Virus record (IMG/VR): IMGVR_UViG_3300004770_000043
Location: 1 to 39,748 of that record
DNA length: 39,748 bases
Source of the DNA: a virus
Reading direction: 5' to 3' (one strand)
How positions within the stretch are numbered: position 1 is the first letter of the stretch; each line of letters starts with the position of its first letter. Under the pieces are notes generated by a model. It searched no databases. It saw nothing but the letters and a program-made list of their open reading frames with translations, and was not told where the DNA came from. The position numbers were made by a program, and so were the translations under genes. Shown in pieces: positions 1 to 39,748 of this stretch.

Positions 1-171
1 CCAACATCAAACAAAGTAGTCATTGATTCCAAATACGGAATTATAGCATCTACTAGGGCACATGATCGCATGATGCAGATAGGCAGCGACAATCTATTGA
101 CAGCATTGCGCCGGGAACATCCGCAAATTGTGCAAATGTTGGTTAAAAAACAAGAAATGCGAGTAAGGTAA
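1..171 (+). CDS. C-terminal part of an unknown protein
   Basis: Reading frame 1 is open from the first base to a TAA at 169-171 and encodes 56 residues of a gene whose start lies before the window. The end is basic (LVKKQEMRVR). A helical stretch around HDRMMQIGSDNLLTALRREH could be part of a DNA-binding or replication protein, but I recognise no domain. The next gene starts 4 bases after the stop, which fits the same operon. The absence of stops in frame and the tight spacing are the only evidence that it is real. Confidence 0.55.
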   Translation, partial: PTSNKVVIDSKYGIIASTRAHDRMMQIGSDNLLTALRREHPQIVQMLVKKQEMRVR

Positions 172-175
172 AAAC

Positions 176-610
176 ATGAAGTCTAATGACGATTATCGCC
201 TGTACAATATTTTGTACAAATTAGCAGAAGAGGGCAAACACAGGCCCTCAAATAATGAATTGGGTGAGATGCTAGGGATGAGCATCAATCGCATTGAACA
301 TTCGCTAACTAGGCTTGACCGTAATAAGCAAATCAAACGCATTGCCATAGGCAGCCGGTTCTATGTTAAAATTATTGCCACGGGAAAAGTGACTGGAGAA
401 AAGCCCAAGATTTCCCAAGCATATTCACACACAAAAGAGCGCAATGCTGAAATTGCACAAGAGCGAATTTTAGAGCGTTTGGAATTGGCAGAGCGCATAG
501 ATCATGACCAAGCCAAAAGCCGAGCCGAGCGTGAACGCTGGTTGGAGATTGAAAAGGAAAAGTATGGCTTGCCCCGCAAGGGCAGGCTTGTGGATGACAT
601 GATAGCTTGA
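176..610 (+). CDS. Winged-helix-like DNA-binding protein
   Basis: The 144-residue protein starts with a helical segment (DDYRLYNILYKLAEEGKHRPSN) followed by NELGEMLGMSINRIEHSLTR, which reads as a helix-turn-helix of the winged-helix type: choose a sequence class, turn, recognition helix. IKRIAIGSRFYVKI can be the beta wing. Residues about 85-130 are highly charged and helical (ERNAEIAQERILERLELAER), so a coiled coil or extended helix is likely. AAGG at 165-168 precedes the ATG by 7 bases. A role as an early regulator or replication accessory protein is inference; the fold call is moderately supported. Confidence 0.6.
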   Translation: MKSNDDYRLYNILYKLAEEGKHRPSNNELGEMLGMSINRIEHSLTRLDRNKQIKRIAIGSRFYVKIIATGKVTGEKPKISQAYSHTKERNAEIAQERILERLELAERIDHDQAKSRAERERWLEIEKEKYGLPRKGRLVDDMIA

Positions 611-621
611 AGGGAAATGAC

Positions 622-858
622 ATGACTGCAAATACGGATGAACGCCTGCGACTGCTGATTGAGCGTGTGGAAAATTTAGAGGCTGAAAAGCGCGCCATCG
701 CTGACGACATCAAGGATGTTTACGCAGAGGCGAAATCAACTGGCTACGATGCCAAAATTATGCGCCAGATCGTGCGGTTGCGGAAATTGACGCCAGACGC
801 AAGGCGCGAAGCAGATATGCTGATTGAAACCTATTTGAACGCCCTTGGGATGGAATAG
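622..858 (+). CDS. gapR-like: GapR-like (DUF2312) nucleoid protein
   Basis: The 78-residue product contains RLRLLIERVENLEAEKRAI, then DIKDVYAEAKSTGYDAKIMRQIVRLRKL and a last helix ARREADMLIETYLNAL. That is the order of helices in the GapR/DUF2312 family of Alphaproteobacteria, whose Caulobacter member clamps overtwisted DNA and is needed for replication and chromosome organisation. Length and lack of extra domains match the family. I chose ATG 622 over TTG 607 because AAGGGA at 610-615 sits correctly before 622. In a phage early region it may help fork progress or compete with host GapR; that is inference. Confidence 0.9.
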   Translation: MTANTDERLRLLIERVENLEAEKRAIADDIKDVYAEAKSTGYDAKIMRQIVRLRKLTPDARREADMLIETYLNALGME

Positions 859-1046
859 TGAATCACCCCATCACTGAATACAAATGGAAGGATGCCTATC
901 GGGCCGGTGTATCTGCTGGTCTCGACTGGCGCTTTCTCGGCCTACCTATGGCACGATGCCCCTATGATTACCGCTCTGGATGGAATATGTCTCAGGAGCA
1001 TTGGTATAAAGGTGTTTCGGACGCCATGAAATTTGAAATGCCATGA
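858..1046 (+). CDS. Small Rmf/CrpP-like protein
   Basis: The 62-residue product begins at GTG 858, overlapping the TAG of the gapR-like gene by one base. The pattern DAYRAGVSAGLDW, then CPYDYRSGW, then HWYKGVSDA matches the layout of ribosome modulation factor and CrpP-type proteins: a helix with AxxxGxxAG, a central CPY, and a final W-x-x-G-x-x-x-A helix. Rmf binds 70S ribosomes and promotes 100S dimers in resting cells. This copy has a longer middle insert than E. coli Rmf and a tryptophan-rich end. Ribosome binding by this phage copy is inference. Confidence 0.6.
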   Translation: MNHPITEYKWKDAYRAGVSAGLDWRFLGLPMARCPYDYRSGWNMSQEHWYKGVSDAMKFEMP

Positions 1047-1393
1047 GGCCGGAATCTGCCCTGCAACGCCTTATCAGGCAGCATCTTGCTTTGCGGGGCT
1101 TTGATAGCGTCCATGTGCCTAATGGCGCTGTGCTGGCCGGAGATCGGCTTAAACGCGCCCGCCAGATGGCAAGCCTAAAGGCGGATGGGTTTTTGCCGGG
1201 ATTTGCTGACTTGCTGGTTTACGCCAGCGAGGGCAGGATAGGCCATATTGAGGTTAAAACCCCCAAGGGAACCATACAGCCCAGCCAGAAGGCATGTAAA
1301 GCGTGGCTTGACACTTTGGGCCATCACTACGCCATTTGCCGGTCTGTCGATGATGTGGACAAAGCCCTAGCTAATTGGGGCTGGATGATATAA
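1043..1393 (+). CDS. VRR-NUC domain nuclease
   Basis: The 116-residue protein fits the stand-alone VRR-NUC family of PD-(D/E)xK nucleases. The sequence shows an N-terminal LQRLIRQHLALRG helix, GFADLLVY carrying the catalytic Asp, IGHIEVKTPKG carrying the E-x-K pair, and a following QPSQKACKAWLDTLGHHYAIC helix-strand pair with the conserved Gln. Length is typical of phage members. The family acts on branched or flapped DNA, and phage copies usually sit with replication and recombination genes, as here. ATG 1043 overlaps the previous TGA (ATGA), suggesting coupled translation. Confidence 0.9.
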   Translation: MRPESALQRLIRQHLALRGFDSVHVPNGAVLAGDRLKRARQMASLKADGFLPGFADLLVYASEGRIGHIEVKTPKGTIQPSQKACKAWLDTLGHHYAICRSVDDVDKALANWGWMI

Positions 1394-1400
1394 GGTAAAA

Positions 1401-1434
1401 GGGCCGGGAGAGTGTTAGCGTCTCTTCCCAGCCC
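1401..1434 (+). promoter_or_regulatory. Hairpin in the leader of the cysteine-rich gene
   Basis: GGGCCGGGAGAG at 1401-1412 pairs with CTCTTCCCAGCCC at 1422-1434, with one bulged T and one C/A mismatch, around the loop TGTTAGCGT. No T run follows, so it does not look like a rho-independent terminator. It lies 27 bases before ATG 1461, in one of the few gaps in this region, and may mark an RNA processing point or a weak attenuator. Confidence 0.4.
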
Positions 1435-1460
1435 CAGACATTAGCGAAAGGAAGTTCGCC

Positions 1461-1754
1461 ATGACGAGAAAAACACTTAGTATTTTAGCGCCCAAAACAC
1501 AAGATAATATTGTATCTTTGGACGTTTTGGTGCCCAGAAAATGCGAGTTTTGCCGCCTTTGGGATAGGTTTGGCGGATTGGACGAAGGGCGATGTCGCCG
1601 CCGCCCTCCCTTTGTAAACCCCGCCGATAAAGAGTGCGTTTGGCCTACGACGCAGATCAATGATTGGTGCGGCGAATTTCGCCGTTTGCCAGCTGATAAG
1701 CTGGAAAGCCAGTTCGGCATCACTGTTAATTCACCACCAATGGCGGAGGCATAA
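1461..1754 (+). CDS. Small cysteine-rich protein, possible metal binding
   Basis: The 97-residue product has five cysteines at residues 28, 31, 45, 59 and 70, in the pattern CEFC-x13-C-x13-C-x10-C, with RRRPP and VWPTTQINDWCGEF between them. CxxC plus spaced Cys and the WP-T-x-x-x-DWCGEF ending look like a small zinc- or iron-binding module seen in phage and bacterial hypotheticals; I do not know its function. AAAGGAAG before the ATG (around 1447-1454) is a good ribosome site. The next gene starts directly after its stop. Confidence 0.7.
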   Translation: MTRKTLSILAPKTQDNIVSLDVLVPRKCEFCRLWDRFGGLDEGRCRRRPPFVNPADKECVWPTTQINDWCGEFRRLPADKLESQFGITVNSPPMAEA

Positions 1755-1943
1755 ATGTCATACGTCACTGGCACACATTTGGATTTGCGTATTTTTGCCA
1801 AAAGGCTGATTGAACGGCTGATTGAGATAGAGGCAGATCCGTCAGAAAAAAAGCAGCGCATCATGATAGCATACGAGCATGGCCATCTTACTGCCACAGA
1901 GGCGGAGGATTGGATTGTGCTGGCTGGATTGGGGGCAGTTTGA
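1755..1943 (+). CDS. Small conserved-looking phage protein, unknown
   Basis: The ATG follows the upstream TAA with no gap and the TGA at 1941-1943 overlaps the next ATG, so the 62-residue product sits inside a coupled operon. It is helical: RIFAKRLIERLIEIEADPSEKKQRIMIAYEHGHLTATEAEDWIVLAGL. The second half (AYEHGHLTATEAEDWI) resembles short helical hairpins in other phage early proteins. No enzyme motif, signal or membrane segment is visible. Function unknown. Confidence 0.6.
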   Translation: MSYVTGTHLDLRIFAKRLIERLIEIEADPSEKKQRIMIAYEHGHLTATEAEDWIVLAGLGAV

Positions 1944-2599
1944 TGGCTGCCATCCCATATATGCCGCTCTATGTGGCGGACTATTTATCCGACGCTGCAC
2001 ACCTCTCGACGATTGAGCATGGGGCATATCTTTTGCTTATCATGACCTATTGGCAAAGGGGGGAATCGCTGCCGGATGACGACAAAAAACTGGCTCGAAT
2101 TTGCCGCCTTGAAGCCCGCGCTTGGAACCGCCTAAAACCAACTTTAGCGGACTTCTTTGAGGTTGTTGACGGGAAATGGTTGCACAGTAGGGTGGAGCAT
2201 GAGCTGTACAAGGTGCGGTCTAAGTCATTGAAAAATAGGAAAGGGGGTCTAGCGAACGCTCAGCGAATGCTCAGCGAACGTTCAGCGAATGCTCAGCGAA
2301 CGTTCAGCCATACAGATACAGATACAGATACAGATACAGATAAAGAAAAGAAAGAATATAATTACGCTTTTTCGGGTTCGGTGATCCGCCTCAAGCGTGC
2401 CGATTTGCAGCGTTGGGAAAAGGCATATCCCAAGGTGGATATTATGGCGGCTTTGCAATCAAGGGATGACTGGTTAAAAGACCGGCCAGAGGATGAACGC
2501 AAAAAATGGTTTCAGTCAACTTCAAGCTGGCTATCTCGGAAACAGCAAGAGGCTCGATCAACTGTTGATGCTGGCGAAGCAAGGTATATGGGGCCATGA
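1943..2599 (+). CDS. DUF1376 (YdaU-like) replication protein
   Basis: The 218-residue product starts MAAIPYMPLYVADYLSDAAH, then STIEHGAYLLLIMTYWQRGE and ARAWNRLKPTLADFFEVVDG. This is the winged-helix DUF1376 domain found in phage replication modules, often next to a helicase gene as here. The middle is low complexity (NAQRMLSERSANAQRTFS, then (TD)5) and encoded by direct repeats at 2251-2340. The C-terminal part (DDWLKDRPEDERKKWFQSTSSWLSRK) is a second helical segment. ATG 1943 overlaps the upstream stop; GTG 1910 upstream would overlap the previous gene more and is less likely. Role in origin recognition or helicase loading is inference from family and context. Confidence 0.85.
   Translation: MAAIPYMPLYVADYLSDAAHLSTIEHGAYLLLIMTYWQRGESLPDDDKKLARICRLEARAWNRLKPTLADFFEVVDGKWLHSRVEHELYKVRSKSLKNRKGGLANAQRMLSERSANAQRTFSHTDTDTDTDTDKEKKEYNYAFSGSVIRLKRADLQRWEKAYPKVDIMAALQSRDDWLKDRPEDERKKWFQSTSSWLSRKQQEARSTVDAGEARYMGP
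2251..2305 (+). repeat. Five 11-bp direct repeats (iteron-like)
   Basis: Five consecutive 11-base units of the form AGCGAAYGYTC fill 2251-2305, alternating AGCGAACGCTC/GTTC and AGCGAATGCTC. Units 3 and 5 contain the palindrome GAACGTTC. The 11-base period is about one helical turn, so the repeats would face the same side of DNA. They lie inside the DUF1376 gene. Confidence 0.85.
2311..2340 (+). repeat. Five TACAGA direct repeats followed by AT-rich DNA
   Basis: TACAGA is repeated five times in tandem and encodes a Thr-Asp repeat in the DUF1376 protein. Directly downstream, 2341-2372 is very A/T-rich and purine-biased (TAAAGAAAAGAAAGAATATA), the composition expected of an unwinding element. 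No spacers between units, so it is not a CRISPR. Confidence 0.85.
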
Positions 2600-3114
2600 C
2601 AGATTGGCGGCCCACAAAACCGGGGAAGCATAAATGCCCCCAGTGCGGCGATACCCGCAAAAACAAACGAGACAAAAGCCTGAGCGTTACTCACGATCAA
2701 CATGGATGGGTTTGGCTTTGTCACAATGGATGCGGATTTTCAGGAGCGGACAATGACACTTCACCCCAAGCACGCGGAATGGCTGATGGCCCGCGCTCTC
2801 GATCCGACGCTTGCAGAGGAATACGGCCTTTGCACGGTGCTTCGAGACGGCAAGAACTGGCTAGCGGTGCCCTACACGGACGGGGCGGAAACGATAAACC
2901 ACAAATACCGGCTGATTTCCGAAAAGGATCATCGGATGGACAACGGCGCGCCGCTATCGCTGTGGAACGCCAACTGCCTGAGCGACCCCAAAGTTCGGAA
3001 CGGGCACGCGCCGCTGGTGATAACCGAGGGGGAATGGGACGCACTAGCAGCAATACAAGCGGGTTTTCAATTCGCCGTGTCGGTTCCCAACGGTGCCCCC
3101 GGAAAGCAGACTGA
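2596..3114 (+). CDS. Primase zinc-ribbon N-terminal segment, frame-shifted from its helicase
   Basis: Residues 1-51 form a primase-type zinc ribbon: HKCPQCGD (C14, C17), TRKNKRDKSLSVT, GWVWLCHNGCGFSGA (C42, C46). This is what precedes the Toprim domain in T7 gp4-type primase-helicases. After about base 2750 the same frame gives arginine-rich sequence without family features to a TGA at 3114, while the frame one base ahead encodes Toprim and helicase. So only about the first 150 bases are meaningful in this frame. Options are a separate zinc protein, a programmed +1 shift (CCC-C at 2764-2767), or a sequence error. ATG 2596 overlaps the stop of the DUF1376 gene. Confidence 0.6.
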   Translation: MTDWRPTKPGKHKCPQCGDTRKNKRDKSLSVTHDQHGWVWLCHNGCGFSGADNDTSPQARGMADGPRSRSDACRGIRPLHGASRRQELASGALHGRGGNDKPQIPADFRKGSSDGQRRAAIAVERQLPERPQSSERARAAGDNRGGMGRTSSNTSGFSIRRVGSQRCPRKAD

Positions 3115-4171
3115 AAACCTAGACACGGCCAAGCGATATGATTGGGTTGATCGTCACGCCGAGGCCTTGGCCGGTGTGAAAGAATTTGTAATCGCGGCGG
3201 ATGACGATCCGGCAGGGCACAATCTTGCGGCTGATCTGGTGGCGCTTTTAGGCGCTGAGCGGTGCCGGTTTATTGATTACCCTTTCCCATGCAAGGATCT
3301 TAACGAGGTTTTGCAGGAATATGGGCCAGAGCGGGTAGTGGCTTGCATCACGACTGCTAAACCCTATCCAGTTCAGGGCCTTTACACGCTTGACGACTTT
3401 CCCGAGCGCGGCGAAATTCGATCCTACAGCGTTGGGGTTGATCCCATAGACGACATGATCCGCATTGTGCCGGGGACTCTTACTGTCGTCACAGGCTACG
3501 CCAACATGGGCAAGTCAACGCTGCTCAACGCCATCATTGGCCATACCCTCGCTCATCACTTTCCCGTGTGTGTCGCCAGCTTCGAGACGGATGTAAAGCC
3601 GATCTTACGGGACGGACTTCGCATGGCGCTGTTGAAATGCGGCAAGCATGACTTGGCGACCCGAGATTTGCGCGAGGTTGACCAGCTTTTGCGCCAGCGC
3701 CTGTCGATCATTTCGCAGACTGTGGACGAAGGCATGGAAATGGACTTAGACGAGTTTCTGCGCCTTGCGTCACTGGCCGTGAGGCGCAACGGGGCCAAGA
3801 TGATCGTTCTCGATCCATGGAATGAACTAGAGCATAAGCGGCGGCGGGATGAATCGGAGACGGAGTATATCGGGAGGGCCATTAGGGCGATCAAGCATTT
3901 TGCCAAAACGCATGATGTGGCGTTTTGGATCATCGCGCACCCAGCTAAACCGCAGCCCGGTGTCAAGATTATCCCCGGCCTGTATGAGATTTCAGGGAGT
4001 GCTCACTGGGCAAATAAACCTGAATATGGCCTAACCTATCACCGCAAGAACTTCGATCAGAACGAGGCTCAGATCGTGGTGACGAAGGTTCGCATGGGTA
4101 TGCCCGGAAAACGCGGGACGGTAAATGTTACGTTTGATTTTAGAAACAGCACTTTTGTGGAGATAGCATAA
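2753..4171 (+). CDS. Toprim primase / DnaB-type replicative helicase
   Basis: From ATG 2753 the product has 472 residues. The Toprim fold shows ITEGEWDAL (catalytic Glu), SVPNGAPG, VIAADDDPAGH (DxD) and DLNEVLQEYG. The RecA-like helicase follows: GVDPIDDMIRIVPGTLTVVTG, Walker A GYANMGKST near residue 250, SFETDVKP, Walker B KMIVLDPWNE, then IIAHPAKP and GSAHWANKPEYGL (sensor, arginine-finger region). This matches T7 gp4-like primase-helicases that unwind DNA and prime the lagging strand. AGGAG at 2742-2746 supports ATG 2753, giving a form without zinc ribbon like T7 gp4B; ATG 2702 in the same frame has no ribosome site. The zinc ribbon lies upstream in another frame. Confidence 0.9.
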   Translation: MTLHPKHAEWLMARALDPTLAEEYGLCTVLRDGKNWLAVPYTDGAETINHKYRLISEKDHRMDNGAPLSLWNANCLSDPKVRNGHAPLVITEGEWDALAAIQAGFQFAVSVPNGAPGKQTENLDTAKRYDWVDRHAEALAGVKEFVIAADDDPAGHNLAADLVALLGAERCRFIDYPFPCKDLNEVLQEYGPERVVACITTAKPYPVQGLYTLDDFPERGEIRSYSVGVDPIDDMIRIVPGTLTVVTGYANMGKSTLLNAIIGHTLAHHFPVCVASFETDVKPILRDGLRMALLKCGKHDLATRDLREVDQLLRQRLSIISQTVDEGMEMDLDEFLRLASLAVRRNGAKMIVLDPWNELEHKRRRDESETEYIGRAIRAIKHFAKTHDVAFWIIAHPAKPQPGVKIIPGLYEISGSAHWANKPEYGLTYHRKNFDQNEAQIVVTKVRMGMPGKRGTVNVTFDFRNSTFVEIA

Positions 4172-4398
4172 TGTCCGAAATAAATCATGAAAATGAAGTG
4201 GTTTTTCTGCCTTTAGAAAATCTATTGGAAAGCTGGAATGACGTGGACGCTATTTTGCAACATACATATTGCAATTACCCAGAACTAGGTAGCAATAAAG
4301 TATGGATAGAATTGCTTGATAAATTTAATAAAGATTATACAAATTATCTTGATGAATCGGAAGATAATGAGTTTTACATGAATTTTCCTAATGGATGA
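4171..4398 (+). CDS. Small acidic protein, unknown
   Basis: The 75-residue product starts at an ATG overlapping the helicase stop by one base. It is acidic and aromatic (NYPELGSNKVWIELLDKFNKDYTNYLDESEDNEFYMNF). The gene is visibly more A/T-rich than its neighbours, with AAT, AAA and GAT codons dominating, which hints at separate origin. Small acidic early proteins sometimes mimic DNA or inhibit host factors, but no motif here shows that. Function unknown. Confidence 0.6.
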   Translation: MSEINHENEVVFLPLENLLESWNDVDAILQHTYCNYPELGSNKVWIELLDKFNKDYTNYLDESEDNEFYMNFPNG

Positions 4399-4579
4399 CC
4401 TTTTCTCCAATCAACCTTTACCAGAACCTAAGCTCGGTGTTTCCAACGGCAAAGCATTAGGCTACATTGCCAACGGTGAATCTAGGGATAAACTGCGGGA
4501 AAGGTTTAGACGCGGCGAATTGATCGGCGTAAATCCCGCGATTATCAATGATGAGTATGACTTTAAGGGCGTAAAATGA
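4391..4579 (+). CDS. Small hypothetical protein
   Basis: The 62-residue product overlaps the previous gene by 8 bases and the next by 4 (ATGA). The sequence has DKLRERFRRGELIGVNPAIINDEYDF, a charged helix followed by a turn; nothing matches a family I know. Its support is the overlap pattern at both ends and codon use like the flanking phage genes. Confidence 0.55.
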   Translation: MDDLFSNQPLPEPKLGVSNGKALGYIANGESRDKLRERFRRGELIGVNPAIINDEYDFKGVK

Positions 4580-4809
4580 CGCAATCCAAAAAACATTCCG
4601 CACTTGAGGCCATCGCAAACACCGCTATCGGATACGGCATTGCCGTGGCCACCCAGATGATTGTGTTTCCCATCTTTGGAATACACGCAACCCCTAGCAC
4701 TAACTTTGCTATCGGCGGCGTGTTCACGGTGGTATCATTGGTTCGATCTTATGTTTTGCGACGAGCGTTCAACGCGTGGCACATTCACATGGGAAGCAAG
4801 TGCGGATAA
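4576..4809 (+). CDS. Small two-helix membrane protein (DUF7220-like)
   Basis: The 77-residue protein has a short polar start (MTQSKKHSALEAIANT), a first hydrophobic helix (AIGYGIAVATQMIVFPIFGI), a short loop (HATPSTNF) and a second (AIGGVFTVVSLVRSYVLRRAF). The layout and the IGYG/VFP/FTVVSLVRSYVLRR signatures match a small membrane family common in phage early and replication regions, which I recall as DUF7220. Function is unknown. It does not sit near the lysis genes, so a holin role is unlikely. The start overlaps the preceding stop. Confidence 0.7.
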   Translation: MTQSKKHSALEAIANTAIGYGIAVATQMIVFPIFGIHATPSTNFAIGGVFTVVSLVRSYVLRRAFNAWHIHMGSKCG

Positions 4810-4833
4810 ATCATTTATCCATCGAGGGGTAAA

Positions 4834-5382
4834 ATGGCAAAGGCGCGCAAGGTCAAAAAGGCAAAGCCCGTTGAAGATCGGGTGGATATTGTTGCCCCCA
4901 CAGACGAGCAAATGGCCCAAGGGATATTTGTCCGCGCCAAGCTGGCATACCGCCGACTACCTGTGATTGATGTCATGGTGGCGGCGGGTCACATAACAGA
5001 CCGTCAATACGCGGCCCTTACCCATTACCGCAACATGGCTATAGCCCAAGACTTCTCACCAGCCCGATGCACTCTGGACAGGACACCAAGGGGAGGTGGA
5101 GACGGTGGATTACCCCCATACACGCTAAGGGCAATCCTAGAGATGGGCAGGATGGATAAAGAACTACGCCAGCTATGCGATATTGTCCGGGCCGTCACCA
5201 TCCAAGAGCAAACCGTCAGCCAATGGGCTATGTCTAAATATGGATCGGTAATGCGCCAGCGCATCGGGAAAGACGGCAGGACAATAACATGGTTTGAGCC
5301 TAAAAGTTCCGTTCACAAAGCGGCGATGCAAGAATTACGGGATGCCGGTGACATAATAGCCAATGCGCTTGGTGGTTTTTAA
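4834..5382 (+). CDS. Basic protein, possible late-gene regulator
   Basis: The 182-residue product has a lysine-rich start (MAKARKVKKAKPVEDR), then helices: QGIFVRAKLAYRRLPVIDVMVAAGHITDRQYAALTHYRNMAIA, a Gly/Pro linker TPRGGGDGGLPPY, and MGRMDKELRQLCDIVRAVTIQEQTVSQWAMSKYG, which can be a helix-turn-helix region. GAGGGG precedes the ATG by 6 bases. I do not recognise the family. It is the last gene before a 523-base structured non-coding stretch containing a strong terminator and the start of the late genes, the position of Q-type antiterminators or late activators. That role is inference from place and basic charge, not from homology. Confidence 0.6.
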   Translation: MAKARKVKKAKPVEDRVDIVAPTDEQMAQGIFVRAKLAYRRLPVIDVMVAAGHITDRQYAALTHYRNMAIAQDFSPARCTLDRTPRGGGDGGLPPYTLRAILEMGRMDKELRQLCDIVRAVTIQEQTVSQWAMSKYGSVMRQRIGKDGRTITWFEPKSSVHKAAMQELRDAGDIIANALGGF

Positions 5383-5392
5383 TTAAGGGCGA

Positions 5393-5417
5393 TTGACAAT
5401 TTGCACGGGACTATGAT
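5393..5417 (+). promoter_or_regulatory. Promoter-like element
   Basis: TTGACA at 5393-5398 and TATGAT at 5412-5417 are separated by 13 bases. That is short for E. coli sigma-70, but falls in the shorter spacing range I recall for Caulobacter housekeeping promoters. Transcription would start near 5424 and run into the palindrome and the structured leader. Confidence 0.4.
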
Positions 5418-5431
5418 AGGAAATACCCAGA

Positions 5432-5448
5432 ATGACGAATTGCGTCAT
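5432..5448. promoter_or_regulatory. Palindrome ATGACG-N5-CGTCAT, operator-like
   Basis: Perfect 6-base arms flank AATTG. It lies just downstream of the promoter-like element at 5393-5417, where a bound dimer would block transcription. CCC at 5426-5428 and GGG at 5450-5452 could extend it as an RNA hairpin with an internal loop. Confidence 0.45.
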
Positions 5449-5558
5449 CGGGATGGTTCAAAAATTCAAATAGCGCGGGTAGGGGTTGGGCCTTATCCGC
5501 GTTTCGATAAGCCGGAAATCCGATGAATAGTGCCTTGGTGCCTCATCCCCCACCATGC

Positions 5559-5630
5559 GCGCCGGTAGTTTCCGTGCTCTCGCCCCTTGCAAGGGCAGAC
5601 AGTAATCTCGCAGCCGAGGCAATCCGGTGC
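5559..5630 (+). ncRNA. tRNA-sized three-way junction, possible structured RNA
   Basis: GCGCCGG at 5559-5565 pairs with CCGGTGC at 5624-5630 (six Watson-Crick pairs and one G-U). Inside are GCCC-CTTGCAA-GGGC (5582-5596), whose 7-base loop looks like an Ala (TGC) anticodon loop, and CTCG-CAGC-CGAG (5607-5618). The outer span is 72 bases, as in tRNA. There is no GTTCRANYC T-arm and no proper D-arm, so it is not a normal tRNA. It may be a leader RNA fold, a tRNA relic or tRNA mimic. Confidence 0.35.
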
Positions 5631-5731
5631 TGATTTACTGGCAGCGAGGTGGAAGCCCCCGCATAGTTTCAACGCTCACTTTCTGGATGGGTAAATTACA
5701 CAGCCCCTAAACAGGCTAGACACATTTTAAT

Positions 5732-5756
5732 TTGACAGTTGGCAAAAAGCTCTTAC
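5732..5756 (+). promoter_or_regulatory. Second promoter-like element before the late genes
   Basis: TTGACA at 5732-5737 is followed after 11 bases by GCTCTTAC (5749-5756), which partly matches the GCTANAWC -10 element I recall for Caulobacter housekeeping promoters. An E. coli-type -10 (TACTAC, 16-base spacing) is poor. A transcript from here would meet the terminator at 5797 after a few tens of bases. Confidence 0.3.
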
Positions 5757-5796
5757 TACGTTTCATGCGACACGCCTCCACAGCTTTCGCACGACG

Positions 5797-5828
5797 CCCC
5801 GCCCTCAACCGGCGGGGTTTCGTTTTAT
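5797..5828 (+). terminator. Rho-independent terminator
   Basis: CCCCGCC (5797-5803), loop CTCAACC, GGCGGGG (5811-5817) form a perfect 7-pair GC stem directly followed by TTTCGTTTTATT. It would end plus-strand transcripts from the early region or from a leader promoter about 80 bases before the terS start, so late expression needs readthrough or a promoter downstream of it. Confidence 0.85.
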
Positions 5829-5905
5829 TAGGGCAATCCCTACATGGGAGAAGACACCAACTAACCCGGCAAAAGGAGACCATCGCCGGATAAGGAGTTA
5901 CCGGC

Positions 5906-6310
5906 GTGGCAGTCCTGCAAAACATACGGCATGAAAGGTTCGCGCAAGCCATTGCCCAAGGCAAAAGCCAAGCCGATGCTTATGTGGAAGCGGGTTACAA
6001 AGCCATCCCTGTTACTGCAAAAGTAAATGGATGCAAATTACTAACCAACGCTAACATAAAGGCCCGCGTTAAAGAGATACAAGAGCGCGCAGCCGAGAGA
6101 ACGGAAATCACCATATCAAGCCTTAGCCAAGAGCTATTGAAGGTTGCCAAAAAGGCAGAGCGTATAGATGAACCTTCCGGCCTTTCCGTATGGAGGCTAA
6201 CCATCATGGACTTGGCAAAACTAAATGGCCTTATCACCGATGGCAAAAAGCCAAGTGATGAAGATAAAACCACTAACATCATTACTCATGGCGGACTGCC
6301 GAGTAGTTAA
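5906..6310 (+). CDS. terS: Terminase small subunit
   Basis: The 134-residue product starts at GTG 5906 with AAGGAG about 8 bases upstream. Residues 5-60 carry the Terminase_2-type DNA-binding pattern: RHERFAQAIAQGKSQADAYVEAGY, a helix-turn-helix, then KVNGCKLLTNANIKARVKEIQER. The central part (LSQELLKVAKKAERIDE) is helical, suited to ring formation. TerS recognises the packaging site and hands DNA to the large subunit, whose gene starts 2 bases after its stop. It opens the late block after the terminator. Length is in the normal range for the family. Confidence 0.9.
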   Translation: MAVLQNIRHERFAQAIAQGKSQADAYVEAGYKAIPVTAKVNGCKLLTNANIKARVKEIQERAAERTEITISSLSQELLKVAKKAERIDEPSGLSVWRLTIMDLAKLNGLITDGKKPSDEDKTTNIITHGGLPSS

Positions 6311-6312
6311 CG

Positions 6313-7602
6313 GTGGCCACATATGAAATCACAATCCCCACATTCCACGAAGGACAGGTATCTGTTTGGAATAATCGGGGCAGGCGTAATGCGGTGCGGT
6401 GTGGGCGTCGTTGGGGTAAGACCAAGGGCATCATTACACTAGCAAGTGATGCAATCATCAAGGGCCAAAAGGTCGGCCTTTTCGCGCCGACGTATAAGCA
6501 ATTATCAGAACCCTATGATGAGATAGTGACATCTCTTGACCGTATTCTAACCGGATCAAATCGCAGCGAGGGCACGATTAAATCCCTCACAGGCGGCAAG
6601 GCGGACTTTTGGCAAACCACCGATAACCCTCTGGCTGGCCGTGGCCGTGAATATGACCTGATCCTGATAGACGAAGCGGCATATACTAAAAACTCACAAA
6701 TGCTGGATATTTGGCACAAGTCTCTCGTCCCCACGATGGCGACCAAGCCCAATGCTACAGTGTGGGCGTTTTCTACCCCCAACGGGATTGATCCAGAAAA
6801 CTTCTTCTGGCGGCTCTGCAATGATCCAGAGATGGGCTTTGTGGAGCATCATGCGCCAAGCTGGGAGAATCCGCTCGTTAATCGGGAATGGGTAGAGACG
6901 GAAAGGGCGCGGCTTCATCCTGACGTATTCCGGCAGGAGATTGAGTGCCAGTTTGTTGACTGGTCAGGCGTTGCATTCTTCGGGATGGATAAATGGTTGG
7001 TGGATGGCCAGCCGGTGCCATATCCGACTAATTGCGACCGCGTGTTTGCGGTGGTAGACAGTGCGGTCAAAACTGGCAGCGCCAATGACGGCACGGCAAT
7101 CATTTACCTTGCGCGCAATCAGTATGCGGGGACGCCGCTGGTCATCCTTGATTACGATATAATCCAGATCGAGGCTGATCTTTTAACTGACTGGCTTCCC
7201 GGCGTGGTTCTCCCTCGTTTGGATGAACTAAGCAGGCAAGTGGGAGCGCGTGAAGGCGTCCGTGGCGTATGGATTGAGGATAAGGCCAGCGGCACGGTGA
7301 TGTTGCAGCATGGCAAGCGCCGAGGCTGGCCGGTGGTGGCTTTGGATTCTACCTTTACCAGCATAGGTAAGGACGAGCGCGCCATTGCGGTATCATCGCA
7401 CCATCATCAGGGATTGTGCAAGATTAGCGACTTCGCATTTAACAAGACCGTCAATTACAAGGGCATCGAGCGCAATCACCTAGTCTCGCAGGTGACAAGT
7501 TACCGCATCGGTGATAAAGACGCTGCAAGGCGCGCAGATGACCTTGCCGATTGCTATACTTATTCGCTTGGGGTTGCCCTTGGCTCCGCACATGGTATTT
7601 AA
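6313..7602 (+). CDS. terL: Terminase large subunit
   Basis: The 429-residue product has the ATPase in the first half: Walker A-like RCGRRWGKT (residues 29-37), Walker B LILIDEAAY (D120, E121) and the coupling motif VWAFSTPNG. The nuclease half shows VFAVVDSAVKTGSANDG (first Asp), GVWIEDKASG (second acidic site) and RRADDLADCYTYSL (last Asp pair), an RNase H-type fold. It translocates DNA into the prohead and cuts it. GTG 6313 is chosen because it is the only start close to the terS stop; the nearby ATG is out of frame. Length is normal for a single-chain TerL. Confidence 0.95.
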   Translation: MATYEITIPTFHEGQVSVWNNRGRRNAVRCGRRWGKTKGIITLASDAIIKGQKVGLFAPTYKQLSEPYDEIVTSLDRILTGSNRSEGTIKSLTGGKADFWQTTDNPLAGRGREYDLILIDEAAYTKNSQMLDIWHKSLVPTMATKPNATVWAFSTPNGIDPENFFWRLCNDPEMGFVEHHAPSWENPLVNREWVETERARLHPDVFRQEIECQFVDWSGVAFFGMDKWLVDGQPVPYPTNCDRVFAVVDSAVKTGSANDGTAIIYLARNQYAGTPLVILDYDIIQIEADLLTDWLPGVVLPRLDELSRQVGAREGVRGVWIEDKASGTVMLQHGKRRGWPVVALDSTFTSIGKDERAIAVSSHHHQGLCKISDFAFNKTVNYKGIERNHLVSQVTSYRIGDKDAARRADDLADCYTYSLGVALGSAHGI

Positions 7603-7629
7603 CTACAATTCGGAATGGATTTAACTCCC

Positions 7630-9516
7630 ATGTCAACACCTAACAATCCCGGCTGGACAACGGGCTATGTGCCTACCGCTGCGGAGTGGGACAGCACATG
7701 GTCAAGCAAGGTTGATTACCCTGCACCTCCGGGCCAAGGCGGCACGGGCGTAGTCGCACAGCCGTCCAATGGGCAACTGCTGATCGGCAATGGCACAAAC
7801 TACAGCCTGAGTAACATCACCGCAGGCGCGGGTATTAGCGTTACCAACGGCGCTGGTAGCATTACCATTAGTTCGCCCAATACGTTTGCATGGCCTGCTG
7901 GCGGGGTGCCCTACTCCACTGGATCGGCATGGAGCGGCAGTCTGTCGCTTAGTGGCTCCGGTTCTGTATTGGCATTGACCAATGGCCCAGTGTTCACTGC
8001 TCCGGTTCTGGGTGCGGCTCAGGCGTCATCTGTTGCTTTTAACGTAAGCGGCGGATCGTCGGTTATTCAGGGCAACGCTGGCACGGTTGGCGTTGTCACA
8101 TATACGCTTCCGTCATCCACCCCGACGACAAGCGGCTATGTCCTAGCATCGGACACCAGCGGCAACATGTCGTGGGCACCTGCTGGCTTGACAGGCCCTA
8201 CAGGCCCAACAGGCCCATCCGGCACTTATTATGCATCCACCAGCACCACATCGCTGACGCTTGCCACCGGCGCACAATCTCTGACGATTGGCACTGGGCT
8301 TGCCTATACCGCCGCCCAGCCTGTGATCGTGGCCAATGACGCCAGCCACTACATGACGGGGTTGGTTACAAGCTACAACACGGCCACTGGCGCGTTGGTG
8401 GTTAACGTCACGGCCATTACCGGCACAGGCACGTTTACAAGCTGGACTGTCAATCTCAACGGCGCATCTGGCCCACAGGGCGCTACTGGCCCCACAGGCC
8501 CAACGGGTGCGACAGGAGCGGCATCTAGCGTTGCTGGCCCTACAGGCCCGACAGGGCCGACTGGCCCACAAGGCGCGGGTGGTACGGCTGGCACAGCAGG
8601 CGCACAAGGCCCCACAGGCCCTACAGGCCCCACGGGTTCCACAGGATCGACAGGCACTGCTGGTGCTAATGGCCCCACCGGCCCGACTGGCCCTACTGGC
8701 CCTACGGGTGCGGCGGGTAGCACTGGCCCAACGGGCAGCGCGGGATCGTTCGGCCCAACCGGCCCCACTGGCCCCACAGGTGCAATGATTTATCCCGCCT
8801 CGGGTATTCCATTGTCCACTGGTTCGGCTTGGGGGACAAGTTACAATACCACTGGTTCGGGATCGGTGGTGCTAAACGCATCCGCCACGATGAACGCGCT
8901 TACTCTTGCTGCGGGCACCACGACTAACGCCCCGCTTAAACTGACAACCGGCACCAATTTGACCACGCCTGTTGCCGGTGCACATGAGTATGATGGCATT
9001 GCATTTTATACGTCCGTTGCAAACTCGGCTAGAGGCTTTCAGCCATCGTTTCAGTTTTGCCGCTTGGGCACCAGTTACACGCTGTCTAATACCACAAGCT
9101 ATCAAAAGCTATTTAACACCACTACAAATGGGGCGATCAATCTCCCCGTGGGGCTTTATTATTTTGAGTGTATGTTTAATATCAGCGGCATGAGCGGCTC
9201 TGATATTGGCTTTGGATTTATAACTGCTGCAAGTTTAACATTGGCTTGGCGCGCATCGGCGGGCAATGCGGCTACTAATTATAGCACATTTAGTCAAAAC
9301 TATGCTGCAACAAATATCACTGCATCCAGCAGCACTTTGACGGCAGCTACAGCTATGATGCAGGGCACGATTAACGTGACTACGGCGGGTAACTTTGCGC
9401 CTAGCATTGCAGTGGTTTCTGGTGCAAATAGTTCTATGGTAGTGGCGCAGGGTAGTTACTTCATGGTCACTCCGATCAGCCCAAGCACCACCACATATTC
9501 TGGCAACTGGAGTTAA
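7630..9516 (+). CDS. Collagen-like virion fibre protein
   Basis: The 628-residue protein begins [22 protein letters not shown], an opening common in phage fibre proteins (ATG 7615, five codons earlier, is also possible; neither has a strong ribosome site). Order of parts: beta-rich N-terminus with a [11 protein letters not shown] module; a short GPTGPTGP tract near residue 188; a globular segment of about 80 residues ([19 protein letters not shown] to [11 protein letters not shown]); a long Gly-x-y collagen tract (about residues 281-384); a second [17 protein letters not shown] module; and a C-terminal beta domain that may trimerise. Gly-Pro-Thr repeats form triple helices in phage fibres. 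Its place between terL and portal is unusual and favours a head fibre. Confidence 0.8.
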
Positions 9517-9520
9517 TCCT

Positions 9521-11038
9521 ATGGCCAGCAACATCATCAATGGGACGGAATCGTTCGGATCAGCATTACAGCAACTATTGCTGGCCGATGACATTGTGCC
9601 GGGCGCGCAGGCGTCATATGAAATTTGCAAGCAATTATATAGCTTTCATCCGTTCGGACAAAAGATTGTCGATTTCCCGCTTTACATGGCCACATATAAG
9701 CCGCGTGAAATTACCGTTCCCAAAGCCCCCGATGATGGCCTCATGCTGGTAGAGGCGTTCAATCAGGAATGGAAAGACTTAAAGGCGGATAACCATATTA
9801 TCAACGCGGCGCGCACCGCCCGGATTTATGGCATTTCCACCCTCGGCATCGTGGTGAAGGACGATGACACACAAGAGCCGGTGGACTTCAAAAAGCTATA
9901 TGGTGCCAGCATTGCACTAAGCACATTTGATCCGCTCAATACCGCTGGCAGCTTGGTGCTTAATCAAGACCCCAACGCTCTGGATTTCCAGAAGGTGACG
10001 GGGGTTAGCGTTGCTGGCAAACCCTATCATCGTTCGCGGGTTTGCGTTTTGATGAATGAAGCGCCGATCTACATCGCGTATGAGAGTGCAGGCTTTGGCT
10101 TCGTTGGCCGGTCGGTTTATCAGCGTGGGCTGTTTCCGCTAAAGTCATTCCTGATGACCATGGCGACAGATCAGATGGTGGCCACAAAGGCGGGCTTGTT
10201 GATCGCCAAGATGGAGAGCCAATCTTCGGCAGTTGACGCGCCGATGATGCGGATATTCGGTCAGAAGCGCCAGATGCTTAAAGAGGCGCAGACCAATAAC
10301 GTATTGTCGATTGGCACGGCTGAAAGCATTGAAAGCCTGAACCTGCAAAACCTCGATGGCGCATTTAGCCTTGCGCGCAAAAACATCATCGAGAATATTG
10401 CATCGGCTTGCGGAACCCCTGCCAAGATGCTGTTGAGCGAGACGTTCGCTGAGGGCTTTGGCGAGGGCACAGAGGACGCCAAGGCCATCGCTCAGTTCGT
10501 GGATGGCATTCGTGAATGGATGCAGCCCCTGTATGATTTCATGACCGAGATCGTCATGTATCGGGCGTGGAACGAGGACTTTTACGCTACCGTCCAGAAG
10601 AAATACCCGGACGAATATGGCAACGTATCCTATGCCGCTGCGTTCAATGAATGGCGGAATAGCTTTAACGCTGAATGGCCTAGCCTGCTGGATGAGCCGG
10701 AAAGCGAAAAGATGCAGGCCGAGGATGTTGTCCTAAAGGCCATCATTGCGGTTGTGGAAGTGTTCGCCCCGATGGTTCCCGGCCCGGCCAAGGCCCAGCT
10801 TCTGGAATGGGCTGCGGATAATTTCAACAATAATAAACGCCTGTTTTCTTCGCCGCTCAATTTGGACTTTGAAGCCATTGCGGATTATGAGCCGATTGTG
10901 CCTGAAAAGCCTGTGACGGAGCCAGCACCGGAAAGCGCACAGGATAGCGCCCCGGCAAAGCCCAAGCGGCGTAAGGTGGAAAAGATCACCGCCATTGATG
11001 ATGAGATCAGGCGTAACGCCATGCGGTCGGTGCAATAA
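9521..11038 (+). CDS. Portal protein (DUF1073-type)
   Basis: The 505-residue protein follows terL and the fibre gene and precedes the gpF-like gene, the usual portal position. Family-like segments include YEICKQLYSFHPFGQKIVDFP (clip/stem region), NAARTARIYGISTLGIV, HRSRVCVLMNEAP, GRSVYQRGLFPLKSFLMT and the stretch LARKNIIENIASACGTPAKMLLSET, FGEGTEDAKAIAQFVDGIREWMQPLYDFMTEI read in order, which fit DUF1073 (phage_portal_3) portals. The C-terminus is charged and Pro/Ala/Lys-rich (EPAPESAQDSAPAKPKRRKVEK). It forms the dodecameric DNA gate and terminase dock. GGAG lies about 10 bases before ATG 9521. Confidence 0.9.
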   Translation: MASNIINGTESFGSALQQLLLADDIVPGAQASYEICKQLYSFHPFGQKIVDFPLYMATYKPREITVPKAPDDGLMLVEAFNQEWKDLKADNHIINAARTARIYGISTLGIVVKDDDTQEPVDFKKLYGASIALSTFDPLNTAGSLVLNQDPNALDFQKVTGVSVAGKPYHRSRVCVLMNEAPIYIAYESAGFGFVGRSVYQRGLFPLKSFLMTMATDQMVATKAGLLIAKMESQSSAVDAPMMRIFGQKRQMLKEAQTNNVLSIGTAESIESLNLQNLDGAFSLARKNIIENIASACGTPAKMLLSETFAEGFGEGTEDAKAIAQFVDGIREWMQPLYDFMTEIVMYRAWNEDFYATVQKKYPDEYGNVSYAAAFNEWRNSFNAEWPSLLDEPESEKMQAEDVVLKAIIAVVEVFAPMVPGPAKAQLLEWAADNFNNNKRLFSSPLNLDFEAIADYEPIVPEKPVTEPAPESAQDSAPAKPKRRKVEKITAIDDEIRRNAMRSVQ

Positions 11039-11277
11039 TGCCTAGCGTTGCCCAGTGCATTGGACAAGAGATCCACAATTTCAATGTTGCGGCTTTGAAC
11101 CATACGCAGGCGTATCATAGCTTTATTACGCTGGCACAGTTGGGCGATTGGGAATCCGCCTCGCGTAGTCAGATGCAGTCAGTTGCCATGCTAGATGCGG
11201 CGATGGACGCATATATGCGGGCCTGCCGGATTAAGTCTATGGCTGAGGGGCAAGAAGATGAATATCTGCCGGATTAG
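11038..11277 (+). CDS. Small helical protein, unknown
   Basis: The 79-residue product starts at an ATG overlapping the portal stop by one base. It is helical with histidines and methionines: GQEIHNFNVAALNHTQAYHSFITLAQLGDWESASRSQMQSVAMLDAAMDAYMRACRIKSM. Helical hairpins of this kind may bind a larger head protein, but I recognise no family. Its last codons and TAG stop are also the first ten bases of the tRNA-Thr gene, so tRNA processing would cut the mRNA at the end of this gene. Confidence 0.65.
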   Translation: MPSVAQCIGQEIHNFNVAALNHTQAYHSFITLAQLGDWESASRSQMQSVAMLDAAMDAYMRACRIKSMAEGQEDEYLPD

Positions 11278-11343
11278 CACAGTGGCAGTGCATCCCCCTT
11301 GTAAGGGGAAGGTCGCGGGTTCAATTCCACGCATCCGGCTCCA
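11268..11343 (+). tRNA. tRNA-Thr (anticodon TGT)
   Basis: The acceptor stem GCCGGAT/ATCCGGC pairs 7 of 7 and the 3' CCA is encoded (11341-11343). D-arm: GCAC-AGTGGCA-GTGC with the GG pair. Anticodon arm: TCCCC-CTTGTAA-GGGGA, anticodon TGT at 11300-11302, reading ACA. T-arm: GCGGG, loop TTCAATT, then CCACGC, so the stem needs one bulged A (11329 region) to pair, which is abnormal. The 5' ten bases overlap the end of the preceding CDS. Presence of an intact anticodon arm and CCA suggests function; the T-stem defect leaves some doubt. Confidence 0.85.
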
Positions 11344-11364
11344 TAATGAAGGCTTTGGTGGCTA

Positions 11365-12213
11365 ATGCCTAATCCAGACGGCACCCCTACCTATAATGAG
11401 GTGCTAACCGAGGCGGTGGCTTACGTCACAGATAACGGTTATCAGTCAGAGGAAGCTATTGCCTATTGGGCCGAGCAGTTGCGCGTAGCTGCTGAACGGT
11501 CAATGAAGTCAATGGCCGAGATTGACCAGATGGTGCGTGATTCCATGTATGCGGTATTCCGCAAACAAGTGGATATGGCCGGGGTGCTGAAATACAACCC
11601 CGGCGTCACGCCCTATCGGCTGGAGCAGATCAAGCCTGAACTGCGGGCGGAATTGGACAGGCGGATTGCCGCTAGTGTCGACCTGATTAGGGTTAACCGC
11701 CCGCAGGCGATTGAAAAGACGATGCAACGCTTTCGTGGATGGGCGACTTCGGTTCCCGCTGGCGGCAGTCGCATTGTTAAAAAAAATGATGAAAAAGCCA
11801 ATTTGAAAAAGGCGCTGGCGTCCCTTCCATTTGAGGAGCGGCGCGTTGTTATAGATCAAAGCCAAAAACTATTCGCCGCAATCAATACAACGGTTGCAGT
11901 TAATGGTGGCGCTATTGGTGGATTGTGGAGAAGTCACGTTCACCAACGCGGATATAATGGCAGGCCAGACCATAATGAGCGCGAGGGTGAATTTTATTTA
12001 GTGCGCGATAGTTGGGCGCATAAGGCGGGGCTAGTAAAGCCGGGGAAAAATGGTTATACAGATGAAATAGAACATCCTGCGGAACTTCCCTTTTGCAAAT
12101 GTTCATACCAATATGTGTTTTCGCTGCGTTCTGTTCCTGCTGAATGTTTGACTGAAAAGGGCAAGAAAGCGTTGGAAGAGGCTAAGGCTAAGATGGCGGC
12201 TTTGTCTGCATGA
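11365..12213 (+). CDS. Mu gpF / SPP1 gp7-like head morphogenesis protein
   Basis: The 282-residue protein is helical in its first half (AEQLRVAAERSMKSMAEIDQM, ELRAELDRRIAASVDLIR) and ends in the conserved module of minor head proteins: LWRSHVHQRGYNGRPDHNEREGEFYLVRDSW, then PAELPFCKCSYQYVFS read in sequence. The His/Arg/Asp-His-x-x-x-x-G pattern and the final C-x-C match the Phage_Mu_F family. Members bind the portal and are needed for head maturation or DNA ejection. It follows the portal and tRNA genes. GGTGG lies just before the start. The length is typical for a gpF domain without extra C-terminal modules. Confidence 0.85.
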   Translation: MPNPDGTPTYNEVLTEAVAYVTDNGYQSEEAIAYWAEQLRVAAERSMKSMAEIDQMVRDSMYAVFRKQVDMAGVLKYNPGVTPYRLEQIKPELRAELDRRIAASVDLIRVNRPQAIEKTMQRFRGWATSVPAGGSRIVKKNDEKANLKKALASLPFEERRVVIDQSQKLFAAINTTVAVNGGAIGGLWRSHVHQRGYNGRPDHNEREGEFYLVRDSWAHKAGLVKPGKNGYTDEIEHPAELPFCKCSYQYVFSLRSVPAECLTEKGKKALEEAKAKMAALSA

Positions 12214-12536
12214 GCCTTTATCGGTATTGGCGTCGCTTCAATGAGGAGCTTGCCGTGCAGGTTGTTGCACTGGTGGCGACTATGGAGTGCGTTTACGCCT
12301 TTGCCGCATTTGTGCTGATTCCGCTTTGGTTTCCCCAGACTACGCCATTTGTGCAGTATGTTTCATCTGCCCTGCTGCAATTAACTTTTTTGCCACTTAT
12401 CCTCGTGGCACAGGAAGTATCTAATCGCCGTGAGCGCGCCCATACGGAGGCGGAGCATCGTGCGGTTATGAAAGAGTTAAAGGCGCTTCGTGCGCTTATT
12501 GTCCACCCATCCAAGGATAGCACCCATGCCTCTTGA
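12210..12536 (+). CDS. Two-helix membrane protein
   Basis: The 108-residue product starts at ATGA overlap with the gpF-like gene. Two hydrophobic helices are clear: LAVQVVALVATMECVYAFAAFVLIPLW and FVQYVSSALLQLTFLPLILVA, followed by a charged helix EVSNRRERAHTEAEHRAVMKELKALR that is probably cytoplasmic and coiled-coil-like. A membrane protein amid head genes is unusual; superinfection exclusion or a host-membrane anchor are possibilities without direct evidence. A holin is less likely because lysis genes lie about 21 kb downstream. Confidence 0.65.
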   Translation: MSLYRYWRRFNEELAVQVVALVATMECVYAFAAFVLIPLWFPQTTPFVQYVSSALLQLTFLPLILVAQEVSNRRERAHTEAEHRAVMKELKALRALIVHPSKDSTHAS

Positions 12537-12699
12537 GCACGAACTATACGCGGGGCACCAGAAGAAGGCTGCAATTCGGCAGGTCGTCAAGACTGGTCAA
12601 GTTTTTGCTTGTTACGAAGAGCATACAGAGTTCTGGGACAGCAAGTACGGTCCGTCAATTCCCTATGAATGTTCAGAGGACACCCCCAATGCCGCTTGA
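12526..12699 (+). CDS. Small hypothetical protein (57 aa)
   Basis: ATG 12526 overlaps the previous gene by 11 bases and the stop overlaps the next gene by 11 bases. The product starts MPLEHELYAGHQKKAAIRQVVKTGQVFACYEEH and ends ECSEDTPNAA. It shares the first four residues MPLE and the surrounding start-site bases (ATGCCNCTTGAG) with the next gene, suggesting duplication of the start region. A GTG upstream at 12490 is possible but would overlap more. Function unknown. Confidence 0.5.
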   Translation: MPLEHELYAGHQKKAAIRQVVKTGQVFACYEEHTEFWDSKYGPSIPYECSEDTPNAA

Positions 12700-14026
12700 G
12701 AAAGCCCCCGTGGGTTCGCCCGGTTTTTCGCGCAATGTTGAGACGGAAGTAAAGGCCGGAAAGCCTGTGGCCCAAGCGGTTGCGATTGCATACAAGATGG
12801 CGGGTGAAAAGCGGGGCGATGCTGCCAATGCCGCCATCTATGAGGAAAACGGCGAGTTCTATTTCCCCAAGCCCGGCAGCCATGAGCGTTACGGCCCTTA
12901 TGCCAGCAAGGCCGAGGCAACCAGCGCCGCTGCAAAGGCTGGCGTTGTGGGCGATGCGGAGCGTGATCTGCCGGGTGAAGGCACTGCGGATGATGACGAG
13001 GCTATTCTAGGCCGCAAAGACGCCAATCCCGCTATTGAACGTCGCATCAAGGATATTCTTGAAGAAATTAAAGACCATCGCGATATGATTCAAAGTCATA
13101 AGCGCATAGCGGCCTTTAAAGAGAAAGAAGGAGATTTTTCTTCGGTTAGAGAATATCGCTGGCGTGTTTCTGAAGGTGAAAAATATATTAAACGGCTTGA
13201 AAATCAAATTTCTCAGCTGCGTAGCCGAAAGGATTCCGATGAGGCTATCCTTGGCCGGTCGGATGCTGGGCCGTCAGCCGATGATCTAGAAAAAGAATAT
13301 AACAGGGCCGAATCTGAATTTGAGAAAATTCTCGCGCAATACAAACAAGCTGATCGAGACTTAAAACGCAGCAAAACGGCGGCTAATCGTCAGAAATATG
13401 TGCAGCTTGGAGATCAACTTGAGCGCGCTGGCGATAAAGCCCGTAACCTTCAACAGAAATGGCATGACCGCCTAAATGCGGAAGAGCGTTTGGCTAAATA
13501 CAAAAGCAAAAAAGAGCGCGAAGGCAAACAGCTTGGTTTGTTTGATGCCAAGGCGCGCAAGGACGCCGCCCCCACCATCGTCCGCGAAGGTAATCAGTGG
13601 ATCATATCCGTTGACGAAGGCGGCAGCGTTTCCATTTTCCGCCTTGATGTATCGGAATACCCCACCGAGGCCGATGCTCTGGAATACGCTCTAAGCAATC
13701 CGCAGTATACCAACCGCAAGGATAGCCTGCCTGCTCTGGATAGGGCGCTGGCCGCCGCTGATGCACTGTATGCCAAGGCGGATGCTGCTGGCGATAAGAC
13801 CTATGTGGTCAAATATGACAATTCGGTAGACAAGACTGGGATTATTGAGGTGAAAGCGGGCAGCCGTGATGAAGCCCAAACCAAGGCTAAGAAAGAGCTA
13901 GGCGGTGAATGCAAGCGGATTTTCTATGTATCCGAAATTGCTTCGCGTTCCGATGCCGAGCGTGACCTTCCCGGTTCCAGCACCACCGAGGGCAACTATG
14001 GCATTGATGCCAAGGCTAGCAAATAA
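12689..14026 (+). CDS. Modular head-region protein with repeated R-[KS]-D-[AS] linkers
   Basis: From ATG 12689 the product has 445 residues. The N-terminus (GSPGFSRNVETEVKAGKPVAQAVAIAYK) is a short module recurring in phage head regions. Then follow a GYF-like strand segment (YEENGEFYFPKPGSHERYGPY), two coiled-coil stretches (residues 115-180 and 198-285), and beta-rich modules (IVREGNQWIISVDEGGSVS; KTYVVKYDNSVDKTGIIEV). Modules are separated by linkers: DAERDLPG twice, DEAILGR twice, and R-[KS]-D-[AS] at residues 109, 180, 190, 290, 343 and 420. It may be a scaffold or internal head protein cut during maturation; that is inference. GTG/ATG starts further upstream would run through the 12526 gene. 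Confidence 0.7.
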   Translation: MPLEKAPVGSPGFSRNVETEVKAGKPVAQAVAIAYKMAGEKRGDAANAAIYEENGEFYFPKPGSHERYGPYASKAEATSAAAKAGVVGDAERDLPGEGTADDDEAILGRKDANPAIERRIKDILEEIKDHRDMIQSHKRIAAFKEKEGDFSSVREYRWRVSEGEKYIKRLENQISQLRSRKDSDEAILGRSDAGPSADDLEKEYNRAESEFEKILAQYKQADRDLKRSKTAANRQKYVQLGDQLERAGDKARNLQQKWHDRLNAEERLAKYKSKKEREGKQLGLFDAKARKDAAPTIVREGNQWIISVDEGGSVSIFRLDVSEYPTEADALEYALSNPQYTNRKDSLPALDRALAAADALYAKADAAGDKTYVVKYDNSVDKTGIIEVKAGSRDEAQTKAKKELGGECKRIFYVSEIASRSDAERDLPGSSTTEGNYGIDAKASK

Positions 14027-14359
14027 ATGACCCGTGCCACCGTCAGCCATAAATCGCTTAACCGTCTGGCCGATGCCGCTGGACGGTTTAGCCATGCGCT
14101 GGCTGATGCTGAATACCACGGGCATGAAGTCACCCTTAACAAGCCCATGCCGGGTGACGTTAAAAAGTCCAAAGTCTACGTTGAAGACCCCAAAACCGGC
14201 AACGTCAAGAAGGTCAATTTTGGCGACCCCGACATGAAGATCAAAAAGAGCAGCGATGCCCACCGCGAATCTTACTGCGCTAGGTCGGCTCATCTTAGCG
14301 ATCCTGACGACAAGACATCGCCTAACTATTGGTCTCGCAAAGCATGGAACTGCAAATGA
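14027..14359 (+). CDS. Conserved phage head-region protein (DUF5872-like)
   Basis: The 110-residue product starts directly after the previous stop. Its C-terminal half reads VKKVNFGDPDMKIKKSSDAHRESYCARSAHL, then SPNYWSRKAWNCK, resembling a domain I recall as DUF5872: K-V-x-F-G-D-P-x-M, R-x-S-(F/Y)-x-A-R, and a final Y-W-S-x-x-x-W. It occurs near prohead protease genes in several phage groups. The biochemical role is not known to me. Two Cys and conserved Trp suggest a compact fold. The end overlaps the next gene. Confidence 0.65.
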   Translation: MTRATVSHKSLNRLADAAGRFSHALADAEYHGHEVTLNKPMPGDVKKSKVYVEDPKTGNVKKVNFGDPDMKIKKSSDAHRESYCARSAHLSDPDDKTSPNYWSRKAWNCK

Positions 14360-15438
14360 TTAAGGCGGCGGGCATCCTTTTCACCTGTGGCGATAGCGCG
14401 CTGTTTTTGCGCCGCGCTGATGGTGGCGATCATGCTGGCGAATGGTGCGTCCCCGGCGGCAAGCTGGATGACGGCGAGACTGCCGAGGCAGGTGCCATCC
14501 GTGAGACATACGAGGAAGCCGGTATCCACATTAAAGAGGATGAACTGGCCCCGTGGACGCGCACTTTGTCTCCGGCGGAGATGGTTGTGGCTATGGAAGG
14601 GCTGGAACCCGCTCCGTCGGAGGACGTGGATTTCACCACGTTTCTGGTCAAGGTAAGCCACCAGTTCACGCCGCGCCTGTCTAATGAGCATGATGGCTAT
14701 GCGTGGTCGCCCATTACCGCCCCGCCGCAGCCGCTGCATCCGGGCGTAGCAATCGCTCTGGAGCGGTTTAAGATGGATGAACTAGGCGTGGCCCAAGCCA
14801 TTGCCGATGGACGCCTGACAAGCCCTCAGCGTTACGAGAACGTATGGTTGTTTGCCATCCGTATCACAGGCACGGGTGCAAGCTACCGTCATGCCCGGCA
14901 AGAGTTTGTTTGGCGCGATCCCAGCATCTACATCAATGATGAATTTCTGGCCCGGTGCAATGGCCTAGCCGTAATCTGGGAGCATCCAGAGCGTTCGCTG
15001 CTGAATGATCAAGAGTTTAGCGACCGGGTGATTGGTTCCATTATGCTGCCCTACATTCCGGCGGACAAGCCTGACGAAGTGTGGGGCATCGCTAAGGTTT
15101 ATGATGAGGTTGCCGCAAAGAATATGCGCGACAATCAACTGTCCACAAGTCCTGCCGTTAACTTTGCTGATCCCACCGAGAACGACCGGGTAACGCTGGA
15201 AAACGGAAAGGTCATGCTCATCGAAGGCAAGCCATCTCTGCTGGATCACATTGCAGTATGTGCCAATGGCGTATGGGACAAAGGTGGCGATCCTACTGGC
15301 GTTGAGAGCATTGACGCGGCGGAGGATGCGATTGCCGATGCTCAAATCATTCCCGCACCAAAGTCCAGCCAAAGCCTCGATCTGCTTCGTCTACAAGCAT
15401 CGGTGATGGCACTGCGATCAAGGTTCGGAAATATATAA
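14356..15438 (+). CDS. Nudix hydrolase fused to DUF2213 prohead protease-like domain
   Basis: From ATG 14356 (ATGA overlap; ATG 14344 four codons earlier is possible) the product has 360 residues. Residues 1-140 are a Nudix domain with an exact Nudix box at 35-57: G35, E41, R49-E50, E53-E54, G56. It would hydrolyse a nucleoside diphosphate derivative. From about residue 150 the sequence fits DUF2213: ITGTGASYRHARQEFVWRDP, CNGLAVIWEHPE, VIGSIMLPYIP, VWGIAKVYDE, LSTSPAV, LLDHIAVCANGVWDKGG, a prohead-protease-like family near capsid genes. Active protease residues would be in the H-P and S-T-S-P regions by analogy. The fusion is rare enough to note. Confidence 0.85.
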   Translation: MIKAAGILFTCGDSALFLRRADGGDHAGEWCVPGGKLDDGETAEAGAIRETYEEAGIHIKEDELAPWTRTLSPAEMVVAMEGLEPAPSEDVDFTTFLVKVSHQFTPRLSNEHDGYAWSPITAPPQPLHPGVAIALERFKMDELGVAQAIADGRLTSPQRYENVWLFAIRITGTGASYRHARQEFVWRDPSIYINDEFLARCNGLAVIWEHPERSLLNDQEFSDRVIGSIMLPYIPADKPDEVWGIAKVYDEVAAKNMRDNQLSTSPAVNFADPTENDRVTLENGKVMLIEGKPSLLDHIAVCANGVWDKGGDPTGVESIDAAEDAIADAQIIPAPKSSQSLDLLRLQASVMALRSRFGNI

Positions 15439-15525
15439 ACACTTAACCGGCTTGGGCACGCACGGCAGCCCTAGTCATAAAAAACTTAAATTGTCGTGCG
15501 ACTGCACCCATAAGGAGTAAAGCCA

Positions 15526-16401
15526 ATGGCAGAAGAACAGGGCCACAAGAACGAAATCATCAGCGATGCTGACGAGAAGCTCGGCCAGATTGCAGATATG
15601 ATCAAGGACGCCACGGAAAAGTTCGATTCCGTCCACAAGCGTATGGACGCCATGGAAGAGACTTTCAAGGCAATGGCAAAGCCGGGTTCTGAACCCAAAA
15701 CCGACGACGATGACGATGACGACCGCAAGGATGCGGAAGGCAAGGAGTCGTTCAAGGAGTGGGCTGAGGAAGAGGCCAAGGAGCCGGAGCACAAGAAGGA
15801 CAGTCGCAAGGACGCTCGCCGCAAGGACGACGATGAGTGCGATGATGATCTGGAAGTGGAAGAGCCGGGCACTCCCCGCGAAACCGCTGCCGACAAGCGC
15901 CGCAAGGACGCTGAAGAGAAGGAAGAAGGAGACCACCGCGTGGCTGATTCCGTTCGCGCCGAAATGGCTTCTCTGCGGGCTGAAATTGCCGCACTGAACC
16001 GCCGCGCTCCTGCACTGCTGACTGACATTGACCGCGAGCGTTTCGCCGTCATTCAGGAGCAGGCCGATCCCGCGTTTCAGGCGTTTGGCGACCGTGCCCC
16101 CGCCCCGCTGGATGGTGAGACCCCAACGCAGTATAAGCGCCGCCTCGGTGCCAAGATGCAGTCGAACTCGCCCAAGTGGGCCAATTCGCGCCTGTCGGCT
16201 GTCAGCGATGACGCCATGCTCGATACCATCCTGTCTGAAGTGTATTCGGATTCCATCGCGGCTGCTCGTCGTGGTGCCGATGTGCTTCCGGGTCAGCTGC
16301 GTGAAATCTCGCGTCAGGCTGGCGGCCACATCATCAACGAGTTCGTTGGTGAGCCGGTGTCGTGGATGAGTGACTTTGCCGGTCACGCTCGTCGCGCCTA
16401 A
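15526..16401 (+). CDS. Acidic scaffold-like protein
   Basis: The 291-residue protein has an N-terminal helix (LGQIADMIKDATEKFDSVHKRMDAM), a long low-complexity charged region (residues 55-137) with D7 and three RKDA repeats (67, 94, 126), a coiled coil (RAEMASLRAEIAALNRR) and a folded C-terminus (TPTQYKRRLGAKMQ, AMLDTILSEVYSDS). Strong charge, coiled coil and position between the protease-like gene and the cement and capsid genes fit a scaffold that guides capsid assembly and is then removed. AAGGAG precedes ATG 15526. I have no family name; the role is inferred. Confidence 0.7.
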   Translation: MAEEQGHKNEIISDADEKLGQIADMIKDATEKFDSVHKRMDAMEETFKAMAKPGSEPKTDDDDDDDRKDAEGKESFKEWAEEEAKEPEHKKDSRKDARRKDDDECDDDLEVEEPGTPRETAADKRRKDAEEKEEGDHRVADSVRAEMASLRAEIAALNRRAPALLTDIDRERFAVIQEQADPAFQAFGDRAPAPLDGETPTQYKRRLGAKMQSNSPKWANSRLSAVSDDAMLDTILSEVYSDSIAAARRGADVLPGQLREISRQAGGHIINEFVGEPVSWMSDFAGHARRA

Positions 16402-16426
16402 TCAATTTTTGCAAAGGTAAAAGAAA

Positions 16427-17335
16427 ATGGCTGCTAACAACGGTTATCCTTCGCTGACCACTTCGGGGCAGGGTCTCTTTAACGGGGCTTCCTCGAATGG
16501 TCTTATTCAGGGCCAGACTTTCCCTGATCCTTCCACCCGTAACGTGCTGCGTTCGGGCATTGTTTCGCAGAGCGAGACCATCCCAATGTGGGGCGGCGTT
16601 GGCGTTTATGCTGACATCTCGCCCATTAGCAGCACCGGCCCTAGTGGCGTTCTCGGTCAGGTTCTGGGCCGCGCCAACTCGCTCTCTGGTTCGACCGCTC
16701 TGGTCGGGTTCACGGTGTTCGATCAGGCTTACAACCTCGTTTCCGATCCCAACAGCCCCGTTGGCACCGCCGGTTCGGGCCAGTCAATCAACTACTATCC
16801 GCTTGGTTCGCGTGCTCGTATCGCCGTGGCTTGCGATCCTTCGCTGATCTCGCTGCGTGGTGGCCTCATCAACGCACAGGTTAGCTGGGACTTCACCAGC
16901 CAGCAGTTGATCCCTTATTCGGGCGCTTACCCTGCTACCACCATTACCAATGCTGTGTGGGCTTCCACAAGCGGCGGGCGCACCACTTTCACAGTGGGCA
17001 CCGACCTTACATCTTACATCAATGCCAGTGACGACATTGAGGTTTCGGGTGTGGTTAGCACTGGCGGCACGGGCGTTGGCTTCAATGGTATGTTCTCCGT
17101 TGTAAGCATCAACAGCACGACCATTGTGGTTACGCAGGTTGCTGCCAGTTCGCCGGGCACATACTCGTCGGGCGGCACGGTTCTGGCTGGCGGCGGCGCT
17201 CTGCCCGTCACCGTTCTGGACGTGGTTCCCTCGGGCTGCATGAACGTGCTGTATAGCACCATCACCGGCAACGCCACTTGGAACTTTAACGGTTCTTGCG
17301 CGATCATTCAGCTCACCGGCGGCACCACGGCGTAA
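16427..17335 (+). CDS. Capsid cement-like protein with inserted FCCH-like domain
   Basis: The 302-residue protein begins SGQGLFNGASSNGLIQGQTF and contains VLRSGIVSQSETIPMWGGVGVYADI, a signature I associate with cement/decoration proteins encoded just before DUF2184 capsid genes. Residues about 175-260 (TTITNAVWASTSGGRTTF, VGFNGMFSVVSINSTT, PGTYSSGGTV) are an inserted beta domain of the E1_FCCH-like type also seen in the sheath and the J-like protein. The rest (GGALPVTVLDVVPSGCMNV) resumes the parent fold. It would sit on the outside of the capsid and stabilise it. Confidence 0.75.
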   Translation: MAANNGYPSLTTSGQGLFNGASSNGLIQGQTFPDPSTRNVLRSGIVSQSETIPMWGGVGVYADISPISSTGPSGVLGQVLGRANSLSGSTALVGFTVFDQAYNLVSDPNSPVGTAGSGQSINYYPLGSRARIAVACDPSLISLRGGLINAQVSWDFTSQQLIPYSGAYPATTITNAVWASTSGGRTTFTVGTDLTSYINASDDIEVSGVVSTGGTGVGFNGMFSVVSINSTTIVVTQVAASSPGTYSSGGTVLAGGGALPVTVLDVVPSGCMNVLYSTITGNATWNFNGSCAIIQLTGGTTA

Positions 17336-17370
17336 GCCTAGTCAAGCCTATTTAGAAAGGGAATAAAGCC

Positions 17371-18396
17371 ATGGCTATTAACGCCGGTGCATATAAAATC
17401 ATCGAACCCAGTTTCCGCGAACCGGAAATCTTCATGCAGTTCCAGCAGGCTTCGGGTTATACCGAGGTTCTGGAAGGCGGCAAGATCCGCGCCAAGCTGG
17501 CCGAGGACGATCTGGTCGTTTATGCGAAGCAGCTTAACATCCGCACCAAGATGTCGGCTTCGCAGTCCACTGCCAATGAACTGCCGGGTGTCGATATTTC
17601 GGCCCAGATGTTCAACACCAATACCTATCAGTTCCGCGTCCGCGCCAACTATGACCACCACGACGTTGCTGCTGGTGGCCGTTGGGGCTTTGCGGTTCCT
17701 GAGGCTTATCGCCTTGGTATGCGTCAGGCTCACTTCCAGCAGGCCCGCGATGCGGCTCTGTTTGGTCTCCAGCCGCAGTATGGTGAGGGTTTCATCAACG
17801 CTCCCGGCGCTACTGCCACCAACCTCCCGGCTGACCAGTATGGCAACAACACCATCACGACCTATGATAATGGTCAGATGGCGTTCTTCCTTGTCAACCA
17901 GATCGCGCAGATCAAGACGCGCACTCTGCAGCTTGGCATTGGTCGCAAGTTCGTGGTGCTTGGCCCGCAGCGTTCTCTGTCGCAGTTCGAGTATAACATC
18001 GTCTCGCTCACGCAGGCCCAGCGCGCTGGTGCTGGCACCATGAGCACTGTTGAGACGATGAAGAATATGCTGGTGGCCAACGAGGACGAGCTGGTGTGGG
18101 CTTATGACGACACGCTTCAGGGCGCTGGCGGCAACTCCAACGCTGACATCATCCTGATTGCGATGCCTGAAGTTGCTGTCCCCGGTGGCCCGTCTGCCCT
18201 GAACACTAACGTGTTTGCCACGCTGAAGCCTAGCAACCCGACCTGCCTTACGCAGTATTCGGACATGGCCGCCCCGCGTGAGATCATCAGCCCGCTGGCT
18301 GGTGGTGCAACGGACGTTCTCAGCGAATGGCGTCTGACGCCGGGCTGGGCACCTCGCCCGCAGGCACTTACCATCATTACTGCCAACTATCAGTAA
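17371..18396 (+). CDS. Major capsid protein (DUF2184-type)
   Basis: The 341-residue protein matches DUF2184 major capsid proteins: KIIEPSFREPEIFMQFQQASGY near the start, GVDISAQMFNTNTYQFRVRANYDHHDV (P-domain strand), FAVPEAYRLGMRQAHFQQARDAALFG (spine helix), TVETMKNMLVANEDELVWAYDDTLQG, then IILIAMPEV and APREIISPLAGGATDVLSEWRLTPG. The HK97 fold is expected. There is no long scaffold-like N-arm, consistent with a separate scaffold gene. GAAAGGGAA stands before ATG 17371. A stable hairpin follows the gene. Strong codon regularity (GCT, ATC, CGC) suggests high expression. Confidence 0.9.
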   Translation: MAINAGAYKIIEPSFREPEIFMQFQQASGYTEVLEGGKIRAKLAEDDLVVYAKQLNIRTKMSASQSTANELPGVDISAQMFNTNTYQFRVRANYDHHDVAAGGRWGFAVPEAYRLGMRQAHFQQARDAALFGLQPQYGEGFINAPGATATNLPADQYGNNTITTYDNGQMAFFLVNQIAQIKTRTLQLGIGRKFVVLGPQRSLSQFEYNIVSLTQAQRAGAGTMSTVETMKNMLVANEDELVWAYDDTLQGAGGNSNADIILIAMPEVAVPGGPSALNTNVFATLKPSNPTCLTQYSDMAAPREIISPLAGGATDVLSEWRLTPGWAPRPQALTIITANYQ

Positions 18397-18405
18397 ATGA
18401 CGTTG

Positions 18406-18457
18406 GGCGGGTAGGCGTTGCGAGTGCGCCTGCCCGTCTAACACTCGCACCACTCGC
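18406..18457 (+). promoter_or_regulatory. Post-capsid hairpin with pseudoknot potential
   Basis: GGCGGGTAGGCG (18406-18417) pairs with CGCCTGCCCGTC (18427-18438): 12 pairs including two G-U. The 9-base loop contains GCGAGTG (18420-18426), which is exactly complementary to CACTCGC at 18442-18448 and again at 18451-18457. The second copy abuts the GGAG ribosome site (18458-18461) of the next gene. No T run follows, so it is not a classical terminator. It could protect capsid mRNA or control translation of the downstream gene. Confidence 0.65.
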
Positions 18458-18468
18458 GGAGATTTAAT

Positions 18469-19041
18469 ATGGCAAGGCTCTATGTTGTGAACTGCACGGC
18501 GCAGAATCGGCAAGTATATTACCGGCTTGATTTTGCTGTTGATGGCAATGGCAACCGTATGGACGCTAAAATTCTGCCGCCTAAGTTTCTGGAAATCCCC
18601 GCTGGCGCTCAGGTGCAATTCGGCGGCGATCTGTTTCCGGGTCAGGTAGAAGAGTTGGTTCAGCAGTTGGAATTTAGCGCGGGTGCAGTCAATGTTGATG
18701 ACGTCCGCACGGCAAAGTCCATGGGCGTGGTTAAGCTGGTTTGGTCATTGGACAAGCCAGTGCCTCGCCCGATCTGTGAAGATGTGAAGGCCCACAACAT
18801 GGGCCGCCTTTCGGACATTGGCGTTGAGCGCCGCAAGAACCTTGCCATTGTCTCGGATTATGGCCTGCGTGAGATTGCTAATGAAATGGGCAATACGCAG
18901 TCCACTGGGTTCGAGATGGAATTTGAGAGCGTGGGTCAGAGCGATCCTGAAATGACCGCACCCAAGCTAGAAGAGGGTCTGCGGGTTAATTCCGCACCTG
19001 AATCTTCTCGTGGTCGCGGTCGCCCCCGCAAAACCGCTTAA
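18469..19041 (+). CDS. Head-region protein with AT-hook-like tail
   Basis: The 190-residue protein starts MARLYVVNCTAQNRQVYYRLDF and is beta-rich in its first half (FLEIPAGAQVQFGG), with helices later (GRLSDIGVERRKNLAIVSDYGLREIANEM). It ends SSRGRGRPRKTA, which contains the G-R-P core of an AT-hook flanked by basic residues. Position after the major capsid gene suggests an accessory head or connector role, perhaps touching DNA. I do not know the family. GGAG lies 7 bases before the ATG and next to the CACTCGC repeat. Confidence 0.7.
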   Translation: MARLYVVNCTAQNRQVYYRLDFAVDGNGNRMDAKILPPKFLEIPAGAQVQFGGDLFPGQVEELVQQLEFSAGAVNVDDVRTAKSMGVVKLVWSLDKPVPRPICEDVKAHNMGRLSDIGVERRKNLAIVSDYGLREIANEMGNTQSTGFEMEFESVGQSDPEMTAPKLEEGLRVNSAPESSRGRGRPRKTA

Positions 19042-19058
19042 CTGATAGGGAATCGCTG

Positions 19059-19550
19059 GTGACAACATATCCCTACACGCCAATCCCCACCGAGGCCGGG
19101 TTTTCCCAGTGGGTTTACGGTGTGATGGGTGTGCCTGTGGAATATCTGCCCAGCGATTCCCCTTCCATTGGGTATGCTTACAATACGGCTGTGGCCATTG
19201 CGAACCCCATGTTCCAATGCGTGCCGGGGCCGATTTATCTCCAGATGGTATATAATTTGGCGGGCCACCTGCTGGCTACTTGGGCACCGGATGTTCCGGG
19301 GCTGATTTATATCACTGTCGAGAATGTGAATTACGGGTTCTTTCAGTATATCCGTAAACAAAACAATATGCTTGGCTTTACCACCGGCACGGTCTCATCC
19401 TCAAGCGATGAGGGCACTAGCGCCAGCATGGTTGTGCCGCATCAAGCGAATAACCTGACTATTAGAGACCTTAGCTATTTGACCACGGTATGGGGCCGTA
19501 CATACTTGGGGTATGCCCAGAGCTTCGGCACGAACTGGGGGGTCAGTTAG
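19059..19550 (+). CDS. Head-tail connector (DUF4054-like)
   Basis: The 163-residue protein starts at GTG 19059 with AGGG upstream. TEAGFSQWVYGVMGVPVEYLP and NTAVAIANPMFQCVPGPIYLQMVYNLAGHLLATWAP show the helical pattern of small adaptor proteins that bind under the portal. The C-terminal half (TIRDLSYLTTVWGRTYLGYAQSFG) carries an S/T-rich insert before it. Position directly after the capsid genes and before other neck genes supports a first head-completion adaptor. The DUF4054 name is my best guess from pattern, not a search result. Confidence 0.6.
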   Translation: MTTYPYTPIPTEAGFSQWVYGVMGVPVEYLPSDSPSIGYAYNTAVAIANPMFQCVPGPIYLQMVYNLAGHLLATWAPDVPGLIYITVENVNYGFFQYIRKQNNMLGFTTGTVSSSSDEGTSASMVVPHQANNLTIRDLSYLTTVWGRTYLGYAQSFGTNWGVS

Positions 19551-19551
19551 G

Positions 19552-19980
19552 ATGGCCGACCTCTGCTTGGGTTGCATAGATGTGCCCTATGATAACCGCG
19601 ATGGCCAGCCCGCCACGACCTATACCGTCGCCACCATACTTGAGGAAAAGTATGGTGTAATGCGGAATTTTTACGAAGCCCATCAGCAGGACATCACCAA
19701 GGCACTTGTGTCGTCTGTAGAAAGCGCGCTGTCTGCCATTCTAGAAGGCGGTTTTGTGGGCGATCCCTTGGCCAGTGCCGGGCAGGATATTCGGCAAGAG
19801 TTCCGCACGTTTTTGATGACCGGCGAGATTGAGGGCATGGGTATTCCCGGCGTCCCTACCAAGGCGGCGCAAAACCGTCGTTCGCTGCGATTTAAGGATA
19901 AGGTCGCATCTGGCCCCCGCCCATCGTTCATCGACACGTCATTATATGAAACATCAATGATTGCGTGGGTAGAAGAATGA
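19552..19980 (+). CDS. Neck / tail-completion-like protein
   Basis: ATG 19552 follows the previous TAG by one base, with GTTAGG upstream; a TTG at 19513 would overlap the earlier gene and is rejected. The 142-residue product contains FYEAHQQDITKALVSSVESALSAILEGG, RTFLMTGEIEGMGIPGVPTKAAQNRRSLRFK and the ending SGPRPSFIDTSLYETSMIAWVE. The P-S-F-I-D-T-x-L-Y pattern near the C-terminus resembles HK97 gp10-type and minor capsid/neck proteins, which join head to tail. The role is inferred from this and from gene order. Confidence 0.6.
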   Translation: MADLCLGCIDVPYDNRDGQPATTYTVATILEEKYGVMRNFYEAHQQDITKALVSSVESALSAILEGGFVGDPLASAGQDIRQEFRTFLMTGEIEGMGIPGVPTKAAQNRRSLRFKDKVASGPRPSFIDTSLYETSMIAWVEE

Positions 19981-20957
19981 GCGGCGGCGGCGGTTCTGTA
20001 TTTGAGACCACCGGCAATCAAGGCCAGATGGCGTCTACGCTGCGGGCAGGGCTTGAGACGCTTGATCTACAGCAGCGCGTTACCTTTGTGCTATACAAGC
20101 GCATTGTGTTGCCTGTTGACGGATTTGTGTTCTGGGTGAACGCATCGGTTCTTGCGCCGGGTTCTTACGACAGTTCCTATTCCCTGATGTTTGAGGCGCA
20201 AGGCTCCCTGCATCATACCACGGTTAACCGGCAAGACCCGGACGAGAGTTTCTCCGTTCATCGGATGATCTTTACCAGTTTGCAGCCAATCAATGATCTG
20301 GCGCGCACTGATCCGCAATATATGTATCTGGCCTCCACGGATGGGGAGCAATATGCGTTCTCAACCCGCTCTGGCTGGTACAAGCAATCGGGTCTGTATC
20401 ACTACAGCGGCGATGCCGTTTACGCCTCTCTAGCGTCACAGATACTCAATAACCCCAATGACCTTGGGCAAGCGCAAGTAGTTTCCAATTCCCTGCCGGT
20501 TTGGCTGACGCTTAATCAACTATTTCCGGTTTACCCTAGTTATTTGGTGCCGGATAATATACAGCCGCCTTATGCGGTTATCCATATTGATGAAGACGGC
20601 ACGTCCCCCATGCAGTCGGCTCCATTTTGGGATAATGCAGGGAACCGTTGGCAGCTTACTAAAGATCATGTCCGCGTGATTACTTATGGCATTCGCAATG
20701 ACATGATTATGGATTGGATTGATTCTGTTCAGACATACGCTTTGAACAATCCAAGCGTTTTTGGCATTATGAACTCGCCAGTGCCAAAAGACGGAAAGCG
20801 AGGGCAAGTTGAAATTGGTGCCCTTGCCCAGAAAAAAGCAATCGTGTTTGAGGTTAATTACTACCAGACGCGAATGAACAGCATCGCACAGAAAATGATT
20901 AAAAGCGCATTTTTGGAGGATTTCTTTGTCCCCTCCAAGATGATAGTATCCACCTAA
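19977..20957 (+). CDS. Neck or tail-terminator-region protein, unknown
   Basis: From ATG 19977 (ATGA overlap) the protein has 326 residues. It is mainly beta with many aromatic residues: RVTFVLYKRIVLPVDGFVFWVN, GSLHHTTVNRQDPDESFSVHR, YAFSTRSGWYKQSGLYHYSG, QLFPVYPSYLVPDNIQPPYAVIHIDEDGTSP, HVRVITYGIRND. The middle repeats the look of tail-terminator-like or baseplate-collar proteins encoded before sheath genes, but I cannot name the family. C-terminal residues (TRMNSIAQKMIKSAFLEDFF) are helical. Its place between neck genes and sheath favours a tail terminator/collar. Confidence 0.6.
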   Translation: MSGGGGSVFETTGNQGQMASTLRAGLETLDLQQRVTFVLYKRIVLPVDGFVFWVNASVLAPGSYDSSYSLMFEAQGSLHHTTVNRQDPDESFSVHRMIFTSLQPINDLARTDPQYMYLASTDGEQYAFSTRSGWYKQSGLYHYSGDAVYASLASQILNNPNDLGQAQVVSNSLPVWLTLNQLFPVYPSYLVPDNIQPPYAVIHIDEDGTSPMQSAPFWDNAGNRWQLTKDHVRVITYGIRNDMIMDWIDSVQTYALNNPSVFGIMNSPVPKDGKRGQVEIGALAQKKAIVFEVNYYQTRMNSIAQKMIKSAFLEDFFVPSKMIVST

Positions 20958-20974
20958 ACTAAGGAGTAAATATA

Positions 20975-21379
20975 ATGGGTCAGAATCTTGCAACCCAGAC
21001 TGCCCTCGCCGCTGCTGGTGGCGTTGCATTTACCAACCTCGATGCGGCGGGCAACCTTCGCGTTACCGAAAAGAACGAAACGCACGTTCAGGTCGCTGCT
21101 AGTGCTACTAAGTCGGTTCTGGGCACCACTGGCGCTGTCAATGACACGCTGTATGCCATCACCATTGTTCCTGCCACGACTTCGCCGGGCGCTGTGACGC
21201 TTTATGACGGTTCGGGTTCGACCGGCATTGTCCTGTTTGCTGGCGGCGCGACTTCGGTTGTTGATCTGAAGCCGTTTCAGGTTCTGGTGCAGGCCCGCGC
21301 TACTGCCACAGCCACTCCCGGTTGGTATGTAACCACTGGTGCCAACGTGTCGATTATGGCGGTTGGTAACTTCACCTAA
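20975..21379 (+). CDS. Small beta-rich virion protein
   Basis: The 134-residue product is a probable virion decoration or tail-associated protein: NETHVQVAASATKSVLGTTGAVNDTLYAITIVPATTSPGAVTLYDG, IVLFAGGATSVVDLKPFQVLVQARATATATPGWYVTTGANVSIMAVG. The T-L-Y-A-I-T-I-x-P-x-T-x-S-P-G-A-V-T-L-x-D-G pattern with a later W-x-V-T-T-G-A-N-V recurs in phage structural operons near sheath or capsid genes. It probably folds as a beta sandwich. AAGGAG precedes the start. Exact location in the particle is unknown. Confidence 0.65.
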   Translation: MGQNLATQTALAAAGGVAFTNLDAAGNLRVTEKNETHVQVAASATKSVLGTTGAVNDTLYAITIVPATTSPGAVTLYDGSGSTGIVLFAGGATSVVDLKPFQVLVQARATATATPGWYVTTGANVSIMAVGNFT

Positions 21380-21426
21380 TAGGTAGAAGCCTCCGCCATT
21401 CTCACCCCTGACCAGAGGGCATTAAA

Positions 21427-22815
21427 ATGACCACTACCAATATCGTAACTGTCAACGCCTCTGTGGTGTTGGCCCCTACGCCAAATGCGCTTCAGCAAAC
21501 TGGCGGTCTTGTCTCGCAGGGCGGCACGACGCTTACTGCGGGAACTGCCACTCTGGTCAGCAATCTTGCACAGTTGCAGGGCCTGTTGGCTTCGGGCAAA
21601 ACCATCTCCACGCTTACATGGTCGGCTGGCACTGTCACAGTGACCACCTCGGCGGCGCATGGGTGGACTAACGGTGACGTTGTGCCCATTACCATCGCTG
21701 GCGCGGTTCCTACGGGCTACAATGGCACGTTCACGGGCACTATCACGGGTGCCAATACGCTGACTTATCCGCTGGCGTCTAACCCCGGTTCTGAGACCAC
21801 TCCGGGCACTGTGGCGCTTGGTGCGGTGACTGAATTGTTGCAGATGGGCACAACCTATTTTGCCGGTAATGGCGTCCCTGCCATTTATGTGGTGGAATTG
21901 GGCGAGGGCACCCCTGTCGAGAACGTGCCTGATCTGGTTACGTTCATGGGCAAGGTTAAAGGCACACCGGGGCAGATTTACAATTACCTTGTGCCGCGTG
22001 AATGGGATAATCAGGCATCGTTCCTAACGTTCCTGTCTAACTATACCGCTGTCAACGCTCAGGTGTATTTCTGGGTTACGACTACGGTTGCCAACAGCAC
22101 AGCTTATGCTGGCATCAAGTGCGTTTATGCCGAGGTGGAATCGCCCAACATTCCCGCGACGGAATTTTCGCTGGCTTCCGCCTTTGGCACGGCTCTCGCA
22201 CAGATTCCTTCCAGCACCAATAAGCTGGTGCCCCTTAGCTACTCACCTAGCTATGGCACAACAGCCTATCCTGTGACGGGCAATCAAAGCACCCTGACAA
22301 GCCTTGCTGCGGCCAATGTCGGCTGGATCGGCACTGGGCAGCAGGGCGGCATTTCCAGCAACATTATCTATCAGGGCAAGATGTCCGATGGTAACTTCTG
22401 GAACTTCTGGTATTCCGCCGACTGGGCGCAGATCAATATGCAGTTGGCTCTGGCCAATGAAGTGATCAATGGCTCGGCGTCGAACGTGAACCCGCTGTAT
22501 TACAATCAGCCGGGCATTAACCGCTTGCAGAATCGCGTGGTTCAGGTGGCCAATCAGGGTGTTAGTGCTGGCTTGGGCAATGGTCAGGTTATCGCAACGC
22601 AATTGCCGCAAGCGCAGTTCTTGGCCAATTACAATGCTGGCAATTATGCTGGCAAGATTGTGGTGAACGCAGAGCCTATGCAGGCTTACGCCAATGAGAA
22701 TCCCAACGATTACAGTGTCGGTAAATATGCCGGTATCTCGTGCGTTTGGATTCCGCAGCTTCCGTTCCTGAACATCTACTTCAACCTTCAGGCAACTAAT
22801 CTGCTGTTCGGTTAA
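21427..22815 (+). CDS. Tail sheath protein (DUF3383-type)
   Basis: The 462-residue protein shows ALQQTGGLVSQGGTTL near the start, GTTYFAGNGVPAIYVVELGEGT, YNYLVPREWDN, CVYAEVESPNIPATEFSLASAFG, PLSYSPSYGTTAYPVTG, AANVGWIGTGQQGGISSNIIYQGKMSDGNFWNFWYSADWAQINMQLALANEVINGS (read in order) and a C-terminal strand LPFLNIYFNLQATNLLFG. This is the DUF3383 sheath family of contractile tails. Residues about 59-133 are an inserted beta domain (TWSAGTVTVTTSAAHGWTNGD, YNGTFTGTITGAN) like the cement and J-like proteins. The sheath contracts to push the tube through the envelope. Confidence 0.9.
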   Translation: MTTTNIVTVNASVVLAPTPNALQQTGGLVSQGGTTLTAGTATLVSNLAQLQGLLASGKTISTLTWSAGTVTVTTSAAHGWTNGDVVPITIAGAVPTGYNGTFTGTITGANTLTYPLASNPGSETTPGTVALGAVTELLQMGTTYFAGNGVPAIYVVELGEGTPVENVPDLVTFMGKVKGTPGQIYNYLVPREWDNQASFLTFLSNYTAVNAQVYFWVTTTVANSTAYAGIKCVYAEVESPNIPATEFSLASAFGTALAQIPSSTNKLVPLSYSPSYGTTAYPVTGNQSTLTSLAAANVGWIGTGQQGGISSNIIYQGKMSDGNFWNFWYSADWAQINMQLALANEVINGSASNVNPLYYNQPGINRLQNRVVQVANQGVSAGLGNGQVIATQLPQAQFLANYNAGNYAGKIVVNAEPMQAYANENPNDYSVGKYAGISCVWIPQLPFLNIYFNLQATNLLFG

Positions 22816-22840
22816 ACCCAATTCATAGGAATACCTAATC

Positions 22841-23278
22841 ATGGCTAATCCGATTATCCCACAGGGTTCATTGAATCGGGCGCTTACGAGCGTATCGGTA
22901 ATTGACTACTCAGAATTGAATGTCACCTCTGGTTTTTTTGGAACCAAAGTGGCGCGCATCACTTTTGAAGGTGAAACAAGCGACTATATCGCCACCCTCA
23001 CTGGTGCGGTTCCTTCGCCGCGCCTTTATCAAATCGTTACTGTGCAGATGTATCTCAATAAAAGCCAAGGGCTTTCATCTCTTTGGGAGCAGCAGCGTTT
23101 GGTAAATGCTGCCATTGGTGATGTAAACATCGTGACCGATTCATCTGTATTGCCGTATTATTATATCCATAATTGCATTCTTCAGAATGTTTCGGATTTG
23201 GAACTTGCTGGCGATAGCAATGATTATCCCGTTACGCTGAAGGGCGTCTATCTGGTCAACGGTTCTCTTTTCGCTTAA
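22841..23278 (+). CDS. Tail tube protein
   Basis: The 145-residue protein directly follows the sheath gene, the normal place for the tube. It contains NRALTSVSVIDYSELNVTSGFFG, ARITFEGETSDYIATLTGAVPSPRLYQIVTVQMYLNKSQGLSSLWEQQRL and LPYYYIHNCILQNVSDLELAGDSNDYPVTLKGVYLVNGSLFA when read in order: a two-sheet beta barrel with one helix, as in DUF3277-like myophage tubes. Length fits. It builds the rigid inner channel for DNA. The clear ribosome site is ATAGGAA. Confidence 0.85.
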   Translation: MANPIIPQGSLNRALTSVSVIDYSELNVTSGFFGTKVARITFEGETSDYIATLTGAVPSPRLYQIVTVQMYLNKSQGLSSLWEQQRLVNAAIGDVNIVTDSSVLPYYYIHNCILQNVSDLELAGDSNDYPVTLKGVYLVNGSLFA

Positions 23279-23299
23279 ATTTAATCTAGGACACTCGCA

Positions 23300-23890
23300 A
23301 TGACCACTATTAACCGCCAACTTAATCTGGTAATTCCCATCACCCGCGCCGATGGATCTACCGTGTATGTGCATTCCACATCCATTCGCCCAGAAACATT
23401 TGAATTTTATCATTTGGTTTTGGCAAAGACTTGGAGTGGATTTGTTCAAAACGGACTAGATCCTCGCAGCGCCCCTAGTGTTGCGGCTCTTGTCCTAAAA
23501 GACACAGCCAAAGCCACGCCACGAGGTATCGGCGTGAATTGGTGGGATGGATCAGATGGAGTTGGCGGGGAATCCGGCTTGTTGGCCGAGATGACACGAC
23601 TAAGCAATGTGGTGGTGCCATCGCCCGACAAGGGCTGGTCAAATGTTCCGCTTCAAGCGGCCCTTGACCAGAATATGATTGAAGCCGACGAAAAAGCCGA
23701 AGTGATGAATCTTCTAACTTTTTTTATTGTAGCCTCGTTGATGCCTCCCAGAGTGGATCGGGAAAACATCGTTCGGGGTATGGCATCAATGTACGAATTG
23801 CAGACCACATACTTGAATTGTATGGAATACGCGAATTCCTTGAAGACATCGACGCAGGAAGAAAGTTCTGGCAAGAACACCCCAGCATAA
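23300..23890 (+). CDS. Tail assembly chaperone, upstream frame
   Basis: The 196-residue product lies between tube and tape measure genes, the place of G/GT-type chaperones that coat the tape measure during tail assembly. It opens with QLNLVIPITRADGSTVYVHSTSIRPETFEFYHLVLAKTW and continues with helices (KAEVMNLLTFFIVASLMPPRVD, IVRGMASMYELQTTYLNCMEYAN). It ends in polar residues. A second frame (-1) stays open from 23683 past this stop and carries a well-formed C-terminal segment, so a -1 frameshift product of about 250 residues is expected. GGACACTCGCA precedes the ATG without a strong ribosome site. Confidence 0.8.
   Translation: MTTINRQLNLVIPITRADGSTVYVHSTSIRPETFEFYHLVLAKTWSGFVQNGLDPRSAPSVAALVLKDTAKATPRGIGVNWWDGSDGVGGESGLLAEMTRLSNVVVPSPDKGWSNVPLQAALDQNMIEADEKAEVMNLLTFFIVASLMPPRVDRENIVRGMASMYELQTTYLNCMEYANSLKTSTQEESSGKNTPA
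23719..23725 (+). other. Candidate -1 frameshift slippery site (T TTT TTT)
   Basis: Seven T residues lie in the phase ACT TTT TTT ATT of the chaperone frame, an exact X XXY YYZ slippery heptamer. Both frames are open from 23683 to 23890. A second weaker candidate is GGGAAAAC at 23760-23767, but its phase (CGG GAA AAC) does not fit the heptamer rule. Confidence 0.5.
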
Positions 23891-24051
23891 TCAATGAAGT
23901 CCTAAGTTGGCTGGCTGGGGAAGGGTGGAAAGATTATTTCAAGGACAAAGGAGAGCCTTGGGATAAATACCATAGTGCAGAGTTGTTTAGGCAACGGCAT
24001 CTAATTGACGGGTTTACCGCTCTAGCAACTATAACCGCTAAACGACGATAG
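23818..24051 (+). CDS. Tail assembly chaperone, -1 frame C-terminal extension
   Basis: The frame one base behind the chaperone encodes YGIREFLEDIDAGRKFWQEHPSIINEVLSWLAGEGWKDYFKDKGEPWDKYHSAELFRQRHLIDGFTALATITAKRR in pieces that look like a real helical protein. It contains no ATG; only a TTG at 23818 without a ribosome site could start it. It overlaps the end of the upstream frame by 73 bases and ends 8 bases before the tape measure gene. The best reading is the extra C-terminal part of a gpGT-like fusion made by frameshifting. The true shift point is uncertain, so the 5' limit is only nominal. Confidence 0.65.
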   Translation: MYGIREFLEDIDAGRKFWQEHPSIINEVLSWLAGEGWKDYFKDKGEPWDKYHSAELFRQRHLIDGFTALATITAKRR

Positions 24052-24059
24052 GAAAATTA

Positions 24060-25796
24060 ATGCCACCCCCTATCCTGACAATTCCAGTTGATGATACGGC
24101 GGTCAAACGCTTTCTTGATACGTTTTACAAATATCAAGCCGTTTTGAACTCTCAGGAAGATGCTTGGAAAGGGACAAATCAGGGCATTTCTGATGCTGCC
24201 ATTGCGGCTGCCTTGTTGACTAGCGAAATATCCAATCAATTTGACCAAACTCGCAAGCTGTTGAGTTTGCAAAATGAAATGGATAGAAATCGCGGAAAGC
24301 GCAGTCAGCAAGAGAAAAAAGACCGTGAATCTGCCATAGAGCAGATGAAAAAATACGGCGATGCTGCATTGGAGGCCGGTGGCAAACTAGCCAAAATTTC
24401 CATGGCCGCTGCTGGAGGTGTTGTCGGCGGATTTTGGGGTTTCGATAAACTAGCCGATTGGGCTGGCGGTGAGCGCCGTCAGGCTATGGGCTTGGGCGTT
24501 AGCGTCGGTGAGAGACAAAGGGCTAGTGTCGCCCTAAACCGCTTTGTCAATGCTGATGCCGTATTGGAAAACATTGCTAATCTAAAAAGCGATCCCACTA
24601 TGGGCGGAATCCCCTTTGGGATTTTGGGCATCAATCCATCAAACCAAAACCCGGCGCAGCTTGCCAATAAAGTCTTAGAGGCTGTTGGAAGAAAATTCAA
24701 TCAGCTTGGAGGTAGGCTTGATCTTGCACAAGCATATCATTTAACTGACATTGTAAGTAATCCTGATGAACTTCGCACTCTTGGCACGGCTGTTAAAAGC
24801 GGAGAGTTTCAACAGTCTGTAAAAGAATCAAATGAATTTGCCAAAAAACTAGGCATTACTGATCAAACTGGCAAAAATATGCAAAAGTTTGTTTCAGAAA
24901 TGGATACTGCTAGTTTTAGGTTGAAAGATATCATTTCAACAAAACTGGCCGATCCGAAGCTAATGGATAGCCTTTCTGGCTTAACTATGGCTTTTGGTGA
25001 TCTTTTGGATAAAGTTCTCACCAAATCCACTTTGGAGGCTCTTGCGGATGGTGTTCAATCATTCACCAAGGCTATCGAAAGCGGGGCAGTACAAAAGGGC
25101 TTTGAGAAGTTTTTTGGTTTCATTGACAAGATTGGCAGAATTATTGATTTCATAGCCTCTCACATACCCGGCTATACAGATGAAACAATTACTGATCCTA
25201 AGGATTATGATTTTCGGAAAAAACATCCCAATCTAGCTGCCATTGGTATGCACGTGGAAGGTATGCACGCGGGCGGAACGCAATCGCAAAAAGATACCAA
25301 AGACATTATTGGAAGTATGCTGCTTAAGGGCGTGGGTGGGATGAAAGGTTATCCCATAGAAGCCGTTAAAGGCGATCTTGGCAATGTCATGGCGGAAAGC
25401 ACATTTTATCCATTTGCGACACCCGACAAGGGGCGGCATTTTGGCCTATGGCAATTTGATACCGCTCGCCAAAATGAATTTTTCCAATTAACCGGCCATC
25501 ATATGCAAGATACAAAAGATTATGGTCAGGCTATTGGTGAGCAGGTGTGGTTCCATATGTATGAACTCACACATAAGAAAAAAGCTGTTGGGAAAAAATT
25601 GCAAGAACTCGCTGGACAAACCGGAGGCGCTGGTGTCGCCGCTGCTATTGTCAATAGTGAATACGAGGTTCCTAGTTTAGACAAATCTGTCGTAGATGCT
25701 GAATCTAGGAAGCGGGCGGGCTATGCTAATCAGATAACGGTTAAAATGTATCAGGCCCCCGGCAGTGATATAAATGCATCCACAAAAGCCCTATAG
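24060..25796 (+). CDS. Tape measure protein with C-terminal muralytic domain
   Basis: The 578-residue protein follows the chaperone genes. It has long charged helices at the start (FLDTFYKYQAVLNSQEDAW, QEKKDRESAIEQMKKYGD), a Gly/Ala hydrophobic segment (AAAGGVVGGFWGFDKLA) that may insert into the membrane, and more helices. From about residue 440 it carries a lysozyme-like domain: GDLGNVMAESTFYPFATPDKGRHFGLWQFD, with the Glu of M-A-E-S-T as likely catalyst and the G-L-W-Q pattern of phage tail lysozymes (Phage_lysozyme2-like). The protein sets tail length and probably opens peptidoglycan on injection. 578 residues imply a short contractile tail. Confidence 0.85.
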   Translation: MPPPILTIPVDDTAVKRFLDTFYKYQAVLNSQEDAWKGTNQGISDAAIAAALLTSEISNQFDQTRKLLSLQNEMDRNRGKRSQQEKKDRESAIEQMKKYGDAALEAGGKLAKISMAAAGGVVGGFWGFDKLADWAGGERRQAMGLGVSVGERQRASVALNRFVNADAVLENIANLKSDPTMGGIPFGILGINPSNQNPAQLANKVLEAVGRKFNQLGGRLDLAQAYHLTDIVSNPDELRTLGTAVKSGEFQQSVKESNEFAKKLGITDQTGKNMQKFVSEMDTASFRLKDIISTKLADPKLMDSLSGLTMAFGDLLDKVLTKSTLEALADGVQSFTKAIESGAVQKGFEKFFGFIDKIGRIIDFIASHIPGYTDETITDPKDYDFRKKHPNLAAIGMHVEGMHAGGTQSQKDTKDIIGSMLLKGVGGMKGYPIEAVKGDLGNVMAESTFYPFATPDKGRHFGLWQFDTARQNEFFQLTGHHMQDTKDYGQAIGEQVWFHMYELTHKKKAVGKKLQELAGQTGGAGVAAAIVNSEYEVPSLDKSVVDAESRKRAGYANQITVKMYQAPGSDINASTKAL

Positions 25797-25816
25797 CAAT
25801 CGTCAGGCGGCATCCA

Positions 25817-26584
25817 ATGAGCCTTAGCAGTTATCAATACACATTCCAAACCACGCCCATCATTTTGCGCGGGGGTTATGCTGGCACGGGTACGCTTCCT
25901 ATTGTCAATCTTTTGATGCCTAAAAACTACCCCAATGGGGTGACGGGAGCGGCCACCTCTCAATATGGTATGCCTACATTTGCCACGTTTAAGCCTCTTC
26001 CCGGTTGCACGTTGATGGAGAATGAAGTGGCCACTTATCCCGTGGCCAATCAGACAACTGCGGCCAATGCAGTCATTACAAATCCATTGCGTATTTCCCT
26101 TGAAATGCTTGTGCCCGCCAATGAATCCATCACAGTGCTAAATAAGGGGCCTTTGATTGGAGCATTGAAAGCGGCTTTGGATATCCACACTGCCAAGGGC
26201 GGATGGTATGATGTCATCACCCCCGCTTTTGTTTATCAAGGATGCCTGCTCACCAGTTTGATTGACGCATCCGATGATGATTTTGGCACTCAGCCACAAG
26301 TGCGATGGATTTGGAATTTTATGCAGCCGTTGATAACCGAGGCGGCGGCAGCGGCATCGGCCAATACGGCGACGACCAAGATGACGGATCAAACTCGCAA
26401 TGCTGGAGACCCGCCCGGATCAAACGCTATTGTGACATGCTATGACAATCCATCGGCAAACATTGTGCAAAACTTTGTGCCTTCGGCTTCTGGCGCGTTG
26501 GGTTCAAACATAGCTTCACCCAACAGTTCATCTAGTTTTTCTAGCATTAGCGGAATTAGTCCAATTCTGCCAGCGGGCTTTTGA
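25817..26584 (+). CDS. Baseplate-region structural protein
   Basis: The 255-residue protein follows the tape measure. It starts with a beta-rich part (YQYTFQTTPIILRGGYAG) and contains a typical inner baseplate pattern: NPLRISLEMLVPANESITVLNKGPLIGALKAALDIHTAKGGWYDVITPAFVYQGCLLTSLID, read in order, then PQVRWIWNFMQPLITEAAA. This 'strand, helix, domain swap' sequence looks like Mu-type or DUF6277-like baseplate/initiator proteins that bind the tube end. The last 70 residues are Ser/Asn-rich and flexible (PNSSSSFSSISG). The exact family is uncertain. Confidence 0.65.
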   Translation: MSLSSYQYTFQTTPIILRGGYAGTGTLPIVNLLMPKNYPNGVTGAATSQYGMPTFATFKPLPGCTLMENEVATYPVANQTTAANAVITNPLRISLEMLVPANESITVLNKGPLIGALKAALDIHTAKGGWYDVITPAFVYQGCLLTSLIDASDDDFGTQPQVRWIWNFMQPLITEAAAAASANTATTKMTDQTRNAGDPPGSNAIVTCYDNPSANIVQNFVPSASGALGSNIASPNSSSSFSSISGISPILPAGF

Positions 26585-26586
26585 CC

Positions 26587-26859
26587 ATGACTACGCTGTA
26601 TCAATTCACTCCTCAAATTAATCAAAACTTTACGTTTTCCCCCACGCTTGATGGGCAGCAATATAGTGTTATTGTTGTTTGGAGCTTGTTCGGTCAAAGG
26701 TGGATTGTGAATGTTTACACTCTGCAAGGAGTATTGCTCTTTCAAAAACCATTGACGGGTTCCCCGAATGATTACTCAATCAATTTGGCAGCGGGTTACA
26801 TGTCATCGTCCACTTTGGTTTATCGGGTTAGCACAAACAATTTTGAAGTCAGCCCATGA
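26587..26859 (+). CDS. Baseplate plug protein (Pam3 gp18-like)
   Basis: From ATG 26587 the product has 90 residues: LYQFTPQINQNFTFSPTLDGQQYSVIVVWSLFGQRWIVNVYTLQGVLLFQKPLTGSPNDYSINL, then STLVYRVSTNNFEVSP. The F-x-F-x-P-T-L-D-G-Q-Q-Y, W-x-L-F-G-Q-R-W-x-V-N-V-Y and S-T-L-V-Y-R pattern matches the small plug family I recall from cyanophage Pam3 gp18. It closes the tube above the spike. The start upstream at TTG 26581 is rejected because it overlaps the previous stop. The end overlaps the hub gene (ATGA). Confidence 0.8.
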   Translation: MTTLYQFTPQINQNFTFSPTLDGQQYSVIVVWSLFGQRWIVNVYTLQGVLLFQKPLTGSPNDYSINLAAGYMSSSTLVYRVSTNNFEVSP

Positions 26860-27872
26860 GTAGATATTACAAGATCGTTGTTGGCCCAACCGCATCGGGC
26901 AGCACAAACGGTTTCACTTGGACTAATCGTCTTGATGATAAAGCCGTTCTGGGCGCGCAGACTGTTGAGCTAGATATTTGGCAAACCGCAGCCAATGAAC
27001 CAGCCAGCAACAGTTATATCAAAATATGGGGGCCACCCAAACAACAACTGTTTCAGGCCAAGGACTTTAATGGCGCTCCCATACAGATATTCATTGGGAT
27101 GCAAAATGGGCTGCCATTGGCTTCTGCATCTGTGACTGATGGGCAGCAGGGGTTGGCGGTCACTGGCCAGATATTTCAAGCTTTCGGAAATTGGCAGGGC
27201 ACCAATCAAACGCTTGATTTTATCATCATTGCGGCAGGCGGGACGCAATCCGATCCGGCAAACATCTCGTTCAACCTGCCCAAAGGTCAGCCGCTGTCAA
27301 ATGCTATTGATTCAGTCCTTCGGATTGCATTTCCCACATTCCTTGCGCCAGAGATAAGAATAAACCCCGATCTTGTTTTGTCACAAGATGAGCCTTTTAC
27401 CTATCAAACTTTAACGCAATTTTCGGATTTCATAAACGGCATTAGCCAAGATATTATTGGTGGCAATTATCAGGGCGTTTACATGGTGCCCAAAAACAAT
27501 CAGATTATTGTTTTTGACGGCACTCAAAAAACAGGCATTCCCGCCAAAAAAATAAAATCGCAAGATATGATTGGCCAGATCACATGGTTGGGGCCTAGCG
27601 TTGTTCAATTTACAACGATCATGCGAGCGGATATATCCGTGGGCGACATTGTGCAGTTTCCCGAAGTTGCAGGTTTAACAGCCATAACTAATGTCACCAG
27701 TTATAGCAATTTGAGATCCGCCACTACATTCCAAGGGAAGTGGCAGATCAAAGCTGTTCGGCACGTTGGAAATTCACGATTGCCGGGCGCTCAAAGTTGG
27801 GTAAGCACATTCCAAGCCGTTTCAAATACCGCAAATCCCGATCAGATTTCCGTTTCATATGGAAATGAGTAA
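26856..27872 (+). CDS. Baseplate hub protein (gpD/gp27-like)
   Basis: The 338-residue protein begins YYKIVVGPTASGSTNGFTWTNRLDD and has QTVELDIWQTAANEPASNSYIKIWG, APIQIFIGMQNGLPLAS, QIFQAFGNWQGTNQTLDFIIIA: two beta-barrel-like tube-mimic domains. Then SNAIDSVLRIAFPTF (LysM-like adaptor area), FSDFINGISQDIIG and IGQITWLGPSVVQFTTIMRADISVGD, which resembles the OB/hub core. Order plug-hub-spike agrees with simple myophage baseplates. It forms the trimeric ring that connects tube to spike. Confidence 0.8.
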   Translation: MSRYYKIVVGPTASGSTNGFTWTNRLDDKAVLGAQTVELDIWQTAANEPASNSYIKIWGPPKQQLFQAKDFNGAPIQIFIGMQNGLPLASASVTDGQQGLAVTGQIFQAFGNWQGTNQTLDFIIIAAGGTQSDPANISFNLPKGQPLSNAIDSVLRIAFPTFLAPEIRINPDLVLSQDEPFTYQTLTQFSDFINGISQDIIGGNYQGVYMVPKNNQIIVFDGTQKTGIPAKKIKSQDMIGQITWLGPSVVQFTTIMRADISVGDIVQFPEVAGLTAITNVTSYSNLRSATTFQGKWQIKAVRHVGNSRLPGAQSWVSTFQAVSNTANPDQISVSYGNE

Positions 27873-27877
27873 ATGCA

Positions 27878-28459
27878 ATGAGTAATGCCCAAAAGACCCC
27901 TTTTGCTCAATCTTTGCAGCAATTTGGAAAGATCAAAGCGCAGGATGCCGTTCAAATGCTTGGCAAGGGATTGCCATGCACGGTAGTTAAGATAATCAGC
28001 CCCGGCATTGTGACGGTCAATTTTGAGGTGGCCACCACTCCGGCCCCTCTGCCGCAAGTCACCATGCCTGTGGGCAAGCCTCCCTATATTCAATATCCCA
28101 TCCAAGTGGGCGATATTGGCGTGGCGCTTTCCGCTGATCTTCGCACAGGCGGATTGACCGGCCTTGGCAATGGCGTTCCCAATCTGCAAGACACGGTGGG
28201 CAATCTCTCGGCCATGACATTCTTCTGGCTGGGCAGCACTAAAGAAGAGTTCATCAATCAGGCTGCCGTCACGCTGCTAGAGCCAACGGGCAACTGCAAT
28301 CTGCAAGTCGCGCCTTCTGGAGTATTTATTGCGGGAGACAATGGAAATCTCGCGGTGCAAGGCAATATCAGTGCGGGCAATGGGGTGTCTGGTTCCTTTA
28401 CCACTCCCACGGGCCAAACGGTAACAGTAAGCAATGGCATTGTAACGGGGATTTTCTAA
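27878..28459 (+). CDS. Baseplate central spike protein
   Basis: The 193-residue protein has an N-terminal OB-like part (LGKGLPCTVVKIISPGIVTVNFEVATTP, YIQYPIQVGDIGVALSADL) and a C-terminal repetitive beta part (NLQVAPSGVFIAGDNGNLAVQGNISAGNGVSGSFTTPTG, then VTVSNGIVTGIF), the usual build of gpV/gp138-type puncturing spikes. The last motif (T-x-x-N-G-I-V-T-G-I) is typical of the beta-helix end. It follows the hub gene. It would be the tip that crosses the outer membrane when the sheath contracts. ATG 27873 in another frame is ignored. Confidence 0.85.
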   Translation: MSNAQKTPFAQSLQQFGKIKAQDAVQMLGKGLPCTVVKIISPGIVTVNFEVATTPAPLPQVTMPVGKPPYIQYPIQVGDIGVALSADLRTGGLTGLGNGVPNLQDTVGNLSAMTFFWLGSTKEEFINQAAVTLLEPTGNCNLQVAPSGVFIAGDNGNLAVQGNISAGNGVSGSFTTPTGQTVTVSNGIVTGIF

Positions 28460-28857
28460 TGACTGCTTGTTTTCCCACAATCAATACTCAATGGTTTAAC
28501 TCCATCATTGGGTCTATAACGGCTGCATCTACACCAGAAGAGTTGCAAGCCATTATCAATGAGGCTTATGGCACGGTTGGGTTGATCAACTCCACCATTG
28601 CCGGGCAGTTGGAGCAACTGACTTTGATTGAGGCTCTTTTGGTGCCTCCAGTCACTTTGCCTACCATGATAACTTGGGTGGCTGGTATGATAACATATCT
28701 CGAAGCCCAATACGCTCCCTATGCTAAATACATTGAACAGCAAGCCGCCATTATTGGTGAGGTGGCTGCCATGACTGCCGCTGTGGAGCAAGCGGCTGCC
28801 AACTTTCCGGATGTGGTTATTAACATTCCCAGCGTTGCGCCATTCTGCACACTATAA
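28459..28857 (+). CDS. Baseplate-region helical protein, unknown
   Basis: The 132-residue product has mixed helices and hydrophobic stretches (FNSIIGSITAASTPEELQAIINEAYGTVGLINSTIAGQLEQL, MITWVAGMITYLEAQYAPY, QAAIIGEVAAMTAAVEQAAANF). It overlaps the spike stop by one base and lies in the baseplate operon. Such a helical protein may be a wedge assembly factor or tape-measure-like linker. No family recognised. Confidence 0.6.
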   Translation: MTACFPTINTQWFNSIIGSITAASTPEELQAIINEAYGTVGLINSTIAGQLEQLTLIEALLVPPVTLPTMITWVAGMITYLEAQYAPYAKYIEQQAAIIGEVAAMTAAVEQAAANFPDVVINIPSVAPFCTL

Positions 28858-28862
28858 AACAC

Positions 28863-28952
28863 ATGGAACTGCAACCCGGCGGGGGCTTTACTTTTAAGCG
28901 GAAATCGGCCAAAATGCGCCCATTGTTCGGCTTCATTAACGGGACGGTATAA
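28863..28952 (+). CDS. 29-residue baseplate-operon peptide
   Basis: ATG 28863 starts a short frame MELQPGGGFTFKRKSAKM, then RPLFGFINGTV, ending in TAA at 28950-28952. It begins 5 bases after the previous stop and overlaps the next ATG (TAATG). This fills the only gap between the two neighbours exactly. The peptide is basic. No strong ribosome site is seen, so translation would rely on coupling. It may be a baseplate peptide or a leader that couples the next gene. Confidence 0.5.
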   Translation: MELQPGGGFTFKRKSAKMRPLFGFINGTV

Positions 28953-29359
28953 TGAGAACTTGGGGCCGAGTTTACAATGGTGCGTATAACAGCGCCATAG
29001 GTAACTTCACTATTGGCATTAGCCCCGTGGGTGGCCCCGTAAACCCGGATGATTACGTTTGGGTGGAAGTAGATACTGACGCCAATGGCTACAATGATGC
29101 GGTATGGCTAACCACGCTGGCACAAGTTCTACAGCTTGGGCTGAATGAATCGCCCTTCTTTGGCAATTACGGTATCCCCGCGCAGCAGAGTGTGGTAACG
29201 CAGGTTTTCCCTGATTACTATGTTACATTGACACAGCAAAACTTTGCACAGTATTTCATGGCCCTGCTTATTGCCAAGCAGAACACATACGATCCGACTT
29301 ACAACATTAACGCAACGGCCAATCCCGGCGCTATTCTAGTCTCTCCGGTGCCAATCTGA
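28952..29359 (+). CDS. gp25-like baseplate wedge protein
   Basis: The 135-residue protein has VWLTTLAQVLQLGLNESPFFGNYGIPAQQSVVTQVFPDYYVTLTQQNFAQYFMALLIAKQ when read in order. The E-x-P-F-F-G-x-x-G-I-P pattern followed by helices recurs in myophage proteins between spike and J genes, where gp25/W wedge proteins occur. These join sheath to baseplate. Its 5' end overlaps the 29-residue frame and its 3' end overlaps the J-like gene by one base. Confidence 0.65.
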   Translation: MRTWGRVYNGAYNSAIGNFTIGISPVGGPVNPDDYVWVEVDTDANGYNDAVWLTTLAQVLQLGLNESPFFGNYGIPAQQSVVTQVFPDYYVTLTQQNFAQYFMALLIAKQNTYDPTYNINATANPGAILVSPVPI

Positions 29360-30798
29360 TGACAACAACTACTCCGATCAGCGTTGATCTTACGGTTACA
29401 TCGGCAGGCGCGCAGCCGACGCCTCCTGTGCAGATTTGGTCAAACCTTATCCAGTTGGTCGCCGCGAATAATCCGGGCTATACTGTGCTGCCGGGTGGGC
29501 TGATCGAGGATTTGGCCAGCACCGCCACATATGCCATTGCGCTGTGCGATTCCGCTGCGGTTGAAACGATCAATTCCCTTACGCCATTCGGGGCCAATCC
29601 ATACCTGTTGACGGAACTAGGCAACATCTACGGAGTGCCGCAGGGGGTGACGGCCAATACCTCTGTGTATGTGGTTTTCTCTGGCACGGTTGGCTTTCAA
29701 ATCCCGCCCGGCTTTCTGGTGAGCGATGGCACCTATCAGTATCAGGTGCAGGATGGCGGCGTTATTCAAACGTCTGGCGTGTCCATTCCTCTGTTTTGCG
29801 TTGCCACATTAAGCGGTAGCTGGGCGGTTCCTGCAAATACCGTCAATACAATCATTTCCAGCGTGCCCACGAGCATCGCTTTGACTGTAACCAATCCGCA
29901 GGTGGGGACGCCTAGCGCGGGCGCACAGACGCAAGAACAATACGCTGCACAGGTATTGCAGGCCGGTCTGGTGTCGGGGCAGGGCACGGCTAGTATGTGC
30001 AAGTCTCTGCTCGGCAATGTGCCGGGGGTTCAGCCTCGCCTGATTGCCATTAAACAGATCAACGCGGGCGGATGGGAAGTTATCTGCGGCGGTGGCGATC
30101 CCTATAACGTGGCCAACGCCATCTACAATTCTGGCTTGGATATTTCCACGCTTTCGGGTTCTACCATTGCGGTAACAGGCGTTACCAATGCCAACCCCGG
30201 CGTTGTGACCACCAATCTTAATCATGGCCTCACGACTGGACAAAATAACGTCTACATTCAAGGCGTGCTAGGTATGTTTGGCGTCAACGGTGGCCCCTAC
30301 ACGGTCACGGTTCTAAGCAATAAAACATTCAGCTTTGGCGTCAACACCACAAGCAACGGGACGTATAATTCGGGCGGTGTGGTTACGCCTAACACCAGAA
30401 ACGTCGTGGTCAACATCAATAGCTACCCGGACACATATACCGTTCCGTTTGTGAACCCGCCCGCTCAAACACTCATCATCCAGCTTAATTGGAGTTCCGT
30501 TAGCCCCAACTATGTCTCGGCGGCGGCGGTGGCGCAGTTGGGTTCTGTGGCCATTGTAAACAGCGTAAACACCATTCCTGTAGGGTCGCCGCTAAACCTT
30601 CTGGATTTGCAGTTGGACTTTACCGAGGCGGTTCTCCCGCTGTTCAATAATAACCCCGCTTTGATTAGCGCCTTTAGCTGGACGGTTAGCATCAATGGGG
30701 TGGCAACATCACCCTCGCCGGGAACGTCTCTTATCTATGGCGATCCCGAGAGTTATTTCACCCTGACATCCACCAATCTTACGATTACGCAGGTGTAA
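29359..30798 (+). CDS. Baseplate J-like protein
   Basis: The 479-residue protein follows gp25-like in the usual order. Features: NPGYTVLPGGLIEDLASTATYAIALCDSAAVETINSLTPFGANPYLLTELGNIYGV, which fits the J-family N-terminal helices; VYVVFSGTVGFQIPPGFLVSDGTYQYQVQDGGVIQTSG (beta barrel), QTQEQYAAQVLQAGLVSGQGTASMCKSLLGNVPGV (helix), all read in order. Residues about 265-345 are an inserted FCCH-like domain (NLNHGLTTGQNNVYIQG, FGVNGGPYTVTVLSNKTFSFG, GTYNSGGVVTPN). The C-terminal part resumes (VNINSYPDTYTVPFVNPPAQ). It forms the wedge arms that carry fibres. Confidence 0.8.
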   Translation: MTTTTPISVDLTVTSAGAQPTPPVQIWSNLIQLVAANNPGYTVLPGGLIEDLASTATYAIALCDSAAVETINSLTPFGANPYLLTELGNIYGVPQGVTANTSVYVVFSGTVGFQIPPGFLVSDGTYQYQVQDGGVIQTSGVSIPLFCVATLSGSWAVPANTVNTIISSVPTSIALTVTNPQVGTPSAGAQTQEQYAAQVLQAGLVSGQGTASMCKSLLGNVPGVQPRLIAIKQINAGGWEVICGGGDPYNVANAIYNSGLDISTLSGSTIAVTGVTNANPGVVTTNLNHGLTTGQNNVYIQGVLGMFGVNGGPYTVTVLSNKTFSFGVNTTSNGTYNSGGVVTPNTRNVVVNINSYPDTYTVPFVNPPAQTLIIQLNWSSVSPNYVSAAAVAQLGSVAIVNSVNTIPVGSPLNLLDLQLDFTEAVLPLFNNNPALISAFSWTVSINGVATSPSPGTSLIYGDPESYFTLTSTNLTITQV

Positions 30799-30799
30799 T

Positions 30800-31453
30800 G
30801 TGGTCGCGGGCGTAGACACCAGTTGGCCAGCAACAGGGCCTACCAGCATCCAGAACACGATACCGGCTTATCTTTATATCCAGTATCAAAATGATGACAA
30901 TTTGCAGGCGTTTTTCACGGCATACAATCAATATGCTCAAGCCTATGTGAATTGGTTCAATGCGCTTAATCTGCCGATCTACACGCAGGCTCCTATTTCC
31001 GGCGTTCTTCTGGATTGGGTGGCTGCGGGCATTTATGGCATTAGCCGACCGGGGCTGCCTACCAGCAATGGTTCGCCCAACATTGGTGACGTTAACTCGT
31101 TTACTCCCAATCAAATGCCATTGAATGGATATAGGGCGGGTGTGGCAAGCACATATACCGCCACTTCGGATGATGCGTTTCGCCGTGTTATTACATGGGC
31201 ATTTTACAAAGGCGATGGTAAAACATTCACTCCCACTTGGCTAAAGCGCAGGATCAACCGCTTTCTAAATGGGATAAATGGCAAGGATGTAGTAAACGAC
31301 ACGCAATATAATGTGTCGGTAAAGCCAACTGGTTTTCAAAAATGGACAATTAAGCTGGCAAACACCACGCAATCGCAGATATTTCAGGCGGCTGTTCAAA
31401 CTGGTGTTATAGAATTGCCCTTCCAACAGACATGGACGGTGACGTTAGTATGA
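30800..31453 (+). CDS. Baseplate I-like / fibre adaptor protein
   Basis: GTG 30800 starts one base after the J-like stop. The 217-residue protein contains AYLYIQYQNDDNLQAFFTAYNQYAQAYVNWFNALNLPIYTQAPISGVLLDWVAAGIYG (read in order), a DUF2612-like or gpI-like beginning, and DDAFRRVITWAFYKGDGKTFTPTWLKRRINRFLNG. It ends in VIELPFQQTWTVTLV. Proteins of this type follow J genes and attach tail fibres. The next gene, a tail fibre, overlaps by 4 bases. Confidence 0.7.
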   Translation: MVAGVDTSWPATGPTSIQNTIPAYLYIQYQNDDNLQAFFTAYNQYAQAYVNWFNALNLPIYTQAPISGVLLDWVAAGIYGISRPGLPTSNGSPNIGDVNSFTPNQMPLNGYRAGVASTYTATSDDAFRRVITWAFYKGDGKTFTPTWLKRRINRFLNGINGKDVVNDTQYNVSVKPTGFQKWTIKLANTTQSQIFQAAVQTGVIELPFQQTWTVTLV

Positions 31454-32511
31454 GCCTTTATCAGTTTACCAATAACGCCAATACTACCCTTGGCTCGGCC
31501 ATCAACACCACCGCCACCACGATTACCGTGGCAACGGGCACAGGCGTTCTATTCCCCACGCTTACGGGCGGACAGTATTTCACCGCCACCCTGTTTGCGG
31601 CTGGCAGCAGCACTGGCCTGCCCAATGAGATTGTGCGGGTGACTGCTCGAACCGGCGATACCATGACTGTTGTGCGCGGGCAGGAAGGGACGACGCCGCA
31701 AAGCTGGGCGGTTGGTGCAAGTTTCTCAAACTTTATCACGGCTGGCTTGTTGAATAACTTGGTCGGCACCAACGATATTCAGTCGCAGTTTGGTAACTCT
31801 GCGGTGGATTCTGGCTCGACCAATGCGGGTGTGGTCACTTTGTCGCCCGCTATCACGTCCTTGTCTAGCATCCTTTATTCTCCGATCCGGGTGCTAAAGA
31901 TCGGCACGGCCAATACCGGCGCATACACGCTGAATGTGAATGGGCTTGGTGCTAAAAATGTGTTGGTTAATGGATCTGCCCTGCAAAATAACCAATTAGC
32001 GGCATCTGCCATATTTGAAGTGGTATGGGATGGAACCAATTTTGAATTGATGAGTAACCCAGCCGCTTTAGTGCTTAACTCCATACCAAACAGTAGTTTG
32101 GCCCAAATGCCAGCAAGCACTTTCAAGGGGAACATCACAACCGGCACTGCAACCCCATCAGACATACCTATATCGTCCTTGCTTACGTCTTTGGGCTTTG
32201 GCTCATATTCTCTTGCCTATCCGGGATATTATACATTTCCCAATGGCCTCATTGTTCAATGGGGGCAAAATCGTTCTGTGACCCCCGGTAATGGTTATGT
32301 TATACCAATTACATTCCCAGTGACCTTCCCTCATTCGGTTTTGGCAATGTCTGTTGTTCCTTATACACCCTCTGGAACGACGTATGTTTCTAAACACATA
32401 TCTCGTACCAATACGGGTTCGACCACCTCATCCGTTAATATGACTGTAATCAACGATGATAGTGACATCGGCAGTTTCTATGGTTTTGACTGGGTGGCAA
32501 TAGGCTGGTGA
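31450..32511 (+). CDS. Tail fibre protein with gp53-like C-terminus
   Basis: From ATG 31450 (ATGA overlap) the product has 353 residues. N-terminus SLYQFTNNANTTLGSAINTTATTITVATG, then EIVRVTARTGDTMTVVRGQEGTTPQSWAVGASFSNFITAGLLNNL read in order, is the common fibre base that binds the baseplate. Middle: TANTGAYTLNVNGLG. The C-terminal domain YYTFPNGLIVQWGQNRSVTPGNGYVIPITFPVTFPHSVLAMSV matches the gp53-like/DUF tail fibre tip that binds receptors. The gene is followed by a fibre chaperone gene. ATG 31432 is inside the previous gene and less likely. Confidence 0.85.
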   Translation: MSLYQFTNNANTTLGSAINTTATTITVATGTGVLFPTLTGGQYFTATLFAAGSSTGLPNEIVRVTARTGDTMTVVRGQEGTTPQSWAVGASFSNFITAGLLNNLVGTNDIQSQFGNSAVDSGSTNAGVVTLSPAITSLSSILYSPIRVLKIGTANTGAYTLNVNGLGAKNVLVNGSALQNNQLAASAIFEVVWDGTNFELMSNPAALVLNSIPNSSLAQMPASTFKGNITTGTATPSDIPISSLLTSLGFGSYSLAYPGYYTFPNGLIVQWGQNRSVTPGNGYVIPITFPVTFPHSVLAMSVVPYTPSGTTYVSKHISRTNTGSTTSSVNMTVINDDSDIGSFYGFDWVAIGW

Positions 32512-32545
32512 GAATGGCAACTCCGAATCCAAATAGGGAAACGAC

Positions 32546-32929
32546 ATGAAATACTCTAAAACCACCGGGGGATTTTACTCGGACGCCATCAATTATGACT
32601 ATGTTCCAGAAGACGCGGTTGAAATTACAGAAGATCAACACGCAGAACTTCTAATGGGGTCATCTTTGGGGAAAGCCATTGCGCCCGATGCAGACGGCAA
32701 TCCAATTTTGATCGACCCCGCACCACCATCTATGGATGATTTGTCTGGAACTGCTCGGGCACAACGTGACAATATGCTCCAAAAGACTGACTGGCGGGTA
32801 ACGATTGCCACAGAATCCGGCAATGCACTATCCGATGATTGGAAAACATATCGCCAAGCCCTGCGAGATGTCCCCGCGCAAAAGGGCTTCCCCGTCAAAA
32901 TCAAATGGCCCGTGGCCCCCGCAAACTAA
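32546..32929 (+). CDS. Tail fibre assembly chaperone
   Basis: The 127-residue protein begins MKYSKTTGGFYSDAINYDYVPEDAVEITEDQHAELL, then GKAIAPDADGNPILIDP, as in Caudo_TAP (tail fibre assembly) proteins, and has the C-terminal helical region ARAQRDNMLQKTDW and DDWKTYRQALRDVPAQKGFP. The L-x-K-T-D-W and W-x-x-Y-R-Q-A-L-R-D motifs are diagnostic. It helps the trimeric fibre fold. It stands directly after the fibre gene. AGGGAAACG precedes the start. Confidence 0.9.
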   Translation: MKYSKTTGGFYSDAINYDYVPEDAVEITEDQHAELLMGSSLGKAIAPDADGNPILIDPAPPSMDDLSGTARAQRDNMLQKTDWRVTIATESGNALSDDWKTYRQALRDVPAQKGFPVKIKWPVAPAN

Positions 32930-32942
32930 ATAGGAAACGATC

Positions 32943-33260
32943 ATGTCCACTCCACTTTTCCCCGGTCAGTATCAGCCTTATCCCTCGTCCTTCCAGAGCA
33001 TTGCACTGACCAATTCTGCGGCGGTGGGCCTTACGCTTCCTACGGGCGTTAACGGCGTTCCCAAATACGCTCTGGTGCAGGCTTTGACCAATAGCGTAAA
33101 CTGGCGCGATGACGGTGTGGCTCCTACGGCTAGTGTTGGTGGCGGCATGGTATTGGTCGCGGGGATTGAGCCAGAAGGCTTTAACGGCGATCTGTCTGCA
33201 ATCAAGTTTATCTCCACCAATGCCGCTGGTTCCACTCTGCTCGTTTCATATTACTACTAA
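32943..33260 (+). CDS. Small virion-type protein, beta-rich
   Basis: The 105-residue protein contains SFQSIALTNSAAVGLTLPTGVNGVPKYALVQALTNSVNWRDDGVAPTASVGGGMVLVAGIEPEGFNGDLSAIKFISTNAAGSTLLVSYYY in order. W-R-D-D-G-x-x-P-T-x-x-x-G-G and the closing L-x-V-S-Y-Y-Y are found in small phage structural proteins of beta-sandwich type. Its gene lies between the fibre chaperone and lysis genes. It may decorate the particle or fibres. AGGAAACG precedes the start. Confidence 0.65.
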   Translation: MSTPLFPGQYQPYPSSFQSIALTNSAAVGLTLPTGVNGVPKYALVQALTNSVNWRDDGVAPTASVGGGMVLVAGIEPEGFNGDLSAIKFISTNAAGSTLLVSYYY

Positions 33261-33271
33261 GCGGTGAGACG

Positions 33272-33616
33272 ATGAGCATAACCCCCACCCACGCCGATCT
33301 CGGCATTGAAATAGGGAAAGCCCAAGCCATGGCCGAGGCAGCCCAAACAACTGCCGAGCGTATGGAGGTTAGCTTGAATGACCGTATGGATAGGATAGAG
33401 AAATCAGTCCATGAGGGATTTGTAGAGGTTAAAGAATTAATCAAAGGCATCCATACCGATCTCACTCATCTAAAAGTGCAGGATGGTAAAAATGACGCAA
33501 AAGAAGAAGCCAAAAAACATGGCTGGTCTGTAGGCGTTTCCGTCACCGCTTTAATTGTCTCTCTGGTATCCGCTGTAAGTGGTCTGATAAGTTATTTTAT
33601 GGGCAAATCCCATTAG
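33272..33616 (+). CDS. Coiled-coil protein with C-terminal membrane helix (holin/antiholin-like)
   Basis: The 114-residue product has a long amphipathic coiled coil (KAQAMAEAAQTTAERMEVSLNDRMDRIEKSVHEGF to HTDLTHLKVQD) and a single hydrophobic helix at the end (GWSVGVSVTALIVSLVSAVSGLISYFMG). This layout resembles XhlA-type holin partners or antiholins. It lies 11 bases before the endolysin gene. Function is inferred from layout and place. Confidence 0.65.
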   Translation: MSITPTHADLGIEIGKAQAMAEAAQTTAERMEVSLNDRMDRIEKSVHEGFVEVKELIKGIHTDLTHLKVQDGKNDAKEEAKKHGWSVGVSVTALIVSLVSAVSGLISYFMGKSH

Positions 33617-33627
33617 GGAGAGCGATT

Positions 33628-34182
33628 GTGAAGCTAACGCCTAAAATAGTCGCCCTACTTGGCACGGAAGAAGGCTTAACACTAGAGGCGTATCTTGATC
33701 CGAAAAATTGGACTTACGGCATGGGCATCGCGGCCACGTCCGGGGCCAATATTTTGCAATACAAGGACAGGCCGACTACAGTAGATGCGGCGCTGCGGGC
33801 ATCCGTGGCATGGATTGAAACGCGGTTTATGCCCGCTGTATTAAAGGCTTTTGCTGGCCATGATCTGACCGAGGAACAGCTTGCCGCTGCCTTGTCATTC
33901 CACTGGAACACTGGGGCCATTCTCACCGCTCAATGGGTGAAGGATTTTCAGGCCAGCAAGCCCACCACTGCGCGGCACGATTTGGAAAACAACTATCTGC
34001 AAGGCGGTTTATTGGCAGCGCGGCGCAAGCGCGAGGCCGCATTGTTTTTTGATGGCACATGGCCCGATGATTTTCGCGTGCCGGTGTGGGGTGTGCGTAA
34101 GCCTAGCTATTTGCGTAGCATTAAACCGCAGACGGTGGCTGACGTCATACCTATTCTTCAACAGATCATGGGTGGAAAATGA
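33628..34182 (+). CDS. Endolysin, GH24 lysozyme
   Basis: The 184-residue protein starts at GTG 33628 after AGGGAGAG. EEGLTLEAYLDPKNWTYGMG contains the T4-lysozyme-type catalytic Glu (E15), Asp (D24) and Thr (T29). The Asp-Thr spacing is one residue shorter than usual and the following G-H-T is replaced by GIAATSG. Later ALSFHWNTGAI and RRKREAALFFDG fit the GH24 core. No signal peptide or anchor is visible, so it needs a holin. It cleaves the glycan strands of peptidoglycan. The next gene overlaps by 4 bases. Confidence 0.85.
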   Translation: MKLTPKIVALLGTEEGLTLEAYLDPKNWTYGMGIAATSGANILQYKDRPTTVDAALRASVAWIETRFMPAVLKAFAGHDLTEEQLAAALSFHWNTGAILTAQWVKDFQASKPTTARHDLENNYLQGGLLAARRKREAALFFDGTWPDDFRVPVWGVRKPSYLRSIKPQTVADVIPILQQIMGGK

Positions 34183-35183
34183 CCGTAACAAAAATATCTG
34201 ATAAAGAATTTGTTGCGGAATGGAATAGATTGGGTTCCGCTGATTTGTTTGCAAAAACTCACAATATCAACAGACGCACTATTCAGCGCCGCCGTTTGCG
34301 AATGATGCAAAAGGGATATGAGTTGTTTTCCGAACCATTGGATGGCAATATGGAAAATGTCCCAATTGATTATCGCAATGTCGGTTGGACATTTCCAGCC
34401 AATCGTGAATTTGATCTATTTTCTGGTTCTGTCATTGTCTCATCTGATCATCACTATTGGCCCGATATGGTGCCCGTGGCTCATAGGGCATTACTCAAGG
34501 TTATTAAGATAGTTAAACCAAGAGTGAAAATTCTGAATGGCGATGTATTTGATGGCGGTTCTATTTCTCGTCATCTGCCTATGGGATGGAACCAAACGCC
34601 CTCGCCCATTGACGAACTACATGCCTGCCAAGAGCGCGTGGGAGAAATTGAACAAGCATTGCCCAAGGGCTGTGAGCGATGGTGGGCGCTTGGTAATCAT
34701 GACACAAGATTTGAACGTAACATTGCGACTAAGGCACCGGAATTGGCGGGGCTAAATGGCGTTCGTCTGACCGATCATTTTCCCGGATGGGATATATGCC
34801 ATTCTTTTTGGCTTAACCGCACCAGCCTTGATCCTGTAATGGTGTTTCATAACTACGCCAATGGCATACATGCTGGCTATAACAACGCGATGAAAAGCGG
34901 TGTGACGACAGTTACGGGACACACCCATTCCCTTGAGTGCAAGCCTTATAGTGATTTGCGCGGGCGTCGTTATGGCATCCAAACTGGAACCATCGCGGAT
35001 CTTGATGGGCCGCAATTTGAATATCAAGGCAATCGTCCGTCTCAGGCTTGCTCGGGCTTTGTTGTTTTGACTTTTCGTGATAATAGACTTTTGCAGCCAG
35101 AGATTTGCCAAGTAATTGATGGCAAGGCATGGTTCCGTGGCGAAATAGTCGCGCAACGCGAGAAGCCCCATGAAGTTTATTAA
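34179..35183 (+). CDS. Metallophosphoesterase with N-terminal helix-turn-helix
   Basis: The 334-residue protein has a small helix-turn-helix at residues 8-45 (EFVAEWNRLGSADLFAKTHNINRRTIQRRRLRM). The calcineurin-like phosphoesterase fold follows with all motifs: SSDHHYW (D90, H92), LNGDVFDG (D122), ALGNHDTRFE (N173-H174-D175), MVFHNYANGIHAG and VTGHTHS. Two metal ions are expected. The HTH suggests that it acts near DNA. Place inside the lysis block is odd. ATG 34179 overlaps the endolysin stop. Substrate unknown: nucleic acid or nucleotide phosphate. Confidence 0.85.
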   Translation: MTVTKISDKEFVAEWNRLGSADLFAKTHNINRRTIQRRRLRMMQKGYELFSEPLDGNMENVPIDYRNVGWTFPANREFDLFSGSVIVSSDHHYWPDMVPVAHRALLKVIKIVKPRVKILNGDVFDGGSISRHLPMGWNQTPSPIDELHACQERVGEIEQALPKGCERWWALGNHDTRFERNIATKAPELAGLNGVRLTDHFPGWDICHSFWLNRTSLDPVMVFHNYANGIHAGYNNAMKSGVTTVTGHTHSLECKPYSDLRGRRYGIQTGTIADLDGPQFEYQGNRPSQACSGFVVLTFRDNRLLQPEICQVIDGKAWFRGEIVAQREKPHEVY

Positions 35184-35400
35184 TGATCTTTTGACCGAGA
35201 GTGACAATAAAACATTCTCCATGCAGCGCGTGGGTATTGCCACGGGATTGCTGATTGTGGCGGCTGGCTTTGCATCACAGACTTGGCGCAGCACATTGAC
35301 GCCGGAAATATACCAATCGTTTGCGATGGCTTGGGCTGGCATTCTGGCTGGGGGTGGCTTGGGCGCTAAATTGACACCGGAGGCACCTAAAAATGGCTGA
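35170..35400 (+). CDS. Small membrane protein, holin-like
   Basis: The 76-residue product has a polar start (MKFINDLLTESDNKTFSMQR), a hydrophobic helix (VGIATGLLIVAAGFA) and a second (FAMAWAGILAGGGLGAKL). The gene overlaps the phosphoesterase end by 14 bases and the next gene by 8. Two membrane spans near an endolysin suit a holin, though I see no family signature. Confidence 0.6.
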   Translation: MKFINDLLTESDNKTFSMQRVGIATGLLIVAAGFASQTWRSTLTPEIYQSFAMAWAGILAGGGLGAKLTPEAPKNG

Positions 35401-35869
35401 CACCGCCGCCCATGAACAGATGGAAACCTTGCGTATTGACGTGGAATACCCCGAACATGTCGCGCGCACGGAAAGCTCCGAATTTGCGGCAAACAAGCGC
35501 ACGCTAGTGACGAAACTGGACACGCCCTGCTTTTGCTGCGGAGGCAGGGACAAGCGCGAAGTCCACCACATGGTGATTGAGTGGGCCGAGTGGGACAATG
35601 CCGACCCGGACAAGGTGCTCCAGAAGTTCCACCAGTTCGACATCTATGGTTATGCAGCACAGCTTGGCGACAAGCCCGCGACCGGCCCTGACGACATTCG
35701 CAACCTCGTGGTGATCTGCGCGGCCTGCCATCGCGGCGCGGGCACCGGCATCCACCTTGTGCCATTTCCGAATTGGATTAGCCAAGTCGTGGCACGCGAT
35801 GGCATTGTTGTATTAAAACCCACCGGCAGCCATCCCATCACCGGATCAGACGGCGACGACAATGCCTAA
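35393..35869 (+). CDS. HNH-like endonuclease
   Basis: The 158-residue product contains TPCFCCGGRDKREVHHMVIEWAEW (zinc Cys pair and the H-H of HNH) and later NLVVICAACHRGAGTGIH with a second C-x-x-C and His. This is the HNH layout with zinc knuckles. The gene is visibly richer in G/C (for example GCCGACCCGGACAAGGTG) than its neighbours, which suggests later arrival. HNH genes are common passengers in phage genomes; some help packaging, but that usually lies near terS. It overlaps the previous gene by 8 bases. Confidence 0.75.
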   Translation: MADTAAHEQMETLRIDVEYPEHVARTESSEFAANKRTLVTKLDTPCFCCGGRDKREVHHMVIEWAEWDNADPDKVLQKFHQFDIYGYAAQLGDKPATGPDDIRNLVVICAACHRGAGTGIHLVPFPNWISQVVARDGIVVLKPTGSHPITGSDGDDNA

Positions 35870-35884
35870 ACAAAGGAAAGAACC

Positions 35885-36091
35885 ATGTCTATTGCCCTGA
35901 TTGAAGCCCGCATCAAAACCACATTCAATAATTTTCTTGGCACTGCTCGGGCGGACGCTCTCAAAGTTGAAGCCATGACATCGGCAATCGTGGCAGACAT
36001 TCATCGGATTGTTACCCGCGCTGCCATTATTGCGTTTGGCTTTGGCTTCGCGGTTGGTGCAATTGCGGTGTTTAGTTCGGTTCACATCTAA
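35885..36091 (+). CDS. Small membrane protein
   Basis: The 68-residue protein has an N-terminal amphipathic helix (IALIEARIKTTFNNFLGTARADALKVEAM) and one C-terminal hydrophobic helix (AAIIAFGFGFAVGAIAVFSSV). AAAGGAAAG precedes the ATG. The stop overlaps the i-spanin start by one base. A holin, antiholin or lysis accessory role is likely by place; the sequence alone does not tell which. Confidence 0.6.
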   Translation: MSIALIEARIKTTFNNFLGTARADALKVEAMTSAIVADIHRIVTRAAIIAFGFGFAVGAIAVFSSVHI

Positions 36092-36633
36092 TGAATCCGC
36101 TGTTTCTCATGCGGGCGCTAGGATGGCTCAGGAGCGCATGGTCTGCGCTGATGGGGCTTGTGATCCGATACCCGTGGCAATGCGCTTGTGCGGGCCTCCT
36201 GCTGGCTTGTGCGTGGCTTTGGCATGGGAAGATGGATGCAATAAGCGGGCGCATGGCGGATCGCGCCGCTTATATTAAAGCCCAAACTGATGCAAAGGCG
36301 CTTGCCGATGCTCGGACGGCCAAGCTGGAATCCAATCTGGCTCAATTTTCAGGAGTTACCAACCATGACTATGAGGATGGTCTTGCGGATGGCCGTAATC
36401 AGCTTGCTACCTATTTTGATGGCCGGTTGCGCGTCAACGCTAAAGGTTCAACCGGCGGCACCATCTCCCCTTCCAAGGATAACCCTGCCTCCATTTCTGG
36501 AACAAGCGCCCCCCCCGCCACCGTGGCATTCACGCAAGAGCAGCTTGATGGTTGGGAAACAGATTATCAATATGGTCTGAAATGCCGTGAGTTTGCGCGG
36601 GGCATCGCTGATCGTTTTAACGGCAAGCCATAA
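36091..36633 (+). CDS. Rz-like: Inner-membrane spanin (Rz-like)
   Basis: The 180-residue protein has an N-terminal membrane helix (PWQCACAGLLLACAWLW, about residues 28-44), an inside-positive short leader and a periplasmic helix (QTDAKALADARTAKLESNLAQFS). It ends with TQEQLDGWETDYQYGLKCREFARGIAD. Size, topology and the nested o-spanin lipoprotein in the +1 frame identify it as the i-spanin. Together they fuse inner and outer membranes at lysis, the last step after holin and endolysin. Confidence 0.8.
   Translation: MNPLFLMRALGWLRSAWSALMGLVIRYPWQCACAGLLLACAWLWHGKMDAISGRMADRAAYIKAQTDAKALADARTAKLESNLAQFSGVTNHDYEDGLADGRNQLATYFDGRLRVNAKGSTGGTISPSKDNPASISGTSAPPATVAFTQEQLDGWETDYQYGLKCREFARGIADRFNGKP
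36365..36580 (+). CDS. Rz1-like: Outer-membrane spanin lipoprotein (Rz1-like), nested in Rz-like gene
   Basis: ATG 36365 lies in the +1 frame within the i-spanin gene, with AGGAG about 10 bases upstream. The 71-residue product has a signal peptide (MTMRMVLRMAVISLLPILMA), lipobox L-M-A-G-C (Cys 22), and a proline-rich mature part (PAAPSPLPRITLPPF, then PPPPPW). All are hallmarks of Rz1-type o-spanins. The longer frame from 36290 is rejected because its extra residues would precede the signal peptide. Full nesting follows the lambda arrangement. Confidence 0.9.
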   Translation: MTMRMVLRMAVISLLPILMAGCASTLKVQPAAPSPLPRITLPPFLEQAPPPPPWHSRKSSLMVGKQIINMV

Positions 36634-36647
36634 TTAGGAAATATACA

Positions 36648-39748
<3,101 letters not shown>

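Follow-up and report, generated by a model that had tools for sequence, protein, structure and literature searches.

Late activators of the RinA, ArpU and LtrA types are encoded by genes located just before terS. Q and AlpA load at an element between the -35 and -10 hexamers during an early pause of RNA polymerase, which is then resistant to terminators (PMC6606751, PMC9371919). AlpA from Pseudomonas aeruginosa binds GGGACG, an element located between the -35 and -10 hexamers and upstream of an intrinsic terminator (PMC9371919). GafZ of Caulobacter, a reported anti-terminator for the gene transfer agent, also has its element between -35 and -10 (PMC11150451). Q-type proteins are too diverged to be found by sequence, which is partly why the switching-on of late genes is obscure in many non-enterobacterial phages.

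We analyzed a viral DNA stretch of 39,748 nucleotides (IMG/VR record IMGVR_UViG_3300004770_000043, positions 1 to 39,748; hereafter the window), in which an earlier note had described a Q-like arrangement ahead of the late genes. Its components were all confirmed in the sequence: a gene for a basic 182-residue protein (the 4834 gene), a TTGACA, an intrinsic terminator and terS (Table 1). We estimate a probability of roughly 0.6 that this gene encodes a late regulator working like Q of lambda and phage 21 or like Pseudomonas AlpA, by antitermination between a promoter directly behind the gene (P1) and the terminator. The terS and terL genes are on the same strand as the 4834 gene, downstream of the leader (∼500 bases after the TTGACA at 5393), and a DUF7220 gene (4576-4809; E 6.5e-33) is directly upstream of it. 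In the late block, a collagen-like tail-fibre-type gene occupies an unusual place between terL and the portal gene (7615-9516), and a tRNA-Thr (TGT) gene is found at 11268-11343, soon after the portal gene. A further long collagen-like stretch occupies about 37.0-39.7 kb, at the right end.

Table 1. Positions of the late-control features in the window, and of the RNA element in other phages.
Feature	Position	Strand	Basis and remarks
Putative regulator gene	4834..5382	+	ORF list; 182 aa, pI 9.8; founding member of an unnamed family in this analysis; predicted Q-like late antiterminator
P1 as a whole, -35-like site through box	5393-5446	+	Conservation in relatives
-35-like TTGACA of P1	5393..5398	+	10 bases past the stop codon; position shared by L004, L005, L055, L065, L093 and Pam1
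Candidate extended -10 of P1	5412..5421	+	TATG then ATAGGA, 17-base spacer; predicted, weak consensus match
Hairpin over box	5432..5448	+	ATGACG-AATTG-CGTCAT; two pairs changed on both sides
TTGCGTC box	5440..5446	+	Family consensus TTGCGYC; 47 bases from the -35 start; comparison and held-out cases
Conserved RNA element	5582..5658	+	Hairpin 5582-5596; helix 5600-5639; conserved GGTGGAAGCCC 5648-5658; found in three phage lineages
RNA element copy, L008	5001-5080		
RNA element copy, L010	10693-10773	-	
RNA element copy, L011			
Second TTGACA site (P2)	5732..5759	+	Kept in L004; decayed and shortened in L005; misfits module consensus
Intrinsic terminator before terS	5797..5828	+	CCCCGCC-CTCAACC-GGCGGGG at 5797-5817, T-rich tail to 5828; strongest of 4
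terS, first late-block gene	5906..6310	+	Terminase_2, E 1.6e-10; phrog_51, E 4.3e-18
terL	6313..7602	+	phrog_2, E 2.9e-35

The 4834 open reading frame is real, and its product has a computed net charge of +8.8. The protein gave no match in Pfam, PHROG or NCBIfam, and its family profile matched no PDB sequence; no similarity to a known Q family was found in these searches. AlphaFold models built from 4 and 5 sequences had a mean pLDDT of 43-46 and were unusable, and a fold search with the regulator model was ruled out by this poor prediction.

Consensus counting in the window gave three promoter-like sites against 4.7 expected and four terminator-like sites against 4.5 expected, neither above chance. 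The TTGACA at 5393 was not listed at all because its -10 is poor, as are the -10 hexamers in the module loci generally. A structured leader with several hairpins had also been described; the leader as a whole folded no better than shuffled sequence (z -0.79), but it contains the small conserved RNA element. With counts and leader folding no better than chance, the case rests on comparison, and the features of the window that rise above chance do so because they are conserved: P1 with its box, the hairpin over the box, the terminator and the RNA element.

Sequence comparison places the 4834 gene in a diverse, unnamed protein family. Most members come from sphingomonad prophages, and others from the cyanophage Pam1 and human-gut phages; tblastn with the 4834 protein returned Pam1 gp59 (36%) and the human-gut phage MT839944 (27%). 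The close IMG/VR relatives are L005, whose protein is 97% identical, and three near-identical contigs at 89% (L002-L004). Profile searches detected members in 5/401 genomes of an order-wide sphingomonad draw, in 12/401 of a family-wide draw (not every one of them new) and in just 1/385 across the class. Fourteen members could be aligned over the core, and no relatives were found on plasmids. In phage surroundings that look intact, the comparison establishes a constant place for the family gene, immediately ahead of terS-terL, often with an HNH gene intervening (the window, Pam1, L055, L065, L066, L087, L089, L090, L091, L130 and L138). In Pam1 a GIY-YIG gene is inserted between the family gene and terS.

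TTGACA occurs twice in the window leader, at 5393 and at 5732, and alignment of the L004 and L005 leaders showed that the first one, adjoining the gene, is conserved, with TTGCGYC 47 bases on. The TATG of the candidate -10 was found at the same place in L065, L066 and L088 and nearby in Pam1. With a transcription start from P1, the box would lie at about +10. In L004 the hairpin over the box reads GTGGCG-AATTG-CGCCAC and is followed by the terminator-like GGCATTTTT; the changes are compensatory. We also observed a GGGGGCAC-like G-rich run right after the -35 in L089, L090, L091, L130 and L138. Its location between the two hexamers is similar to that of the AlpA and GafZ elements, and it is a candidate binding element for the regulator.

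The earlier note had suggested searching for the gene and leader pair in other phages. The gene with the P1/box module recurs before terS: the motif TTG[AC][ACG]-N36..42-TTGCG[CT]C, sought around the stop codon, was present in 8/16 regulator lineages vs. 0/225 control gene ends, the latter being mechanical ORFs of at least 120 aa from the same loci, some surely spurious (Fisher p 5e-11, which is optimistic because the motif was spotted by eye in the same loci and then counted; the Pam1 entry uses the stop codon of its inserted GIY-YIG gene, chosen after inspection of the sequence). The motif occurred just 11 times in 489 kb, both strands included, and in the lineages bearing it the spacing is nearly constant, with the box 42-47 nt after the -35-like TTG[AC][ACG]. 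The strict motif was missing in the other 8/16 loci. L066, L088 and L091 have TTG-type sites and hairpins but no box in the right position; no clear promoter or terminator was seen in L067, L068, L069, L086 and L094, several of which have no neighbouring terS.

Two held-out cases were available, one of them (L130) obtained with a search pattern modelled on members already known. In MT835519 (L138), with the motif fixed beforehand, a single occurrence was found in 7.6 kb; it lies behind the regulator gene, 73 bases after the stop codon, and a hairpin with a T-rich tail directly follows the box. Conversely, scanning IMG/VR with a DNA pattern of box plus terminator tail yielded five contigs, two of which carry a family member directly upstream. 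One is the new lineage L130 (family member at E 1.4e-59), in the order regulator, motif, terminator, HNH, terS, terL and portal; the other, L132, has the same promoter-terminator sequence as L089. No family member was found in the remaining three matches (L129, L131 and L133). A TTGCGCGGGGGCAC...TTGCGC pattern also matched five IMG/VR contigs, with a family member only in L132, already found, and none in L134-L137. The expectation thus held in the held-out tests both ways, from family to motif and from motif to family. By sequence comparison, then, the Q-like layout is a real module that recurs across diverged phages, and because of this recurrence the product of the 4834 gene very probably regulates the late genes, acting at the promoter region behind its own gene.

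An intrinsic terminator shortly behind a promoter-like site, as in the Q layout, was observed in several lineages. Using a fixed rule (a hairpin with a folding energy of -12 kcal/mol or lower, no more than 200 nt from the gene end), terminators were detected in 6/16 lineages plus L090, L007 and L004 (the loci being L065, L066, L087, L089/L090, L091, Pam1, L007 and L004), vs. 2.7% of 150 sampled control ends, and are thus enriched after the box. The rule misses L055, L092 and the window itself, where the terminator is farther than 200 nt from the gene end. The window terminator, which folds at about -21 kcal/mol, lies ∼370 nt from the presumed P1 start, behind a leader that exceeds those of its relatives in length. 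It is common for a terminator to follow the last early gene, and such a terminator could simply end the early transcript, with the late promoter elsewhere and the 4834 gene unrelated to transcription; several homologues without an adjoining terS are in keeping with such an account. We regard it as quite improbable, since a -35-like site and a box with fixed spacing recur between the gene and the terminator in diverged phages, the Pam1 site is behind the inserted gene and still directly ahead of the terminator, and the held-out L130 and L138 agree with the module.

The claim that all late genes depend on passing the terminator at 5797-5828 was weakened by the close relatives. The terminator is kept in L004 with one G-C to G-U change; L005 lacks ∼79 bases relative to the window, which take in the last part of the second TTGACA site and all of the terminator. 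The terminator is therefore not indispensable, L005 being 97% identical. At about 3450-3495 of L005, the second TTGACA has become a perfect inverted repeat, TTGCTA-GT-TAGCAA, which may be natural or an assembly fault. The retention in L005 of P1 and box and not of the strong terminator would suit a late transcription activator, RinA/ArpU/LtrA- or Ogr-like in position, that binds TTG...TTGCGYC and recruits polymerase, the terminator being leaky or belonging to the early transcript. Poor -10 hexamers are what a promoter in need of an activator might show, and known activators occupy the same place before terS. We consider this activator rather unlikely: the hairpin terminators that recur right behind the box are difficult to account for if they separate an activated promoter from its genes, and the family matches no described activator family.

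Of the two roles that had been put forward for the 4834 gene, antiterminator or late activator, antitermination is the likeliest and most economical mechanism on the comparative evidence, and the unnamed family probably represents anti-terminators of a new kind. Q and AlpA work through just such an arrangement, in which a promoter-like site lies between a dedicated regulator gene and the late block and has a terminator some tens of bases on. RNA polymerase would start at P1, with its -35 directly behind the gene, and pause early, probably near the TTGCGYC box; without the regulator it would stop at the downstream terminator. The regulator would bind the promoter DNA and load onto the paused polymerase, which could then transcribe past the terminator, into terS and the rest of the late block.

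The leader RNA had been proposed as the target of the regulator, and here the comparison spoke against the earlier note. The conserved element matches Sphingopyxis phage VSN-002 at 75% over 83 bases, and L010/L011 also match. RNAalifold on four sequences from three lineages gave 20 pairs, four of them changed on both sides, and a pseudoknot proposed by eye (CUYGC/GCRAG, 5607-5611 with 5644-5648) varies consistently with a single exception, an A-C mismatch in L004. No Rfam match was obtained for the leader, VSN-002 or L010 at either gathering or permissive thresholds. The element pattern gave 25 chance-like matches in bacterial genome contigs, none with the flanking conserved parts, and a covariance model found the element in 0/301 sphingomonad genomes, a weak result since the search had no positive control. 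A 36-aa ORF at 5523-5633, VSN-002-like in translation, was rejected as non-coding: the alignment with L004 (an 86% relative) contains frame-breaking single-base indels, and on this ground the leader is not coding.

Lying between P1 and the terminator in the window phage and its relatives, and conserved as described, the element might act in cis to modify polymerase, as HK022 put does, or serve as the regulator's RNA target. Its other settings make either role highly improbable. In VSN-002 it is found where the late block ends, after the lysis region; in L010/L011 it stands ahead of an ORF of 61 residues and is convergent with the tail genes, and the L010 copy follows another gene and comes with a TTGACA-TATAAA of its own. 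The L010 contig yielded no relative of the regulator gene, none was noticed in VSN-002, and the more distant family members have no such element behind the gene. Because it also occurs in phages where no regulator gene was seen, the element in the late leader is probably a small RNA in its own right and not the regulator's target. VSN-002 is annotated with a telomere resolvase (L051 14717-15835) and may be an N15-like linear plasmid prophage.

Since the protein family and a short cis signature together define the proposed switch, it becomes recognisable in unannotated phages, and it is open to study in a cultured phage (Pam1) or in inducible sphingomonad prophages.

Among the known systems, GafZ is alphaproteobacterial and phage-derived, and the family gave a collinear but weak profile match to the C-terminal part of GafZ/GafA (DUF6456, PF20057), with HHalign scores of 17-21, P 5e-4 to 2e-3 and a probability of 9-25% (3.8% with the server alignment). 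Column permutations mostly scored far lower, with 1/200 aberrant at 128 and unexplained; single DUF6456 sequences scored like random ORFs, the Pfam scans gave no PF20057 match, and the palindromic ZBE was not seen. On a bolder reading of low probability, the family would be an antiterminator family of alphaproteobacterial and cyanobacterial phages, without sequence kinship to Q, AlpA or N, and a distant phage relative of GafZ, with anti-termination in the gene transfer agent descended from a phage late switch of this type; if true, this link would tie phage late control to gene transfer agent control. With RinA, ArpU and LtrA the 4834 gene shares its position just before terS; unlike in those systems, several lineages here have a terminator behind the site, and no match to their Pfam/PHROG families was found in the 4834 family. 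The module resembles AlpA in the G-rich spacer of several family loci and in the downstream terminator, without a sequence match between the proteins. Unlike Q, the family has no match to Q sequences (Pfam, PDB sequences), its box is TTGCGYC with no clear -10-like pause sequence, and the module would target the packaging genes first, not the lysis genes. What it shares with lambda Q and 21Q at pR'-tR' is the layout: a gene between the replication and late genes, a promoter-like site directly behind it, a conserved box that would be transcribed early, a promoter-proximal terminator, and the late genes beyond.
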